A DNA stretch of 64,000 nt from Phocaeicola massiliensis B84634 = Timone 84634 = DSM 17679 = JCM 13223 (lineage in GTDB: Bacteria > Bacteroidota > Bacteroidia > Bacteroidales > Bacteroidaceae), in assembly GCF_000382445.1 (NCBI RefSeq), contig NZ_KB905472.1, positions 2,404,602 to 2,468,601 of the forward strand, given 5' to 3'. The notes below the pieces were generated by a model, which was not told where the DNA came from, did no database searches, and saw only the letters and a list, made by a program, of their open reading frames with translations. Every line of letters starts with the position of its first letter. The stretch's first letter is position 1. Shown piece by piece: positions 1 through 64,000 of this stretch. Both the position numbers and the translations under genes were made by a program.

Positions 1-1530
1 TTTTGTTCCTACATTCAGTTCACTTTCAGCACGTATAACGCCCTTGTGGTCCTGAATTATTTTCTTCACGTATGCCAAGCCCAAACCGAAGCCTTTCACA
101 TCGTGCAAATTACCGGTATGTACCCGATAAAACTTATCAAATATCTTTTTCAGGTTTTCTTTCTTGATGCCGATACCGTTATCCTGTATCGAAATGTAAA
201 GTTTACCCGATTCGTTCCATGTACGGATGTTCAGCAGCAATTCTCCTTCCGGTTTCTTATACTTCACTGCATTGTCAAGCAGGTTGAAGATTACATTCGT
301 AAAGTGCATTTCGTCCACAAATATATCAGGATTCTCTGCATCCAAACTGGAAGTTATTTTTCCGTTATACTTTTCTACTTTCAACGTAAAAGTATTAACG
401 ACTCCCGCTATCAGCTCATTTGCATTCACTTCCTTCATCTTGAGTGTTGCCTTCTGTCTTTCGAACATTGACATCTGCAATACTTTCTCTACCTGAAAAC
501 GCAAACGTTTCGTCTCGTCATTGATAACTCCCGAAATATGCTGGAACATAGCCGGAGACTTACCCACCGCCGGATCTTTCAACATCTGTGCTGCCAACGA
601 AATGGTAGAGATAGGTGTCTTAAACTCATGTGTCATATTGTTGATGAAGTCATTCTTTATCTCTGTCAGCTTCTTCTGGCGGAAGATGATGTAGATAGTA
701 AAGATGAATGTCACAAGCAATACAAACGTAAAAATGAGTGACGGTATCATAAATTTAACAGAACTGAATATGTAACTGTTCAAATCAGGGAAGTGAACAT
801 TTACCATTCCCATTCGTGCAGGCGGATCATTTTGGAATATGACCTTGCGGTACATGCTCTCGCTACCCTCGTTCGTATAGTCGGGGCAATGATAAGCCTC
901 TGTTCCCTCACGATCTGTCACTGTAAAATGATACGGAATATCAATGCCGTTATTTAACAGTTCCGTCTTTATAAACAAATCCAACTGCTTAAAGTTAACA
1001 CGCTCTTTAAGCGGTTTATCACTGGCTGTGCGCAAAATAGTATAAACCACTTCGTCCAACAATGCCCGTTGGTATACATATCTCTCCTTTATGATTTCCT
1101 GCAATGCCCTGGCTGTTTGCGGGATATTTTTACCGGTAGAGATAATTGCCTTGGGAACATTGGCCGGACGGTTTGTACTAATCTTCATCTTGAGTTCGAA
1201 AGTGGAATACCCGTCCAACCCGTCCGAAGATACAGCATAATGCTGTGTATGTGCGACCAATTCGTTTTCCTCTTTTCCTTCTTTGGCGGCCTGCTGCCGG
1301 TATAATTGGGCAGCTCTTTCGGTAGCAACAACATCATCCTCCAGATATTTCTTTGTTTCCACCAACTCAATATTCCTGCACGCCTGATCCAAACTGCGCC
1401 GAACCGATTCATCAAATTGTTCCCTGCGCATCTTCACCATTTCCTCAATATAGCTCACTTGCAAGTAAAGCAAACTCAGAAATGAGAGCCCCATTACAAT
1501 TCCTAATATCCAAATAGTAGACTTTTTCAT
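1..1530 (-). CDS. rprX: RprX-like sensor histidine kinase (C-terminus cut by window start)
   Basis: Inner-membrane two-component sensor kinase. Seen: TM helix at about residues 5-21, a periplasmic region of about 200 residues, a second TM at about 245-268, then the dimerisation box NNMTHEFKTP with the phospho-accepting His near residue 301. The ATPase boxes follow: an N box (NLLDNAVKY), DNGIGI, an F box (FDKFYRV) and GFGLGL. The reading frame is still open at position 1, so only the last few residues are missing. The start is the ATG of MKKSTIWILG. The layout matches the Bacteroides RprX family, whose partner RprY would lie just beyond the window edge on the same strand. The symbol rests on overall resemblance and could equally fit a paralogue. 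Confidence 0.8.
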   Translation of the reverse strand, partial: MKKSTIWILGIVMGLSFLSLLYLQVSYIEEMVKMRREQFDESVRRSLDQACRNIELVETKKYLEDDVVATERAAQLYRQQAAKEGKEENELVAHTQHYAVSSDGLDGYSTFELKMKISTNRPANVPKAIISTGKNIPQTARALQEIIKERYVYQRALLDEVVYTILRTASDKPLKERVNFKQLDLFIKTELLNNGIDIPYHFTVTDREGTEAYHCPDYTNEGSESMYRKVIFQNDPPARMGMVNVHFPDLNSYIFSSVKFMIPSLIFTFVLLVTFIFTIYIIFRQKKLTEIKNDFINNMTHEFKTPISTISLAAQMLKDPAVGKSPAMFQHISGVINDETKRLRFQVEKVLQMSMFERQKATLKMKEVNANELIAGVVNTFTLKVEKYNGKITSSLDAENPDIFVDEMHFTNVIFNLLDNAVKYKKPEGELLLNIRTWNESGKLYISIQDNGIGIKKENLKKIFDKFYRVHTGNLHDVKGFGLGLAYVKKIIQDHKGVIRAESELNVGTK

Positions 1531-1736
1531 GCCAGCAAAATTAAAAGCGTTAAACCTTATTACATAACGGATTAACCAAATTTAAACGGCAATTCTCTAT
1601 AATTAACCGAAAAAGTCATTTAAACTAATAATCTGACTACTATAACAAAATTAACGCCGCTTGGTTTGCAAAAATAATAAAAAATTAAGTTCAAAACCAA
1701 ATAATAAACCTAAAAGTTTAAGGTTACTTAAATAAA

Positions 1737-1768
1737 AAGGAACGCTTTTTTAACGAAAAGCGTTCCTT
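1737..1768 (-). terminator. Rho-independent terminator of fusA2
   Basis: A perfect 13-bp stem (AAGGAACGCTTTT and its complement) with a short loop. Read on the minus strand it is followed by TTTTTATTT. It lies just downstream of the fusA2 stop and so separates it from the kinase gene. The rest of the 1531-1794 gap is AT-rich with no gene seen. Confidence 0.8.
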
Positions 1769-1794
1769 CTAGATATCATTTCTTACAGTTTACG

Positions 1795-3954
1795 TTATTC
1801 ATCCTTATTTTCATTCGCCTCAAATTCTTTCATTAATTTATCCTGAACATCGCCCGGAACAAGTTCGTAGCTGGCAAATTTCATGATGAATGAAGCGCGC
1901 CCGCCGGTAAGTGAGCTCAAGGAAGTGGAATAAGAAGACATTTCCTTCAAAGGTACTTTGGCAACCAATTTCTCATAACCGTTTTCGCTGCTCATACCCA
2001 TAATCATACCGCGACGACCTTGCAAATCGCTCATTACATCGCCCATCTTATCACTTGGAACGAATACTTCAACATCATAAATAGGTTCCAGAATCTTCGG
2101 ACCTGCATTCTTGAATGCTTCACTGAAGGCATTACGTCCGGCAAGCATAAAGGAGATTTCGTTGGAATCTACCGGGTGCATCTTGCCATCGTAAACAATC
2201 ACACGGACATCACGTGCATAAGAGCCGGTCAACGGTCCTTGCTCCATACGGCTCATAATACCTTTCAAAATAGCCGGCATGAAACGGGTATCAATGGCAC
2301 CTCCCACTACACTGTTAATGAATACTAATTTACCGCCCCATTCCAATGGAACTTCTTCGGTACCCTTCACATTTATCTTGAATTCCTGTCCGTTGAACTT
2401 ATACGTATCGGGAACAGGCATGCCTTCATAATAAGGTTCTACGATAAGATGAACTTCACCAAACTGTCCGGCACCACCCGATTGTTTTTTATGGCGATAA
2501 TCGGCACGGGCTGCTTTGGTAATTGTTTCACGATAAGGAATCTTCGGCTCTTCAAATTTAATCTGCAACTTTTCGTTGTTCTCCAAACGCCATTTCAGCG
2601 TACGCAGGTGGAATTCACCCTGTCCGTGAACGATAGTCTGTTTTAACTCCTTAGACTGTTCGATTTCCCAGGTGGGATCTTCTTCACGCATACGGTTCAG
2701 TACGACCATCATCTTTTCCACATCCGCCTCATTCAGCGGCTTGATAGCGCGAGAATATTTAGCATTGGGATATTTAATGAAATTGAAACGGTTATCGCAA
2801 TCTTTACCGTTCAGTGTGTTACCGGTTTTTACATCTTTCAGCTTCACCGTACAACCGATATCACCGGCACGCAGTTCTTCAACGGGGATACGGTTTGCAC
2901 CGGCGCATACAAAGAGCTGTGCCATACGTTCCTTTGAGCCACGATCCGCATTTGTCAAATCATCACCTTCATGCACGGTTCCGCTCATCACCTTGAAATA
3001 TTGAACTCCTCCAATATGCGGTTCAACGGCTGTTTTAAAGAAATAAAGTGAAGTAGGACCTTCAGCATCCGGTTCTACCACCTCACCTCTGGTATTATGT
3101 ACTTTGGGCATTTCATCTACAAACGGTACAACATTTCCCAAAAACTCCATCAGTCGGCGAACACCCATATCTTTACCTGCACACACACAGAATACGGGGA
3201 ACATGCCACGTGCCGCCAATCCTTTACGGATGCCTTCACGCATTTCATCTTCAGTCAGTGATTCCGATTCAAAGAATTTCTCCATCAACGTTTCATCGTG
3301 TTCGGCAGCAGCCTCAACCAATGCTTTGTGCAGCTCCATCGCCTTTTCTTTTTCCGAATCCGGAATTTCTTCGATGGTGGGTGCACCACCTTCAGGACCC
3401 CATGAATATTTCTTCATCAGCAGCACGTCAATCAGCTCGTGGAAATTAGGTCCGGTCTCAATCGGATATTGTACAGGAACTACTTTAGAACCATAGATGG
3501 TTTGCAACTGTTCCAATACATTATCATAATCACACTTTTCATTATCGAGTTGGTTCACCAGGAAGATGACGGGTTTACCCAGTTTTTCTGTGTAGCGGAA
3601 ATGGTTTTGTGTACCTACTTCAGGACCGTATTGTCCGTTCAGCAAAAGAATAGCAGTATCTGTTACATTCAATGCAGTAAGTGCGGCACCTACAAAGTCG
3701 TCACTTCCCGGACAGTCAATTATATTAAGTTTCTTTCCGTTCCATTCTACATGATAAACGGTAGAGAACACTGAATAACCATATTCTTGCTCTACCGGAA
3801 AATAATCACTAACCGTGTTTTTGGCAGTAATTCTGCCGCGACGTTTTATAATACCACTCTCAAAGAGTAATGACTCTGTGAGGGTGGTTTTACCTGATCC
3901 ATCATTGCCAAGGAGTGCAATGTTCTTAATTTCGTTAGTCTGATATACTTTCAT
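1795..3954 (-). CDS. fusA2: EF-G paralogue EF-G2 with altered GTPase motifs
   Basis: Ribosomal translocase of the EF-G family, 719 residues, with all domains recognisable (G domain, domain II, the C-terminal domains ending in the GGRASFIMKF region). The G1 P-loop is GNDGSGKTT (16-24). G3 reads DCPGS (80-84) where canonical EF-G has DTPGH, so the catalytic His is Ser84. Switch I reads YGYSV instead of RGITI. G4 is NQLD (134-137). These changes match the Bacteroides EF-G2 described in B. thetaiotaomicron as a translocase lacking GTPase activity, induced under carbon limitation and needed for gut colonisation. The housekeeping EF-G would be elsewhere. Monocistronic here: own terminator, divergent from hemW. 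An alternative reading as a tetracycline-resistance-type ribosomal protection protein is less likely given length and motifs. Confidence 0.9.
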   Translation of the reverse strand: MKVYQTNEIKNIALLGNDGSGKTTLTESLLFESGIIKRRGRITAKNTVSDYFPVEQEYGYSVFSTVYHVEWNGKKLNIIDCPGSDDFVGAALTALNVTDTAILLLNGQYGPEVGTQNHFRYTEKLGKPVIFLVNQLDNEKCDYDNVLEQLQTIYGSKVVPVQYPIETGPNFHELIDVLLMKKYSWGPEGGAPTIEEIPDSEKEKAMELHKALVEAAAEHDETLMEKFFESESLTEDEMREGIRKGLAARGMFPVFCVCAGKDMGVRRLMEFLGNVVPFVDEMPKVHNTRGEVVEPDAEGPTSLYFFKTAVEPHIGGVQYFKVMSGTVHEGDDLTNADRGSKERMAQLFVCAGANRIPVEELRAGDIGCTVKLKDVKTGNTLNGKDCDNRFNFIKYPNAKYSRAIKPLNEADVEKMMVVLNRMREEDPTWEIEQSKELKQTIVHGQGEFHLRTLKWRLENNEKLQIKFEEPKIPYRETITKAARADYRHKKQSGGAGQFGEVHLIVEPYYEGMPVPDTYKFNGQEFKINVKGTEEVPLEWGGKLVFINSVVGGAIDTRFMPAILKGIMSRMEQGPLTGSYARDVRVIVYDGKMHPVDSNEISFMLAGRNAFSEAFKNAGPKILEPIYDVEVFVPSDKMGDVMSDLQGRRGMIMGMSSENGYEKLVAKVPLKEMSSYSTSLSSLTGGRASFIMKFASYELVPGDVQDKLMKEFEANENKDE

Positions 3955-4209
3955 GATATCTAAGATTTAATTATTAACAAACGGATATGTGTCTCATATC
4001 TCCTTAAAAGTGGAGCGCAAATTAGGAAATAAAGACAAAAAAAACAACCTCAAGGCAGGTGTTACTAAACTATGTTTTACGGCAGAGTTATCAGGTCCTT
4101 AAACGTTATGTCCTCTTATTCTTGGCCTTAATTCCATATATTCTTCCGATAATCCCTCAAATAAATATAAATATCAGTTCGATACCGCAAAAAGCAATGA
4201 TAGTTTTCG

Positions 4210-4217
4210 TAGTTTTG
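4210..4217 (+). promoter_or_regulatory. Putative -7 box for hemW
   Basis: TAGTTTTG matches the Bacteroides -7 consensus TAnnTTTG and sits 16 nt before the hemW start. No good TTTG -33 element is seen at the usual spacing. The rest of the divergent 3955-4233 gap shows no gene. Confidence 0.45.
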
Positions 4218-4233
4218 CACATTATTTTAATAT

Positions 4234-5367
4234 ATGGCCGGACTCTATTTACATATTCCCTTTTGCAAACGACGTTGCATCTACTGCGATTTCTTTTCCA
4301 CCACCCAAAACGAAAAGAAAACAGCTTATGTATCTTCCCTGTGCCGGGAACTGGAAATGCGCAAAGATTATATCGGAGGAGAAACAATAGAAACCATCTA
4401 CTTCGGTGGGGGGACTCCTTCACAACTGTCACAAGAGGACTTTATCAGCATATTTTCCCATATATATAAGGTATACAATGTGGAGCCCGATGCCGAAATC
4501 ACACTCGAAGCAAATCCTGACGATCTGACTCCGGAATATATCACCATGCTCCGCAGCCTGCCATTCAACCGCCTGAGTATGGGAATCCAGACTTTTAACG
4601 AGGATATGTTGAAACTATTACAGCGTCGTCACACTGCAGACCGGGCTATCCATGCTTTTAACAACTGCCGCCGGGCAGGATTTCATAACATCAGTATCGA
4701 CCTGATGTACGGACTCCCCGGTGAAACACTCGATTCGTGGCAAAAAGACTTGGAGCAGGCAGTAAAGCTGCATCCCGAACACATCTCCGCTTATCATTTG
4801 ATATACGAAGAAAATACTGCTTTGTGGAAACTCCGCGAACAACACAAAGTAGCCGAAGCAGATGAAGACTTAAGCGTTTCTTTGTTCGGTACACTCATCG
4901 ACAGCCTGAGTGCCGCCGGATATGACCATTATGAAATATCCAACTTCTGCCTGCCCGGATTGCATTCCCGCCATAATTCCAGTTACTGGACCGGAAAGAA
5001 ATACCTGGGTTGCGGACCGTCGGCACATTCCTACAACGGCATCTCGCGCCAATGGAATATTGCTTCGCTGAATGAATACATCAAAGGGATAGACGGCGGG
5101 ATACCGGCATTCGAGATTGAAGAGCTCGATTTGTACACCCGCTATAATGACTTTGTAATCACCGGTATCCGCACCAAATGGGGAATGCCGCTATCCAAGC
5201 TTCGCAGAGAATATGGTGAAGAACTGTACGCCTATTGTCTGCGCATGGCACAGCCTTATCTGAAACAAGGAACACTGGAAATAGTCAATGATACGCTAAA
5301 ACTGACACGCCCGGGTATTTTCATTTCAGATGGCATAATGAGTGACATGCTCCGTGTAGAAGACTAG
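4234..5367 (+). CDS. hemW: HemW-type radical SAM protein (HemN-like)
   Basis: Radical SAM protein of the HemN/HemW family, 377 residues. The 4Fe-4S motif FCKRRCIYC (Cys11, Cys15, Cys18) lies at the extreme N-terminus, followed by the glycine-rich FGGGTPS SAM-binding segment, EANPDD, and a C-terminal HemN-like domain. The short N-terminus before the cluster motif is the usual mark of HemW, a heme-binding/trafficking protein, rather than true oxygen-independent coproporphyrinogen oxidase. It is convergent with the GH16 gene, leaving only 10 bp between stops. Function in heme delivery is from family knowledge; older annotations call such proteins coproporphyrinogen III oxidase. Confidence 0.88.
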   Translation: MAGLYLHIPFCKRRCIYCDFFSTTQNEKKTAYVSSLCRELEMRKDYIGGETIETIYFGGGTPSQLSQEDFISIFSHIYKVYNVEPDAEITLEANPDDLTPEYITMLRSLPFNRLSMGIQTFNEDMLKLLQRRHTADRAIHAFNNCRRAGFHNISIDLMYGLPGETLDSWQKDLEQAVKLHPEHISAYHLIYEENTALWKLREQHKVAEADEDLSVSLFGTLIDSLSAAGYDHYEISNFCLPGLHSRHNSSYWTGKKYLGCGPSAHSYNGISRQWNIASLNEYIKGIDGGIPAFEIEELDLYTRYNDFVITGIRTKWGMPLSKLRREYGEELYAYCLRMAQPYLKQGTLEIVNDTLKLTRPGIFISDGIMSDMLRVED

Positions 5368-5377
5368 ATGTAAGGTA

Positions 5378-6169
5378 TCATTCTTTTTCATAATATCTCA
5401 CCCAATCGACCAGCATCTCCACCGGCAAATCCTTCGGGTCCACGCCTCCTACCCATGAACCACCCAGCTGCATATCTATCAGCAAATAATAAGGCTGATA
5501 AAAGGGATACTGCCCTTCTTTGTCAGTACTTATCCGCGGATAGGTGAACGTGTAATCATGGTTAATGGCAAAGACCAAGCTGTCAGGATAAATATCTACC
5601 GAGTAAATGTTATATTCATCAGGATTTATCTTATTGATACCACCATGAGGAGGAGTGTCCTTAAACCCCAATTTATAGGTATAATAGGAATGTACGGTTT
5701 GATAAGCGATGGTGTCGCTATTCAAGCGCTCCATGATATCTATCTCACCTCCATCGGGCCATTTTGCATTTTCGGGCAGCATCCAGATAGCGGGCCATGC
5801 ACCGCGAGCTCCCTGCAACTTGGCTTTTATCTCTACCCTTCCACCGGTAAAAAGCTTTTTACCTTTGGTATAAATGCCACCGGTAAGATAGGGTGCGGTA
5901 TCATTCTTTTGCGTATAATTCACAATGCCGCGCAAGACCATATTTCCATCTCTCATGGCGTAGCATGAATCAAAATCAGACATATAGTTATTCCAGTCTG
6001 CCGTTCCACGAGGTATCTTGCTCCATGATGTGGTGTCAAATCCGGCTTTGTTGTCAAATTCTTCCTGCCAAACCAGCTTCCATGTTCCTTTCTTCCCCGA
6101 AGTCTGACCGACAGTGGTCAATGCCATCAGTCCCAGGCATACCAATGCCATAAATGTTCCTTTTTTCAT
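5378..6169 (-). CDS. Secreted GH16 family glycoside hydrolase (beta-glucanase type)
   Basis: Family 16 glycoside hydrolase, 263 residues, with an N-terminal signal peptide ending near residue 20. The catalytic signature GEIDIMERL carries Glu142 (nucleophile), Asp144 and Glu147 (acid/base), spaced as in laminarinases and lichenases (ExDxxE). Aromatic sugar-binding stretches (WPAIWML, DWVRYYE) fit the fold. The likely substrate is a beta-1,3 or beta-1,3-1,4 glucan, but GH16 also covers agarases, carrageenases and mucin-active endo-galactosidases, so the substrate is open. No SusC/SusD pair lies nearby, so it is an orphan enzyme rather than part of a polysaccharide utilisation locus. Upstream is the glmM terminator. 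Confidence 0.88.
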   Translation of the reverse strand: MKKGTFMALVCLGLMALTTVGQTSGKKGTWKLVWQEEFDNKAGFDTTSWSKIPRGTADWNNYMSDFDSCYAMRDGNMVLRGIVNYTQKNDTAPYLTGGIYTKGKKLFTGGRVEIKAKLQGARGAWPAIWMLPENAKWPDGGEIDIMERLNSDTIAYQTVHSYYTYKLGFKDTPPHGGINKINPDEYNIYSVDIYPDSLVFAINHDYTFTYPRISTDKEGQYPFYQPYYLLIDMQLGGSWVGGVDPKDLPVEMLVDWVRYYEKE

Positions 6170-6196
6170 CGTATTTCTTTTAATGGTAAAAAAACA

Positions 6197-6243
6197 TTTG
6201 CCATATCAAGAAGACAACAAGAGTTGCCGCCCGATATGGCAAA
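6197..6243 (-). terminator. Terminator downstream of glmM
   Basis: An 11-bp perfect stem (TTTGCCATATC and its complement) with a 25-nt loop. On the minus strand it is followed by TGTTTTTTT. It ends the DUF4827-glmM operon before the GH16 gene. Confidence 0.75.
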
Positions 6244-6267
6244 TAAAAAATTAAAGTATTTAATATC

Positions 6268-7656
6268 TTATTTTGCTAAGCTGTAAACAACATCCATGAT
6301 TTTCTGTCCGATTTCATCAGCAGCTTCCATAGTAGACGCCTCTGAATACACACGGATAATCGGTTCTGTGTTACTCTTGCGCAAATGAACCCATTTATCG
6401 GGGAAATCAATCTTCACACCGTCAATGTCATTGATTTCTTCATCTTTATAAAGTTCTTTCACCTTTGCCAGAATTGCGTCGACATCGGTTTCGGGAGTCA
6501 GGTCAATGCGGTTCTTTGCAATAAAATAAGAAGGATAAGAAGCACGCAACTCACTTACTTTCTTACCTTCATGTGCCAAATGACTCAAGAACAAAGCAAT
6601 GCCCACCAAAGCATCACGTCCGCAATGGCTTTCCGGGTAGATGACTCCACCATTACCTTCACCACCGATGACTGCATTTGTTGCTTTCATCTTTGTCACC
6701 ACATTTACTTCACCTACGGCAGAAGCATTATATTCGCAACCATATTTGCGTGTTACATCACGCAAAGCACGGGTAGAACTCAAATTGGAAACTGTATTTC
6801 CCGGAGTATGTTTCAATACATAATCAGCAACAGTTACCAATGTATATTCCTCACCGTACATCTTACCATCTTCACAAATCATAGCCAGACGGTCAACGTC
6901 AGGGTCAACAACAAAAGCCACATCACAGCCGCCTTTTGCCATCAATCCCATGATATCACCCAAGTTCTTTTCAAGAGGTTCGGGGTTGTGCTGGAAATTT
7001 CCGGTAGGTTCACAATATAGCTTTTCTACATGTTTCACACCAAGACGTTCCAGTAATTCGGGAAGGATAATTCCTCCCACAGAATTCACACAGTCGATAG
7101 CTACATGGAAATCAGCTTTGCGGATAGCCTCCACATCAACCAACTTCAATGCCAATACACTGTCAATATGCTTTTGATTGTAAGTATTGTCTTCACGATA
7201 GCTGCCCAAATGGTCTACATCAGCAAATTCAAACTCTTCAGCTTCAGCGATACGAAGAACTTCATTTCCTTCTTCCTTATTCAGAAACTCTCCCTTTTCA
7301 TTCAGCAGCTTCAGGGCATTCCATTGTTTAGGGTTATGGCTTGCAGTCAGAATAATACCGCCACATGCGCCTTCCATAGTAACAGCCAGTTCGGTGGTCG
7401 GAGTAGAAGCCAAGCCGATGTTCACCACATCAAACCCCATCCCCATCAGGGTTCCGCATACCACGTTCTTTACCATCTCACCGGAGATGCGGGCATCGCG
7501 TCCTACTACAATTTTATTACTCTTTACAGTTGTTGTTTTACGTATCAGCGTTGCATAAGCTGATGTGAATTTTACAATATCCAGCGGGTTCAAACCTTCC
7601 CCCGCATGGCCACCAATAGTGCCACGGATACCTGAGATTGATTTAATCAGTGTCAT
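6268..7656 (-). CDS. glmM: Phosphoglucosamine mutase (alpha-D-phosphohexomutase)
   Basis: Cytoplasmic phosphohexomutase, 462 residues, expected to convert glucosamine-6-phosphate to glucosamine-1-phosphate for UDP-GlcNAc and peptidoglycan synthesis. Seen: the phosphoserine loop TASHNP with Ser106, the metal loop DPDVDR (Asp251, Asp253, Asp255), a sugar-binding GEGNGG motif and the C-terminal phosphate-binding RKSNTEPIIR. The sugar loop differs from the GGEQSGH of proteobacterial GlmM, and this variant is typical of Bacteroidota. Phosphomannomutase activity cannot be excluded from sequence. The start overlaps the DUF4827 stop by four bases (ATGA), so the two are translationally coupled. Confidence 0.88.
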   Translation of the reverse strand: MTLIKSISGIRGTIGGHAGEGLNPLDIVKFTSAYATLIRKTTTVKSNKIVVGRDARISGEMVKNVVCGTLMGMGFDVVNIGLASTPTTELAVTMEGACGGIILTASHNPKQWNALKLLNEKGEFLNKEEGNEVLRIAEAEEFEFADVDHLGSYREDNTYNQKHIDSVLALKLVDVEAIRKADFHVAIDCVNSVGGIILPELLERLGVKHVEKLYCEPTGNFQHNPEPLEKNLGDIMGLMAKGGCDVAFVVDPDVDRLAMICEDGKMYGEEYTLVTVADYVLKHTPGNTVSNLSSTRALRDVTRKYGCEYNASAVGEVNVVTKMKATNAVIGGEGNGGVIYPESHCGRDALVGIALFLSHLAHEGKKVSELRASYPSYFIAKNRIDLTPETDVDAILAKVKELYKDEEINDIDGVKIDFPDKWVHLRKSNTEPIIRVYSEASTMEAADEIGQKIMDVVYSLAK

Positions 7657-8285
7657 CGTCCTAATTGATAAGTTATTTCATAGTAACAAGGATAAACGTA
7701 AGCAGAGGCATTCTTTTGTCCCTCGCTATGAGGAACAATCAATCTAACCTTTGCCCGACCGGAAATCTCGCGGCCCGTTCTGATATAATTAAACGGAATC
7801 AACCAACCACTGGGAACAAACGTGCTGCCGTATACAGAAGCCATTTGCCCTGTAGTGAAAGAAGCCGAAAAATTCTTTCCCGACTTAGTTAACATAAATT
7901 CATCGGGATGTGGTGCAAGATTACCAATAGTATTCAAAGACAGAGTATCCCCTGTGCCATCTGCCGTTATCTGCTCTTCTACATAACGGGCCAGCACTTC
8001 ATAACGTCCGTCTTTCAGTACATTCCCGTTTCCTTTTTCTACAATTTGCATATACACACCATTGTCCGAGAAAAGAACAAACTCATTATCCTTCACATTC
8101 GTAGTTGAGTCTTGTTCCTGAAACTGCTCAAAGCTAATTACCTTGATATCTTCTTTCTCAATAAACCGCTTAATAGCTTCTCTTTCCTCTTCCTTCATCT
8201 CAGCATAGGATTTTTCATTGTTACATGACTGGAAAAACAATCCTAATAGAAACACTGATGTGAACAGTATACTTAATTTCTTCAT
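7653..8285 (-). CDS. DUF4827-type lipoprotein
   Basis: A 210-residue lipoprotein: signal peptide with lipobox FFQSC (Cys21), then a charged helix (EEEREAIKRFIEKEDI) and a beta-rich domain resembling the FKBP-like fold assigned to DUF4827. It sits directly upstream of glmM with a 4-bp overlap. Residues such as GWLIPFNYIRTG and the C-terminal YYEITYQLGR are typical of this Bacteroidota family. Its envelope role is unknown, and isomerase activity is unproven. The pairing with glmM suggests only shared transcription. Confidence 0.8.
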   Translation of the reverse strand: MKKLSILFTSVFLLGLFFQSCNNEKSYAEMKEEEREAIKRFIEKEDIKVISFEQFQEQDSTTNVKDNEFVLFSDNGVYMQIVEKGNGNVLKDGRYEVLARYVEEQITADGTGDTLSLNTIGNLAPHPDEFMLTKSGKNFSASFTTGQMASVYGSTFVPSGWLIPFNYIRTGREISGRAKVRLIVPHSEGQKNASAYVYPCYYEITYQLGR

Positions 8286-8308
8286 TCTGATTCTGTTATA
8301 ATTTCGGG

Positions 8309-8316
8309 CAAAAGTA
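8309..8316 (-). promoter_or_regulatory. Putative -7 box for the DUF4827-glmM operon
   Basis: On the minus strand TACTTTTG matches TAnnTTTG, about 23 nt before the DUF4827 start codon. No convincing -33 TTTG is seen. Confidence 0.45.
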
Positions 8317-8368
8317 ATAAATCACCCGCAAACTTTTATATTGTTTTTAGGCAATTATACTAAAATAA

Positions 8369-9409
8369 CTATTTTTTTGCCAACAATAGCTCTTCGTACT
8401 TCAATAAAGCTTGTTTAAACAAGCCGATAGCTTCTTCCATTGTGCCATAAAACTCACCTCCCGAAGCGTTCAGATGCCCGCCTCCGTTGAAAAAATCAGC
8501 AGCAACTTTATTACAAGGGAAGGTTCCGACCGAACGCAAGGAAACTTTAATCATGTTTTTCTCCGTATCCTCGCGCAAGAAAACAGAGAAACGGACATTC
8601 TTGATAGAAAGGGGAATGTTCACAAAGCCTTCCGTATCTCCTTTCACATATTGAAATTTGCCTTGTTCCTCTTTGGTCAACCAAATTAACGCCGAATTGA
8701 ATTCGGGAAAAACCTGCATCTTATCATACAGCACATACCCCATCAGGCGCAAGCGTCCTTCGGAATACGTATTATATACATTGCGGTAAATCTCATCCTT
8801 GTCTATGCCTTTCGAAAGAAGCTCACTGATGATGAAATAAATTTCCCGGTTATTCGAATTATAAGTGAAACCGCCTGTATCTGTCATCATTCCCGTATAG
8901 ATGCATTCCGCTCCTTCTTTGGTGATATCTTCAAAATACCCCAAACGGCAAATCAAACGGAATACGAGTTCGGAAGTGGAGGAGATTTCGGGATGAGAAA
9001 TGACAATCCGGCAGAAATCACCGGGGTAAAGATGATGGTCTACCATCATCTTACGTCCTTTTGACGCAGCAACAGCATCTGCCATGGCATCAATACGCGA
9101 CAGGGCATTGAAATCCAAACAGCAAATAACATCCGCCTCAGCTATCAACTTATCGGCAAACTCTTTATATTTGTCATAACGGATGATATCTTTCGCCCCG
9201 GGCATCCAACGTAAAAAATCGGGGAAAGCATTGGGAACAATCACGTTCACATTCTTCTCTTGAGATTCCAGAAAATGCCATAGTCCCAATGAAGAACCTA
9301 TCGCATCTCCGTCGGGAGATACATGGGTGACAATTACTATTTTTTCAGCTCTCTCAAACCATTTCTCCACATGGTCAATATTAGCTTGCGAAATTACTTT
9401 TGATAACAT
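8369..9409 (-). CDS. DHH/DHHA1 phosphoesterase (NrnA-like)
   Basis: DHH-family phosphoesterase of 346 residues from the chosen start. Seen: HVSPDGDAIGSS (metal-binding Asp at about 33 and 35), the DHH signature in VDHHLYPG (about 124-126) and the DHHA1 C-terminal GGGHLNASGG. The family includes NrnA, which degrades nanoRNA and in some species cyclic-di-AMP products or 3'-phosphoadenosine 5'-phosphate. The start is set at MLSKVISQ, because the 12 extra upstream residues (MYFCHFKRKDIY) are not family-like. It lies 49 bp after comEC on the same strand; a TATTTTTG box at 9435-9442 could give it its own promoter. Confidence 0.85.
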   Translation of the reverse strand: MLSKVISQANIDHVEKWFERAEKIVIVTHVSPDGDAIGSSLGLWHFLESQEKNVNVIVPNAFPDFLRWMPGAKDIIRYDKYKEFADKLIAEADVICCLDFNALSRIDAMADAVAASKGRKMMVDHHLYPGDFCRIVISHPEISSTSELVFRLICRLGYFEDITKEGAECIYTGMMTDTGGFTYNSNNREIYFIISELLSKGIDKDEIYRNVYNTYSEGRLRLMGYVLYDKMQVFPEFNSALIWLTKEEQGKFQYVKGDTEGFVNIPLSIKNVRFSVFLREDTEKNMIKVSLRSVGTFPCNKVAADFFNGGGHLNASGGEFYGTMEEAIGLFKQALLKYEELLLAKK

Positions 9410-9458
9410 ATATATATCTTTTCTTTTGAAATGGCAAAAATACAAATTTATTCTTTAT

Positions 9459-11519
9459 TCACAGAAGAATACGGAAAGAACCTTTCTCCGAAATATCAAT
9501 ATAATCCAAACCCAAGGTTTTACACTCCTCTTTATAGGCTTTTAACTTATAATCACCGAGCGATGCATCCAAGACTATTCTCTTTATATGAAACAGTTTT
9601 TGCAACGGAGCAATCTCTCCTTTATATCCTTTACACAAATACATATAATCGATATCCAACAGATTTGTGGCGGATTTGTTGCGCCAATACCCATCAGTCA
9701 CCATACAAATATTCATGCCCCTCCAATGGACAATTCCTTTATGGCTCCATACATTTCTACCTTCATAATCGGATAACAGCAAATGGGGGATCGGCATCTT
9801 CTTCCGTTTCCAATAGGTTTCAGCTATGTTTTTCATATAAATATAGGTGCTGTCTTTCCTGTCTGAACATAAATAAGAAGAATTATCAGCCTCTATAAAA
9901 TGAACGGCAGCACAATTATGCAGATTATAAAACACTATCGAAGGAACGGTTGCCCGGGGAAAATGAATGTAGAGCAAAAGTACCAGAATCATATTTATTC
10001 CTGCAAATACCTTTATCAACGCTTTTCTGCTCCCGGTACTCCAATAATACAGTCCCAACATAAAAAAAGCATAAAGCAAGCATACTTCCAAGGAAGATAA
10101 ATACAACGAGTCTATAAAAGCCGAAGGCAATCGGCTGATAGTCCATGTACCCCAATTCAAACATTTAATGACTTCTTCCAGCATGAACAGAATGCAATGA
10201 TGAAGTTCTGCGACCGGTGCAAAGACAAAAGCCAGCAATGCCAGATAAATAATAACAGGAATCAATGGTGCCACCAGCAGATTTGCCAATAAAAAGTAAA
10301 GAGAGAAACCGGAAAAATAATACATTACCAATGGGGCCGTACCTAATTGTGCCACCACAGACACAATCGTTGTTCCCCATATATATCTCAAGAAACGATT
10401 ACGGATAAAACGGATACGGTAGAATTCTTTATAACACAGAGAAATGGCTAAAACTGCCATAAAAGAGAGTTGAAAACTTACATCAAACAAATAAAAAGGA
10501 GAATACAACAACATAGAGAATGCCGCTATTGCCAATATATTCAGAGGTTTCCCTCGTTTCCCTCCCAGTGTTCCGAGCTCAACCAACATACACATGATGA
10601 CGGCACGCACCACCGAGGGCATCAGCCCTGCCACAAAAGCAAAACTCCACAGCAACAGCGTAACGACTATCCATTTCAGGATACGCATTGCCCGATTACG
10701 GCAAAACGGCCGCAACATATACCCCAACAGAAACCAAAGTATTCCGACATGAAGTCCCGACAATGCCAGCACATGGCTAATCCCCGCCACCGAATAAGAC
10801 TCCCGCAACTCATCGCTCAACTCTTCTTTATATCCCACCGTCAATGCGGAAAGTACGGCAAATTCCTCTCCTTTAAATCCCCATTGCCGATAACACCCGA
10901 CAATCTTATCTCTGCAAGCCAAAGCCTGTTGCTTGATACTGAGCACACGCGGTTTGTCCATAACACGCCAATATCCGGCATACACATAAGCAGTCCCGCT
11001 AATCTGTTTCCGCAACAAATAAGAAGCATAATCAAACTCATACGGATTACCTGCATTGTGCGGAGAACGAATTTTACCATAGAACAAGATATTATCTCCG
11101 CTTTGCAAGGTTTGAGACAAACTGTCCTTATAAACAGAAAGCAGCACCTGTCTGTCCTCTGTCTTTACTTTGCATACCATGACTTTCTCCTTTTCAACAG
11201 GAGTTTCCTGAACGACACCTCGGTACACTTTCTTTTCCGATGACCAATCGCAGTTTATTTTATCCCACTGTATTTGCGTCACCGTACTTCCCAAAACCAG
11301 CAGAAACAGGCTGACCGCTCCTCCAAAAAGCCACCGATAACGGTAAGCGCATGTTCTCAGCATCCACAGAAGAGCAACAAAAAGCACAGCCATCACTCCA
11401 AAGTGCACAGACAACAAATTCAAAGACCGAAAGCAGGTATCGGATAAAAAAATTCCGGCTACCAATGGGATGGTCAGCCGGAGTATAGAGTAAGGCTTCA
11501 AAGCCGAAAATAATTGCAC
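9459..11519 (-). CDS. comEC: ComEC/Rec2 family DNA-uptake channel-like protein
   Basis: Polytopic inner-membrane protein, 686 residues. Two N-terminal TM helices are followed by an OB-like domain (about 90-180) with GKIRSPHNAGNPYEFDYASY, then the ComEC competence core with HVLALSGLHVGIL and many TM segments to about residue 510. The C-terminal region (about 530-686) takes the place of the metallo-beta-lactamase domain but shows no HxHxDH metal motif, so it is probably not a nuclease. ComEC normally carries single-stranded DNA across the inner membrane during transformation. The gene ends just 10 bp after the rpe stop, so the two are likely co-transcribed. Confidence 0.88.
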   Translation of the reverse strand: MQLFSALKPYSILRLTIPLVAGIFLSDTCFRSLNLLSVHFGVMAVLFVALLWMLRTCAYRYRWLFGGAVSLFLLVLGSTVTQIQWDKINCDWSSEKKVYRGVVQETPVEKEKVMVCKVKTEDRQVLLSVYKDSLSQTLQSGDNILFYGKIRSPHNAGNPYEFDYASYLLRKQISGTAYVYAGYWRVMDKPRVLSIKQQALACRDKIVGCYRQWGFKGEEFAVLSALTVGYKEELSDELRESYSVAGISHVLALSGLHVGILWFLLGYMLRPFCRNRAMRILKWIVVTLLLWSFAFVAGLMPSVVRAVIMCMLVELGTLGGKRGKPLNILAIAAFSMLLYSPFYLFDVSFQLSFMAVLAISLCYKEFYRIRFIRNRFLRYIWGTTIVSVVAQLGTAPLVMYYFSGFSLYFLLANLLVAPLIPVIIYLALLAFVFAPVAELHHCILFMLEEVIKCLNWGTWTISRLPSAFIDSLYLSSLEVCLLYAFFMLGLYYWSTGSRKALIKVFAGINMILVLLLYIHFPRATVPSIVFYNLHNCAAVHFIEADNSSYLCSDRKDSTYIYMKNIAETYWKRKKMPIPHLLLSDYEGRNVWSHKGIVHWRGMNICMVTDGYWRNKSATNLLDIDYMYLCKGYKGEIAPLQKLFHIKRIVLDASLGDYKLKAYKEECKTLGLDYIDISEKGSFRILL

Positions 11520-11529
11520 TGCCGAATAA

Positions 11530-12183
11530 TCAAAGATTCTTCAACTTATGAATCATTTCTCCCATATCGGGAGCTTTGAATACCGCATTTCCCGCCACGA
11601 GGACATCGGCTCCGGCTTCCACCAACAGCTTACCGGTTTCCAGATTCACACCTCCGTCTACTTCTATCAAAGCCTGCGAACCGGTACGGGCTATGAGCTC
11701 GCGCAATTCCCGCACTTTATCCAATGTGTGTGTTATAAACTTCTGCCCTCCGAATCCCGGATTTACACTCATCAACAAAACCATATCCACATCACGGATA
11801 ATGTCTGTCAACATGGCAACAGGAGTAGAAGGATTGAGCGTTACAGCTGCTTTCATGCCCGCATCCTTTATCTGTTGCACTACCCTGTGCAAGTGTATGC
11901 ATGCTTCATAATGCACATTCATCATCATAGTGCCCAAGTCTTTTACTTCCTTTATAAACTTCTCAGGGTTGACAATCATCAAATGTACATCCAAAGGTTT
12001 TTCTGTCAGTTCCGCTACATATTTCAATACGGGAAACCCAAAAGAAATATTAGGAACAAACACACCGTCCATCACGTCAATATGCAACCAATCGGCTTCA
12101 CTGCGATTGATTTGCTGTATGTCTGCCTGCAAGTTAGCAAAATTGGCAGACAGTAAAGAAGGAGATATTAGAGGTTTAGCCAT
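11530..12183 (-). CDS. rpe: Ribulose-phosphate 3-epimerase
   Basis: TIM-barrel epimerase, 217 residues, interconverting ribulose-5-phosphate and xylulose-5-phosphate in the pentose phosphate pathway. Seen: ISPSLLSANFANL at the N-terminus, metal ligands in LHIDVMDG and DVHLMI, the MSVNPGFGGQKF loop, and the IEVDGGVN motif with the second catalytic Asp followed by the phosphate-binding GADVLVAGNAVF. Length and motifs are canonical. It is followed by comEC at 10 bp and preceded by its own -7 box. Confidence 0.95.
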   Translation of the reverse strand: MAKPLISPSLLSANFANLQADIQQINRSEADWLHIDVMDGVFVPNISFGFPVLKYVAELTEKPLDVHLMIVNPEKFIKEVKDLGTMMMNVHYEACIHLHRVVQQIKDAGMKAAVTLNPSTPVAMLTDIIRDVDMVLLMSVNPGFGGQKFITHTLDKVRELRELIARTGSQALIEVDGGVNLETGKLLVEAGADVLVAGNAVFKAPDMGEMIHKLKNL

Positions 12184-12217
12184 AATTCACTGTTCTTATT
12201 TCTTAGCATATAGGTTA

Positions 12218-12225
12218 CAAAAGTA
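12218..12225 (-). promoter_or_regulatory. Putative -7 box for rpe
   Basis: On the minus strand TACTTTTG matches TAnnTTTG, 34 nt before the rpe start codon. A -33 element is not clear. Confidence 0.45.
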
Positions 12226-12280
12226 GTACAAAAAAATGGTTTATTTGCGAATACTCGGTAAAATTGCAAACAGAAGTCAT

Positions 12281-13552
12281 TTATTTCAAAGTAAACCGCA
12301 CTCCCAATTGAATATTAAAATTAAAAGGATGCTCTTTGCGAATAGTCTGCCATTGACTACCATCATCAAAATAATAAACCACACCGGGTTCGGCGTAAAT
12401 ACCGACTTTCTCTGTAATCTTGAACTGTGCACCGGCAGCAGCCGACAACGACCATTGCAATGGCTTCACATTTATCTTTTCATCTGTTGCATCTTTGTCT
12501 TGCTTATTCACAATGCCCACCTTGTGCATCGTGCCCGAAACACACTTTTCGACCATTCCCCCTGCCGAAGCATAGATTTCAAAACGTTTATTACTCCACA
12601 AACGACGATCTACCTTCAAAGGAATTCCGACATAATGCAAGCGTTGCTCTTCTTCAAAATAAGAATCCTGAGAACCTGAACGTAAATCAGTGGAAAGCAA
12701 CGTATAGGTTACTCCCGTCTCGATACCCCATTTCTCATTCAACTCAAAACGGAGAGACGCACCGAATGTGACAGGCATGTGATGTTCCACCTTCGTATTA
12801 TTATCCTCATTCAGATTAGCAAAATAAATAGGCTCGTTCAGTTCATTCCTTGCCTCCAAAGAAGCATAAGGTGAATTTTTCTTCGGTTCTTTATTCAATG
12901 GAGCCAGACTTCCATATCCCGAATAATTCATATTGGAAGAAAAAGGAACGTTACCGGTAGAAACACCAACCGACCACTTCCTTTCTTTTGTCTTCCGGGG
13001 GGTGGCGTATGCATAATAATTATTACGCCGGGCAGTTCTTGCAGCCGGTTTCTGCACAGGCTCTCCAGTCTTCACCTGTTCCGTTTCTTTGCTCTTTTTA
13101 TCCGTCTTATCTGTTTCCTCCATCGGCTTCTCTTCTGCTGTTTTTTCTGTCATCACCTCATTATAAAATGCAGATACAGCTTTCTGCATAACAGCTTCCA
13201 CATTGTTCACTTTCTTTTTTACTGACGTAATTTCGGGAGCGATATGTGCCACTGACGGATGGGTAGGAATTATCTCATTCATATCCGCCGAAGGAGAAAG
13301 AGATGCTATTTCAACAGATTTTCTTTCTACATATTCTGCCGAAGGAGAATGCCAGAACCATACGGTCACTGTCGATATGACCACCAGCAAGGCAATTGCT
13401 GCTACTGCCTGCCAGCGACGCCACAACGGAATAATTTTGGGAGTACTATTAAGCTCCTTCTCCAACTGATTCCAAAGATCAGCAGGAGCCGGTTCGGAAT
13501 AGTCCTCCATCCGATGGCGTAAATTCTTTATCCATTTATCTTTCTCTTCCAT
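12281..13552 (-). CDS. One-TM protein with C-terminal outer-membrane barrel-like domain, partner of ECF sigma
   Basis: A 423-residue protein starting 2 bp after the sigma factor gene. Seen: a charged N-terminal region (about 1-45, with EPAPADLWNQLEKEL), one TM helix (about 47-67), a low-complexity Lys/Glu/Thr-rich linker (about 110-190), then a beta-rich domain from about 250 to the end with alternating aromatic/hydrophobic strands, terminating GVRFTLK like outer-membrane barrels. No signal peptide is apparent. Position and the cytoplasmic head before a TM suggest an anti-sigma or signalling partner; the barrel-like tail is the odd part. I do not assign a precise function. Confidence 0.7.
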   Translation of the reverse strand: MEEKDKWIKNLRHRMEDYSEPAPADLWNQLEKELNSTPKIIPLWRRWQAVAAIALLVVISTVTVWFWHSPSAEYVERKSVEIASLSPSADMNEIIPTHPSVAHIAPEITSVKKKVNNVEAVMQKAVSAFYNEVMTEKTAEEKPMEETDKTDKKSKETEQVKTGEPVQKPAARTARRNNYYAYATPRKTKERKWSVGVSTGNVPFSSNMNYSGYGSLAPLNKEPKKNSPYASLEARNELNEPIYFANLNEDNNTKVEHHMPVTFGASLRFELNEKWGIETGVTYTLLSTDLRSGSQDSYFEEEQRLHYVGIPLKVDRRLWSNKRFEIYASAGGMVEKCVSGTMHKVGIVNKQDKDATDEKINVKPLQWSLSAAAGAQFKITEKVGIYAEPGVVYYFDDGSQWQTIRKEHPFNFNIQLGVRFTLK

Positions 13553-13554
13553 TC

Positions 13555-14109
13555 CTATATCCTCTTTCTATAATCATTAATCTTCTTTATAAGTAAACTT
13601 TTGGCACGATATAATTGCGATGAAGAGGTATGCTCGGTGATTCCTAACATCTGAGCTATTTCCTTGTGTCCTTTCTCTTCAAATACATATAGATTAAAAA
13701 CGGTGCGATAGCCTTCCGGCAATTCTTTTATAAACTGCATCAATACAGACTGAGGAATCTGTTCCATCGTATCATCATCTCCATCCACCATATCCGGCAA
13801 TTCTTCCACTACTATTTCCTGATTGGCTGAAGACTGTTTGCGCAAATAACCCAAAGCTTCATTTACCATCACACGCGCAAGCCATGCTTTGAGTGACCCT
13901 TCTCCTTTGTAAGTAAACTTGTCGAAAGAACGAAAGATATTCAAAAAGCCATCATGCAAAACATCTTGTGCCGTCTCTCTGTCACCAATATAACGAATAC
14001 AGATAGCCATCAATTGTCCGGCATAACGCTCATACAACTGCTTGCGGGCAAGGTTATCTCCCTTGCCGCATCGTTCGGCCAACTCTGCTTCATTCATTGT
14101 TTGTGACAC
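13555..14109 (-). CDS. ECF-type RNA polymerase sigma-70 factor
   Basis: Sigma factor of 184 residues with region 2 (RYIGDRETAQDVLHDGFLNIFRSFDKF, including the DxxQDxxxxxxxx core-binding helix) and region 4 helix-turn-helix (GHKEIAQMLGITEHTSSSQLYRAK). The LARVMVNEALGYLRK stretch is the usual end of region 2. It matches extracytoplasmic-function sigma factors with no region 1 or 3. The start may be MSQTMNE or the second Met four codons in. Co-transcribed with the following TM/barrel protein, its probable regulator. Target promoters are not visible from this window. Confidence 0.9.
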   Translation of the reverse strand: MSQTMNEAELAERCGKGDNLARKQLYERYAGQLMAICIRYIGDRETAQDVLHDGFLNIFRSFDKFTYKGEGSLKAWLARVMVNEALGYLRKQSSANQEIVVEELPDMVDGDDDTMEQIPQSVLMQFIKELPEGYRTVFNLYVFEEKGHKEIAQMLGITEHTSSSQLYRAKSLLIKKINDYRKRI

Positions 14110-14136
14110 TATTTTATTCTATAAATGATGAGATTG

Positions 14137-14144
14137 CAAAAATA
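14137..14144 (-). promoter_or_regulatory. Putative -7 box for the sigma factor operon
   Basis: On the minus strand TATTTTTG matches TAnnTTTG, 27 nt upstream of the sigma factor start. Confidence 0.4.
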
Positions 14145-14256
14145 CTGCATTAACGAAGCAGATTTTTTTTGCTTAAGCAGATTTAACACTTTTAGAAGCA
14201 GTAAACATCCTGTCTGTACATTTACGTCATAGAAACATTCAAAAAGAGATAATGAA

Positions 14257-15003
14257 ATGAAGCATATAAAGAATATAGTACTCCTACTCTTTCTGTCGGT
14301 CGTGACCTGCATGACGCAAGCATGCAGTCACGATGAAGACATAGATGACCTCCAAAGCAGTATGGATAATTATAATGCAGACATGGCCATCATTGTCAAT
14401 CCCATTACGCTATCGGGGGCTACTTTGATAGATACTGACTTAAACGGATATACTTATATAGCCAACCCGCAAATCTTGTCTGACAATAAAATAAACCAAA
14501 AAGGGCAACGCATATTTTATACTTACACTGCCATTCCTCAGAGTACAGGTGCTGACAGTATTCCTTATATCACTATTATGCAAGTGAATAAAGTGCTGAC
14601 CAAAGAACCTGTCTTCGTGGAAGACAATGATGCAAAAGACTATGGCACAGACCCGATTGAGATTAGCGGGCAAAGTATAAGCAAAGCGCATCTCAACTTA
14701 CGCTACACCTTTTTAAACGGAGGGAACCATCTTATACCACATTCTATCAGCTTACTCATAGCGAAAGATGCCCAACCGGACGCACGCGGATATTTAAGTG
14801 CCGAGTTGCGTCATGATGCGGCCGATGACCTGCAACTCAATGCCAACAGTGGTTATGTCTCATTTACATTGGAAAATATGCCGGGATTTAAAGAAGGTAC
14901 ATTGAAAGGATTTAAGATAAAAACAAAAACAATTAAAAATGAAACCGATATCGTAGAAGTCACGATGAACAATAACAGAAAAAGCATGAATTTCAATATC
15001 TAA
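14257..15003 (+). CDS. NigD-like lipoprotein
   Basis: A 248-residue lipoprotein: signal peptide with lipobox TQAC (Cys23), then a two-part beta-rich region. The N-terminal part (about 60-125) carries DTDLNGYTYIANP and QRIFYTYTAIPQ; the C-terminal part has HLNLRYTFLNGGNHLIPHSISLL, a stretch typical of NigD-like proteins of Bacteroidota. NigD was first noted near a nigrescin bacteriocin locus in Prevotella, but the family is widespread and its role unknown. It is transcribed alone, divergent from the sigma factor and followed by a strong terminator. Confidence 0.75.
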   Translation: MKHIKNIVLLLFLSVVTCMTQACSHDEDIDDLQSSMDNYNADMAIIVNPITLSGATLIDTDLNGYTYIANPQILSDNKINQKGQRIFYTYTAIPQSTGADSIPYITIMQVNKVLTKEPVFVEDNDAKDYGTDPIEISGQSISKAHLNLRYTFLNGGNHLIPHSISLLIAKDAQPDARGYLSAELRHDAADDLQLNANSGYVSFTLENMPGFKEGTLKGFKIKTKTIKNETDIVEVTMNNNRKSMNFNI

Positions 15004-15064
15004 ACCATAACTCAACCCAAAAACTAAACGACCGTTATAATATAATGTCTCATTTATTATAACG

Positions 15065-15099
15065 AAAGGCGCAGGACGGCATTCACCGGCTGCGCCTTT
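15065..15099 (+). terminator. Terminator after the NigD-like gene
   Basis: A 10-bp GC-rich stem (AAAGGCGCAG and complement) followed by TTTTTACTTT on the plus strand. A second AT-rich hairpin (CGTTATAATA arms, about 15033-15064) lies just upstream. Together they separate this gene from convergent fmt. Confidence 0.8.
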
Positions 15100-15125
15100 T
15101 TACTTTGTTTCTGTTCTTTGTGTGA

Positions 15126-16100
15126 TTACTCTACACGGTTATCATTAGCTGTCCTATAACCTCTCAAGAAATCCGCAACATGCATACGTTTCTTTCCTGC
15201 CAGCTGCAAAGACAATATATTAATGAAACCATCTTTTACCGCTATCCGGAAGTCAGTCTTTAAATCTGTACGAATCTCCCCTATCTGCATATCATGCTGA
15301 CAGAAGATTTTCTCAGCTTCATAAATCTTCATCATCTGCTTACCGGCTCCCCCCATATACAATTCTGTCCATGCAGCCGGATAGGGAGATAAGCCGCGAA
15401 TAAAATCATAAATCTGTTTCACTCCCTTATTCCAGTCAATGCGACACGTTTCCTTAAAAATCTTAGGAGCCGGACGCAATTCTGCTTCCGACTGAATCAG
15501 TTTTTCCTGCGGAACAGGCTTCACCGTACCGGCCAAAATAGCATCTACCGTTTCAAGCACCAGCTCTCCTCCCAACATCATCAGTTTATCGTGCACAATT
15601 CCCACATTGTCTGTATCGGCAATAGGCACACGCACCTGCTGTATGATTTCTCCGGTATCAATTTCATGCTTCAAAAAGAAGGTGGTGATACCCGTTTCTG
15701 TATCTCCATTGATGACTGCCCAATTGATGGGGGCTGCTCCTCTGTACTGAGGCAACAAAGAGGCATGAAGATTGAACGTTCCCAGGCGAGGCATATTCCA
15801 AACCACTTCGGGTAACATTCGAAATGCCACCACAATCTGTAAATCCGCCTGCAAAGAACGAAGCTCTTCAACAAAAGATTCATCTTTCAATCTTTCCGGT
15901 TGAAGCACGCGCAATCCCTGCGACACAGCATACTGCTTTACAGGACTGGGCTGCAACACACTTCCATGACGCCCCATCGGTTTGTCGGGCATCGTTATCA
16001 CACCTACTACATTATAACCTCCTTCAACCAGACATTTGAGACTCTCTACCGCAAAATCAGGAGTACCCATATATACAATTCTCAAATCTTTCTTTTCCAT
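15126..16100 (-). CDS. fmt: Methionyl-tRNA formyltransferase
   Basis: Cytoplasmic enzyme of 324 residues that formylates initiator Met-tRNA using 10-formyl-tetrahydrofolate. Seen: IVYMGTPDFAVESL at the N-terminus, the catalytic NLHASLLPQYRGAAPINWA region with Asn/His, GDTETGITTF, and the C-terminal tRNA-binding domain after DWNKGVKQIYDFIRGLSPYP. All hallmarks and the length are canonical. It is the last gene of a tight tsaC-clc-fmt run (11-bp gap to the chloride channel gene). Confidence 0.95.
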   Translation of the reverse strand: MEKKDLRIVYMGTPDFAVESLKCLVEGGYNVVGVITMPDKPMGRHGSVLQPSPVKQYAVSQGLRVLQPERLKDESFVEELRSLQADLQIVVAFRMLPEVVWNMPRLGTFNLHASLLPQYRGAAPINWAVINGDTETGITTFFLKHEIDTGEIIQQVRVPIADTDNVGIVHDKLMMLGGELVLETVDAILAGTVKPVPQEKLIQSEAELRPAPKIFKETCRIDWNKGVKQIYDFIRGLSPYPAAWTELYMGGAGKQMMKIYEAEKIFCQHDMQIGEIRTDLKTDFRIAVKDGFINILSLQLAGKKRMHVADFLRGYRTANDNRVE

Positions 16101-16111
16101 ACTTATAACTA

Positions 16112-17911
16112 TTAATCTGCTGAAAAATCTACCAATACCTGACGGTATGAGTTGAATATCTTCGACTTGGAAACAAATCCCTTATATTTGCCGAGCTCAT
16201 CTATCACAGGAAGATTCCAAGCTTTCGTATCATCAAACTTCCTCATAACCTCTTCCATCGAATCGTTGACATAAATTCTGGCGGCAGGAGACACCATAAA
16301 CTTTTCCACTTTGAAACGATGATACAGCTCCTGACGGAACATAATGTTCCTGATATCGTCCAATGCCACAATGCCCAGTAACTCTCCATTCACATCCACA
16401 ACAGGAAATAAATTACGTTTTGCCTGGGAAATGACTTTTACCATTTCGCCCAAATCCATATCGGGACGAACTTTCTCAAAGTCGGTTTCCACCACGCTTT
16501 CGATATTCATCAAGGTCAATACCGCCTTGTCCTTATGATGAGTCAACAATTCTCCTTTTTTAGCCAAGCGCATGGAGTAAATGCTATGCGGTTCAAACAC
16601 CATGATAGTGAGGTAAGAGCTGACAGACACCATCATCAAAGGCAAGAACAAGTCATAGCCTCCGGTCAGTTCCGCAATAAGGAAGATACCTGTCAAAGGT
16701 GCATGCATCACCCCCGACATCAATCCCGCCATTCCCAATAAGGCGAAATTCTTTTCAGGAATATACGGACCGAGATGAAATTCGTTACAGAAATGGGCAA
16801 AGATAAATCCGGTGATACACCCTAAAAACAAACTGGGTGCAAAGATACCGCCACAACCGCCACCGCCATTGGTGGCACTGGATGCAAAGACCTTAAATAA
16901 CACAATCAATGCCAGATAAACAAGCAGCAAACCGCCATATCCATAGAAGATAGAGTTGTTCATCACCGTATCCCAATCCTGATTGGATACCCCATTGAGC
17001 AATAAATTTATCGTATCGTACCCTTCACCGTAAAGAGGCGGAAAGAGGAAAATCAAAACACTCAGCATGATGCCGCCAATGGTCAACTTCACATACGGAT
17101 TATTATAACGACGAAATACATTTTCTACAGAATTCATAGCACGGGTAAAATACAAAGAGACCAATCCGCAAGCAATCCCCAACAAGATAGCCGATGGGAT
17201 ACGCTCCATCAAAAACGGCTCATCCATGTGAAACTTGAACATAGCCTCCGAACCGGTGAGAATATAAGAAACCGTAGCAGCCGTCACACACGACACCAGC
17301 AATGGCAAAAGAGAAGCCATCGTCAGGTCTATCATCAAAACTTCCAAAGTAAATACCAATCCGGCAATAGGAGCTTTGAAAATACCTGCCACTGCTCCCG
17401 CTGCACCACATCCCACCAAAAGCATCAGCGTCTTATGTTCCATCTTAAAGGCACTGCCCAAATTAGAACCGATAGCAGAACCGGTCAGCACGATAGGCGC
17501 CTCAGCTCCCACCGAACCACCAAAACCGATAGTAATGGCACTCGCAATCACCGATGACCAGGTATTATGCCGTTTGATACGGCTCTGACGCCGCGAAATA
17601 GCATAAAGAATCTTTGTCACACCATGGCTGATATCATCCTTCACAATATGACGTATGAATAAGCCTGTCAAAAAGATACCCACCACAGGATACACCAAAT
17701 ATAACCAGTTCACCCCTGTTGAGTCAAAATTCTCTGTCAGGAATTCCTTAATCCATTCTACCAAAAACTTCAGGAACCATGCTGCCAGTGCAGTAAAAAT
17801 ACCTACCAGAAAGCTCAGTATCAGAATGAAATGTTTTTCCTTTATCCTTTTTTCGCGCCACAGAATAAAGCGCTGCAATAAGCTCTTCTTATCTTCTATT
17901 AAAGCATCCAT
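16112..17911 (-). CDS. ClC-family chloride channel/antiporter with CBS pair
   Basis: Inner-membrane ClC protein, 599 residues. The anion pathway motifs are present: GSVGAEAPIV with the gating Glu in the GxExP position, GIFAPSLFLG (GxFxP) and a GLMSGVMHAPLTGIF stretch. About ten or more hydrophobic segments precede residue 440; two CBS domains (about 455-590, with VVDVNGELLGIVALDDI and LPVIDELGKYKGFVSKS) probably bind adenine nucleotides. The gating Glu suggests a Cl-/H+ exchanger rather than a passive channel, an inference. It lies between tsaC and fmt with gaps of 10-11 bp. Confidence 0.92.
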   Translation of the reverse strand: MDALIEDKKSLLQRFILWREKRIKEKHFILILSFLVGIFTALAAWFLKFLVEWIKEFLTENFDSTGVNWLYLVYPVVGIFLTGLFIRHIVKDDISHGVTKILYAISRRQSRIKRHNTWSSVIASAITIGFGGSVGAEAPIVLTGSAIGSNLGSAFKMEHKTLMLLVGCGAAGAVAGIFKAPIAGLVFTLEVLMIDLTMASLLPLLVSCVTAATVSYILTGSEAMFKFHMDEPFLMERIPSAILLGIACGLVSLYFTRAMNSVENVFRRYNNPYVKLTIGGIMLSVLIFLFPPLYGEGYDTINLLLNGVSNQDWDTVMNNSIFYGYGGLLLVYLALIVLFKVFASSATNGGGGCGGIFAPSLFLGCITGFIFAHFCNEFHLGPYIPEKNFALLGMAGLMSGVMHAPLTGIFLIAELTGGYDLFLPLMMVSVSSYLTIMVFEPHSIYSMRLAKKGELLTHHKDKAVLTLMNIESVVETDFEKVRPDMDLGEMVKVISQAKRNLFPVVDVNGELLGIVALDDIRNIMFRQELYHRFKVEKFMVSPAARIYVNDSMEEVMRKFDDTKAWNLPVIDELGKYKGFVSKSKIFNSYRQVLVDFSAD

Positions 17912-17921
17912 TCTCTCTTTC

Positions 17922-18497
17922 TTATTCTCTTATAATCTTCACTTCTCCTCCTTTACCCAACTTAATAATACCGGAAGGTTTCGGATGTCCGACTTCATCT
18001 TGCCTATAACCGACAATATAGTCTACCGCTTGTTTTATTTCCTCGCTTATTTCACTGAAATTAGCAGGTGAAGGCTGACCGCTGATGTTTGCGGAAGTAG
18101 ATACGATTGCTTTGCGAAAACGGAAACAAAGCTCTTTTGAGAATGCCTCACCTGTTACACGAATGCCAACGCTGCCATCTTCCGCCAACAGATTTTCGGC
18201 CAAATTACGAGCACCGTCATAGATAATAGTCAGCGGTTTGGTAGCATAATCTATCAAATCCCACGCAACTGCCGGTACATCCCGTACATAAAAATCGACT
18301 TTCACCGAACTGTCTACCAGTACCAGCATTGCCTTGCTGTCTGCTCGTTTCTTGATATCATACACACGCTTCACAGCTTCTGCATTGGTTGCATCGCAAC
18401 CTATTCCCCAGATGGTATCCGTAGGATAAAGAATTATCCCGCCTTTCTGCATTACCTCACAGGCTTTCTTCACGTCTTGTCTAATCGCTTCGTTCAT
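17922..18497 (-). CDS. tsaC: L-threonylcarbamoyladenylate synthase (TsaC/YrdC type)
   Basis: YrdC-domain enzyme of 191 residues, making threonylcarbamoyl-AMP from threonine, bicarbonate and ATP for the t6A37 modification of ANN-decoding tRNAs. Seen: GGIILYPTDTIWGIGCDA, KRADSKAMLVLV, the GSVGIRV strand and STSANISGQPSP. It lacks the extra C-terminal Sua5 domain, hence the TsaC label. First gene of the operon with clc and fmt; a TACATTTG box lies upstream. Confidence 0.92.
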   Translation of the reverse strand: MNEAIRQDVKKACEVMQKGGIILYPTDTIWGIGCDATNAEAVKRVYDIKKRADSKAMLVLVDSSVKVDFYVRDVPAVAWDLIDYATKPLTIIYDGARNLAENLLAEDGSVGIRVTGEAFSKELCFRFRKAIVSTSANISGQPSPANFSEISEEIKQAVDYIVGYRQDEVGHPKPSGIIKLGKGGEVKIIRE

Positions 18498-18535
18498 ATC
18501 GATTTTATTGTTTGAGTTTTCAATTCTACAAATTG

Positions 18536-18543
18536 CAAATGTA
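18536..18543 (-). promoter_or_regulatory. Putative -7 box for the tsaC-clc-fmt operon
   Basis: On the minus strand TACATTTG matches TAnnTTTG, 38 nt before the tsaC start. Confidence 0.45.
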
Positions 18544-18580
18544 GTAATTTTCCCATTGATTATGACTACTAAAACTAAAA

Positions 18581-18620
18581 AAGATGCCTAAACAATTACT
18601 TCGAACTGTTTAGACATCTT
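18581..18620 (-). terminator. Terminator of nagA
   Basis: A 14-bp stem with one mismatch (AAGATGyCTAAACA arms) and a 12-nt loop. On the minus strand it is followed by TTTTTTAGTTTTAG. It lies 25 bp after the nagA stop. Confidence 0.8.
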
Positions 18621-18644
18621 CCCTAAAGTATTTAAAAAGTATAT

Positions 18645-19808
18645 TCAGAACAATGTATTCGTTCCTTCTATCAAATTGCCCATTGCCCATGCAGCACGGA
18701 TATTCAAATCACGGTCTAGAACCAACAAATCGGCATCCTTGTCTTTTTGCAATGTTCCCTTTCTATCATCTACTCCCATGATGCGTGCCGGCGTTTCCGA
18801 AACCATATTGATGGCATCACCCAAAGGAATGCCTGCTTTGACCATCGTACGTACCAATACATCCATTGTAGCAATACTTCCGGCAAGCGAAGAACGGTCT
18901 GCCATCTTGCATACACCATCCTCAATAATCACATTCGGGTCAGTTATTTCAACTCCTTCGGCAGCAGCATAAGCCAGCGCATCGGTTACCAGGCAGGTAT
19001 GGCTCACTCCTTTCAGCTTATAAGCCAACCGCAAGATAGTAGATGGTAAATGAATTCCGTCAGCAATAAGTTCGATAGTCATTCCATCTGTCAGATAGAC
19101 ACTTTCCACCGTTCCTTCATACTTATATTCACGGCGTTTATGAAATCCCGGCATTGCATTGTAAAAATGAGCCGCATGAGTATATCCGGCTTCATAAGCA
19201 GCTTTGATACCGTCATATTCGGCTTCGGTATGAGAAATGGCAGCCACTATCCCTTTGGATCTCAGGTAGCCGGCAAATTCCAAAGCACCCGGCAACTCAG
19301 GAGATGAATCCCAGCGCTTGATACAATTTGTTTCATCCAACAATGAAGTATATTCTTCTTTATCCGGATTTTTCACCTTACCGGAAAACTGCCCACCTGC
19401 CATCTTAGGATTCAGGTAAGGTCCTTCCACATGAAGTCCCAATACCGGACTGTCTTTTTCTTTCATCAGCTTTTCGCATATACTTACAGCTTTACGAATC
19501 TCTGAAAAAGGAGAAGATGACAATGTCGGGAAAATACTGGTGGCACCGTGTCTCTGATGTGCTTTAACAGCTGTGCGGAATGCCTCTTCCGTACACTCTG
19601 TAAAATCGTGACCACCGCCCCCATGAGCGTGCATACATACAAATCCGGGGACAATATACATGCCTTTGGCATCAATCAGATTGGCGCCAATCAGCGCTAA
19701 ATCACAGTTGGTAACTTCCAGTATTTTATTATCCCGCATCAACACCGAACCTTCGTCCAGCCAACCCTGCGGGGTAAATATCTTACCATTGATAATTTGA
19801 GTTAACAT
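18645..19808 (-). CDS. nagA: N-acetylglucosamine-6-phosphate deacetylase
   Basis: Amidohydrolase-fold enzyme, 387 residues, converting GlcNAc-6-phosphate to glucosamine-6-phosphate plus acetate. Seen: HAHGGGGHDF at the first metal site, GLHVEGPYLNPKMAG with the metal-binding Glu, AISHTEAEYDGI, THAAHFYNAMPGFH and LVTDALAYA with the catalytic Asp. The start MLTQIINGKIFTPQG fits the small N-terminal beta domain. It acts in amino-sugar catabolism and cell-wall recycling, relevant to a mucin-feeding lifestyle. It stands alone with its own terminator. Confidence 0.93.
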   Translation of the reverse strand: MLTQIINGKIFTPQGWLDEGSVLMRDNKILEVTNCDLALIGANLIDAKGMYIVPGFVCMHAHGGGGHDFTECTEEAFRTAVKAHQRHGATSIFPTLSSSPFSEIRKAVSICEKLMKEKDSPVLGLHVEGPYLNPKMAGGQFSGKVKNPDKEEYTSLLDETNCIKRWDSSPELPGALEFAGYLRSKGIVAAISHTEAEYDGIKAAYEAGYTHAAHFYNAMPGFHKRREYKYEGTVESVYLTDGMTIELIADGIHLPSTILRLAYKLKGVSHTCLVTDALAYAAAEGVEITDPNVIIEDGVCKMADRSSLAGSIATMDVLVRTMVKAGIPLGDAINMVSETPARIMGVDDRKGTLQKDKDADLLVLDRDLNIRAAWAMGNLIEGTNTLF

Positions 19809-19890
19809 GATATGTAAGTATTAGAATGTTTATTGACCTGCAAAATAAAACATTTTATTTTATTCCTCTTTATAAAATTGAGATTTCTTT

Positions 19891-20076
19891 CTACTTTTTC
19901 CATAAATGTATGGCATCAATCTCCTGAATAGTACAAATAAAACAGGAAGGGAAAGCATCGGCTTTCCCTTCCCACACTTTAACCAAACGTGTATTCTTCC
20001 CCTTTTCAGCCTCTTTACAAGTAAAAAGAAGACAGAAAAACATGAAGAGAAGTAATGATGAGCTTACATGCTTCAC
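19891..20076 (-). pseudogene. Truncated N-terminus of a DUF1573-type redox lipoprotein gene
   Basis: A 61-codon fragment with a GTG where the paralogue has ATG. It reads KHVSSSLLLFMFFCLLFTC, then KEAEKG and LVKVWEGK, and stops after LWKK. This matches the N-terminus of the lipoprotein gene at 41049-41912 (lipobox CSCKESAKE, then LVREWDGK and FTIQGKD), which has 287 residues. So this is a remnant of a second copy lacking its thioredoxin-like and DUF1573 domains. An upstream GTG at 20106 is an alternative start. It begins 8 bp after the ancestral stop of the interrupted DUF3244 gene, implying an old two-gene operon. Confidence 0.7.
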
Positions 20077-20083
20077 TTTGTGG

Positions 20084-20144
20084 TTATTCAATTCTGAATA
20101 AGCCACTTAAATACGTACCTCGCGGTGTCGTTATAGTTATAATA
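20084..20144 (-). pseudogene. 3' piece of the DUF3244 gene cut by the IS4-family element
   Basis: Sixteen codons plus TAA (20084-20086), separated from the rest of the gene by the insertion sequence. Joined at one copy of the target duplication, the frame runs from GTYIIT into ITTPRGTYLSGLFRIE and stops, a normal ending for a DUF3244 beta-sandwich. Confidence 0.85.
20135..20144. repeat. Target-site duplication, left copy
   Basis: AGTTATAATA, identical to 21728-21737. The outer eight bases (TTATAATA, 20137-20144) are unambiguous; the first two may coincide with the element end by chance. Confidence 0.8.
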
Positions 20145-21729
20145 CTCAAGTTTCGCAAGTACTCAAATAATGTAATAAAAAAAGGCTAAAGAGTTTGATA
20201 ATTCAATGATTATCACTATATTAATGTCGCCAAACAAACATATAGCACCCTTTAGCCATGAACAAAAATAGACATATTATCGGTGAACTCCAAGAGTTTT
20301 TTGCAAACAATGACTCCAGCAAGGCAATAAACAGCATATCAACCATTATGAACAGCATAAGGATACAAAGCAAAGTTATCGGGTCAGTTAAGAATCCGAA
20401 TTGCAAATTCACCTGTCTTCAGGTGTTACAACTGCTTGTTCTGTTCCCGTTCTTTTCAATTAAGAATGCTGCCAACTATTCGTCTTCTGCCCTGGGTAAG
20501 ATATTTGTCTGCCACAAAGATATGTTCTATCGTTTCATGAACGACGGCAACATCAATTGGCGACGTATAATCTACTCGGTTTTCAGGCAGTTGTATTCAC
20601 GTGTGAAACGCAGAACGACATTGAAGTCGGACATCAGATGCGTCATCATCGATGATACAGACCTTCCGAAGACCGGATTCAAGACCGAGAAGATTGGCAA
20701 GGTATTCTCTCATACCCAAATGAAGCCTATACTTGGATTCAAGGCAATGTTCCTCTGCTTTACGGATGGTGTATCCCAGTTTCTCCTTGACTTTTCTCTC
20801 CATGGAGAGGAGGGAAAACGAAGCGATAAGCCACAGGGGTTATTCAAGAAACAGACGGAGGCTCGCTATTGTAAGGAACACTCAGGGGATGAGCGTATTG
20901 CCAGGCGTAGCGCTGAGTATTTTGCAAGTAAGATTGAGACGGCCATCAGCATGCTCAAGCGCTCAATCATAGAGGGTGTACGTTTCGATTATCTTCTTGT
21001 TGACAGTTGGTTTACCTGCTCTGAACTTTTGAAGTTCGTGGTCTCAAGGCACTTTGGATGCCACCTTATCGGAATGATAAAGATGGGCAAGACAAAGTAT
21101 GAGACAGATCTTGGAAACAAGACAGCGCCTGAACTTATCAAGGCTCTCCAAAAATCCAAGAACGTAAAGTATAGCCGCTCAATCGGTTACTACACAGCAA
21201 CTGTCTCTGCTAAAATCTCCAGCATTAAGGTCTGCCTGTTCTTCTACAGAAGAGGCAAGAACGGCAATTGGAATGCTCTGCTTACCTCGGATTTGAAACT
21301 TGATGCGAAAGAAGCCTTCAGACTTTACTCAAGAAGATGGGTTATCGAAGTGGCTCACAAAGAGATGAAGCAAAATCTTAAACTCGGAAAGAACCAGTGC
21401 AGAGACTTCGCCGGACAGATTGCAGGCATATCATTGTGCGTACTGCAATACAATATTCTCAGTTATGTCAAACGCTATGAGTCATACGAAACTATCGGAG
21501 GACTCTTTGCTGAAATTTCAAAGAACTCTGTTGAACTTTCAGTAGCAGAAAAAATCTGGCTGCTGATTGTAGAAGTTATAAACGTCATTGCCGAGGTACT
21601 TAACTGTGATGCAATGGTTCTGACTGAACAAGTAATATCAAACGATAAACAAATCAAAGCTGTGAAGCAGGCTTTCGACAGGCTGACACCAGCCGCCTGA
21701 GGAGCTACACTTTACTTGCGAAACTTAAG
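20145..21729 (+). mobile_element. Complete IS4-family insertion sequence
   Basis: A 1585-bp element. Ends: left terminal repeat CTCAAGTTTCGCAAGTA (20145-20161) and right TACTTGCGAAACTTAAG (21713-21729), inverted with one mismatch in 17. It carries one intact transposase gene and is flanked by 8-10 bp direct repeats. It split the 3' end of the DUF3244 gene and added a stop codon at the junction. Intact ends, gene and duplication suggest a fairly recent insertion. Confidence 0.92.
20258..21700 (+). CDS. IS4-family DDE transposase
   Basis: A 480-residue transposase. The catalytic DDE residues are visible: the first Asp in VIIDDTDLPKTG, the second in LLVDSWFTCSELL, and the Glu in YSRRWVIEVAHKEMK, which fits the IS4 signature Y-x2-R-x3-E-x6-K exactly. 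The frame is uninterrupted, so the element is probably still active. It is read on the plus strand, opposite to the genes it interrupted. Its start follows the left inverted repeat by about 95 bp. Confidence 0.93.
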   Translation: MNKNRHIIGELQEFFANNDSSKAINSISTIMNSIRIQSKVIGSVKNPNCKFTCLQVLQLLVLFPFFSIKNAANYSSSALGKIFVCHKDMFYRFMNDGNINWRRIIYSVFRQLYSRVKRRTTLKSDIRCVIIDDTDLPKTGFKTEKIGKVFSHTQMKPILGFKAMFLCFTDGVSQFLLDFSLHGEEGKRSDKPQGLFKKQTEARYCKEHSGDERIARRSAEYFASKIETAISMLKRSIIEGVRFDYLLVDSWFTCSELLKFVVSRHFGCHLIGMIKMGKTKYETDLGNKTAPELIKALQKSKNVKYSRSIGYYTATVSAKISSIKVCLFFYRRGKNGNWNALLTSDLKLDAKEAFRLYSRRWVIEVAHKEMKQNLKLGKNQCRDFAGQIAGISLCVLQYNILSYVKRYESYETIGGLFAEISKNSVELSVAEKIWLLIVEVINVIAEVLNCDAMVLTEQVISNDKQIKAVKQAFDRLTPAA

Positions 21730-22045
21730 TTATAATATAAGTACCTTTTGAGTAACCACTTATATTAAAAACCTCCGGAGCGGAATCAATAAATGAAATA
21801 GTACGTTCTTCCATTTCCTGATTATTTTCTTCTGATGCAATCGTCACCGTGGCATCGGAAAGGTCCACATAAAAAGTAATGACAACTTGTGTATCTTGAA
21901 GATAAGCCTCTATCGGCAGAGAAGCAGATCTGGCATCGTCCATAATAAAACTTCCCTCAAAATCAATTTCCTTTTCAGGAACTGTTTGCGCAAACATAGG
22001 TGCAAAAGACAAGATAAAAAAGATAGTTATCAATACGTTTTTCAT
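21725..22045 (-). pseudogene. DUF3244 secreted protein gene, 3' end interrupted by IS
   Basis: A 106-codon reading frame with a signal peptide (MKNVLITIFFILSFAPMFAQ) and a small beta-sandwich domain of the DUF3244 type (VVITFYVDLSDATVTI, FNISGYSKGTYIIT). The TAA at 21725-21727 is supplied by the insertion sequence end. The ancestral protein would have been 122 residues. Only the last strand is lost, so a truncated product may still be made, but it is probably unstable. The family is common in Bacteroides envelopes, with function unknown. The TPR/HTH regulator gene lies 151 bp upstream on the same strand. Confidence 0.85.
21728..21737. repeat. Target-site duplication, right copy
   Basis: AGTTATAATA, matching 20135-20144 on the other side of the IS4-family element. 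Confidence 0.8.
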
Positions 22046-22196
22046 AACAAATGTTTTTATTACATTGCGAATTTAGAAAGAGCCCCACAATAATCCAAAC
22101 AATCGTCCAACTGATTTGCGACATTTACTTTCACTGATTATCAGCATTATATTTCAATGCAGCACTCTTTTTTGCGACAAAACCTGAATAAAACAC

Positions 22197-23945
22197 CTAT
22201 CTTCTTTTCTTAAAATCTGCAATATAAGCAGCGAAATCATCTTTACTACCTTTGGGAAACCCGAATTTCTCACATATACGATAAATCCATCGTTCTTCCG
22301 AACGCAATTGTATCTTTAATAATTCAGAGATTTCATCATCGGAAAAATCCAAAGCTTTCAAATAACACACATCCCTTTCCCGCCCGGTCAACTGATACTT
22401 TTCCAGCAAACGGCCGGCAAAATCATCATAAACCAAATCCAACCAAATATGCAATTTCTCCCTATCCACTGCCGGATTATAGGAAGCCTGTTCTTTAGAC
22501 TTCAGTTTCATTATCATTTCCAAAGCTTCAATATACTCCAACGGAATATCCTTATCTTTCGATTTGCAAATGATTTCCAACCGACGAATACTAATATCTT
22601 TTTGCTCTTTTTCCGCTTCCAATTGAGTGATCTGCATCTGCAATTTTTCTTTTTCCTCATTGTGCATCGTTTCATCCTCCGCTATCTTAGTTTGACAGGC
22701 ATCAATCTTTTCTTGCAGCTCCACTTTTTCCTGTTTGCTTTTCAATAATAACTTTTCTTTTTTCTTTCTATTTATAGACAACACCAAATAATGTATTCCA
22801 ATCAGCGCAACAATTATAACGGTCGATATTATAATAGTAAGATACCAATGATTATGTATCTCTACATTCTTATTCAATAATACTACTTGATCATATTTCT
22901 TTTGTATTTCCAAATATTCAGACCGATTTATTTGAGAACGCAAAGTATCCGACAATAATACATAATGCGATAAATAGGTAACAGCATCTTCGTATTCCTT
23001 TCTTGCCACATTTTCCTCATACAAGAAATAATAAATGCGAGCCTTTACTGCCGGCTCCGATGTTTTTAATGCATACTGACACAAGCTATCAACTTCCCCG
23101 TCACGTCCTGTCCGGCTATATAAATTGGCTAATAAAAGCATAGCTCTATATGATACGTCTCCCGACGCATTATCTAACGCCTTACGCACATACTTCTCAG
23201 CTTCCGCCCATTCTTTTTCCTTACTTTTATAGATTCCATAATTATAATATATTTTTGTCTGAAGCATAGAATCGACCAAAGGTACCATATCCAATAATTG
23301 AGAATAATACAAATCAGCATCATCTCTATTTCCCCAATAATATGATATATTAGCAAGATTCATTATACTGCTTACTTTCCATGACAATACCTGCTTTGGA
23401 ACAATGTTAACCGCTACAGACTTCTTAAAATAATCGATTGATAAAGCATAGTTTCTATTCTTTTGATTCAAATACCCCAATCCCATGTAAATTAATGTCA
23501 CAATCCTATTATCTTTTATTCTTGGAATATAACTTTCCGCTTCTTTATAGACCAACATAGCCTCTTCATCTTTACCCATATCTTTTAATACTCCTCCTTT
23601 ATATAATAATGAGGCCGTTCTTTTTTCCACATCTTTATCCTGATAATACCCGACAGCGATATTAATCAATGAATCCGAAGTAGCGACAATATTGGAACGA
23701 TATTGCGCTTGTGTCAACAACAATGCATAATCTGCCAGCTCTTTTCCCTCCAAATCTTCCGGCATAACGATAGACTCCAATACTTTTAAAGCAGAATCCG
23801 GTTCATCCCACATTCGTTTTTCTGCCATATCCAATGCATATCTTGCCTCTTTATGACCACAAGATGCACAAAAACACAGGACGAACAACAACATAATAAG
23901 AACTATACGACATAACAACTTGCCGCTCTTCTCTACCATATACAT
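22197..23945 (-). CDS. Membrane-anchored TPR protein with C-terminal LuxR-like helix-turn-helix
   Basis: A 582-residue protein. An N-terminal hydrophobic segment with possible lipobox (CASC, Cys29) leads into tetratricopeptide-like helices (about 35-345), one TM helix (about 368-390), a charged coiled coil (about 395-465), then a C-terminal domain with LTGRERDVCYLKALDFSDDE, which resembles LuxR-type helix-turn-helix. This suggests an envelope sensor with a cytoplasmic DNA-binding or signalling tail, as seen in other Bacteroidota TPR regulators. The start could be MYMVEK or MVEK. The DUF3244 gene downstream is a possible target. A 22-bp-period array lies 111 bp upstream. Confidence 0.75.
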   Translation of the reverse strand: MYMVEKSGKLLCRIVLIMLLFVLCFCASCGHKEARYALDMAEKRMWDEPDSALKVLESIVMPEDLEGKELADYALLLTQAQYRSNIVATSDSLINIAVGYYQDKDVEKRTASLLYKGGVLKDMGKDEEAMLVYKEAESYIPRIKDNRIVTLIYMGLGYLNQKNRNYALSIDYFKKSVAVNIVPKQVLSWKVSSIMNLANISYYWGNRDDADLYYSQLLDMVPLVDSMLQTKIYYNYGIYKSKEKEWAEAEKYVRKALDNASGDVSYRAMLLLANLYSRTGRDGEVDSLCQYALKTSEPAVKARIYYFLYEENVARKEYEDAVTYLSHYVLLSDTLRSQINRSEYLEIQKKYDQVVLLNKNVEIHNHWYLTIIISTVIIVALIGIHYLVLSINRKKKEKLLLKSKQEKVELQEKIDACQTKIAEDETMHNEEKEKLQMQITQLEAEKEQKDISIRRLEIICKSKDKDIPLEYIEALEMIMKLKSKEQASYNPAVDREKLHIWLDLVYDDFAGRLLEKYQLTGRERDVCYLKALDFSDDEISELLKIQLRSEERWIYRICEKFGFPKGSKDDFAAYIADFKKRR

Positions 23946-24055
23946 AACTTTTGTTTTTTTATAATAAGCTTAAACGCATACAATATTACAACTACCCGAT
24001 AATACCACCAAATAATTTCATACTAATCTTCTTTCCGATTCGTTGTGCCACACGG

Positions 24056-24150
24056 ACGTATGCATAACTCCATGCATACGTATGTATAGCCCTACACATA
24101 CGTATGTGTAGCCCCATGCGAACGTATGTATAGTTCCGTGCAGACGTATG
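24056..24150. repeat. 22-bp-period array with five ACGTATG cores
   Basis: ACGTATG occurs at 24056, 24078, 24100, 24122 and 24144, exactly 22 bp apart. The bases between are partly conserved (TATAGCCCy, then ACACAT/ATGCAT). It fills most of the 322-bp gap 23946-24267, between the second RND pump stop and the TPR regulator start. No gene is seen there. It may be a binding-site array for a dimeric regulator or a small tandem repeat. Confidence 0.8.
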
Positions 24151-24267
24151 TGTTTGAAATGGGTAAAATTTATTAACACTAAATATAAGAAGAAGGCATT
24201 ACGTCTCTTATTCTACAATAAGTAATGAATTGCAACAACCATACAATATTATTTTTATTTCTTCATT

Positions 24268-27200
24268 TTATTCAGACTTCATTCTTTTTTTCTGTTTCTT
24301 CAAAGAGAATATAGGCAAAAACATGAAAATGCCCAATATAGAAGCAATCAATCCTCCAATCGTTCCGGCTGCTAACGGAAACCAAAAGGCCTCTTTTCCC
24401 TGACCTATCATGAAAGGAATAAATCCCAAAATAGTAGACACAACAGTCAGGAAAATAGGAATAATCTTTGAATTCCATGCTTTAGTATACGCTTGCACAT
24501 CCGAAAGCAGCGGATAACGTTTGCGGATGGAGTTATACTCATTCAATATATAAATACTTGCATTCACCGTTATACCGCATAACAATACGAAAGATGCAAA
24601 ACCACCCTGGTCGAAGTTTAAGCCAAAAAGATAGAAAGTCAAGAACACACCAATATACGAAATAGGAATCACAAAAATAATAGCCAACGGTTGTTTGAGC
24701 GAATTAAACAAAATGCCGGTGGTAAAGAAAATGATTGCAATCACAATCAAGAGCAATGCATATTGTGCATTGTCCTTCTTCCCCCATGACCACCGTTCCT
24801 GCTCATCCTCTGCCGTATATCCCATCGGCAATATCTTATTAAAGGCTTCCAAATCCTTCTTCAACAACTTTCTTCCCTGCTCGGAAGAACCTATATACTC
24901 ATATTGCAGACACAAACGATACTGCTGATTTTCTTTTGCCACCTTCTGCGGAGACTGTCCTTTCTCTACCGTTGCAAAATCAGCTAATTTATAAGAGTGT
25001 CCGTTTATCATCAAAGGAACATTTACCAGCCCCCACACATCATATTGCTGCCCTTGCATGGAAGACAGCTTCAGCCATTCAGCCTGATTTTCAAACAAAA
25101 CACTTCCGCAATAAATATCACGCCCGAACACAGGTCCCAAAGCATTGAATAACTGTGTAGCCGTAATATTCTCCTTGGCCATCCTTTCCCTGTTTAAGTC
25201 AAGGTAGAATTCGCTGTAATCATCCTTCCACCATGAGAATTCAGAATTGATAATAACCTCTTTTATTCGACGATGCTCCAAAAGTTTCTCTTTCAAACGG
25301 TCTCCCCAATAAGCCAACTCATCATAATTATAACCATACATCTTCACCCGGAAACTTCCGGCACTCTCGCGCACATCATTGTTGAAGCCCTGGTCTTGCA
25401 AACCATATACTCCCCAGCTTCCTCCTCCCAGCGTCAAAGCTTTACTGATAATATTAGACTTCAATGTATAAGGGAAGCCACTGTGTTCCACTTCTTTCGT
25501 AAAGTAAATCTGTAAGTTTGCCTGCCGTGCGCTATATATAGCTGTCTGGAACTGCCTGATTTCCTTAAAATCGCTCAAGTAAGTTTCCATCTTCTTGACC
25601 AATGCATTCATTTGCTCCAATGTACTTCCGTTAGGCAGATTGGCATTTACATACAATACCACTTCTCCCTCGTCACGATTAAAGTAACTGCCTTCGTATA
25701 CTTTCTCGACAAACAGACGCAAACTGCCTCCCAATGCCTTGTCGACTATCGGTTTTACTTTCTCTTTATAAGTGGAGTTGCCGAATACCTTATTATAATA
25801 TTCCGCAAATGTCCCCTCCCCTTCCATCTTATCGGGCAACATAAAGACAGGCAGGCCAAAGCCCAATACCAATAAAATACAGGCCGGCACCCTAAAGCGG
25901 CACAAGTAATAAATAAATCCCTGATAGAAGCGAGTAAAATAAACCGCAAAACGCTTCATCCAAGTGCGTCTGTGCTTCTTCGTCTTTTTCTTCTCCAACT
26001 TAATCTTGTCAATCATGGAAGGAACAAAGAACAAGGCTACAAACAATGAAACAGCCAGATTTATAATTACCACAGCCGCAAAATCCTGCAAGTTCAACCG
26101 AATCTTTTCATCAAGGAAGAAAATAATAACCAATGCTCCGATGGTAGTTAAAGTAGCAGCCAGCACAGAGACAAATGCTTTCAGATTCCTACGATGCAAA
26201 ATATGATCGGTCATGACAATAGTATTGTCTATCACCAAGTTGAGAGAAATGGTAATACCGGCCAAAGAATAAAGCTGCATTTCCAGTCCGAAGATATAAT
26301 AGAAAATAGCAGCTACGGCTATGTTGATAGTCAAGCTGGTTACTATCAGAAACAGATAACGCAAATTGCGGGTAATCAATGCAACAAACAGCAATAAAAT
26401 CAGCACAGTCAGTCCGGTACGGAAATAAATTTTATCCAATTCCTTTTGAATATACTCCGTGGCATCATAACCGATATGTACCTCATATCCGGCCGGCATC
26501 TTTGCCTGCAATTCCGCCATACGGTCTTTTACCTGACGGCTCAGTTCCAGCTGATTTGCCGTTTCCTCAGCCGTAATATAAAGATAGATGGAATTCAGTC
26601 CGTTGATGCGGTAATAGCTCTGTGGCTGTTCTTCCACATGCTTTACTTTTATCAACTTATCCAATGTGACCACCGTTCCATCTCCTGTCTCCAGTTTGAT
26701 GGCATCGGGCTCAAACTCCGTTTCCTTGCCTGTAGCAGTGCGCACCACCCGAATCCAGTCCTTATCATCCGGCCCCTTCTCTATAGAACAAATACCCAGA
26801 AATTCTTTCTCGTAATGGCGGTTGATGGCAACCTGCACGTCTCCCAGTGTTATTCCCAAGCGAGACAACTGTTCACTGTCATATTCCAATTGCCACTCCA
26901 TCGGAGTAGCCCCATTCAATTCTACTTTATATACACCCGCCAATTGTCCCAGCACCGGTTTTATGTTCTCTTCGGCATAGTTTTGAATCAAGATAGGGTT
27001 AGAGGGCGCATTGAGAGTATATGTCATAAATGGCCTCGATGCTTTATCATCCGAACGGCGGGTACTAATCTGAGGATAGCTGACTCCGTCAGGCAACTGC
27101 GCCCACGTTTGGCGGATAATGGTTGACACCTCAAAACGGGCAGCATCAATATCCGCATGCTTATCCAGTTCCAGCGTTATACTTCCTCCTCCATTATCAG

Positions 27201-27444
27201 AAGTAGATATTACATTTTTTATTCCGTTTACCCTTGCCAGCATCGATTCCAGTTTGCTGGTCACCTCAGCCTCTATCACCCGCGATGAATTACCCGGCAT
27301 TCTAAATGAAATAGTGAGCCCCGGCAAAACACGCGACGGTGCCAGTTTGACCGGCAATAACGGAACCAAAGCCAAACCTATCAACGCCAAACAGACAAAA
27401 GTGACTATCAGCGTAAACGAAGATAAAGTACGAGAGTTGCTCAT
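24268..27444 (-). CDS. RND efflux permease (second pump of the operon)
   Basis: Inner-membrane RND transporter, 1058 residues, with the usual two-fold repeat: TM1 near the N-terminus, large periplasmic loops, and TM4 with SLNLVIDNTIVMTDHI carrying one acidic residue at the proton-relay site. LGFIPFMIGQG and the final hydrophobic block match the second half. It is less like typical HAE-1 pumps than its partner at 28912-31992 (for example KLAPSRVLPGLTISF rather than LFPDI). The start overlaps the TolC-like gene by 4 bp. It is the last gene of adaptor-RND-TolC-RND. The substrate cannot be told from sequence. Confidence 0.9.
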   Translation of the reverse strand: MSNSRTLSSFTLIVTFVCLALIGLALVPLLPVKLAPSRVLPGLTISFRMPGNSSRVIEAEVTSKLESMLARVNGIKNVISTSDNGGGSITLELDKHADIDAARFEVSTIIRQTWAQLPDGVSYPQISTRRSDDKASRPFMTYTLNAPSNPILIQNYAEENIKPVLGQLAGVYKVELNGATPMEWQLEYDSEQLSRLGITLGDVQVAINRHYEKEFLGICSIEKGPDDKDWIRVVRTATGKETEFEPDAIKLETGDGTVVTLDKLIKVKHVEEQPQSYYRINGLNSIYLYITAEETANQLELSRQVKDRMAELQAKMPAGYEVHIGYDATEYIQKELDKIYFRTGLTVLILLLFVALITRNLRYLFLIVTSLTINIAVAAIFYYIFGLEMQLYSLAGITISLNLVIDNTIVMTDHILHRRNLKAFVSVLAATLTTIGALVIIFFLDEKIRLNLQDFAAVVIINLAVSLFVALFFVPSMIDKIKLEKKKTKKHRRTWMKRFAVYFTRFYQGFIYYLCRFRVPACILLVLGFGLPVFMLPDKMEGEGTFAEYYNKVFGNSTYKEKVKPIVDKALGGSLRLFVEKVYEGSYFNRDEGEVVLYVNANLPNGSTLEQMNALVKKMETYLSDFKEIRQFQTAIYSARQANLQIYFTKEVEHSGFPYTLKSNIISKALTLGGGSWGVYGLQDQGFNNDVRESAGSFRVKMYGYNYDELAYWGDRLKEKLLEHRRIKEVIINSEFSWWKDDYSEFYLDLNRERMAKENITATQLFNALGPVFGRDIYCGSVLFENQAEWLKLSSMQGQQYDVWGLVNVPLMINGHSYKLADFATVEKGQSPQKVAKENQQYRLCLQYEYIGSSEQGRKLLKKDLEAFNKILPMGYTAEDEQERWSWGKKDNAQYALLLIVIAIIFFTTGILFNSLKQPLAIIFVIPISYIGVFLTFYLFGLNFDQGGFASFVLLCGITVNASIYILNEYNSIRKRYPLLSDVQAYTKAWNSKIIPIFLTVVSTILGFIPFMIGQGKEAFWFPLAAGTIGGLIASILGIFMFLPIFSLKKQKKRMKSE

Positions 27445-28934
27445 CGATACATACCTACATTAAAATCAAACTTATCAGATAATGAAAATCCCGAAGCAAA
27501 GTCGTGCAATGTCAGTTTCCGTATCTTATAATAATTCAACCAATAATTCTGTAAAGCCGAAATATAATTCTTCTGTGCTTCTTGTTGGCGATTTAATGAA
27601 AGAGTCAGACTGTTTACATCCGCTTTGCCGATAATGAATCGTTGGCGTGTCTGTTCATACGCCATCACCGCCAAGTCCAATGCTTCTTCGGCACTGGCAA
27701 TCAGGCGCTGCTGGATATTGAAATCACTTACGGTCATTATCACCTCTTCTTCCACACTAAGCTCTTCCTGACGTGCGGCAATCTTTACCACATTCAGGTT
27801 ATTCTTTGCCATATTGTATTTTCCTTTTCTTACTCCCCAGTCCACCAATGGAATAGAAACACTCACCGACACCAAATCCTGTTGCAAAGGGTGGCGGTAG
27901 GCATCTCCGAACTTATCTGCTACCTGATTGAATCCGACACTGGCATTCAGGCTGGCATTAAAACGAGATTCCACCTTGGTCTTATTCACATTCTGTTCTG
28001 CTTCCAAAATATTCTGGCGTTGCTCCAAGAAAGACGGATTGTTCTCTTTTGCTTTAGCCAGAGCCACATCTACCGGAATCTCCATGGCGGCGGGGCGACC
28101 GGGTAAAGACAATTCGATAGTCGTATTCTTATCCAGATTTAGAAAAGAAGCCAATGAGAACATAGCACGTTTCAGCGCTATCTGTGCATTTTCCAAAGTG
28201 TTATGCGCATTCACTTTATCCAATTCAAGGGTCAATAAATCCGCACGTGAAATGGCTGCTATTTTATGGCGTTGCAGTCCGATACTATACAAGGTATCAC
28301 TGGAAGACACATTCTCTTTAGCCAATTGATAGTCGGCTTGAGCCATTGCCAATGCAAAGAAGTAAGTGACAGCCTCCTCTGACACGGTCTCCGTATTATA
28401 AATGAATTGTTTCTTTACCTTTTCATATTTCAGCGGTTCAATCTTACGGTCCCAACGAAATGCATTATACCCCAACAAGCTCTGCTGATAGCCCACCCGG
28501 ATAGGCACACTGGAATATTGGGTAGATTTCGTATCACCGAAGTTGCGCATAAAGTCAAGTTGCGAATCTATATAGAAAGTACCGCCTGTCCAATCCAGAT
28601 TCTGCCTGATGCTCAGTCCGCCACCGGCACTGAACATCTGCTGTTCACGATATACGTCCATATCCTCATTAGAGTCATAACGCTGAGTGATATACCGGTA
28701 ATACTTTGCCGGAGTCAGGTCGAGTGTCAAACTGGGAAGGCGATTTGCTTTATAGGTTCTGAATTCCCAATAACCCGATAAATACATATTTTGATATCTG
28801 AATGCCGACAACGAACTGTCATTCGCAATCTCTATCGTATGCTGCAAATCCAATTTCACCGTCTGCTGTGCCTTTACGCCAACCGATAAAAGACAGCCTA
28901 TGATCCATATACTAACGTACTTCATTTTTATCAT
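27441..28934 (-). CDS. TolC-family outer-membrane efflux channel
   Basis: A 497-residue outer-membrane factor with signal peptide (cleavage near VGVKA-QQ). Two long helical repeats (for example EQRQNILEAEQNVNKTKVES and YEQTRQRFIIGKADVNSLTL, the latter being the classic TolC-family ending) form the periplasmic tunnel. The gene overlaps the upstream RND gene by 23 bp and the downstream one by 4 bp, so all are one transcript. Start may be MIKMKYV or MKYVSIW, three codons later. It should serve both pumps. Confidence 0.88.
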   Translation of the reverse strand: MIKMKYVSIWIIGCLLSVGVKAQQTVKLDLQHTIEIANDSSLSAFRYQNMYLSGYWEFRTYKANRLPSLTLDLTPAKYYRYITQRYDSNEDMDVYREQQMFSAGGGLSIRQNLDWTGGTFYIDSQLDFMRNFGDTKSTQYSSVPIRVGYQQSLLGYNAFRWDRKIEPLKYEKVKKQFIYNTETVSEEAVTYFFALAMAQADYQLAKENVSSSDTLYSIGLQRHKIAAISRADLLTLELDKVNAHNTLENAQIALKRAMFSLASFLNLDKNTTIELSLPGRPAAMEIPVDVALAKAKENNPSFLEQRQNILEAEQNVNKTKVESRFNASLNASVGFNQVADKFGDAYRHPLQQDLVSVSVSIPLVDWGVRKGKYNMAKNNLNVVKIAARQEELSVEEEVIMTVSDFNIQQRLIASAEEALDLAVMAYEQTRQRFIIGKADVNSLTLSLNRQQEAQKNYISALQNYWLNYYKIRKLTLHDFASGFSLSDKFDFNVGMYR

Positions 28935-31900
28935 GTTTTCTATAAATAAACCAATATATCAAAGGAATAATGAACAAACTGACCAATGTTCCCACTACCA
29001 TCGAGCCAATCATGGCAATAGACAATGGCTTTTGCAATTCCGATCCCATATCCGAAGTAAACAACAATGGCACCATTGCAAAAATAGTAGTCAACGACGT
29101 CATGATAATAGCTCTCAAACGTCTCTTACCGGCAATATGGATAGCCTCAACCAAAGGTATTCCGGTTTTACGCAACTCGTTAATAGTATCCAGTTTCAGA
29201 ATAGAGTCATTCACCACAATACCGCAAGTTACAATAATACCGATAGCCGACATCAAATTCAGCGTATGTCCAAACACCCATAAGGTAATCAATGCAAAAG
29301 CTGTATCTACCGGTATCTCCAACAGCACGATGAACGGCTGCAAGAAACTCTCGAACTGTGCACACAAGATAAAGTACATCAACAAGAGCGACACAAACAG
29401 AATAACAGTCAGTTCTCCCATCATCTTTTCATTCGAAAAGAAACTGCCTGAGAAATCCACTTCCCACTCATTCTTTTCTTTAACCGTTTCCTTCACTTCC
29501 TTCATAAGTCGTGTAGGGTTTTCAACATCATAAAAACTCAACGGAATATACTCTCCGTTCTTACCGGCCGTAATACTCTTCAAATCCTCAGCCGGAACAA
29601 TCGATACCAGCTCACTCAGCGGAATATAATTCACCTGTCTGTTCTTATCAGGCTGAGTTTGAACCAAAGTTTCATTCAGAATACGGTTCACGCTTTTTTC
29701 TTCTCCGGCAATGCCGATAGGCAAATATTGCTGGTAAGAACGCAAGGTAGACACTTTGTTTTCTTTAAAAGCAGTGCGCAACACCCTGGTCAGTTCCTCG
29801 TAAGCAATGTTATACAACAGCAACTTTTCCCGGTTCACCACCAAATTCAACTGATTACGGAAAGCAATACCCGTCGGAGTCATTCCCGTTGCCTGAATAA
29901 CGTTCTTTTCCAACTGCTGTAATTGCTCGGCTTCGGGAGCTTTTGATTTATTGGCAGCATGAAGCTCTGCCACGATATCTGCCTCCCCTGTCACAAACAA
30001 CTTCTCAAAAATAGTTTCGGGAGGAGAAAAAGATATCACAGCCAAAGGATATTTCTCTTCTACTTCCTTCGTCAACAAATCCTGCAATGGAAGTATCTCT
30101 GTGGGTGTCCCGGTCTTAAAATAAAGTTCCGCTTCGGTTGAAGACAACTCACTTCCTCCATTCAATATGTAATCCTGCATACCCACATAAGCCGTATGTT
30201 CAGTCACCTTATCATCTGTCAGTTTCATCAGCTCATCCACCCGCCGATTATTCTCGTCCACGTGAATATTTTCATTCCATTCGATACGCATTATCAGTTC
30301 GTTCTGGTCTATCTCCGGCATCCTTTCCTTTTCCATAAAATAAAAGAAGAACACACAAACAGGCAAAGTGGCCAAAGTGCCCAACAGACTAATTTTCTTA
30401 TGAGAAAACACCCAATCGATACCTTTATCATAAAAACCCTCCAGCCATTCGTTTTTCAACAGATTATCAAATCTCTTGGACAAGAAGCTTTTGCTCCGTA
30501 TGCCTAATCTATAGAATAACAGATAAAGCACAGGTAAAAGCATAATACCGGTGACATACGAAATCATCAATCCCACTGTGATGGAAAAAGCCTGGTCCAT
30601 AAAGATAGCACCTGCAATCCCGCTCATAAATATCAACGGCAGGAAGACAGCAATGGTAGTCAGTGACGAACTCAACATCGGAGTAATCATTTCCGTAGTT
30701 CCCACAGCACATGACCGCTTCAATGAATATCCCCGTTCCCGATATTGAGAAATATTCTCCGTCACAATGATAGAGCTGTCAATCATCATACCCACAGCCA
30801 AAATCAAGCCCGACAATGAGATAACATTCAATGAAACATGGCAGAAATAGAAAAAGAAAAAAGTAATGACAATAGAGGTCACCATACTGATACCGATAAC
30901 CAACGGCGAGCGGATATCTCCCAAGAACAATATGGCAACAATGAAAATAAACAAGAATCCTAAAGACAAATTCTGTTGCAAATTGGAAATGGTATAATCC
31001 AACAATTCCGTCTGGTTACGGCTTATACTGAACTCAATATCAGGATAAAGAGAAGCAAAATAATCGGTCGTTTCTTTCAACTTCTCCTTCATTTCATCCA
31101 TATTCTCGTCACTCTGCTTTATGATAGCCAGAGTAACCGCTTTTTTACCTCCGGCAACGGATAGCCCGCTTTCTTTTTGTGATACGACATCCACTTTGCA
31201 AAGTTCCTTCAATTGCAAAATACGGTCTCCCTTACGGATATATATATTCTTCACATCTTCGGTGGTACGGAGCAACGTAGCAATACGGATATTATATTCA
31301 TAATACCCATCCCTTACCAACATACTTCCCGGCTCCACATTATTGGAAGCCAATGCATTCTCGATATCCTCCACCGTGATACCCGTCATGGCCAGTTTAT
31401 CTTTATCGGGAACTATCTGAAGTAATTTTCCGGGGACACCGGTAATATCAGCCATCGCTACCTCAGGCAACTGTTCGATGCGGCGTTTGACCACATTTTC
31501 CGCCAGTTCGCACATATCCAGAAACTGTTGCTCATTCGTGCCCTCATAAGGCCGGTCATTCTTCAGTGTCATGTTCAGATAGAAAACCGGAATATCCGTT
31601 GCACTTGCCTTTATTGCTTTAGGACGCGCCACCTCTTTGGGCAGGCTGTTCATGGCAGCATCAATCTTTTCATTGACCTCTATAAACGCCAAATCCGTAT
31701 TGACACCAAACTCGAACTCCATGCGGATAACACCTGCACCGTCACGAGTCTCACTTTTTATTTCTCTCAATCCCGCCACCTGCAATAATTGTCTGCGCAC
31801 CGGTGTAACGACTGTATTCTCCAACTCACGCGCCGAAGAGTTTTCTCCCGACACCTGAATGGTAATTTGGGGAATAGCGATGTCAGGCAACAAAGACACC

Positions 31901-31992
31901 GGCAATGAGAAATACGTCACCAGCCCGATAATAAAACAGGCAGTGAACGCCATCAGCACGGCTATAGGGCGTTGTAATAAGAACTTTACCAT
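28912..31992 (-). CDS. RND efflux permease (first pump of the operon)
   Basis: RND transporter of 1026 residues. Starts MVKFLLQRPIAVLMAF, typical of the HAE-1/CusA-like superfamily, with FSLPVSLLPDI after TM1. TM4 contains LAVGMMIDSSIIVTENI with a single acidic residue where AcrB has two. The second half repeats this as GIIVTCGIVVNDSILKLD. Together with the adaptor, the TolC-like channel and the second pump it makes a tripartite exporter. Substrate unknown: drugs, bile acids or endogenous metabolites are possible. Confidence 0.92.
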   Translation of the reverse strand: MVKFLLQRPIAVLMAFTACFIIGLVTYFSLPVSLLPDIAIPQITIQVSGENSSARELENTVVTPVRRQLLQVAGLREIKSETRDGAGVIRMEFEFGVNTDLAFIEVNEKIDAAMNSLPKEVARPKAIKASATDIPVFYLNMTLKNDRPYEGTNEQQFLDMCELAENVVKRRIEQLPEVAMADITGVPGKLLQIVPDKDKLAMTGITVEDIENALASNNVEPGSMLVRDGYYEYNIRIATLLRTTEDVKNIYIRKGDRILQLKELCKVDVVSQKESGLSVAGGKKAVTLAIIKQSDENMDEMKEKLKETTDYFASLYPDIEFSISRNQTELLDYTISNLQQNLSLGFLFIFIVAILFLGDIRSPLVIGISMVTSIVITFFFFYFCHVSLNVISLSGLILAVGMMIDSSIIVTENISQYRERGYSLKRSCAVGTTEMITPMLSSSLTTIAVFLPLIFMSGIAGAIFMDQAFSITVGLMISYVTGIMLLPVLYLLFYRLGIRSKSFLSKRFDNLLKNEWLEGFYDKGIDWVFSHKKISLLGTLATLPVCVFFFYFMEKERMPEIDQNELIMRIEWNENIHVDENNRRVDELMKLTDDKVTEHTAYVGMQDYILNGGSELSSTEAELYFKTGTPTEILPLQDLLTKEVEEKYPLAVISFSPPETIFEKLFVTGEADIVAELHAANKSKAPEAEQLQQLEKNVIQATGMTPTGIAFRNQLNLVVNREKLLLYNIAYEELTRVLRTAFKENKVSTLRSYQQYLPIGIAGEEKSVNRILNETLVQTQPDKNRQVNYIPLSELVSIVPAEDLKSITAGKNGEYIPLSFYDVENPTRLMKEVKETVKEKNEWEVDFSGSFFSNEKMMGELTVILFVSLLLMYFILCAQFESFLQPFIVLLEIPVDTAFALITLWVFGHTLNLMSAIGIIVTCGIVVNDSILKLDTINELRKTGIPLVEAIHIAGKRRLRAIIMTSLTTIFAMVPLLFTSDMGSELQKPLSIAMIGSMVVGTLVSLFIIPLIYWFIYRKHDKNEVR

Positions 31993-32038
31993 TTGCTAAT
32001 TCTTTTCAGATTCTTCAATTCATTCAGAATGACAATTC

Positions 32039-33106
32039 TCAATTCTTAATTACCTTGACAGGAGCTTCATGAGCCAAATTTACATTACCGGTGACTATCA
32101 CTTCCATTCCTTCCTCCAGACCGTCTGTGATGGTATACTCTTCCATATTTTCCAGCCCTGTATGCACATAATTCCACATAGCCTTACCGTCTTTCAGCGT
32201 AAATACCACCTGCTTGCCCGAACGCAGAACAACAGCCGTTTTAGGAATCACCAACTGCTCTCCTACCGAACGCTTCACACTGACTCTGACATTCATCCCG
32301 TCAAAGAGTTTATTGCCTCCATTCACCCGCGCCTTTACACGCACCATACCATTTTCATCCACCAGCGGATTGATTTCACTGATACTTCCCTGACGTACAC
32401 CGGCAGCGGAAGCATAAGGAGTCACTTCCACTTTATCCCCTACCTTAATCAGAGGCAACTCACTTTCAAGCACAGTAAAATCAACTTCCATCGTACCGGC
32501 GTTAATTACCCGGCAAAAAGCTTCTGACGTTTTTGGAATGTTATGTTCTTTTTCGAAGAGATTGGCAACAACACCATCGAAAGGTGCCACCAGTGTAGCT
32601 TGTTCCACATCATATTTGGCAGACTCATATTGGGCTTTACTTTGCTCATAACCACTTTTTACTTTTGCCAATTCCAATACATCGGCCGGCACAGCTTTCA
32701 AATTATCGGGTGCATACCCCTGTCCTATCAATACATCCTGCATCTCCAGTGTGGACTGGGCCAATCCATTTTTCTGCTGTGCCAACGTATTATTCAACTT
32801 AAACAAATCAAGTTCTGCTATTTTCTGCCCTTTACGCACCACATCTCCATTTTTCACCCAAACATGGGCCACTACTTCTGCAGTGCGAAAATACAAGTCG
32901 GCATAATCCTTTGCCGTAACCTTCCCATTACTGATCAGTTCATGATTGAATACTCGTTTTTCCAGCGGCACCACCGTCACCTCATTGGGCAATGAGGGCA
33001 ATACAGTTTCCACACCTTCTTTTTCCTTAGAATCTTTTTTTTCATCAGAACAAGCTGCCACTGTAGTGGCCAGCACCAGCCCATAAGCCAATATGTGTAA
33101 TTTCAT
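32039..33106 (-). CDS. RND periplasmic adaptor (membrane fusion protein) lipoprotein
   Basis: Adaptor of 355 residues, starting MKLHILAYG, a better start than the one two codons upstream. Lipobox VAAC (Cys19). Seen: first biotinyl-lipoyl half (HVWVKNGDVVRKGQKIAELD), a helical hairpin (about 110-165), second half with ATLVAPFDGVV, a beta-barrel domain, then the membrane-proximal domain ending GMEVIVTGNVNLAHEAPVKV. First gene of the four-gene efflux operon. No clear promoter consensus was found in the 126 bp upstream, which is AT-rich. Confidence 0.92.
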   Translation of the reverse strand: MKLHILAYGLVLATTVAACSDEKKDSKEKEGVETVLPSLPNEVTVVPLEKRVFNHELISNGKVTAKDYADLYFRTAEVVAHVWVKNGDVVRKGQKIAELDLFKLNNTLAQQKNGLAQSTLEMQDVLIGQGYAPDNLKAVPADVLELAKVKSGYEQSKAQYESAKYDVEQATLVAPFDGVVANLFEKEHNIPKTSEAFCRVINAGTMEVDFTVLESELPLIKVGDKVEVTPYASAAGVRQGSISEINPLVDENGMVRVKARVNGGNKLFDGMNVRVSVKRSVGEQLVIPKTAVVLRSGKQVVFTLKDGKAMWNYVHTGLENMEEYTITDGLEEGMEVIVTGNVNLAHEAPVKVIKN

Positions 33107-33232
33107 AGTCATGTTATTCTTGTTTAAAAGACAAATAAAAATATTATATTTGAATAAAACTCATTTTCCCTCTTCTTTTTTTGTTAAATTTTCTTTTTTA
33201 GGCATTTATACAATTCAGTACAAATAGGAATA

Positions 33233-34693
33233 TCAAAGTAATTTCTTTATTTCCTCCCTCATTTGCCTGATGGCCGTGGATTGCACCTTCGGCTCTTTCT
33301 CCATTACCATCCTTGCGGCCTGTTCCAGTTTTTGCCGTTGATAAAACCCCGGTTCCGCATATAGCTTTGCCAACAGAAAATAAGGATAGATTCTGCCCGG
33401 CAGCCGATGGGTGGAACGAATCAGCCAATATTCCGCCTCTGCATAATTACCCGCCTCCTGCTCGTTCTTGCCTATTATGTTCAGTATCATCGGGTCGCCG
33501 CTCACCTTCAACGCCTCCTTCATAACCACATTCGATTCCTCATTTCTGTGCAGTTTGTGCAGGGCATGACCGTATTCAAACAGATAGCGGGCATTCCATT
33601 TCATGTCTTCGTATATCTCCGCATAGACTTCCGCCGCCTGTTCATAAGCCCCCGAACGGTAAAACATCTGTTTCCGGTGCCATGCCGACGAAGCCGTCTC
33701 ACGCACCTCCTTCCACCGATACACCTGGTAACACCCATAGCCCGCCGACAACAATAAGAACACGGTTCCCGCCATGCAAACCAATGGGCGTCGGGAGGAA
33801 AGGGTCTTTATTGCGCACCCTGTTACCAGCAATGCCAGGGCAACGACAAACAGAAGGAACTGGAACGGATAGGAAGAAAAGGAGAACACGGCCAAAGACA
33901 GCAGTGCACCGCACAGCCCGTACTCCTTCTGCCTGTGCCCGGCATAACCGCTTCCGCCCACCACCAGCAACGCCATCAGGAGCACGGGAACTCCCCATGC
34001 CATCGCCACCTGAAGATATTCATTGAACACATATTCGGGTGACCCCGCCACCCGTTCCTCGGTTTCCGTGTAGTTGCCCGCCGAGAAATAATCTTCCTGC
34101 GCCTGCCCATAGGCACCGGGGACGCCGTCCCATCCGTATCCGCGCCACGGTTGTCCGGCTATGGCGTGCACGGACACCTTCCACATCAGCAGCCTTCCGT
34201 CTGCCGAGTCCTTCTTCATCAGGTAAACACCGGCAAGTATCCCTCCTGCGAGCAATATCAGCAGAATTGTTCCCGCTTTCGTCCGTCTCGGGTGACAACG
34301 GATGTAGGCGTGAATCTCCTTCCGGTAATGCATATATGCGATGTATGCCGACGAGACCGCCCCGGCCATCCATGCCGAGCGGCTCATTCCGGCCGGCAAC
34401 ACACAAATAAGGAGTAACAGCACGGATAAGGCTACATAATAGGCCGTCGTTTTCTTTTCCTTCCTGCGCTTCAGCCATTCATACAGACAGACCGGAAGCG
34501 TCATGGCAAGGAAACCGGAGTAAGGCCCCGGATTGTAGAAAGAGCCGGTAAGGGCATAGAGCGAGTGGTTGGAGGCGGTAAAGCCATATACCTGTGCAAG
34601 CCCCCATACCGCTTCTACCGCACCGGCAAGGATGAAGAGCCAGGTGATAAATAGACAAATCCCACTTGCCATTATTTTATTTATATGTTTCAT
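33233..34693 (-). CDS. O-antigen ligase/Wzy-like membrane protein with C-terminal TPR
   Basis: A 486-residue polytopic membrane protein. Start MKHINK is chosen because its ATG overlaps the lepB stop (ATGA). The TM-rich first 340 residues include GSFYNPGPYSGFLA, MSRSAWMA and GYGWDGVPGAYGQAQEDYF, matching the large periplasmic loop of the Wzy_C/O-antigen ligase fold. The final 130 residues are helical TPR-like repeats (YRSGAYEQAAEVYAEIYED). The family joins glycans, but here, next to a signal peptidase and transglutaminase-like lipoprotein, the acceptor may be something else. The DNA is clearly GC-richer than its neighbours. Confidence 0.75.
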   Translation of the reverse strand: MKHINKIMASGICLFITWLFILAGAVEAVWGLAQVYGFTASNHSLYALTGSFYNPGPYSGFLAMTLPVCLYEWLKRRKEKKTTAYYVALSVLLLLICVLPAGMSRSAWMAGAVSSAYIAYMHYRKEIHAYIRCHPRRTKAGTILLILLAGGILAGVYLMKKDSADGRLLMWKVSVHAIAGQPWRGYGWDGVPGAYGQAQEDYFSAGNYTETEERVAGSPEYVFNEYLQVAMAWGVPVLLMALLVVGGSGYAGHRQKEYGLCGALLSLAVFSFSSYPFQFLLFVVALALLVTGCAIKTLSSRRPLVCMAGTVFLLLSAGYGCYQVYRWKEVRETASSAWHRKQMFYRSGAYEQAAEVYAEIYEDMKWNARYLFEYGHALHKLHRNEESNVVMKEALKVSGDPMILNIIGKNEQEAGNYAEAEYWLIRSTHRLPGRIYPYFLLAKLYAEPGFYQRQKLEQAARMVMEKEPKVQSTAIRQMREEIKKLL

Positions 34694-35574
34694 TTTATTC
34701 CTTTCCACACCCTGTCCCAACGGATATGTCCGTCGGCGGGATCTTCCGATTTCCATATTCTTGTTGCCTTTCCCACTATGTAGCTTTCGGGCAGCAGTCC
34801 CCAATACCGCGAATCGCGGGAGTTTTCCATGTTGTCGCCCGATACGAAGTAATAGTTCTCCCTAAACCGGTATTCCCTTATCAGGCTGTCGCCCAAGTAA
34901 ACAAGTTTATCCCTCAATGAAAGTTTCTTTTTTTGTTCGTACCTTATGATATGTTGATAAAATAATATTGAGGTGCTATCCAATGATACCACCTGCCCTT
35001 CTGCCGGGACAGGCAGGGGACCGAATTCCTTTATCGTCCATCCCAACCGTTTGCTCCACGGAAAACTCTCCATGACCACTCCCCGTAAATTGTTTTCCGT
35101 CAGGCCGGAGATGCGTCTTTGGGCGGCTATATTTCCCAATTCTTCCTCTGTCCCACGTATCCGATAGAATCCGTTCCTTATTTCCAGCGTATCTCCCGGC
35201 AGGGCGATACAGCGTTTTACATAATACAGCATGACATCCATCGCCAGGGAGTCTTGCTTGGCAGGATAAGGGAAATTGAAGACCAGCACATCATTGCGCT
35301 TAACCTTTCCGACTCCCGGCAGCCGGTGAATCTTCACCTCCTTGTCTTCCAATGCATCCCAGATATTGAAGATGCGGGCTCCCATTATCCATTTGTTCAC
35401 CAATATGCGGTCGCCTGCCTGCAGGGTGGGAGCCATTGAATCAGACGGGATGGTAAAAGTCGTGAAACAGGTTGTTTGTAATACCAGCCATCCTATTATC
35501 AATATGCATATATAGAAAGCGACCGACAGCAAGCAGTCCGTTATTTTTTTCAGCCTTTTCACCTTTCCTACCAT
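34690..35574 (-). CDS. lepB: Type I signal peptidase
   Basis: A 294-residue inner-membrane protease. One N-terminal TM (about 14-34) precedes the catalytic Ser in FTIPSDSMAPTLQAGD, the general-base Lys in YYVKRCIALPGD, and the conserved SGDNMENSRDSRYWG box. It cleaves Sec signal peptides on the outer face of the membrane. It overlaps the transglutaminase-like gene by 7 bp upstream and the ligase-like gene by 4 bp downstream. As an accessory copy in this setting it may be dedicated to local exported peptides; that is inference. The main LepB is probably elsewhere. Confidence 0.9.
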   Translation of the reverse strand: MVGKVKRLKKITDCLLSVAFYICILIIGWLVLQTTCFTTFTIPSDSMAPTLQAGDRILVNKWIMGARIFNIWDALEDKEVKIHRLPGVGKVKRNDVLVFNFPYPAKQDSLAMDVMLYYVKRCIALPGDTLEIRNGFYRIRGTEEELGNIAAQRRISGLTENNLRGVVMESFPWSKRLGWTIKEFGPLPVPAEGQVVSLDSTSILFYQHIIRYEQKKKLSLRDKLVYLGDSLIREYRFRENYYFVSGDNMENSRDSRYWGLLPESYIVGKATRIWKSEDPADGHIRWDRVWKGIK

Positions 35575-37502
35575 TTGTTTAAGAATATTTGTTGCCCGTT
35601 TTGCATATAGAACACCTGTTCCTCCTTGCCGGCAGATAGGTTATGCAGCCAAAGCAGCGCGTTTTTGGGAACATTGTTGTAAACCAACCGGGGTTCCGTT
35701 GCCGTTTTCCTGCCTAAAGACACCCAGCCGTCAGGTCCGTTTTGGTAGAACAGTTCATATTCATGTCCCATACTGATAAAATTCTCATCATTGCGTGGCA
35801 CATAAACTATCTTTTTTATCCATTCATCTTTGCCGAGGTCTAAAGTTACATAGCCTCCTTTTTCATCTGAAAGGAAATAGGTCAGATAGTTTCCGTCACA
35901 AATATTCTCTTTTACTTCTTTCTCATTTCCTTTACACGGCTCACTTCCGTTTATAATCTTAAAAGGCAGATTTACCGTGTCCTCTTCTGAACGAAATAAC
36001 ATTAGCTCTGCAATGCGTGCAGGTTTATCTGCAGCTGCTTGATATCGCACATACCTGTATTTTTTTTGAGGATGGCATATCACTTGATTATAATTCACTC
36101 TCGGTGTGTCAGCAACCATATAGAGTAACTCACTCTGTCGAAAATCCAAAGAATTTGAAACATCCAAGTGGCTTCCTATGATTTCACTGATATGGAAACG
36201 CGTCCATTTTCGTAGCGGATATTTTCGGAATAATTCAACGGTTTCTACTTCTTTCTCAGGCTGGAAATATTTTAATCCTTTATCTGTCAGCCAAAAAGGA
36301 AATCCTATTGTATGAAACAGACTTCCATTATGATTAGAAGCCAAAGGTACATAAATGACACCAGGCTCTATATTTTTCATATTGGCTTTACCATTTTGGT
36401 GTAACGCCATATCTATAGCCTTCCAGCCCGGAAAAGAAAAGACTCCCAAATAGGCATATTGTCCACATTCAGTCTCATCTATTTCTACTTCCACACTGTT
36501 TTCGCCAAAATATTCACCGGTGACATCCTTTATGTAGGGAGACTTTAAGACAGCGGGTACCTCCGGCTTGTCCATTATTCCCGTTATATCCTTTTTCTGC
36601 TTGCCAAAACATTGTCTGTATATTTTGCCTTTTAAACGTTTGTCATCATATCCTTGAGTAACCTTTCCCTCATCATATTCAAAAGGGATTATTCCGGTCC
36701 CATCCTTTATGACATTCCAGGAATGGCCGCCTTGGGCTTCGGGAGCACTTATAATGAAATCCGTGGCAACAGGTATGCCTACCGAACGGAGGACATATAC
36801 AGACAAGTCACAACTCTCCCGACAATATCCGACACAGTTCTTTTGCAAAAACAGGGCTCCCAGATGAGGCAGGCTTAATTCATCAGAATATACATAGCCG
36901 CTTTCTCGTTTTACAAACCTGATTAACGAGTCTGCTGCTACCATCATATCATTGCCTTTATATAAAGAATCAAGTACAGCCGAATATTTTTGATAAAAAA
37001 CCTTTCGCCAGTTTTCCAACGGCTCGTCCCCTATGCGATAAGGCAATATCCATTCACAGAACTCGTCAAATGAAAGAGAGTGCCGCCACGGTCTCTTCTG
37101 CCAGGCAGCAAAGGCCAAGTCTATATTTTCAATTAAATACTCAGCCTTTATAACGTGGCAGTCATACACCTTGGGCGTGCTCTTGTAGGAGAACTTACTC
37201 CATTTGTCTTGCAAATCACGAGGAAAATGTTTTTTATGGAATATGACGGATTGTATTTTTCTCAAACTGTCCAGACCGGAACTTTTTGCATACGAATAAT
37301 ATCCCGGCATATTCTTTATGAGAAAACATGCAGCATCATATTTAGGACCACTATCTTTATAATGTTCCAGTACTTTCTCCAGCTCTATTCGGTTCTTGCC
37401 TGCGGCATTCAGGGAATACTTTAAATCCTTTTCCCGGCAGCACGAATAAATGCTCAACAATATCATTAAATAGAAATATATTTTTATATTAAAATGTAAC
37501 AT
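35568..37502 (-). CDS. Transglutaminase-like lipoprotein with discoidin-like tail
   Basis: A 644-residue lipoprotein (lipobox IYSC, Cys21). The core (about 200-280) matches the transglutaminase/cysteine protease fold: GYCRESCDLS with Cys227 set 15 residues before the G of GIPV, GGHSWNVI with His260, and a Glu275 in IPFEY where Asp is usual. Three Cys cluster at 223, 227 and 231. After an intermediate beta domain (about 330-430), the C-terminal 150 residues resemble a discoidin/F5-8 fold (YVTLDLGKDEWIKKIVYVP). It overlaps lepB by 7 bp. Peptidase or crosslinking roles are both possible. Confidence 0.75.
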   Translation of the reverse strand: MLHFNIKIYFYLMILLSIYSCCREKDLKYSLNAAGKNRIELEKVLEHYKDSGPKYDAACFLIKNMPGYYSYAKSSGLDSLRKIQSVIFHKKHFPRDLQDKWSKFSYKSTPKVYDCHVIKAEYLIENIDLAFAAWQKRPWRHSLSFDEFCEWILPYRIGDEPLENWRKVFYQKYSAVLDSLYKGNDMMVAADSLIRFVKRESGYVYSDELSLPHLGALFLQKNCVGYCRESCDLSVYVLRSVGIPVATDFIISAPEAQGGHSWNVIKDGTGIIPFEYDEGKVTQGYDDKRLKGKIYRQCFGKQKKDITGIMDKPEVPAVLKSPYIKDVTGEYFGENSVEVEIDETECGQYAYLGVFSFPGWKAIDMALHQNGKANMKNIEPGVIYVPLASNHNGSLFHTIGFPFWLTDKGLKYFQPEKEVETVELFRKYPLRKWTRFHISEIIGSHLDVSNSLDFRQSELLYMVADTPRVNYNQVICHPQKKYRYVRYQAAADKPARIAELMLFRSEEDTVNLPFKIINGSEPCKGNEKEVKENICDGNYLTYFLSDEKGGYVTLDLGKDEWIKKIVYVPRNDENFISMGHEYELFYQNGPDGWVSLGRKTATEPRLVYNNVPKNALLWLHNLSAGKEEQVFYMQNGQQIFLNKW

Positions 37503-37527
37503 ATTTAAAACTAATTATTGAAGATTA

Positions 37528-37553
37528 TCTAATCATACTATTGTTTGATTAGA
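37528..37553. repeat. Inverted repeat upstream of the transglutaminase-like gene
   Basis: TCTAATCA and TGATTAGA, perfect 8-bp arms with a 10-nt centre, 26 bp before the start at 37502. Next to it on the minus strand is TACTTTTC, one base from a -7 box. It may be an operator for the downstream three-gene unit. Confidence 0.4.
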
Positions 37554-37612
37554 AAAGTACGATGTGAGTTTTGGAGTAAGTTATAGCTATTTTTGCATAC
37601 TACATTTATATC

Positions 37613-38074
37613 TTATTTAGTATTTTCTTCTATTAAATTATTTAGTCCAACAAGATCTGGAGCCTGAAATTCAATATGAGTTATTAATCCCTGATTTAAA
37701 TGAATAATAGAAGGATAAATAAACTTCTCATAAAAAAAGGGAGGAGTGAATTTATTCAAAGAATCAATGAATACATTTGGACTATAAAAGATGCTATCTC
37801 CTATTTTTTGTTTCAAAATTTTTTTTGAAACTATTTTAGTTAAAATGAATTTAACAGAATCTAATTCTGAATAGTACATTTTTAGAAAACCTTCGCTTTC
37901 ACTTATACATCCAGCACATCCCTGATTGGGTATAATTACAATTGCTTTAAATGAGCACATAGTATTTTTAAAGTTCTCAGATAATGTATTCTGCATAAAA
38001 TCTTTATAATTATCACTACCGCATGATATTAACAAAATGGGAATAACCAACAAAATTATTAGATTCCTTTTCAT
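37613..38074 (-). CDS. Thioredoxin-like CxxC lipoprotein
   Basis: A 153-residue lipoprotein with lipobox ILISC (Cys18). It carries IIPNQGCAGCISESEGF, a CxxC at the place of a thioredoxin-like active site following a beta strand, and later FIYPSIIHLNQG with a possible cis-Pro. The size is small for a full thioredoxin fold but the order is right. Its start overlaps the propeller gene stop by 4 bp (ATGA). It probably handles thiols in the periplasm or on the cell surface; the partner may be the Cys-rich peptide nearby (inference). The DNA is very AT-rich. Confidence 0.65.
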   Translation of the reverse strand: MKRNLIILLVIPILLISCGSDNYKDFMQNTLSENFKNTMCSFKAIVIIPNQGCAGCISESEGFLKMYYSELDSVKFILTKIVSKKILKQKIGDSIFYSPNVFIDSLNKFTPPFFYEKFIYPSIIHLNQGLITHIEFQAPDLVGLNNLIEENTK

Positions 38075-39225
38075 ATCTTTTTTAGTTTAAAAATGCCAAA
38101 TTTAATTTCATCTTCATTATCATTATGTTCTCTAAGTAATAGTCCTTCTTCTGTTACAAGAAAAGCATTTGATGATAATCTGTATTTGAAATCAACTAAT
38201 GTTTCTCCTATTCTATTCATATTTTTATCAAAAATAATAATGGACAAGGGTTTTTCCCATGGTTTTCTTTTGATTTGGGGATTAATCCATGGATGTTTAA
38301 CAAATCTATAATACACATTACGATATTTGTCATATACAATTGTAGAGTAAAAGTAAGATTCCAAATAGTGTAAAATACGTTTTTCTTTTGGCATCGGGAA
38401 GGCACTAGGGTGGTCTATGGATTTTATGACATCCGCATATTTACTTCCTCCAGGTTTAGATTCTGTTTTATTTAAATCTGTTAAGTATATGTTATGGTCA
38501 TTAGGAAAACTCAGTATAAATCTTTTGATAGAATCGTTATAACACCAAAACAGTTCTCTATAATAAACTTCACCCCAATTGCCTCGTCTGTAAGACTCTG
38601 GATAACCAAGTTTTAGATTAGAACTTTTTGTTTTCATATCATAGATAATTGATAAAGGTAATTTTATGCTATCTTCTCGGATAAATTCTCCATGAATATA
38701 TCCTGATATATATAATTTATCATTAATTAAATAAAGAGGTCTTCCTGTTCCCAGCCTCATTGTTGGACGATAAATATCAGATGGAACATTTGCTAGTAAA
38801 TCATATGTTTCTTTTATATTGCCATCTCTGTTAAGGAGAAATATTTTATCCACATACATAGAATAAAAATAAATAGAATCTAAAGTTTTAATATGATATC
38901 CTGATGCATATGGATAAACTCCATTGGGTCCTTCTTTTTCTAAATGAATAATTTGATAATTTTCTGGTTTATGATAATTATATAGATAAATAGAATTATT
39001 GTATTCATTATAAAATGTGAAAAGGATAGAGTCGGAATGAGGTTTGTGGTATATTTGCATACACTCATTTAAGGGTTGAGATTCCGCATCTAATGGGAAG
39101 CTAATACTATCTATAAGTGTTAGTTTGTAGGTTTCATGAAATTCCTTATTTGTGTTGATGTTTTCCACAACACTGTTGCATGCAGACAAGGTAATAATAA
39201 TAATGTAACAAATAATATTTCTCAT
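38071..39225 (-). CDS. 6-bladed beta-propeller lipoprotein (TolB-like)
   Basis: A 384-residue lipoprotein, lipobox LSAC (Cys16). Repeated beta motifs with aromatic and DxxG-like turns (SIYLYNYHKPENYQIIHLEKE, NRDGNIKETYDLLANVP, ILSFPNDHNIYLTDLN, IIFDKNMNRIGETLVDF) point to the 6-bladed propeller family common in Bacteroidota. Such proteins often sit beside NVEALA-type peptides; their binding partner is unknown. It follows the Cys-rich peptide gene after a hairpin, and is coupled to the CxxC lipoprotein gene. A second propeller lipoprotein lies at 43813-44853. Confidence 0.75.
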   Translation of the reverse strand: MRNIICYIIIITLSACNSVVENINTNKEFHETYKLTLIDSISFPLDAESQPLNECMQIYHKPHSDSILFTFYNEYNNSIYLYNYHKPENYQIIHLEKEGPNGVYPYASGYHIKTLDSIYFYSMYVDKIFLLNRDGNIKETYDLLANVPSDIYRPTMRLGTGRPLYLINDKLYISGYIHGEFIREDSIKLPLSIIYDMKTKSSNLKLGYPESYRRGNWGEVYYRELFWCYNDSIKRFILSFPNDHNIYLTDLNKTESKPGGSKYADVIKSIDHPSAFPMPKEKRILHYLESYFYSTIVYDKYRNVYYRFVKHPWINPQIKRKPWEKPLSIIIFDKNMNRIGETLVDFKYRLSSNAFLVTEEGLLLREHNDNEDEIKFGIFKLKKI

Positions 39226-39241
39226 TTTTTTTAATTTAGAA

Positions 39242-39264
39242 AGAGAGCGGCAATACCGCTCTCT
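39242..39264 (-). terminator. Intercistronic hairpin after the Cys-rich peptide gene
   Basis: Perfect 9-bp stem AGAGAGCGG/CCGCTCTCT with a 5-nt loop, between the peptide stop and the propeller start. It has only a short T run (CTCTTTCTAAATT), so partial termination or mRNA end protection is more likely than full termination. Confidence 0.6.
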
Positions 39265-39281
39265 AATTTAAACACTAATGA

Positions 39282-39524
39282 TTAACGATAACAATCATGC
39301 CAAAAAGTAGATTGATCGCATCTTGTAACTCCATCATTTTCAACACAATCACCATTGTTCTTGCTCGGTATGTTTTCACACGCGGCATTGGCAGAAGTCA
39401 TAGACTCCAAATCGGTTATAGACAGACATCCTTTGTTCGCTAACACTGTCTGTATATTTGTTATACAAACATAAGCGAAAGCTAGTGCAGCTGGCACTTT
39501 GAAAAATAAACTTCTTTTTTTCAT
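39282..39524 (-). CDS. Exported Cys-rich peptide with NVEALA-like motif
   Basis: An 80-residue peptide. A basic start and hydrophobic core (about 8-29) form a signal sequence; cleavage is likely near VLAN-KG. The segment SITDLESMTSANA (35-47) echoes the NVEALA motif ([N/D]-[I/L]-E-[A/S]-[L/M]-[A/T]). The rest is hydrophilic with Cys33, Cys49, Cys60, Cys69 and Cys78 spread through it. It is directly downstream of a radical SAM/SPASM gene (34-bp gap), the arrangement of a peptide natural product and its maturase, but the Sec-type signal is unusual for that. Function unknown. Confidence 0.7.
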   Translation of the reverse strand: MKKRSLFFKVPAALAFAYVCITNIQTVLANKGCLSITDLESMTSANAACENIPSKNNGDCVENDGVTRCDQSTFWHDCYR

Positions 39525-39558
39525 CGTTCTTGTTTTTTAATTAATAATATATCAATAA

Positions 39559-40572
39559 TTATTGACTTGTGCGCTTGTGTGCAAGGCAACCTCCGGTACA
39601 ATAAGTATCAAAGAACTGACAATCTATACATTTATTCTTTAAATTGAATATTTTTTTGTTCAGATTTGCTATCTTTAATAAATTATTTAGCCTTATAAAT
39701 GATATAGTTTTATCGTTTATGAATATAGGAGTAATTACCTCTTGAAATTGATTGCAATGCAATAAATTGAATTTTGAATCAACTAATCCAAAATCAGTGC
39801 CTCGGCATGTAGCTTTGTAATAACTTAAATTGTATTTGTTCATTAAATTAATAGATTCTTCTTCCCAAAAGCATAAGGGAATTGTATGATCAAATGATAG
39901 ATGGTTAGGGTATTTACTCAATATAAAAGAGATAATTTCCCTAAATTTTCGATTAATATCTTCTTTCTTTATGAAAATTTGCTCAATACAATTTAAAGTA
40001 ATTTGAAAATAGTACTGTTGTATTCTTTTTTTTGATAATTCTTGTTGCGTATGTTGTATCTCATTTTTTAGTTTTTGTATATCTGTATTTCCATCAATAA
40101 CGATTTCAAAGATTCTAGCGAAATTTGATGAAGGAAGATACTTATTAGAATCAAACTGTCTGTTGATAAACAAGAAATTATATATTATCGCATCTGTATT
40201 TCTTGGAGTTATTTTAGTTATTTCTGCATTCAAACCATTGGTAAATAGTGCTACAGAATCGAATTTTTGCTGAGATAAATTATATAATGTTAGAAAATCA
40301 GGATGAACTGTTGGTTCACCTCCCATTATCTTTAGATTTTTAATGCCATTGCTTGCAAAGTAATTAAATAACATTTCAGCCTTAGCTGTATCCATATGTC
40401 TATCTTCTCTAATTCCTTTATTAAAACAATGATTGCAGTTTGCATTACATGATTCTGTTAAATATATACGTATAGAATTAATTAAACCATTATTTTGATT
40501 CACGGTTTGTAACTTCTCTTTTAATATTTTGAAGTCGTCAAATGACTTGATTATATTTTTAATTAATCTCAT
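39559..40572 (-). CDS. Radical SAM/SPASM protein, candidate peptide maturase
   Basis: A 337-residue radical SAM enzyme. The SAM cluster motif is CNANCNHC (Cys42, Cys46, Cys49), followed by the MGGEPTVHPDF segment (GGEP, 84-87). A SPASM-like C-terminus is present: ATCRGTDFGLVDSKFNLLHC and then Cys315, Cys318, Cys325 and Cys329 (CIDCQFFDTYCTGGC), which would bind auxiliary Fe-S clusters. This class commonly modifies ribosomal peptides (thioether, C-C links, epimers). There is no obvious N-terminal RRE domain. It lies between the DUF1573 lipoprotein gene (6 bp upstream) and the Cys-rich peptide gene. Substrate assignment is inference. Confidence 0.82.
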   Translation of the reverse strand: MRLIKNIIKSFDDFKILKEKLQTVNQNNGLINSIRIYLTESCNANCNHCFNKGIREDRHMDTAKAEMLFNYFASNGIKNLKIMGGEPTVHPDFLTLYNLSQQKFDSVALFTNGLNAEITKITPRNTDAIIYNFLFINRQFDSNKYLPSSNFARIFEIVIDGNTDIQKLKNEIQHTQQELSKKRIQQYYFQITLNCIEQIFIKKEDINRKFREIISFILSKYPNHLSFDHTIPLCFWEEESINLMNKYNLSYYKATCRGTDFGLVDSKFNLLHCNQFQEVITPIFINDKTISFIRLNNLLKIANLNKKIFNLKNKCIDCQFFDTYCTGGCLAHKRTSQ

Positions 40573-40578
40573 AGCGAA

Positions 40579-40974
40579 TTATTTTTTAATTACTGTACCT
40601 TGTATTCTAAATAAAATAGGAGACTGCTTTGAATTACAAGTTATCTTTATATTTTTATTAAAATATCCTATTTCAAAACGTCTTATTTTTAGCCTTATTT
40701 TCGTTTCTTTATTAGGGCTTATTGGTTGCTTCTCCCATGAAGCAACAGTACAACCGCAAGACGATTCGATGTTATAAATTATCAAAGGTTCATTTCCTGC
40801 ATTTTTCAGGTTAATAAAAGTATCTTTGGAAGCCCCTAGATGCATTTCTTCTATTTGAATTATAGAGTCTAAATAATCAACATAGGTTCTTCTATCCTTC
40901 AAGCCATTTGTCTTATTTTGGGGAACGCATGCATGAATGATTAGCATTAATATGACATATAATAGTTGCTTCAT
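40579..40974 (-). CDS. DUF1573 lipoprotein
   Basis: A 131-residue lipoprotein with lipobox IHAC (Cys16) and one DUF1573 immunoglobulin-like domain: SSCGCTVASWEKQPISPN, KIRLKIRRFEIGYFNKNI and ITCNSKQSPILFRIQG. The CGC motif is the family hallmark. Such domains are frequent next to thioredoxin-like proteins in Bacteroidota; their role is unclear. It ends 6 bp before the radical SAM gene, so they are probably translated from one mRNA. The larger neighbour at 41049-41912 has the same domain at its C-terminus. Confidence 0.82.
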   Translation of the reverse strand: MKQLLYVILMLIIHACVPQNKTNGLKDRRTYVDYLDSIIQIEEMHLGASKDTFINLKNAGNEPLIIYNIESSCGCTVASWEKQPISPNKETKIRLKIRRFEIGYFNKNIKITCNSKQSPILFRIQGTVIKK

Positions 40975-41048
40975 AACAATGTGTTAATAGTTTGCTTTTT
41001 AGATTTAGCTAATTAGACCGTAATATTGAATATATACCTTATCATTAT

Positions 41049-41912
41049 TTATTTTGCATTTCCTGCTATCATTAACCGAAGCGGGGATGCCTTTGTGTTG
41101 CAATACACGGTTATCATCTTATTGAAATGACCTTTTTCTTCTGCCTCATACGTCACTGTCAGTTCCAATGGCGCGCCGGGACGGACAGGTTCCTTGCTGT
41201 AACTCACCTTGGTGCAGCCGCAAGATGTAGTGACATCCTGAATGACCAGCAGATTGTTGCCTTCATTGGTCAATACAAACTTGTATTCCTGCTTTTCCGA
41301 TTGTGGGAAAGTCCCGAAATCCATATTGGCCGTATTGACGGAAACGTCTGTCATGGCAACTGACGAAGAAGGCATTTTGCCATTGGTCAATCTCTGCAGA
41401 TAGAGCTCTTTCACCTTCGGGTTATGAACCGGGTTGCCTATCGCTATCACTTTATTTTCCCGGTTTAATAAAAAAGATTGAAATGTCATTTCACCGGGAA
41501 AACGGTTTAATGCATTAAAATCGTCCTTTTCATCGAAACAAACCGGATAAGTGAAGGCATCCCTCCGGGTAATGTAACGCAACTCTTTTACATCCTTGGG
41601 GTGGAAATAGAACACAAAGGGCACTTTCCCCTGAGCCAATGAATCTACTTCGTGCATGAATTCCTTCCAACGAGGTAATTGCAACTTGCAACTGGTGCAA
41701 CCTACAGAGTCTATATAAGTAATTATCTTATACTCAGCATCTGCGAAAGAAAAATCAACCGTGTCTTTCCCTTGAATGGTGAAAACTGAATGGGAAGGAA
41801 AGGAAATCTCTTTCCCATCCCATTCCCTCACCAAACGAGCGATTTTCTCTTTCGCTGATTCCTTGCAAGAACATAGTAAACAGAGAAAAAACAGTAAATA
41901 AATGTGTTTCAT
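41049..41912 (-). CDS. Thioredoxin-like lipoprotein with C-terminal DUF1573 domain
   Basis: A 287-residue lipoprotein, lipobox LCSC (Cys16). Domain one (about 35-185) is thioredoxin-like: IITYIDSVGCTSCKLQLPRW with CxxC, VPFVFYFHPKDV and SFLLNRENKVIAIGNP. Domain two (about 195-287) is DUF1573 with TTSCGCTKVSYSKEPVRPG. So one protein fuses a redox domain and the domain found alone in the neighbour. It starts 3 bp after the NVEALA-peptide gene. A truncated copy of its N-terminus lies at 19891-20076. Confidence 0.85.
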   Translation of the reverse strand: MKHIYLLFFLCLLCSCKESAKEKIARLVREWDGKEISFPSHSVFTIQGKDTVDFSFADAEYKIITYIDSVGCTSCKLQLPRWKEFMHEVDSLAQGKVPFVFYFHPKDVKELRYITRRDAFTYPVCFDEKDDFNALNRFPGEMTFQSFLLNRENKVIAIGNPVHNPKVKELYLQRLTNGKMPSSSVAMTDVSVNTANMDFGTFPQSEKQEYKFVLTNEGNNLLVIQDVTTSCGCTKVSYSKEPVRPGAPLELTVTYEAEEKGHFNKMITVYCNTKASPLRLMIAGNAK

Positions 41913-41915
41913 GTG

Positions 41916-42140
41916 CTATTCTAAACCATAAAATCTGATTACTGCTTCTACTTTGATACCAATAGGGCAATCTACTGTTCCTTCTCCTATGCATTTTATA
42001 CCATTTTCCTGTTCTCCATTTGCCAATGCTTCTATATTATCTAATAGTAAATCATTAGTATTATTATTAGAATAGGAAGAACCTATAAAACTCATTACTG
42101 TTGCTACAACAATAAATGAAAAAATCATTTTCTTTTTCAT
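41916..42140 (-). CDS. NVEALA-type exported peptide
   Basis: A 74-residue peptide: signal-like N-terminus (MKKKMIFSFIVVATVMSFIG), Asn-rich spacer, then LLLDNIEALANGEQENG, which matches the NVEALA motif of a Bacteroidota small-protein family. The tail holds Cys50 and Cys58 (KCIGEGTVDCPIG). It is the first gene of the minus-strand cluster and its stop lies 3 bp before the redox lipoprotein start, so the pair is coupled. Start ATG has a GATAGAAAGT stretch before it. Family function is not known. Confidence 0.8.
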   Translation of the reverse strand: MKKKMIFSFIVVATVMSFIGSSYSNNNTNDLLLDNIEALANGEQENGIKCIGEGTVDCPIGIKVEAVIRFYGLE

Positions 42141-42164
42141 ACTTTCTATCTTATTAGTTAGAGG

Positions 42165-42172
42165 TAAAATTA
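42165..42172 (-). promoter_or_regulatory. Possible -7 box of the peptide cluster promoter
   Basis: TAATTTTA on the minus strand, one base off TAnnTTTG, 24 nt before the NVEALA-peptide start. A weak TTTA lies 18 bp upstream. The phased hexamer array starts just beyond, where an activator would bind. Confidence 0.35.
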
Positions 42173-42204
42173 GGTTTTTATTTTTAAATTTAAAGCATAG
42201 AATA

Positions 42205-42265
42205 CCTCACATTTACCTTACGAAAGCCTTATATTTATCTTGCCGAAACCTTATGGAAACCTCAC
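42205..42265. promoter_or_regulatory. Six phased CCTYAY hexamers, candidate operator array
   Basis: CCTCAC 42205, CCTTAC 42216, CCTTAT 42227, TCTTGC 42238 (degenerate), CCTTAT 42249, CCTCAC 42260: each exactly 11 bp from the next, so on one DNA face. Direct repeats with 11-bp period are the binding pattern of OmpR/PhoB-type winged-helix proteins, and the divergent gene at 42361 encodes one. It lies between the two divergent promoters. Confidence 0.75.
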
Positions 42266-42341
42266 CGATGCTATGAATAGATATATTACATCTACAATCA
42301 TCTCTTTTTTATTATGTTTTTATCCATATTTTTATTTTTGT

Positions 42342-42349
42342 TATCTTTG
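42342..42349 (+). promoter_or_regulatory. Putative -7 box of the winged-helix regulator gene
   Basis: TATCTTTG matches TAnnTTTG, only 11 nt before the ATG at 42361. If used, the mRNA leader would be very short or absent. Confidence 0.5.
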
Positions 42350-42360
42350 CAGAAAAAAGT

Positions 42361-43479
42361 ATGGCTGCAAGATTCAAAAGTACAATTGGATTAATTATTC
42401 TAATCGTGATTGGAATAATTGGCATTTTCTATTTTTTAGTTCCGTCTGCAGAAGAGGATATCCACATGTTGGCTGAACGCGTTTTGCAAGAAACTATAAT
42501 AGAGGATTATCATGTCAGAAGCAATACGAAATCAATCTATTCTCGACCAGGAGGAAGGAAGATTAAAAATTATCAAATAGAGACAGAAAAAGGAATAGAG
42601 ACTTTTTCTTTTAAAGATAGTATAGATGAACATAGGGCTAATCAATTAGTGACCCAATACCTCTTGGCGGAGTACTCTCCTATAAATCCGGATACGTTTA
42701 TGGCTATCTTTAATGAAAAGATGAAAAAGAATGGCATAACGGATTCAATGGGAATTATTTATCGATATAAGGGACAGACCCAGTATAGTAATAATGATTC
42801 TCTTTCTCCCCGAACGGCATATTGCACAACGATACAATTTCTGGATGCAAGAGAAACTGTCAGTGTGCAGGCATGGGTGAATTACAATATTTGGACAATA
42901 ATAAAATATATACCCCTATTGATTATATTCTATGTAGTTTGTGTATTAGGATTAGGGGCCTTATTAATACTCATATATACCTACTATAAGAACAAGAAAT
43001 TTAATGCAAAAGATAATTTTATTGCTGCCGAAGTTAAAGCGTCGGAGAGTGAAGGAGAAGCGGCAGAAGGGAATATTCGATTGGAAGATATAATTTTGGA
43101 TACGAATAAGACAAAAGCATATATGGGCTCAAAAGAGTTGGATATTTCCAAGCAAGCTTTTCAACTGTTACTGCTTTTTCAGAAAGGAACTGAACATTTT
43201 GTTTCTAGGGACGAAATAAAAAAAGGACTGTGGACAAATGAGTACGAGACATTGGGCGAAATGAATTTGGATAGAAGAGTTGACTCAAGTATTAATAGGT
43301 TAAGGAAAGTATTACAAGATTATCCGCAATATAAAATAAAAAGAATAAGAGGTGCCGGCTATCAATTGGTTGTCAATTCCAATCTATGTAAAAACGGTTC
43401 CGTTGGTCAAGTTGACCATTATAAGATTATTGTTGAGAAAATTTTGAATAGGCTTAGAAACTGCTTCAAATGTTTGTAG
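42361..43479 (+). CDS. Membrane-anchored winged-helix transcriptional regulator
   Basis: A 372-residue protein with TM1 (about 9-27), a periplasmic domain of about 150 residues, TM2 (about 178-209), then a cytoplasmic OmpR/PhoB-type winged helix (about 238-338: ISKQAFQLLLLFQKG, SSINRLRKVLQDYPQYKIKR, IRGAGYQLVV). The order (sensor outside, DNA-binding domain at the C-terminus inside) resembles ToxR/CadC reversed in topology and needs no kinase. It is divergent from the peptide cluster, with phased repeats between. The last 34 residues (NSNLCKNG to FKCL) extend beyond the usual domain end and may come from a rearrangement at the 3' end. Confidence 0.8.
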   Translation: MAARFKSTIGLIILIVIGIIGIFYFLVPSAEEDIHMLAERVLQETIIEDYHVRSNTKSIYSRPGGRKIKNYQIETEKGIETFSFKDSIDEHRANQLVTQYLLAEYSPINPDTFMAIFNEKMKKNGITDSMGIIYRYKGQTQYSNNDSLSPRTAYCTTIQFLDARETVSVQAWVNYNIWTIIKYIPLLIIFYVVCVLGLGALLILIYTYYKNKKFNAKDNFIAAEVKASESEGEAAEGNIRLEDIILDTNKTKAYMGSKELDISKQAFQLLLLFQKGTEHFVSRDEIKKGLWTNEYETLGEMNLDRRVDSSINRLRKVLQDYPQYKIKRIRGAGYQLVVNSNLCKNGSVGQVDHYKIIVEKILNRLRNCFKCL

Positions 43480-43662
43480 CGTGTGTTCCCATACAAACAT
43501 CTTATTTAAACGATGGGTAGCCATCGACTTTATATAAGCATCCGGCTTCTTTGCTTTGAAATAATACCAAGCGAAGAAACGGTGGCCGGTTTCCAATGGT
43601 ATATAACTCAAGGAGTCAACCTCCTTTTGACTAAAGTTGATATCGAGTTTTCTATTTTATGA

Positions 43663-43812
43663 AAATACAATGTGTATTTTATCGGATGCTTACCACACAT
43701 CAAGCACATCCGTGAAGCTTTAAGAAATTCTCCTTACGACATTGCGACAGTAAGAGGCAAGGGTTTTAAACTGTTCTTAAAACCCATCGACTCCAAAGCA
43801 ACCCAACCATAG
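43663..43812 (+). pseudogene. Remnant of a second winged-helix regulator C-terminus
   Basis: An open frame of 49 codons without its own start, ending at TAG 43810-43812. It reads LPHIKHIREALRNSPYDIAT and then VRGKGFKLFLKP, the recognition helix and wing of an OmpR-type output domain. It follows the intact regulator gene in the same direction. The 43480-43662 stretch between shows no convincing gene; a minus-strand frame (43384-43611) overlaps the regulator end and is unassigned. Confidence 0.6.
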
Positions 43813-44853
43813 CTAATCAAATATATACTTCACTATCTGAGTATCCGTATTTACATCCGTTGCCCATAAACAATGGCCGGCTTCGTCTACATAGATACCC
43901 GTAACCGGACGGTCCAGCATGTATTCCTTACGCAGCTTTCCATCAAAGTCAAACACCCGAAGCTGTTTTGCACCCTGCTTATATTCCTTTTCCTTCATGA
44001 TATCACTAAACTTGCGTCCATCATAAATGGCATAAATATAATGCTCTGTCACTTGAACATCATAATAACACATCCGTCCGGCCGGAATGCCATATCCTTC
44101 TGAAGTGACATGAAACTCCGGTTCACCATCTTCTCCCTTATAGTTGATGTGTCGGCCGTTCTCCATATTATAAATATCAAGCACATCTCCCAATTGAGTT
44201 ACTGTCACCAAAAGTTTCTTATCCGGGCTAAACGAAATAAAGCTACGCCAGCCTTGTGCCACAGCAGGTGCGCTTTCTTTCAATTGTTTCTCGTCAGTTA
44301 TTGGTATACAGTCGGACTTATGCAATAAGTTCCCCGACATGTCTGCCCAACTAAAGCGGTTTTCTCCCGAATAATCGGGAATAACAAAGGAATCCGCACC
44401 CGATAAATCAAAGTCTAAAGGACGCATGAACGCCTTGTCCAACGAAATGTTTTCCTCCAGTTTCGGTTCTTGTCCCGGTGCAATGCCGCCATATCGAAAC
44501 AAACGATTCTTTGAGCCATCCAACACCCATGCTGTATTATCTCCTCCCCAACGAATATTTTCAGCCGAAATCATCTCCTCAGGACCCTCACCCCGTTTAC
44601 CGAAAGATGAAATATACTTAAAGCCGGGATATGTGAAAGCATGATAATAATAATCCACATTATGAAGGTCAAAGACTACGGCTTTATCTCCTTGTACCCT
44701 AATTCGGTATGCATATCGGAACAGGGCTGTATCAACAGGCATCTCTTCTCCCTTTAACTGAACATTCCGGACTTCCTTTTCTTCCTGTTTCTTTTGTCCG
44801 CCACATGAAGTTATTAACACTAGAGCGAACAACAATATAACCACATTCTTCAT
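43813..44853 (-). CDS. 6-bladed beta-propeller lipoprotein (second copy)
   Basis: A 346-residue lipoprotein starting MKNVVILLFALVLITSC (Cys17), preferred over a start eight codons upstream. Propeller-like repeats: KAVVFDLHNVDYYYHAF, YISSFGKRGEGPEEMIS, NTAWVLDGSKNRLFRY, LLVTVTQLGDVLDIYNM, LRVFDFDGKLRKEYML. The FGKRGEGPEE segment is typical of the Bacteroidota 6-bladed (TolB-like, DUF4221-related) families. It abuts the regulator remnant and has a 22-bp-period array about 110-215 bp upstream. It belongs to the same protein class as 38071-39225 but is not closely similar by eye. Function unknown. Confidence 0.78.
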   Translation of the reverse strand: MKNVVILLFALVLITSCGGQKKQEEKEVRNVQLKGEEMPVDTALFRYAYRIRVQGDKAVVFDLHNVDYYYHAFTYPGFKYISSFGKRGEGPEEMISAENIRWGGDNTAWVLDGSKNRLFRYGGIAPGQEPKLEENISLDKAFMRPLDFDLSGADSFVIPDYSGENRFSWADMSGNLLHKSDCIPITDEKQLKESAPAVAQGWRSFISFSPDKKLLVTVTQLGDVLDIYNMENGRHINYKGEDGEPEFHVTSEGYGIPAGRMCYYDVQVTEHYIYAIYDGRKFSDIMKEKEYKQGAKQLRVFDFDGKLRKEYMLDRPVTGIYVDEAGHCLWATDVNTDTQIVKYIFD

Positions 44854-44961
44854 TTCTTTATTTTTTAATTTTATCATCCCTGTACAATATCAAAGACAAC
44901 GACTTTGGTATTCTAAGCCTTTTCGTCCTTTAGATCAAGCCTTTCTGTAAGTTTGTTTATT

Positions 44962-45072
44962 ACGTCCTACTGCAATGGGACGTATATCCTACTGCAATGG
45001 GACGTATATCCTGCTGCAATGGAACGTACGTCCTACTGCAATGGGACGTACGTCCTGTTACAGTAGGACGTA
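44962..45072. repeat. 22-bp-period array with ACGTA cores
   Basis: ACGT cores at 44980, 45002, 45024, 45046 and 45068, exactly 22 bp apart, plus one at 44962 at a shorter step. Unit consensus: ACGTATATCCTACTGCAATG followed by GG. Two units have ACGTACGT. It occupies the middle of the 412-bp gap 44854-45265; the rest of that gap holds two GTAAGCArCGA copies (about 45106 and 45139) and no gene. Confidence 0.85.
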
Positions 45073-45265
45073 GCACTCTTCCGCTCAGGAGCTCTTAACC
45101 GATAGTAAGCAACGACTTAACCCTCCCTTTCTTACAGTAAGCAGCGATGAGGGATTTATCTTCCACATCGGCTGTTGCATCCGAAAACACGAAGGTGTAT
45201 CAACATGAAAACAAGCCATCATCCTGACACACCCTCGGCATTTCGGTTCATTAAAGCAATATCCT

Positions 45266-46147
45266 TTACTTATAAATAGCTTTTTTACCGGCTAACAATG
45301 TGTTTTTCATTAACGAAACGATGGTCATCGGCCCTACCCCTCCCGGCACGGGAGTAATATAAGAACATTTCGGAGCCACTTCGTCAAACTTCACATCTCC
45401 TGTGAGCTTAAAGCCCGACTTCTTACTTGCATCCGGCACACGCGTAGTACCCACATCGATTATCACAGCCCCCTCTTTCACCATGTCGGCTTTTACAAAG
45501 TTGGGCTGACCGAGAGCAGCAATGATGATATCCGCTTCCTGACATTCTTTAACCAAATCCTTGCTACGGCTATGGCAAACCGTTACTGTAGCATCACCCG
45601 GATAAGATTTCTGCATCATCAGGGCTGCCATCGGCTTGCCTACAATGTTGCTACGGCCCAACACTACGCACTTTTTACCTTGCGTTTCGATGTGATAGCG
45701 TTTCAGCAGTTCGAGGATTCCGTTCGGGGTAGCCGATACATAACAAGGAAGTCCGATTGACATACGTCCCACATTGATGGGATGAAAACCGTCCACGTCT
45801 TTACGATAGTCGATGGTCTCAATCACCTTTTGTTCCGATATGTGCTTTGGCAATGGAAGTTGAACGATAAAGCCGTCTACATCGGCATCTTCATTCAGTT
45901 CTCTGACTTTAGCCAACAACTCTTCTTCCGTCACATCAGCCTCATAGCGAATGAGGCTCGATTTAAAACCGCATACTTCGCAAGCCTTTACCTTGGCTGC
46001 CACGTATGTTTCACTTCCTCCGTCATGGCCGACGAGGATAGCTGCCAAGTGAGGACGCTTGCCTCCTTTGGCTACGATTTCGGCAACTTCAGCAGCTATT
46101 TCCTGCTTCACCTGTTCCGAAATGGCTTTTCCGTCAATTAATTGCAT
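45266..46147 (-). CDS. folD: Bifunctional methylenetetrahydrofolate dehydrogenase/cyclohydrolase
   Basis: A 293-residue enzyme interconverting 5,10-methylene-, methenyl- and 10-formyl-tetrahydrofolate with NADP. Seen: [13 protein letters not shown] with the catalytic Tyr48/Lys52 pair, [14 protein letters not shown], the [13 protein letters not shown] loop, [14 protein letters not shown] in the Rossmann domain, and the ending [16 protein letters not shown]. Start is MQLIDGKAI; the longer frame adds 28 non-family residues. It supplies the formyl donor used by Fmt. Own TACATTTG box upstream. Confidence 0.95.
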
Positions 46148-46175
46148 AATCTCTTTGTTAAATGATTCTTTCCAA

Positions 46176-46183
46176 CAAATGTA
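46176..46183 (-). promoter_or_regulatory. Putative -7 box of folD
   Basis: On the minus strand TACATTTG matches TAnnTTTG, 28 nt before the chosen folD start, supporting that start over the longer frame. Confidence 0.5.
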
Positions 46184-46212
46184 GTATAAATCAGTCAGTC
46201 GGCATAATAAAA

Positions 46213-46241
46213 AAAGGAGAAAGTTTTGCACTTCCTCCTTT
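46213..46241 (-). terminator. Terminator of ffh
   Basis: Arms AAAGGAGxAAG/CTTxCTCCTTT with one mismatch. On the minus strand the hairpin is followed by TTTTTTTATTATG. It lies 16 bp after the ffh stop. Confidence 0.75.
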
Positions 46242-46257
46242 CCTTATATATAAGGTA

Positions 46258-47580
46258 TTACTTCTTCATCTTCGGCATCATCTTACCCATCTTGCTGCTT
46301 GTGACCATCTTCATCATCTTGCGCGTCTGGTCGAACTGTTTCAGCAGACGGTTTACTTCCTGAATAGTGGTACCGCTACCCTTGGCAATACGTGTACGGC
46401 GTGTTCCGTTCAGAACCTCGGGATGTGTACGTTCCTCCGGAGTCATGGAATAGATAATAGCCTCGATACTCTTGAAAGCATTGTCATCGATGTCGATATC
46501 CTTGATTGCCTTGCCCACACCCGGAATCATAGAAGCCAGTTCTTTCAGGTTACCCATCTTCTTTATCTGGTGAATCTGAGCCAGGAAGTCGTTGAAGTCG
46601 AACTGGTTCTTCTGAATCTTCTTCTGAAGACGCTTGGCTTCTTCTTCATCGTATTGCTCCTGTGCACGTTCTACCAATGATACGATATCACCCATACCGA
46701 GGATACGGTCTGCCATACGTGCCGGATGGAACTGGTCAATAGCATCCAGCTTTTCACCTGTACCGACAAACTTAATCGGCTTGTTTACTACCGTACGAAT
46801 AGAGAGGGCAGCACCGCCACGGGTATCACCATCCAACTTAGTGAGTACGACACCATTGAAATCAAGACGTTCATTGAACTCGCGGGCAGTATTTACGGCA
46901 TCCTGACCGGTCATTGAATCAACAACAAATAACGTTTCATCGGGATTGATAGCTTTCTTAATGGCTTCAATTTCGTTCATCATCTGTTCGTCGATAGCCA
47001 AACGTCCGGCTGTATCGACAATCACCAGGTCATAACCTTTTGCCTTTGCCTCGTGAATAGCGTTCAGTGCAATCTGCACCGGGTCTTTGCTGCCCGGTTC
47101 GCTATATACGGGGACTTCGATTTGTTCTCCCAAAACAGTCAACTGATCGACAGCAGCAGGACGATAGACGTCGCAGGCCACCAACAAAGGTTTACGGTTC
47201 TTCTTCGCCTTGAGCATACGTGCCAGCTTACCGGAGAAAGTTGTCTTACCCGAACCTTGCAAACCCGACATCAAGATGATTGCAGGACGACCGTTCAATT
47301 CCAGTTCGGCTGTTTCGCCACCCATCAACGCAGTCAGCTCATCATGCACTATCTTTACCATCAACTGGCTAGGCTTGACAGCTGTCAACACATTCTGTCC
47401 CAGCGCTTTCTCTTTCACCGTATCTGTAAAACTCTTGGCTACCTTATAGTTGACGTCGGCATCAAGCAACGCTTTACGAACATCTTTCAGAGTCTCTGCG
47501 ACATTGATTTCGGTGATTTTTCCTTCACCTTTCAGGATTTTAAAAGACCGTTCCAGTCTCTCACTTAAATTATCGAACAT
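46258..47580 (-). CDS. ffh: Signal recognition particle protein Ffh (SRP54)
   Basis: A 440-residue GTPase that binds 4.5S RNA and signal sequences and delivers ribosomes to FtsY at the membrane. Seen: N domain (about 1-85), G domain with GLQGSGKTTFSGKLA, DVYRPAAVDQL, DTAGRLA and TKLDGDTRGG, then the M domain (about 300-440) with the MIPGVGKAI region, GSGTTIQEVNRLLKQF and a Met-rich end (KMMKMVTSSKMGKMMPKMKK). All hallmarks present and length normal. Followed by its terminator. Confidence 0.96.
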   Translation of the reverse strand: MFDNLSERLERSFKILKGEGKITEINVAETLKDVRKALLDADVNYKVAKSFTDTVKEKALGQNVLTAVKPSQLMVKIVHDELTALMGGETAELELNGRPAIILMSGLQGSGKTTFSGKLARMLKAKKNRKPLLVACDVYRPAAVDQLTVLGEQIEVPVYSEPGSKDPVQIALNAIHEAKAKGYDLVIVDTAGRLAIDEQMMNEIEAIKKAINPDETLFVVDSMTGQDAVNTAREFNERLDFNGVVLTKLDGDTRGGAALSIRTVVNKPIKFVGTGEKLDAIDQFHPARMADRILGMGDIVSLVERAQEQYDEEEAKRLQKKIQKNQFDFNDFLAQIHQIKKMGNLKELASMIPGVGKAIKDIDIDDNAFKSIEAIIYSMTPEERTHPEVLNGTRRTRIAKGSGTTIQEVNRLLKQFDQTRKMMKMVTSSKMGKMMPKMKK

Positions 47581-47660
47581 ATATCTTTAATTATAAATTA
47601 CGGATTATGAATTATAAGTTACTGAACTTTAATCACTAACCTTAAACAGCTTTTGAGGTG

Positions 47661-47668
47661 CAAAAATA
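47661..47668 (-). promoter_or_regulatory. Putative -7 box of ffh
   Basis: On the minus strand TATTTTTG matches TAnnTTTG, about 80 nt upstream of the ffh start and inside the gap after the MATE gene. Confidence 0.35.
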
Positions 47669-47685
47669 CAAAAAAGTTAATTACC

Positions 47686-49008
47686 TCATATCTTTTTATT
47701 CTGCCATTTTGCTTTTTTCAAGTAAATAACGCTGCAAATCAATAACAGAGCATAGTAAATTACTTCGGTGGAGAAACAGACAGATACGGGAGCTTTCACA
47801 ATATATCCTATCCAAAAGATATAGGAAGTATAAATGACAAGAGTCACAGTCTCAAGTATCAAGGCAGCCTGTGTGTTGCCCGTGCCCGAAATTCCATTGA
47901 AATAAATATTGGCAACCGATGCAATCAGCATGGCACCTCCTATGACATAAAGAGAAGGTACAGACTCTATCAGCAAAGCCTCCTCATTGGTATAAACAGA
48001 AAGCATTGCCTGCGGAAACACAACCAGAACAGCAACACATACCACCATAATAATAAAAGACATACGGGCAATACGCCCCATCAGTTGCATGACGTGACTC
48101 ACCCCTCCGGCACCAATCAAGTTACTTACTAACGAATTGGCGGTGGTAGACAAGGACTGGACAGGTATCAGCATTACCACATAAATGCTTCTCACTATAT
48201 TTGCAATGGCCAGTTGACGCTGTCCTAATCTCTCTACAGCCACAAAAAAAACAAACCAGGTCGCCATTGCCAAAAAATACTGTACCATCGTAAAACAAGA
48301 AATGCTCAAGATGCGTCCCAGCAAAGTGAAATCAAAACGCGGCCAATGATTCAGCCCATATTTTCGGAAGTCGATTCTTGCCCAAGTATATAGAAGGAAA
48401 AAGACCAATGAAGAGGCCTCAGCAATAACCGAAGCAATGGCAGCCCCTTTCAACCCCAAGGCAGGCAAACCGAAATGACCGAAAATCAGGGCATAATCCA
48501 ACACGACATTCACCATAGCCATGACAATGGCATTCAAGGTCAGTACCTTCGTACGCGTGATACCTATATAAAGAGCACGGAACATGACATTGACAAACGC
48601 AAAAAAGAAACCGAAAATACGCCAGTTCAAAAATTCTTTGGTAGCATCGAATATGGCATCCGAAGAAATAAGCAAGCGTATCAGCGAAGGAGCAGCCGCA
48701 TGAGTCAGCCCAAAAAGACCGACCGCCAATATCAACAGAAAAGCACACCCCTGCATCATAACAGGCCCTACATCTCTGAATCTGCCTTCTCCATTGCGCC
48801 GGGCTATCATAATCTGCGAACCTGTACTAAAGCCAAAGGCTATCGTAAAAACGCAAATGTAAAACAATCCACCCATGGCCGAAGCACCGAGTTCCACTTC
48901 ACCCACTCTCCCCAAAAAGGCGGTATCTGTCACATTAATAATGTTTTGTGCCAATAATCCGAGGAATATCGGATAACTGACGTTCCATATTTCTTTGTTA
49001 GTATACAT
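47686..49008 (-). CDS. MATE-family efflux transporter
   Basis: A 440-residue inner-membrane protein with about 12 TM segments in two six-helix halves. N-terminal NVTDTAFLGRVGEVELGASAM and the internal LSTTANSLVSNLIGAG are typical of MATE (NorM/DinF-like) exporters, which use Na+ or H+ gradients to pump cationic compounds. The family has many members in each Bacteroides genome, and the substrate is not predictable. Own promoter box TACCTTTG at 49038-49045. Confidence 0.9.
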   Translation of the reverse strand: MYTNKEIWNVSYPIFLGLLAQNIINVTDTAFLGRVGEVELGASAMGGLFYICVFTIAFGFSTGSQIMIARRNGEGRFRDVGPVMMQGCAFLLILAVGLFGLTHAAAPSLIRLLISSDAIFDATKEFLNWRIFGFFFAFVNVMFRALYIGITRTKVLTLNAIVMAMVNVVLDYALIFGHFGLPALGLKGAAIASVIAEASSLVFFLLYTWARIDFRKYGLNHWPRFDFTLLGRILSISCFTMVQYFLAMATWFVFFVAVERLGQRQLAIANIVRSIYVVMLIPVQSLSTTANSLVSNLIGAGGVSHVMQLMGRIARMSFIIMVVCVAVLVVFPQAMLSVYTNEEALLIESVPSLYVIGGAMLIASVANIYFNGISGTGNTQAALILETVTLVIYTSYIFWIGYIVKAPVSVCFSTEVIYYALLLICSVIYLKKAKWQNKKI

Positions 49009-49037
49009 ACTTACTTTTTGATTGCTTAAAAGAGTTA

Positions 49038-49045
49038 CAAAGGTA
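49038..49045 (-). promoter_or_regulatory. Putative -7 box of the MATE gene
   Basis: On the minus strand TACCTTTG matches TAnnTTTG, 29 nt before the start codon. Confidence 0.5.
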
Positions 49046-49173
49046 GGAATATTTATTCTGTTTTACATTGTTTCGTGACTTAATAACTGTTATACCATTT
49101 ATTGCAAGTTCAAATAGTTTCTTCTGAAACAGTTGAAATATTCATCTAAAAGCGCAATTAATTGCACAATTCC

Positions 49174-49204
49174 TTTGCTTGTGTGTTATTTTATCCTACC
49201 TTTG
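49174..49204 (+). promoter_or_regulatory. Bacteroides-type promoter of the FadL-like gene
   Basis: TTTG (49174-49177), 19-bp spacer, TACCTTTG (49197-49204): both elements of the sigma-ABfr consensus at correct spacing, 29 nt before the start codon. Confidence 0.75.
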
Positions 49205-49233
49205 CGCCCGAAAATCAAAAAACAAAATAATTA

Positions 49234-50553
49234 ATGAAGAAAATTCTACTGATTGGCGCAGCGACGCTAATGGTTTCAAATCCAACTTTTGCAGGAGGTA
49301 TCCTGACTAACACAAATCAACATGCTTCTTTTCTGAGAATGATTGCCCGTGGTGCTTCAATCGATATCGACGGTGTTTATTCCAACCCGGCAGGTTTGTC
49401 TTTTCTGACCGAAGACGGATTTTATCTTTCTTTGACCGGACAGAGTGCTTACCAAACCCGTGAGATAACTTCCACTTTCCCATTATTTCAGGCTGTCGAC
49501 GGTGAAGGCACATCACGTCTTTACAAAGGTACGGCTTCTGCTCCTTTCATCCCCAGTTTCCACGGAGCTTACAAGAAAGGCGATTGGACTATCTCTGCCA
49601 GTTTTGCCATCACCGGCGGTGGCGGCAAGGCTTCTTTTGATGACGGTTTGCCCATGTTCAGTGCTGCTGCAATGGGGTTGCTTGCAACCAAAGGACTGAC
49701 TCCCGATAAGTATATTATTAACAGTGCCATGGACGGACGCCAATATATTTATGGTGCGCAATTAGGATTAAGTTATAAAATCAATGACTGGCTGTCAGTA
49801 TTTGCCGGAGGGCGTATGAACTATTTCAGCGGAGGTTATGAAGGTTTTCTGGATGCCAAACTGATTCCCGAACGGGGTGGTTCTCAGCTTGCCAATATTG
49901 AGCTGGACTGCGACCAGACAGGTTGGGGACTGACTCCCATTATCGGAGCAGACGTTAAGTTCGGAAAATGGAACTTTGCTGCCAAGTATGAGTTTAAAAC
50001 CAACATGAATATCGAAAACAAAACACACAAGATAGATGTAAACCCGGTAGAAGCCGAGCCGCTGCTTGCTCCTTACAAAGACGGCGTAAATACTCCCAGT
50101 GATATTCCTTCTTTATTAACAATTGCTGCCGGATATGAAATCCTGCCCACTCTGCGCGCTTCCGTAGAATATCATTTCTATGATGATAAATCGGCAGGCA
50201 TGGCAGAGGGAAGACAGAAATACTTGACTAAAGGCGCGAATGAATACTTGGCCGGCATCGAATGGGATGCTACCAAACAACTGACAATCAGTGGCGGTTA
50301 CCAGAACACAGACTATGGATTGTCCAACAACTTCCAGACTGATACAAGTTTCTATTGCGATTCTTATTCTCTGGGCTTTGGCGCCAAAATCAAAATGAAT
50401 TCGCATTTGAACCTGAACATCGCTTATTTCTGGACAACATACGATGATTACACCAAAACTTCAGAGAACTACAATAACACAACCATAAAAGGAACAGATG
50501 TCTATGCCCGTACCAATAAAGTATTCGGCTTAAGTGTAGATTATCATTTCTAA
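49234..50553 (+). CDS. OmpP1/FadL-family outer-membrane transport protein
   Basis: A 439-residue outer-membrane barrel. Signal peptide ends at about residue 20 (NPTFA-GG). The N-terminal SFLRMIARGASIDIDGVYSNPAGLSFL is the FadL/TodX hatch region (the NPAGL motif), followed by amphipathic strands to the final LSVDYHF with terminal Phe, the barrel assembly signal. FadL-type proteins admit hydrophobic substrates such as long-chain fatty acids or aromatics by lateral diffusion; the substrate here is unknown. Single-gene transcript with a strong promoter. Confidence 0.88.
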   Translation: MKKILLIGAATLMVSNPTFAGGILTNTNQHASFLRMIARGASIDIDGVYSNPAGLSFLTEDGFYLSLTGQSAYQTREITSTFPLFQAVDGEGTSRLYKGTASAPFIPSFHGAYKKGDWTISASFAITGGGGKASFDDGLPMFSAAAMGLLATKGLTPDKYIINSAMDGRQYIYGAQLGLSYKINDWLSVFAGGRMNYFSGGYEGFLDAKLIPERGGSQLANIELDCDQTGWGLTPIIGADVKFGKWNFAAKYEFKTNMNIENKTHKIDVNPVEAEPLLAPYKDGVNTPSDIPSLLTIAAGYEILPTLRASVEYHFYDDKSAGMAEGRQKYLTKGANEYLAGIEWDATKQLTISGGYQNTDYGLSNNFQTDTSFYCDSYSLGFGAKIKMNSHLNLNIAYFWTTYDDYTKTSENYNNTTIKGTDVYARTNKVFGLSVDYHF

Positions 50554-50574
50554 AAAGAATCTTACTCTTTAAGG

Positions 50575-50601
50575 TAGAGGCGGGCTTAAAACCTGCCTCT
50601 A
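50575..50601. terminator. Hairpin between convergent FadL-like and fimbrial genes
   Basis: Arms TAGAGGCGGG/CCTGCCTCTA with one mismatch and a 7-nt loop. T runs are weak on both sides. It probably serves as a bidirectional terminator. Confidence 0.55.
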
Positions 50602-50622
50602 TTCATTATACATAAGTACTCC

Positions 50623-51948
50623 TTATTTTGAAAAGTGATGGGTAGTAACGACACGAATCAGATAAAACTTATCCTTTCCCGCTTTCGTAACTCTCTTTGC
50701 GCCAATAAACTGAAAAGAATAGAAAACACCCTCTTTATCACATAAATAGCGTGTATCCGAATCATGTGTTATTTCCAGCTCTTCTTGGTTCCTGGCTTCT
50801 ATTTTCTCATTCAAATCAATCAATCTGTCACCATTAAACCGGTCTCTAATTGCTTTGGCTTCCTGTTCCGTAGGAAAACGCCAGTTCTTTATATTATGAA
50901 CAGAATAGCCTTCGGGAACAGACCGGGCAGTTGCTATTTGACTTTCCCATTCTTCCAAACTCATCAGTAACAAATCTGTTCCACTTCCATCGCTACTTTT
51001 ACTGGAAGCGGCTACAATACAATCATTCCAAATGCTTCCAACCTCGGGAACTCCCGATATATCCTCATCCACATCTTCATCATTGGAGTTGTCTTCATCC
51101 GTTTCAAATTTAAACTCGACATCTATCGCATCCTCCCAACCTTTGGCTATCAGGCTTCCATCGATAGAAATATCTCCTGTATAGCTGCCACCTATATTAT
51201 AAGGATGATTGGCTTGAGGAACAACTTTACTGACATATCCATACGTGTGGCTTCCTTTTGAATCGTCCAGCGTGATGGACAAAGTGGTTTGAGAGCCGGA
51301 ACCGGGAAAGATATAAACAGGTCCCGCAGTCCATCTCCCATCTGTCCCTAACGCACACTCTATTTCCAGTTTCTTTTCCTCACCTCCATATTTTCCTTCA
51401 AAATTAAGAGAAGAATGCAAAGGCGATATGCCTACTTTCACCTGTTTAACCTTATCCGCTTTTGTCAGAACAACATTAAGAGAAGCCACCATGTAAGTAA
51501 GCAGAAGATTCACCGTTTTATTCTTTCCTTCCAATGAAACGTCAGCCATTCCCATCATCATTGCTTTTGAAGCACAACCACCTTCTTGCATAGTGATTAC
51601 ATCGCTGATTTTGGGATTATCGGACATCACATATCCTTTAGATACTCCCGAAAGAGCCACCACCTTAAAATTTCCCGAAGGTAACTGCAGATTCATTTCC
51701 ACCTCTTCCGAAGTTATCTTCTGCTTTGCCGCACAGTCTCCTTTCTCATTAAAAGCATACAGATAAACCGGATATTCAATAGATGTATTTCCGCCGGAAC
51801 GGGCCATTATTTTCAATGCTGTCCCATCAGAAGACGACACATCGTCTTCTTCTCCATCATCCATTACACGCTGACACGAGAAAGAGAGTGTCAGAAACAA
51901 TGACAAAAACAATATAAAACGAAACTGACCTTTATTTATTTTCTTCAT
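50623..51948 (-). CDS. FimB/Mfa2-like fimbrial lipoprotein
   Basis: A 441-residue lipoprotein with lipobox LSFSC (Cys25). The middle (about 50-275) resembles the FimB/Mfa2 anchor fold: IEYPVYLYAFNEKGDC, LPSGNFKVVALSGV, VNLLLTYMVASLNVVL, NHPYNIGGSYTG. An acidic Asp/Glu/Asn linker (about 280-300) precedes a C-terminal module (about 305-441) with WRFPTEQEAKAIRDRF, like the DUF1566-type modules found on cell-surface proteins. It overlaps its partner by 17 bp. Probably a fimbrial anchor or accessory tip subunit. Confidence 0.68.
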   Translation of the reverse strand: MKKINKGQFRFILFLSLFLTLSFSCQRVMDDGEEDDVSSSDGTALKIMARSGGNTSIEYPVYLYAFNEKGDCAAKQKITSEEVEMNLQLPSGNFKVVALSGVSKGYVMSDNPKISDVITMQEGGCASKAMMMGMADVSLEGKNKTVNLLLTYMVASLNVVLTKADKVKQVKVGISPLHSSLNFEGKYGGEEKKLEIECALGTDGRWTAGPVYIFPGSGSQTTLSITLDDSKGSHTYGYVSKVVPQANHPYNIGGSYTGDISIDGSLIAKGWEDAIDVEFKFETDEDNSNDEDVDEDISGVPEVGSIWNDCIVAASSKSSDGSGTDLLLMSLEEWESQIATARSVPEGYSVHNIKNWRFPTEQEAKAIRDRFNGDRLIDLNEKIEARNQEELEITHDSDTRYLCDKEGVFYSFQFIGAKRVTKAGKDKFYLIRVVTTHHFSK

Positions 51949-52906
51949 CTCCGGTCTTTACATCAAGGTTAATATCCCCCATTTCTCCGCCGTCATTCCA
52001 GCTGCCAATCTCCCCTCCCGTTATTTGTATTTCTTTTCCATTGACCGCAATATTATACTTTTGATGAGTACCTTCCTTAAATGCATTATCTTTGGCAAAA
52101 GTAGAAATGGAAGCGGCATAAGACTTACCTGCAACCGAATATTCCAACGTCAATGAAACGGGAGTATCGGATGTTTTCTGATTCAATATGAAATAATAAG
52201 AAACACCTTCCTTTTCATCCGCCATTGAATGGTTATTCAGGGAAACGCTCAACAAATCGGAATCACCTTCCTGCGTAAGAGTAACCTTCTCTGTCTCAAA
52301 CGAATAAGTAGCAGAAGAAATAATATTACCACCTTCCAGCGACAAGTTAGTCAGAACCGCATCAGATAATGTACCGGCAGCTTTTATATCAAATTGCACC
52401 AAACAAGAAATATGGCGAAAAGAGTTATTGCCGGTAAAAGCAACGGTTCCATCCTCTCCATAAGCCTGAGTCACCTCTGCCACCATAAAATCATACTTCT
52501 GGATATTTTCCCAACTACCATCCTGTCCCTTCAAAGATGGCAGACATACTTTTGTTCTATCAGTAGTCGCATCATTATATGGATAAAAGGCAGAGAATGT
52601 ACTTTCAGTCACCAAATCATCCCAATAAGCTTTTGGAGAAGTCCATTTCAAGGAATAAGTCCATTCCGTGACCGGATTATCATCTACGAACATACCGATT
52701 TTATCACCTTCTGCAAAAATAGCACTCCCCACTTCTCCCGAATAACGGGGAGTCGGCTCATTATGTATAACCCCTATTTGAGCTATAACAGACATTGGTA
52801 ACTGTTGACCCTCCTGCCTTTCAGAGTCTTCTTCAAATTGCTCTTGACAAGACAAAAATAGAATACTGCCCAAACAACAGACAGCAACACCGTTCAAATA
52901 CTTCAT
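51932..52906 (-). CDS. Fimbrillin-family (Mfa-like) lipoprotein
   Basis: A 324-residue lipoprotein, lipobox LFLSC (Cys20). Typical fimbrillin features: FAEGDKIGMFVDD early, STFSAFYPYND, SFRHISCLVQFDIKAAG, and the C-terminal GTHQKYNIAVNGKEIQITGGEIGSWNDGGEMG, a signature of Bacteroidota Mfa-like domains. Such proteins form surface fimbriae or associated adhesins after lipid anchoring and cleavage. Two-gene operon with the downstream FimB/Mfa2-like lipoprotein. Major versus tip subunit cannot be told. Confidence 0.82.
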   Translation of the reverse strand: MKYLNGVAVCCLGSILFLSCQEQFEEDSERQEGQQLPMSVIAQIGVIHNEPTPRYSGEVGSAIFAEGDKIGMFVDDNPVTEWTYSLKWTSPKAYWDDLVTESTFSAFYPYNDATTDRTKVCLPSLKGQDGSWENIQKYDFMVAEVTQAYGEDGTVAFTGNNSFRHISCLVQFDIKAAGTLSDAVLTNLSLEGGNIISSATYSFETEKVTLTQEGDSDLLSVSLNNHSMADEKEGVSYYFILNQKTSDTPVSLTLEYSVAGKSYAASISTFAKDNAFKEGTHQKYNIAVNGKEIQITGGEIGSWNDGGEMGDINLDVKTGDEENK

Positions 52907-53330
52907 TGTATCTAATTTATATTTAAAGACATAAGATATGCATTATCACATATCCCTTAATAATACCAAAAACAGGTCAAGCTGATTAGTCGTCGATACA
53001 GAAGTTTTTAATTAGTGCATTAATGGCTATTATTCAGTTGTACACTCATGTGAAAGTACTTTTTATCTCTTTACAGTCAAACATTTAATTAACTTTTGTT
53101 CATAAGCTTTCGTTAATAAACTATTTATGAGAATCTTAACACGGGAAAAATATTTCACCCTTTATAACAGGGCTATCAAGGACACATTATTATATTTAGA
53201 AATATGCTTTCTGCAAAAAAGAAGAAAAATATTATGTCTCTAACACTCTGCGAACAAAAAATATTAGTAACTTTGCCACACCCTTAATAAACGAGATTAT
53301 AATTATACACTATAAACAAATTAAGAGATT
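52907..53330. other. Divergent intergenic region between fimbrial operon and pgk
   Basis: 424 bp, AT-rich, with no credible reading frame. It holds the pgk -7 box and presumably the fimbrial promoter, for which no clear consensus match was found. Confidence 0.6.
53268..53275 (+). promoter_or_regulatory. Putative -7 box of pgk
   Basis: TAACTTTG matches TAnnTTTG, 55 nt before the pgk start. The -33 region is weak (TCTG at a short spacing). Confidence 0.5.
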
Positions 53331-54584
53331 ATGCAAACAATTGACAATTTCAACTTTGCCGGTAAAAAGGCGATTGTCCGCGTGGACTTCAATGTACCTT
53401 TGGATGAAAATGGTAAAATCACTGACGATACCCGTATCCGTGGTGCTCTTCCTACACTGAAGAAAGTTTTGGCTGATGGTGGTAGTTTGATTATCATGTC
53501 ACACATGGGTAAACCCAAAGGAAAAGTCAATGCTAAATTCTCATTGAGCCAGATTACAGACGCTGTTTCTGAAAAATTGGGCGTACCTGTTCAATTTGCT
53601 CCGGACTGTGCTAAAGCAAGTGATGCTGCAGCAGCTTTGAAAGCGGGAGAAGTCCTGTTATTGGAAAACTTGCGTTTCTATCCTGAAGAAGAAGGAAAAC
53701 CTGTCGGAATTGATAAAGAAGATCCTGCATACGAAGATGCAAAAAAAGCGATGAAAGCTTCTCAAAAAGAGTTTGCCAAGACATTGGCTTCATACGCCGA
53801 CTGTTATATAAATGACGCATTCGGTACTGCACACCGCAAACATGCTTCTACTGCCGTTATCGCTGATTACTTCGATGCTGACCACAAGATGTTAGGCTAT
53901 CTGATGGAGAAAGAAGTAAAGGCCGTTGATAATATTCTGAAAGACATCAAACGTCCTTTTACTGCTATCATGGGTGGCTCTAAAGTTTCTACCAAAATCG
54001 GTATTATTGAAAACTTGATGGACAAAGTTGACAACCTGATTCTTTGCGGTGGTATGACTTACACTTTCGCCAAAGCACAGGGTGGAAAAATCGGTAACTC
54101 TATCGTTGAAGACGATAAACTGGAATTGGCACTTGACATCATTGCCAAAGCAAAAGCCAAAGGTGTAAATCTGGTATTGGGTACTGACTGTGTAGCAGCC
54201 GATGCATTCTCTAACGATGCTAATACTCAGATTGTTCCTTCCAACAACATTCCTGACGGATGGGAAGGTCTTGACGCAGGTCCTGAAACTCAAAAATCAT
54301 TTGCTGCCGCCATCGAAAATGCCAAGACTATCCTTTGGAACGGTCCTGCAGGTGTATTTGAATTTGACAACTTTACTGCCGGTTCACGTGCTATCGCTGA
54401 AGCCATTGCAAAAGCAACTAAAAACGGAGCATTCTCATTAATCGGTGGTGGTGACTCTGTAGCTTGTATCAACAAGTTCGGTATGGCTGACCAAGTATCT
54501 TACATCTCTACAGGTGGTGGTGCTTTGCTGGAAGCAATCGAAGGAAAAGTTCTTCCGGGAGTTGCAGCTATCAAAGGTGAATAA
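53331..54584 (+). CDS. pgk: Phosphoglycerate kinase
   Basis: A 417-residue glycolytic kinase transferring phosphate between 1,3-bisphosphoglycerate and ADP. Seen: [15 protein letters not shown], the SHMGKPKG substrate loop, [45 protein letters not shown] and the C-terminal nucleotide loop [16 protein letters not shown]. Canonical length. Codon choice (GCT, GGT, GAC) is typical of a highly expressed gene. Transcribed alone, followed by a repetitive hairpin element. Confidence 0.97.
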
Positions 54585-54625
54585 TCAGTATATATCCCCT
54601 GATACAAAATAAAGAAAAGGAGTTG

Positions 54626-54766
54626 TGTCAAACCGCGGATAATGCTGTCGTTTAGTTCGTAGGGGCGAGGTTCGCCCGCCCGAAAGCAGTTTGCTTTGTG
54701 TATTCGGGCAGACCCTGCCCCTACAGCTGACGATGGGATAGCCCGGTTGAGTTTTGACATAGCCCT
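54626..54766. repeat. Imperfect inverted-repeat element (REP/MITE-like)
   Basis: Inner arms: GTAGGGGCGAGGTTCGCCCG at 54659 on, and TTCGGGCAGACCCTGCCCC to 54724. Outer, weaker arms: TGTCAAAcCGCGG near 54627 and its relative CGGTTGAGTTTTGACA near 54744-54760. GC-rich against the AT-rich 54585-54977 gap. No gene inside. GTAGGGGCG-type repeats are scattered in many Bacteroidota genomes. Confidence 0.65.
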
Positions 54767-54917
54767 TTTTGAGTTTTCATTCCTACACTCCCATATCTCT
54801 TCTTTCCAAGACAAGCACAGGTACAAAGTTTGAGTGGTAGCAAAAAAATTTTCAAGGAATAAGTATAATCAAAGCCACACGTAACACAAAGGTTCAACGA
54901 CATTTCCTTCTCTTTCA

Positions 54918-54949
54918 TTCGCGTTTTTCTCAGTTTTTATATAATTTTG
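54918..54949 (+). promoter_or_regulatory. Promoter of the outer-membrane porin-like gene
   Basis: TTCG (one base off TTTG) at 54918-54921, 20-bp spacer, TAATTTTG at 54942-54949, 28 nt before the start. Confidence 0.5.
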
Positions 54950-54977
54950 CAGGCTATTAAAACAAACTCGATAAATT

Positions 54978-56195
54978 ATGAGAAGATATTCACTACTATT
55001 CACAATTTTGCTGCTATCGTCAACAACAAGTTTTGCACAACTAAAAGATTTTAGTTATAAATTCTATGGCCAAATCCGCACCGACTTATTTTACAACAGC
55101 CGGGCAAACGAAGAAACGGTAGACGGGCTTTTCTATATGTATCCCAAGGACAAAGTATATGATGCCGACGGCAAAGACTTGAACGCGACAGCCAATGGTA
55201 GTTTCTATGCTTTATATACCCGGATGGGATTGGACGTGCAAGGTCCTAAATTAGGCAATGCAAAAACTTCCGCCAAAGTAGAACTGGACTTTCGTGGTTC
55301 GGGCACTACATTTTCGGTGGTTCGCCTGCGCCATGCTTATCTGAATTTGGATTGGGGCACATCTGCTCTATTACTGGGACAAACATGGCATCCCCTGTAT
55401 GGTGATGTTGCTCCCCAAATATTAAATCTGAATATGGGAGCTCCTTTTCAGCCCTTCAGCCGTGCACCGCAAATCCGCTACCGCTACAAAACCGGAGATA
55501 TACAAATAACAGGTGCAGCCCTTTGGCAGTCACAATACCTGTCTCAAGGTCCTGAAGGCAAAAGTCAGAAGTACATCAAAAACAGTTGCGTACCCGAAAT
55601 ATATGCCGGTATTGACTATAAACACAAAGGTTTATTGATAGGAGCAGGTATCGAAATGGTATCTTTGACTCCCCGTACACAAGCCACTGTGGAAGACAAG
55701 ATATACAAAGTGAGCGAACGTATCACCAGTCTGTCATACGAAGTGCACATGAAATACAATTCTGAAAAATGGTTGGTTGCCGCCAAAAGCGTATTAGGTT
55801 CCAATCTTACACAAACCTCTATGTTGGGAGGTTATGGTATAAAATCAATTGACCCACGTACAGGCGAACAGGAATATTCACCTAACCGCAACAGTAGTTC
55901 ATGGATTAATATCGTATATGGCAAGACATGGAAACCGGCTATTTTCTTCGGTTATATGAAAAATCTCGGAACAAGTGATGCCGTGACCAATATGTATGGA
56001 ACGGGAACAAACGTAGACCAACTGCTCAGCGGAACAGCCGAACTGACTTACAATGTTCCTCATTGGAAATTAGGAGTAGAATACAATCTGACTTCTGCAT
56101 GGTATGGTTCTCTGAACCACTCCAATGGAAAAGTGGTTGATACTCATTCTGTATCTAACAACCGTTTGGTGGCAACTGCATTATTCATGTTTTAA
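54978..56195 (+). CDS. Outer-membrane porin-like beta-barrel protein
   Basis: A 405-residue protein with signal peptide (cleavage near TSFAQ). It begins FSYKFYGQIRTDLFYNSR and continues with alternating strands (YALYTRMGLDVQGPKL, AKVELDFRGSGTTFSVVRLR, HAYLNLDWGTSALLLGQTWH) and ends with LVATALFMF, a C-terminal aromatic barrel signal. The RLRHAYLNL and LLGQTWHP segments recall DcaP-like and phosphate-selective porins. Substrate unknown. No SusD partner, so not a TonB-dependent system. Transcribed alone. Confidence 0.72.
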   Translation: MRRYSLLFTILLLSSTTSFAQLKDFSYKFYGQIRTDLFYNSRANEETVDGLFYMYPKDKVYDADGKDLNATANGSFYALYTRMGLDVQGPKLGNAKTSAKVELDFRGSGTTFSVVRLRHAYLNLDWGTSALLLGQTWHPLYGDVAPQILNLNMGAPFQPFSRAPQIRYRYKTGDIQITGAALWQSQYLSQGPEGKSQKYIKNSCVPEIYAGIDYKHKGLLIGAGIEMVSLTPRTQATVEDKIYKVSERITSLSYEVHMKYNSEKWLVAAKSVLGSNLTQTSMLGGYGIKSIDPRTGEQEYSPNRNSSSWINIVYGKTWKPAIFFGYMKNLGTSDAVTNMYGTGTNVDQLLSGTAELTYNVPHWKLGVEYNLTSAWYGSLNHSNGKVVDTHSVSNNRLVATALFMF

Positions 56196-56457
56196 GAGAG
56201 CATGAGTACAGCTTCGTGCTATCTTTTCCCATATTAATGGCGGTCAAAAGAAAGCTGATAAATTGCTTTCACAAAAAATGCCCATGAATAAAAGGTTTCA
56301 AGTCCTGTTATGCGTGAAAGGAGATTGTGTCTGTCTCCTCAGTGGATATTACCCCATTGCACCACGTTACTTCTGCTACCACCCAAGGCATTGACCACCG
56401 AAAATTTGCAGGATTATGATTGCAACGATTTTTTGCCGATAAAAAGAAGCGTCAAGG

Positions 56458-56480
56458 CGGAAAGCAATATTGTTTTTCCG
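56458..56480 (+). terminator. Weak hairpin in the gap after the porin gene
   Basis: CGGAAA arms around a CAATATTG palindrome, followed by TCTCTTTTAT. It could end the porin transcript. The 56196-56588 gap otherwise holds only the promoter of the next gene. Confidence 0.3.
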
Positions 56481-56530
56481 TCTCTTTTATTTATTCCATG
56501 GAGATATTTCACAGGATTTATAGAAACTCA

Positions 56531-56562
56531 TTTGGATATTAACTCTCACTACGTTACCTTTG
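56531..56562 (+). promoter_or_regulatory. Bacteroides-type promoter of the GH123-like gene
   Basis: TTTG (56531-56534), 20-bp spacer, TACCTTTG (56555-56562). Both elements match consensus at correct spacing, 26 nt before the start. Confidence 0.75.
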
Positions 56563-56588
56563 CATGCAGAAACAAATAATCACAACCT

Positions 56589-58337
56589 ATGAAAAAACTC
56601 ATTATTCTAGGCGCTTTTTTATTTTCAATAAACAGCCTAAATGCTCAGACTTCAACAAACTACGAAGAAGCAAGTAATCCAATTTCAACCAACCCGTCTT
56701 TATGGGTTAAGGTAAGTGCTCCGCAAGTCAGTTGGGGCAGCACAGACATCAGATACAAAAAAGAAGAACCTGCTCCGATTGCCCGACTAAAAAAAGACAT
56801 TAACCTCACTGCGTGGAAAGGTGAAAGAGTTTCGGCACAGCTTGTTGTATGGACTCCCGAAGCACTCGACAACTTATCTTTTATAGTCAGTGACTTAACC
56901 TCCGGCAAAGAAACAATTTCAAAAGATAATGTCCGTACCGGTTTTGTACGTTATGTCATGACCGACGAATTGAATAAAGACGGAAAAGGCGGATGTGGCT
57001 ACCGTAAAAGTTCGGATTATGACTCTACACTTGTAGCAGACCCTATCGACCATATCGCCTCCACTTTGACAGTACCCGCCAATGCAACACAAGGCGGCTG
57101 GATCAGTGTCCGTGTACCCCAACAGGTAAAAGCCGGAAAATATACCGGTACCGTTACTGTAAAAGATGGGGATAAAGTTTTATCGGAACTGAAATTAGCA
57201 GTAAATGTAAAGAACCGCACTTTACCGGCTTCCACAGAGTGGGCTTTCCACCTTGATTTATGGCAAAATCCGTATGCCGAAGCACGTTACTATAATGTAG
57301 AGCCATTCAGCAAAGAACATTTTGACCGTATGCGTCCCGATATGCAAAACTATGTAGACGCAGGCGGAAAAGTCATCACTGCCTCTATCATGCACAAGCC
57401 TTGGAACGGACAGACTTATGATCCTTTTGAAAGTATGGTGACTTGGTTAAAGAAAGCGGACGGAACCTGGTATTTCGATTATACCGTATTCGACAAATGG
57501 GTGGAATATATGATGTCATTGGGAGTGAAGAAACAAATCAATTGCTATTCAATGGTGCCTTGGAGACTTTCTTTCCAATATTTCGACCAGGCAAGCAATT
57601 CATTCAAATACCTGGATGCCAAACCGGGCGAAGCTGCTTATGATGAATTCTGGGGCAACATGCTGACCTCTTTCGCCAAACATCTGAAAGAAAAAGGATG
57701 GTTCGACATTACACATATCTCTATGGACGAACGTCCGATGAAAGATATGCTGGCCACATTAAAAGTAATTCGCAAAGCCGATAAAGACTTTAAAGTTTCT
57801 TTAGCAGGAACCTATCATGATGAATTAGTGAAAGAATTACATGACTATTGTATCGCCATAGGCGAGAAATTCCCTGCCGAAGTGATTAAATCACGCAAAG
57901 AAGCCGGACAGGTTACTACATATTATACTTGTTGTACCGAACCCCGCCCGAATACTTTCACTTTCAGTGCACCGGCTGAAGCAGAATGGTTAGGTTGGTT
58001 TGCTGCCAAAGAGAATTTGGACGGTTATCTCCGTTGGGCTTTAAACAGTTGGGTTAAAAATCCTTTGCAAGACAGCCGTTTCACAGCATGGGCTGCCGGA
58101 GACACTTATATGATTTATCCCGAAGGACGTTCATCCATCCGTTTCGAACGTTTGATTGAAGGTATCCAATCTTACGAAAAAATCCGCATCTTAAAGGAAG
58201 AGTTCGAAAAGAAAGGAAATAAATCAGCAATCAAGAAGATTGACAAAATATTAAAGGCATTCGATGAATTCAGTCTGGAAGAGATTCCGGCTGCTACGGT
58301 TGTCACTAAGGCTAAAGAGGCTATCAACAAATATTAA
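56589..58337 (+). CDS. Secreted GH123-like glycoside hydrolase (DUF4091 domain)
   Basis: A 582-residue protein with signal peptide (SLNAQ). An N-terminal beta-sandwich (about 35-210, ending ELKLAVNVKNRTLPAS) precedes a TIM-barrel-like catalytic domain with HLDLWQNPYAEARYY, and THISMDERP carrying the adjacent Asp380-Glu381 pair. GH123 beta-N-acetylgalactosaminidases use such an Asp-Glu pair for substrate-assisted catalysis, with Glu as acid/base. C-terminal GYLRWALNSWVKNPLQDSRF and EGRSSIRFERLIEGIQSYEK are typical of the DUF4091/GH123 family. A role on host glycosphingolipid or mucin sugars is plausible. Followed by a terminator. Confidence 0.8.
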   Translation: MKKLIILGAFLFSINSLNAQTSTNYEEASNPISTNPSLWVKVSAPQVSWGSTDIRYKKEEPAPIARLKKDINLTAWKGERVSAQLVVWTPEALDNLSFIVSDLTSGKETISKDNVRTGFVRYVMTDELNKDGKGGCGYRKSSDYDSTLVADPIDHIASTLTVPANATQGGWISVRVPQQVKAGKYTGTVTVKDGDKVLSELKLAVNVKNRTLPASTEWAFHLDLWQNPYAEARYYNVEPFSKEHFDRMRPDMQNYVDAGGKVITASIMHKPWNGQTYDPFESMVTWLKKADGTWYFDYTVFDKWVEYMMSLGVKKQINCYSMVPWRLSFQYFDQASNSFKYLDAKPGEAAYDEFWGNMLTSFAKHLKEKGWFDITHISMDERPMKDMLATLKVIRKADKDFKVSLAGTYHDELVKELHDYCIAIGEKFPAEVIKSRKEAGQVTTYYTCCTEPRPNTFTFSAPAEAEWLGWFAAKENLDGYLRWALNSWVKNPLQDSRFTAWAAGDTYMIYPEGRSSIRFERLIEGIQSYEKIRILKEEFEKKGNKSAIKKIDKILKAFDEFSLEEIPAATVVTKAKEAINKY

Positions 58338-58350
58338 AAAAACATTTAGT

Positions 58351-58395
58351 GGGAGGATGTATCAGAACTTTTCAGAGGTTTTGACACATCCTCCC
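58351..58395 (+). terminator. Terminator after the GH123-like gene
   Basis: Perfect 10-bp arms GGGAGGATGT/ACATCCTCCC with a 25-nt loop containing a smaller stem (CAGAACTTTTCAGAGGTTTTG), followed by TTATTT. Confidence 0.65.
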
Positions 58396-58437
58396 TTATT
58401 TAATGTAATCTGACACTTTCAGAATAAATGAAACTCA

Positions 58438-60201
58438 TTGATGAAGAAAAGCATTATAATTAATATAATAAGTTGGCTAGGTATAAGTCTGCTTTTATTT
58501 TTTTATTTAGAACGGCAACTTGCATTCCACTATTTTTATATCGAACAATTTCGTCTGTTCCGTTTTAACCAAGACTACGCCCTCCAACTCTTTTCCCATC
58601 CCGGAGGAATTTCAGAATACATCGCTTCTTTTCTTATTCAATATTTCATCCATCCGCATATCGGACCGCTGATTATGACCTGTCTGTTTCTCTGCATCGG
58701 CATCGGTGTGCAGAACATCTGGCGAAAGCTGTCTCCCAACCTGGAAATGCCATTGGCTTATCTGATGCCGGGCATCCTGCTATTATTGGCCGATATGGAT
58801 TTCAATCATCATCTGGAAGGTATTCTTGCTTACGCATCAGTAGTGTGGATACTCAATTTATACATCCGCATCCGTTCCCCCTTTATTCGGATTCCATTCA
58901 TGGCCATCGCCTCATGGCTGCTGTTCTACTTTGCAGGTCCGGCATTCGAAGCGGTCATACTCTGTGCTATTTTCTATGAATTCTACACTAAATCATCTTT
59001 CAAATGGTACTCCCTCCTATTACTTCCTTTGGGTATTTTTCCCGCTTGTTGGTGGTATCAGACAGGATTGGGAGGAGAAGCGCGCATTGTATTCTCGCCT
59101 GATGCTTATTTCAATCCCCGATTGGTATTGCAACCTATCATTTATTATGCATGGGGAGCATTATTACTCATATTCATACTAGCCTGCCTATGCGGAAAAT
59201 TCAAAGGATTTAAAAAGAAATGGATGACCTATACCTCTCCTATTCTTCAGATTATCCTGGCAGGATGGTTCCTGCACAACGAAACAAAGACATACAACTC
59301 CCCCACATTGTACTTAGTAAAAGAGCTCGATTATTACGCCAGAACCGAACAATGGGACAAACTCCTTTCTGCTCCCCTTCGTTCCGATAAAAACGCCATG
59401 CACGCCTGTTTCCAAAATCTGGCATTGGCACAAAAAGGTATTTTGGCCGACAAAGCATTATCGCTCAAACAAGTAGGAGCAGACGGTTTATGGATTGCAT
59501 GGAATCGTTCCACCACAGCTTCCACCTTATTAAGTGATGTTTATTATGCAATGGGAAATGTGGCCCTTGCCCAACGAATGGCTTTCGAAGGAATGATTTC
59601 TTCCGAATGGACTGTAAATCCCCGTCTGCTAACCAGACTGGTGAAGACAAATTTGATTTATGGCAATCATGCCGTTGCCGGAAAATACATCAGCATGCTG
59701 GAAGACACGCATGCTTATAAAGAACAGGCAGTTGCTTTAAAACGATTCCTGAACAATGATGAAGCCATTGACAAGGACCCTGAATTGGGATTCAAACGAC
59801 GCTGCATTGCCAAGACCGACGGCTTGGCCCAGATAGAAGGAGTTCCCTACGATTTGCTCCAAATCATCGCTTCTAACCCCGAATGTAAAACAGCATTCGA
59901 ATACTTGGGCATATTCTGTCTAATGAATAAAGACATTATTCCGTTTAACCAACTTATAGAGACTTATCATAATGCCAAAGGACTGTCGCCTATGCCGGTA
60001 AGTTTCCAAGAAGCCATCATTCTTGCCCACGAAGGAGACACAGCAGCGTGGACTCGATTGGGAGTGACTCCACAAGTGGCAGAACGTTTCCGTACCTTCA
60101 AGCAAACGGTACTTCAGAATAGAGGAAGTGCTGCATTGCCCAACAAACTACATACCGGTTTCGGTAATACATACTGGTATTATTATATGTTCAAAAAATG
60201 A
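58438..60201 (+). CDS. DUF6057-like polytopic membrane protein
   Basis: A 587-residue protein. The first 285 residues hold about eight hydrophobic helices (for example IINIISWLGISLLLFFYL, YLMPGILLLLADMDF, LLLPLGIFPACWW). The remaining 300 residues are soluble, helical and TPR-like (WNRSTTASTLLSDVYYAMGN, LVKTNLIYGNHAVAGKYI). It matches the Bacteroidota DUF6057 class as I know it; function unknown. The QLFSHPGGISEYIASFLIQYF segment is characteristic. Its stop is 7 bp before the next gene, so the two are translated together. Confidence 0.72.
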   Translation: MMKKSIIINIISWLGISLLLFFYLERQLAFHYFYIEQFRLFRFNQDYALQLFSHPGGISEYIASFLIQYFIHPHIGPLIMTCLFLCIGIGVQNIWRKLSPNLEMPLAYLMPGILLLLADMDFNHHLEGILAYASVVWILNLYIRIRSPFIRIPFMAIASWLLFYFAGPAFEAVILCAIFYEFYTKSSFKWYSLLLLPLGIFPACWWYQTGLGGEARIVFSPDAYFNPRLVLQPIIYYAWGALLLIFILACLCGKFKGFKKKWMTYTSPILQIILAGWFLHNETKTYNSPTLYLVKELDYYARTEQWDKLLSAPLRSDKNAMHACFQNLALAQKGILADKALSLKQVGADGLWIAWNRSTTASTLLSDVYYAMGNVALAQRMAFEGMISSEWTVNPRLLTRLVKTNLIYGNHAVAGKYISMLEDTHAYKEQAVALKRFLNNDEAIDKDPELGFKRRCIAKTDGLAQIEGVPYDLLQIIASNPECKTAFEYLGIFCLMNKDIIPFNQLIETYHNAKGLSPMPVSFQEAIILAHEGDTAAWTRLGVTPQVAERFRTFKQTVLQNRGSAALPNKLHTGFGNTYWYYYMFKK

Positions 60202-60208
60202 AACAACC

Positions 60209-61708
60209 ATGAAGAACGCTATCTTATTCCACATATTTTTGCTTTGTATCTGTTGCATGGCTTGCACCGGCACAACTAAAGAACCGGTTGCCGATGTAAC
60301 ACTGGACGAACTGCCGTCTATCTTTCCCGATTACGCCGATGTCACCATTCCCCCACATATCGCTCCCTTACGCTTCCGATTGTCGGAGCCGGGAGACGAA
60401 GCAATAGCCGTGCTCAGCTGCGGCAATGAAAAGATGATAACGGCAGCTTCCACCGACGGGCAATTTCTCTTTCCGGAAAAAGAATGGAACAAATTACTGG
60501 ACAAAGCCGTTGGAAAAGATATTGATGTAAAAGTCTATCGAAGAGAAAAGAACGAATGGCAAAGCTATCCCACTTTTCTGTGGCATGTATCTGCCGACCC
60601 GATAGACGAATATCTGGTCTACCGATTGATAGAACCGGGATATGAACTGTGGAATAAAATGGGAATCTACCAACGTCATATCACCGATTATGAACAAACC
60701 CCTATCATCGAAAACAGCCTGACCAACCATAACTGTATGAACTGCCATTCCTTCTGCCGGCAAGACCCGGAAAAAATGCTGTTCCACATGCGTGCCGAAC
60801 TGCCGGGTACTTACATTATAAATGGAAAAAGCGTAGAAAAACTGGATACAAAAGCCGGTGAAAAGGTACAATCATTGGTTTATCCGTCATGGCATCCTTC
60901 GGGCAATTTTGTGGCTTTCTCCGTCAACAATACCCGCCAGGCTTTCCACATGAACGATAAAAACCGGATTGAAGTCTATGATTTATCTTCAGACGTGGTG
61001 GTATACGATGTAAATAAGCATGAAGTAGTGACCGACTCACTGATATTCTCCGATAAAGCTTTTGAAACTTTCCCCACTTTCTCACCGGACGGAAAAACAC
61101 TTTATTTTTGCTCGGCACAAGCCAAGGAAATTCCCAAAGACTTCAAATCAGTGAAATACAGTCTTTGTTCTATCAGCTTCGACCCTGAAACCCGACGTTT
61201 CGGTCATCAGGTAGATACACTTTACAGCAGCGAACAAGCCACCGTCCAGATAACCGGAGCAGAACACAAAAGTGCCTCCTTCCCCCGGGTCTCTCCCGAT
61301 GGAAAACAGCTCGTTTTCACGTTATCCGAATATGGAAACTTTTCCATTTGGCACAAAGATGCAGATTTATATAGAATAGATTTGGATTCGGGTGTCATGC
61401 ACCGTATGGATGAAGTAAACAGTGATGATGTGGAAAGCTATCATTCATGGAGCAGCAACAGCCGTTGGCTTGTTTTCAGCAGCCGGCGCATTGACGGTCT
61501 TTATACACGTCCATATCTGGTACATATTGATGAAAACGGAAAAACAGGAAAACCTTTTGTCCTCCCGCAAGAAGACCCTGATTTCTACTCACACTTCATG
61601 TTCTCATATAATATTCCTGAATTTGTAAAAGGTAAAGTAGAAGCCGAAGTACATACTATCGCAGACACTGCACGCAAGCCGGGAAACAGAATCAGAATGG
61701 GGGAATAA
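60209..61708 (+). CDS. PD40/TolB-like lipoprotein with a CxxCH heme motif
   Basis: A 499-residue lipoprotein starting MKNAILFHIF; the longer frame overlaps the previous gene. Lipobox CCMAC (Cys19). A first beta domain (about 45-165) is followed by NHNCMNCHSFC with Cys176, Cys179 and His180, a c-type heme attachment motif. The rest has WD40-like PD40 repeats (YPSWHPSGNFVAFSV, FPTFSPDGKTLYFCS, FPRVSPDGKQLVFTL, YHSWSSNSRWLVFSS), making a propeller. Coupled to the DUF6057-like gene. If heme is attached, this is an envelope electron-transfer or sensor protein. Confidence 0.78.
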   Translation: MKNAILFHIFLLCICCMACTGTTKEPVADVTLDELPSIFPDYADVTIPPHIAPLRFRLSEPGDEAIAVLSCGNEKMITAASTDGQFLFPEKEWNKLLDKAVGKDIDVKVYRREKNEWQSYPTFLWHVSADPIDEYLVYRLIEPGYELWNKMGIYQRHITDYEQTPIIENSLTNHNCMNCHSFCRQDPEKMLFHMRAELPGTYIINGKSVEKLDTKAGEKVQSLVYPSWHPSGNFVAFSVNNTRQAFHMNDKNRIEVYDLSSDVVVYDVNKHEVVTDSLIFSDKAFETFPTFSPDGKTLYFCSAQAKEIPKDFKSVKYSLCSISFDPETRRFGHQVDTLYSSEQATVQITGAEHKSASFPRVSPDGKQLVFTLSEYGNFSIWHKDADLYRIDLDSGVMHRMDEVNSDDVESYHSWSSNSRWLVFSSRRIDGLYTRPYLVHIDENGKTGKPFVLPQEDPDFYSHFMFSYNIPEFVKGKVEAEVHTIADTARKPGNRIRMGE

Positions 61709-61740
61709 TACTGACCGTCAGAAAGCATGTGTGAACAGAT

Positions 61741-61798
61741 ACTCCTCCTATTCACAGAAGCATTCTCATTACAGGCGTTTCTGCGAGATAGGAGGAGT
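61741..61798. terminator. Hairpin between convergent PD40 and GH35 genes
   Basis: Perfect 11-bp arms ACTCCTCCTAT/ATAGGAGGAGT with a 36-nt centre that can form an inner stem. No strong T run. Probably a bidirectional terminator. Confidence 0.5.
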
Positions 61799-61867
61799 TG
61801 CAATAGTCCCAATTGCAGACTATTACTTTTAGAACTAAGATTGTATTATAAAAACTCTAAAAAAGGA

Positions 61868-64000
61868 TCAGAAATTAAAAGGGGTACTCTTTACATAAGC
61901 CTTATACTTCTTTATCATACCCGGATACGACTCTTCAGCACGCGGCAGATAACGGAAACCGGATACTTTTACGTCTTCTCCCAAGTTTATTACAAACCGG
62001 TGAGGATATTTATCCCCATCACGAGTACTCCAATAGGTAGATTCCTGCAAGTCATATATTTTATCGGCAGTAAAGTTGCCCCAACTTGTGCTTTCACTAT
62101 CGGCATATTCAATCTTCCAATGCTGACGGGGAAGCGGCTTGCCATTTTCATCCAACAAATAGAACTCGGCTACGGCAGCATTGTCTTTTCCATCTTGTGC
62201 ACTCAATGCCTCCAGACAGAAATAACGTCCTGCAACAGTTTTTCCGAATTTAACTTCCTGCCAACCGTTGCCTGCTGTCAATTCGCCAATAGCAACCGAC
62301 TTCTCACCCTTTAGATTAAGATTTTGCCCTTTAGTGCGATGGGTGGCGGGAGCCTCAGCACGTAACATATCAAGAATAGGTTTCTTTAATCCCGATACCG
62401 TCGCTTTCTCAGGTCCCAGCAAATCAAGAACAATAATTTCATTCTTACCTTTCTTCAGCCAACAGCCGGGCATGAACAAAGTTTGTTGCGGTCCGATTTT
62501 CCAAAAACGTCCCATTGCCTTTCCATTAACCCAAACCATTCCTTTTCCCCACGTTTGCATATCCAGAAAGACATCCCCTACCCGGTCTAACTCAAATGTT
62601 GCACGATAGTAGGCAGGTGCATCAAGTTTTTCACCTTCCGCATATTTCTTTGACTCTGCAAAGTCATAATCAACCGGGAAACTATAAACTTCCCAATTCT
62701 TTAATTCCTTCTTATCAGTCTCGGTCAGCAATTCGACCTTGTTCGTAATTCCTTTACGGTCATGGATAGCCACATCAAAATTAACACGCCCCATCGCTTC
62801 AACCAGAATATCAAGTCGGGTACCTTTCTGCAACGAAGGAAGCACCAATGAATTCTGTCCTCGTCTGCGATCCAGACGTCCCAACAATTTACCATCGGCA
62901 TATACTTGTGCCCAATCGTGTACTTCGTCTATTAACAGAGTAGTGCCTTCTTTCACTTCCGGCAAAGAAGTGCGATATAAAATCGTTCCCCAACCTTGGT
63001 CGAACTGTTCCATCGGTTTGATATCCTCTGAAAGCTTCGGCTCGGGCAGATTGTCAAATAACGGAGCCACTTCCTTCAGTTCAAATTCGGGAATCTCAAT
63101 TACCGGATAGGCAGCCGGAACATCGGGTATCACTTGTGCAGAGTCGGCATACTGCATCATCATCTCCCGCAACTTATAATATTTAGGAGTCGCCCAACCC
63201 GCTTCACTGATGGGAGCATCATAATCATAAGAACTGCACATGGCAGAATAAGCAGGACTATTTGCTCCTCCCCAATGTCCAAAAGTAGTTCCTCCATGCG
63301 TCATATACAGAGAAAAAGAGATATGGCGGTCAAGCATATCTTTAATACCCGAAACCATTGTTTCGGCATCACGGGTTTCGTGTTTGCGCCCCCAATGGTC
63401 GAACCATCCGCTCCAAAACTCGCTACACATCAAAGGTGCATTCGGACGAGCTTCTTGCAACTTCTTAAACTGTGCATCAATATTGGCTCCTGTTCCGAAA
63501 TTAATTGTCCAAACCAAATCATCCAATCCGTTACGCTGAAAAGTAGAACTCCAGTCACACTGAAACAGAGGTACATCGGTAAAACCGGCTCCTTTGACTA
63601 TATCACGTATATTGGCTATATATTCTTTGTCGGTAGCATAAGCTCCGTATTCATTTTCCACCTGTACCATAATGATATTTCCTCCGCGGCTCACCTGCAA
63701 ATCCGCCAATTCCTTACCAATCTCATTCATAAAGAGTTTTGTCCTTTCAAGGAAATAGGCATCATTGGTGCGGAGCTTGATATCTTTCTTTTTCAACAAC
63801 CACCAAGGCAATCCGCCCATTTCCCATTCCGAACAGACATAAGGACCGGGACGCAACATGATGTACATTCCATGTTTCTGTGCCAAACGGCAAAATGCAG
63901 CAATGTCATTCTGCCCTTTAAAATCAAACTCGCCCTCTTTTTGTTCGTGTATGTTCCAAAAAGCATAAATACAAATGGTATTCATGCCAAGTGCCTTACA
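61868..64000 (-). CDS. GH35 beta-galactosidase (N-terminus beyond window end)
   Basis: At least 710 codons, with the frame still open at 64000 (reading CKALGMNTICIYAFWNIHE). GH35 signatures: FWNIHEQKEGEFDF, RPGPYVCSEWEMGGLPWWLL, IMVQVENEYGAY with the acid/base Glu, and LMCSEFWSGWFDHWG with the nucleophile Glu. After the TIM barrel come beta-sandwich domains (YADGKLLGRLDRR, VWVNGKAMGRFWKIGPQQT) and a C-terminal discoidin-like domain (YWSTRDGDKYPHRFVINLG). It removes terminal galactose from glycans; the linkage is unknown. Only the signal peptide and first barrel strand should be missing. Confidence 0.92.
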   Translation of the reverse strand, partial: CKALGMNTICIYAFWNIHEQKEGEFDFKGQNDIAAFCRLAQKHGMYIMLRPGPYVCSEWEMGGLPWWLLKKKDIKLRTNDAYFLERTKLFMNEIGKELADLQVSRGGNIIMVQVENEYGAYATDKEYIANIRDIVKGAGFTDVPLFQCDWSSTFQRNGLDDLVWTINFGTGANIDAQFKKLQEARPNAPLMCSEFWSGWFDHWGRKHETRDAETMVSGIKDMLDRHISFSLYMTHGGTTFGHWGGANSPAYSAMCSSYDYDAPISEAGWATPKYYKLREMMMQYADSAQVIPDVPAAYPVIEIPEFELKEVAPLFDNLPEPKLSEDIKPMEQFDQGWGTILYRTSLPEVKEGTTLLIDEVHDWAQVYADGKLLGRLDRRRGQNSLVLPSLQKGTRLDILVEAMGRVNFDVAIHDRKGITNKVELLTETDKKELKNWEVYSFPVDYDFAESKKYAEGEKLDAPAYYRATFELDRVGDVFLDMQTWGKGMVWVNGKAMGRFWKIGPQQTLFMPGCWLKKGKNEIIVLDLLGPEKATVSGLKKPILDMLRAEAPATHRTKGQNLNLKGEKSVAIGELTAGNGWQEVKFGKTVAGRYFCLEALSAQDGKDNAAVAEFYLLDENGKPLPRQHWKIEYADSESTSWGNFTADKIYDLQESTYWSTRDGDKYPHRFVINLGEDVKVSGFRYLPRAEESYPGMIKKYKAYVKSTPFNF

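What the first reader, a model, noticed from the sequence alone, without database searches (positions are those of the whole stretch)
33233..44853. Candidate exported-peptide system: NVEALA peptide, Cys-rich peptide, radical SAM/SPASM, redox lipoproteins, signal peptidase and a membrane-bound regulator
Seen: ten same-strand genes from 42140 down to 33233 with mostly tiny gaps or overlaps, containing two small signal-peptide-bearing peptides, a radical SAM/SPASM enzyme, two DUF1573 lipoproteins, two CxxC proteins, a propeller, a transglutaminase-like lipoprotein, a dedicated type I signal peptidase and a ligase-like membrane protein, with a divergent membrane-anchored winged-helix regulator. 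Known: SPASM enzymes often mature ribosomal peptides; NVEALA peptides are an uncharacterised Bacteroidota family. Inference: the peptides are modified in the cytoplasm, exported by Sec, cut by the local LepB, and handled by thiol-active lipoproteins.
Basis: partly seen in the sequence, partly recalled or inferred. Interest (0 to 1): 0.85.

Follow-up and report, generated by a model that had tools for sequence, protein, structure and literature searches.

The report
Swappable exported peptide–partner gene array
Gut Bacteroidaceae carry a chromosomal array of small exported peptides that share one leader but have very different cysteine-rich tails, each tail travelling with its own partner lipoprotein; the window holds an unusual version in which an extra enzyme probably modifies the peptide.

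Summary
Relatives change the meaning. The recurring machinery is a regulator, NVEALA peptide 1, Trx-DUF1573, Tgase-like lipoprotein, dedicated LepB and Wzy_C protein, at one site between an RND efflux operon and BF3164-folD-ffh. Inside sits variable cargo, usually NVEALA peptide plus beta-propeller lipoprotein pairs. Leaders are conserved up to N-V-E-A-L-A; the tail after it is hypervariable, most often with 4 Cys. In the own-genome array leader DNA is a median 95% identical among 10 copies and falls to about chance right after NVEALA. Tail and propeller travel together across species; leaders do not. The radical SAM gene is not core: 1 of 201 family and 2 of 61 genus genomes. It belongs to an AT-rich cassette absent from the same site of a record 97.8-99.5% identical in the flanks. 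Homologous Cys-tails with an NVEALA-type leader and no rSAM nearby occur in relatives, which supports a cut near A-x-A and shows the rSAM is optional. Most likely a polymorphic peptide/cognate-partner system for competition or self-recognition; that function is inferred.

The parts
33233..34696 (-). Wzy_C (O-antigen-ligase-like) membrane protein with TPR-like C-terminus (start uncertain); core machinery
   Evidence: Pfam Wzy_C 57.3 bits, TPR matches below cut-off; recurrent in relatives
34690..35574 (-). dedicated type I signal peptidase (LepB); probable NVEALA-leader peptidase
   Evidence: Peptidase_S26 110.4 bits; catalytic-type Ser (..SM) and Lys (..KR) kept in the non-housekeeping LepBs aligned; the two housekeeping LepBs form their own clade, support 0.967
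35568..37502 (-). lipoprotein with transglutaminase-like core and F5/8C-like domain; core machinery
   Evidence: both matches below cut-off; relatives in 64 of 201 family genomes, in 27 of 36 NVEALA genomes against 37 of 165 others
37613..38074 (-). CxxC lipoprotein; part of the cargo cassette
   Evidence: homologs behind Cys-peptide + DUF4221 in L056, L121, L128
38071..39225 (-). DUF4221 beta-propeller lipoprotein; cognate partner of the Cys-peptide
   Evidence: 104.4 bits; solved relative 3s9j; 392-aa homolog behind the Cys-peptide in L056
39282..39524 (-). 80-aa Cys-peptide precursor; predicted cut after ...TSANA, 33-aa tail with 4 Cys
   Evidence: aligned with five relatives
39559..40572 (-). 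radical SAM enzyme with SPASM-like cysteines; probable maturase of the Cys-peptide
   Evidence: Radical_SAM 42.1 bits; CX3CX2C invariant in 30 sequences; 45 family members, the window's included, in 5.8 billion proteins
40579..40974 (-). short DUF1573 lipoprotein; first gene of the cargo cassette
   Evidence: 78.7 bits; inside the unmatched stretch
41049..41912 (-). thioredoxin-like + DUF1573 lipoprotein; core machinery
   Evidence: 109.7 bits; relatives in 23 of 61 genus genomes
41916..42140 (-). NVEALA peptide 1, tail C-x3-G-x3-C type; candidate signal peptide
   Evidence: PF14055 42.7 bits; 15 of 15 peptides directly before Trx-DUF1573 have this tail pattern, 11 of 15 with CP
42361..43479 (+). 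membrane-bound one-component regulator: TM, extracytoplasmic domain, TM, OmpR-type winged helix
   Evidence: Trans_reg_C 41.4 bits; alignment of 15; models pLDDT 76.8 and 85.1; TM segments judged by eye
43813..44877 (-). BF3164/TolB_like propeller lipoprotein; probable partner of peptide 1
   Evidence: 218 bits; lies between peptide 1 and Trx-DUF1573 in L116 and L128
37451..41045 (-). swapped-in cassette (DUF1573, rSAM, Cys-peptide, DUF4221, CxxC), mostly under 30% GC
   Evidence: composition; no match in L137 or contig C5 although both sides match

Best explanation
The locus is a polymorphic exported-peptide system. Each precursor has an N-terminal hydrophobic export segment and a conserved leader ending in N-V-E-A-L-A. 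A dedicated signal peptidase I of the locus cuts after the A-x-A, about 24 residues past the hydrophobic stretch, and frees a tail of about 40 residues that folds with 1-3 disulfides under the Trx-DUF1573 lipoprotein (cut and folding inferred). Each tail works with the propeller lipoprotein encoded directly behind it; tail and propeller move and diverge as one cassette while leaders within a genome are homogenised by recombination (sequence evidence). Peptide 1, with a conserved tail pattern, together with BF3164 and the membrane-bound winged-helix regulator, forms the signalling arm that controls the array (inferred). The most likely role is competition or self/non-self recognition between close relatives, the propeller being immunity or receptor (inferred). 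In the window the variable slot holds a foreign cassette whose peptide has another leader and a radical SAM enzyme that probably modifies the tail before export (inferred from adjacency and co-occurrence).
For: Of 108 NVEALA-type ORFs in 44 own-genome and relative loci, 79 are followed on the same strand by a propeller; of 356 other genes, 15 are. 76 peptides: entropy 0.1-0.9 bit over NVEALA, 3.7-4.1 bits from the sixth residue after it; Cys 0.7% before, 8.8% after; 4 Cys in 38, 2 in 14, 5 in 10, 6 in 6; ALA at -3..-1 in 64 of 76. Leader DNA median 95% identical among 10 own-genome copies, next 90 bases 32%, next 310 bases 29%. Tail-propeller Pearson 0.555 between genomes against 0.028 +- 0.040 with partners permuted within genomes, 0 of 1000 as high; 8 of 14 propeller-homologous cross-genome pairs have homologous tails against 58 of 2656 overall. 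One tail family (ECPGG..EC.R..VGNTVH.FY) recurs in three genomes; in two of its three comparisons tail (0.63, 0.69) and propeller (0.44, 0.55) are more alike than the leaders (0.33, 0.34), in the third the leaders are the most alike (0.74). Tails homologous to the window's Cys-peptide follow an NVEALA-type leader, with no rSAM on the mapped stretch, in L121 and L128, both before DUF4221 and CxxC. rSAM, Cys-peptide, DUF4221, CxxC and LepB together in L056. Cassette absent at the same site of L137. Plasmid NVEALA + lipoprotein pairs.
Against: No activity, cut or modification is shown. Rank correlation of tail and propeller similarity is only 0.04: the signal comes from few recognisable homologs, and adjacent genes are co-inherited anyway, so this is no proof of binding. 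Of 11 cross-genome pairs with tail similarity over 0.5, two (against a 9-residue tail) have unrelated propellers, 0.05 and 0.02. A propeller of 330-400 residues is large for an immunity protein. All 77 partners have a lipobox-like Cys by a simple rule, but 71 of 77 have 0-1 acidic residues at +2 to +6, so they lack what I recall as the Bacteroides surface-export signal and look periplasmic; no exporter across the outer membrane is known. 9 of 36 NVEALA genomes have no Tgase match; 2 of 15 NVEALA loci lack LepB or Tgase and 2 lack Trx. SPase I usually cuts close to the hydrophobic segment (recalled).
Confidence: 0.5

Rival explanations
1. Signalling or self-recognition only: the peptides are diversified pheromones and the propellers their periplasmic receptors, feeding the membrane-bound regulator; no killing.
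Against: One or two regulators for many unrelated tails; arrays of unrelated tails in one genome fit weapons or decoys better; the structural match is within the noise range stated by the tool.
Confidence: 0.25
2. Surface or matrix peptides: Tgase and the Wzy_C protein cross-link or glycosylate the tails on an envelope structure, variation being driven by phage or host immunity.
For: Tgase-like and Wzy_C genes recur in the loci: LepB, Tgase and Wzy in 13 of the 15 NVEALA loci.
Against: Tails are poor in the recalled Bacteroides O-glycosylation motif D[ST][AILMVT]: 1 found against 6.5 +- 2.4 in shuffles; partners lack the recalled surface-export signal.
Confidence: 0.15
3. One reading: a radical SAM RiPP pathway of which all ten genes are parts.
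For: Contiguity; rSAM, Cys-peptide, DUF4221, CxxC and LepB are together in L056.
Against: rSAM in 1 of 201, 2 of 61 and 1 of 395 genomes while NVEALA is in 36 of 201; cassette missing at the same site in L137; same tail family without rSAM in L121 and L128.
Confidence: 0.07

Closest known systems
NVEALA family (Pfam PF14055), annotated in public records as NVEALA domain-containing protein
   Same: Peptide 1 is a member (42.7 bits); plasmid records use the name.
   Different: The name says nothing of the leader/tail split, the partner propeller or the locus; no paper of the held library contains the word.
Polymorphic toxin-immunity systems such as CDI (VENN motif; recalled)
   Same: Conserved trafficking part, short motif, hypervariable C-terminus, partner gene directly downstream, extra partners without a peptide, exchange by recombination.
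   Different: Small Cys-rich peptides, signal-peptidase route, large propeller lipoprotein as partner; no toxicity shown.
Radical SAM RiPP pathways of Bacteroidales (PMC10352776; outline with abstract and matched passages seen)
   Same: Leader + core precursor beside an rSAM enzyme.
   Different: Its abstract reports GG-motif precursors with PCAT transporters in 9 clusters studied closely; here a signal-peptide-like leader, LepB and no PCAT among the ten genes. The terms signal peptid, DUF1573 and propeller occur 0 times in its main text.
B. thetaiotaomicron BT0662-BT0680 region (PMC10434189, one passage seen)
   Same: Its table lists an O-antigen ligase family protein (BT0662), a 6-bladed propeller (BT0664) and an RND efflux set (BT0678-80), like the neighbours here.
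   Different: Table rows only; not compared by sequence here.

Membership tests
NVEALA PF14055 | score over the curated cut-off | tested here: met
   41916-42140: 42.7 bits, cut-off 27
NVEALA PF14055 (Cys-peptide 39282-39524) | score over the curated cut-off | tested here: not met
   no PF14055 match at E<=0.1; its tail is homologous to those of the NVEALA-type-led L121 and L128 peptides
Radical SAM superfamily | CX3CX2C and domain score | tested here: met
   42.1 bits, cut-off 29.5; motif invariant in 30 sequences
SPASM subfamily | SPASM auxiliary-cluster domain | tested here: inconclusive
   cysteine pattern conserved; no SPASM family in the Pfam list at E<=0.1
Type I signal peptidase | domain score and Ser-Lys dyad | tested here: met
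   110.4 bits; Ser and Lys aligned with signal peptidase 1t7d and with the array LepBs
RiPP | leader/core precursor with linked modifying enzyme | tested here: met
   Cys-peptide beside rSAM in the window and L056; P0050/P0002 and P0051/P0003 have equal contig lengths, which suggests one contig each
RiPP | enzymatic modification of the core | not testable with these tools
   needs mass spectrometry
Polymorphic toxin-immunity | conserved N-part, variable C-part, partner gene downstream | tested here: met
Polymorphic toxin-immunity | toxicity neutralised by the cognate partner | not testable with these tools
   needs bench work
GG-leader/PCAT peptides | C39-peptidase ABC transporter in the locus | tested here: not met
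   none among the ten genes in Pfam; genes farther out were not scanned for it

The most novel reading that the evidence does not exclude
Gut Bacteroidaceae run an unrecognised peptide-diversification machine: one leader with a built-in LepB site, recombined in place onto an open-ended pool of disulfide-type tails each locked to its own beta-propeller lipoprotein, with leader replacement letting a radical SAM enzyme be plugged in as an optional maturase of an exported peptide.
Probability: 0.45. Interest if true: 0.88.

Novelty: new variant of a known kind. Interest (0 to 1): 0.74.

Why it matters
NVEALA peptides occur in 36 of 201 sampled genomes of the family, 28 over the curated cut-off, and no paper of the held library names them. 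If the reading is right, a class of secreted, diversified gut-bacterial peptides gets a cut site, a partner and a testable role, and many propeller lipoproteins of Bacteroidota get a ligand. The rSAM cassette would be an exported RiPP whose unmodified cousins exist as natural controls.
Full report
WHAT IS THERE. Ten same-strand genes lie at 33233-42140 with a divergent regulator at 42361-43479 and a BF3164-type lipoprotein at 43813-44877. The flanks are an efflux adaptor/RND operon below and folD/ffh-like genes above (RND, folD and ffh named by eye). GC is 25-35%, in most windows under 30%, between about 37.5 and 41 kb; 38-58% over Tgase, LepB and Wzy; 31-43% over Trx and peptide 1; 28-36% over the regulator. 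The only record found for the window's ffh in the plasmid collection, labelled Phocaeicola massiliensis, matches it at 95.1% and the flanks at 99.5% over 8.65 kb and 97.8% over 4.8 kb, so the window is from that species or a close relative.

THE RECURRING MACHINE. In 201 genomes of the family NVEALA was found in 36 (28 over the curated cut-off), the Tgase-like protein in 64 and the rSAM in 1. NVEALA and Tgase co-occur: 27 of 36 NVEALA genomes have Tgase against 37 of 165 others, Fisher p 4e-9. In the genus set of 61, BF3164 is in 21, the efflux adaptor in 32, Trx-DUF1573 relatives in 23. Of 65 mapped stretches 21 hold an efflux-adaptor relative; leaving out L019, which overlaps L018, 20 loci remain. 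NVEALA peptides are in 15 of the 20. LepB, Tgase and Wzy are all present, fragments counted, in 13 of those 15; L040 lacks LepB and L046 Tgase. Trx-DUF1573 is in 13 of the 15 and in L120 besides. The rSAM is in 1 of 20, the window. One contig, L118 (3,716 bases), has BF3164 about 110 bases from the efflux adaptor with nothing between: an empty site, though on a short contig whose start cuts BF3164. In G596, G638, G611, G080, G196, G140 and G154 adaptor and BF3164 stand 7-21 kb apart with Trx-DUF1573 between. So the system is an island at one favoured place.

THE CARGO. Between Trx-DUF1573 and the Tgase/LepB/Wzy end lie variable genes. In 44 own-genome and relative loci 108 NVEALA-type ORFs were found; the next gene is a propeller lipoprotein in 79, Trx-DUF1573 in 9, another NVEALA peptide in 10, BF3164 in 2, Tgase in 1, something else in 5, contig end in 2. 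For genes that are neither, a propeller follows in 15 of 356. Of 133 propellers with an upstream neighbour 33 follow another propeller: partners without a peptide. Propellers were called by similarity chains from DUF4221 and BF3164. Pfam on 46 of them, the window's included: DUF5128 29, TolB_like 25, DUF4934 19, DUF4221 7, overlapping. On plasmids of P. vulgatus and B. fragilis NVEALA peptides stand before a BF3164-family lipoprotein, a 6-bladed propeller or a 322-aa hypothetical protein; no Tgase, LepB or regulator was labelled in the fetched stretches, a Trx-like ORF lies at the edge of one. The pair may be the minimal mobile unit.

LEADER AND TAIL. In 76 non-redundant pairs the residues N-V-E-A-L-A have 0.1-0.9 bit of entropy; from the sixth residue after it, 3.7-4.1 bits. 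Cys rises from 0.7% to 8.8%; 4 Cys is the mode (38 of 76) and 58 of 76 tails have 2, 4 or 6. A-L-A ends the leader in 64 of 76. The best hydrophobic window ends a median 24 residues before that point, too far for an ordinary c-region (recalled rule), which would explain a dedicated peptidase. In the own genome (contig C5, 10 copies) the 129 leader bases are a median 95% identical; identity is 40% in the first 15 bases after the leader and 25-36% beyond. Leader similarity is 0.69 within and 0.36 between genomes, tail similarity 0.13 and 0.12. This is the pattern of recombination in the leader that swaps tail plus partner.

TAIL AND PROPELLER GO TOGETHER. Pearson correlation of tail and propeller similarity between genomes is 0.555; with partners permuted inside each genome 0.028 +- 0.040, never as high in 1000. 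Spearman is only 0.039: most pairs are unrelated and few homologs carry the signal. Of 14 cross-genome pairs with homologous propellers 8 have homologous tails (score over 0.3) against 58 of 2656 overall. Of 11 pairs with tail similarity over 0.5, two rest on a 9-residue tail and have unrelated propellers. Linkage of neighbours explains part of this; that linkage holds on the tail side and breaks on the leader side is the informative point.

THE WINDOW'S SPECIAL CASSETTE. Window 37451-41045 has no match in L137 or in contig C5, although Trx/peptide 1/regulator (97.8%), efflux/Wzy (99.5%), a Tgase fragment (98.7%, 458 bases) and a LepB piece (94.8%, 713 bases) match L137. At that site L137 carries two tandem units with nine peptide + lipoprotein pairs, eight of which I recognise from contig C5 by their tails. 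The cassette is DUF1573, rSAM, Cys-peptide, DUF4221, CxxC. The rSAM family has 45 members, the window's included, in 5.8 billion proteins. In L056, a Bacteroides MAG, the order is Wzy, Trx-DUF1573, rSAM, Cys-peptide, DUF4221, CxxC, LepB. L073 and L074 hold rSAM remnants before DUF4221; L073 also has the start of CxxC. Farther relatives sit with other rSAM genes and small ORFs, some PqqD-like (L062, L065, L067; my reading, no family search). In L121 and L128 the same tail type (..NDGNC or ..NNGDC..C....DC) follows an NVEALA-type leader (TNVESIA, ADIDALA), then DUF4221 and CxxC, with no rSAM on the mapped stretch. L121 is from genome G617, which has the rSAM version on contig C5 too (taken to be L056 from matching coordinates). 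Unlike leaders before one tail family put the border at A-x-A or close to it (ANA, AIA, GNA, SIA, ALA). The rSAM goes with the other leader, so leader recognition by the enzyme is likely (inferred). Kept in the four tails taken as rSAM-linked and not in the two others: N-x-P-x-K before N-N-G-D-C; a candidate for the modified stretch, on six sequences, two of which (P0050, P0051) are linked to an rSAM only by equal contig length.

REGULATION. All 15 peptides directly before Trx-DUF1573 in the 65 maps have the tail C-x3-G-x3-C, 11 of them with a following P. The regulator shows a hydrophobic segment, about 150 residues, a second hydrophobic segment and an OmpR-type winged helix. That peptide 1 is its ligand is inferred from place and conservation.

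MECHANISM, SHOWN AND INFERRED. Shown from sequence: gene content, favoured site, leader/tail modularity, tail-partner linkage, cargo exchange, intact LepB dyad. Inferred: cut by this LepB, disulfides, rSAM action, pheromone role, antagonism. I put the anatomy at about 0.9, the LepB cut at 0.7, rSAM modifying the Cys-peptide at 0.7, antagonism or self-recognition together at 0.6.

NOVELTY. The parts are known families. No held paper contains NVEALA, and in the search DUF4221, DUF4934 and DUF5128 had no occurrence in the three papers listed, which matched by DUF1573. Only open-licence papers were searchable.

Noticed in passing
window 43672-43812: Remnant of a second regulator: its C-terminal residues match the other regulator type seen in own-genome contig C5 (L011:6753-7745). 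Suggests deletion between tandem regulator units.
   Followed up: partly
own genome C5 and C7 (L011-L013): A second NVEALA/propeller array with transposase-like (IS66-type by eye) genes on small contigs that share duplicated stretches; its place in the genome is not resolved.
   Followed up: partly
L110:7464-12718 (own genome C4): Another Trx-like, LepB, Tgase-like triad beside a protein with a weak MG2-domain match, without NVEALA peptides labelled in the stretch: perhaps a related processing set with another client.
   Followed up: no
L137 (OY726023.1): Record labelled plasmid carries ffh, folD and the chromosomal flanks of the window; it is probably a chromosomal piece.
   Followed up: partly
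L062, L065, L067, L063, L064, L066: Distant relatives of the rSAM stand in clusters of two or three rSAM-like genes with small ORFs, some PqqD-like by eye, in MAGs labelled Bacteroidota, Kiritimatiellae and Elusimicrobiales.
   Followed up: no
L057, L058: Relatives of the rSAM at 44-45% identity in MAGs labelled Nanoarchaeota/Nanoarchaeia; transfer or binning error.
   Followed up: no
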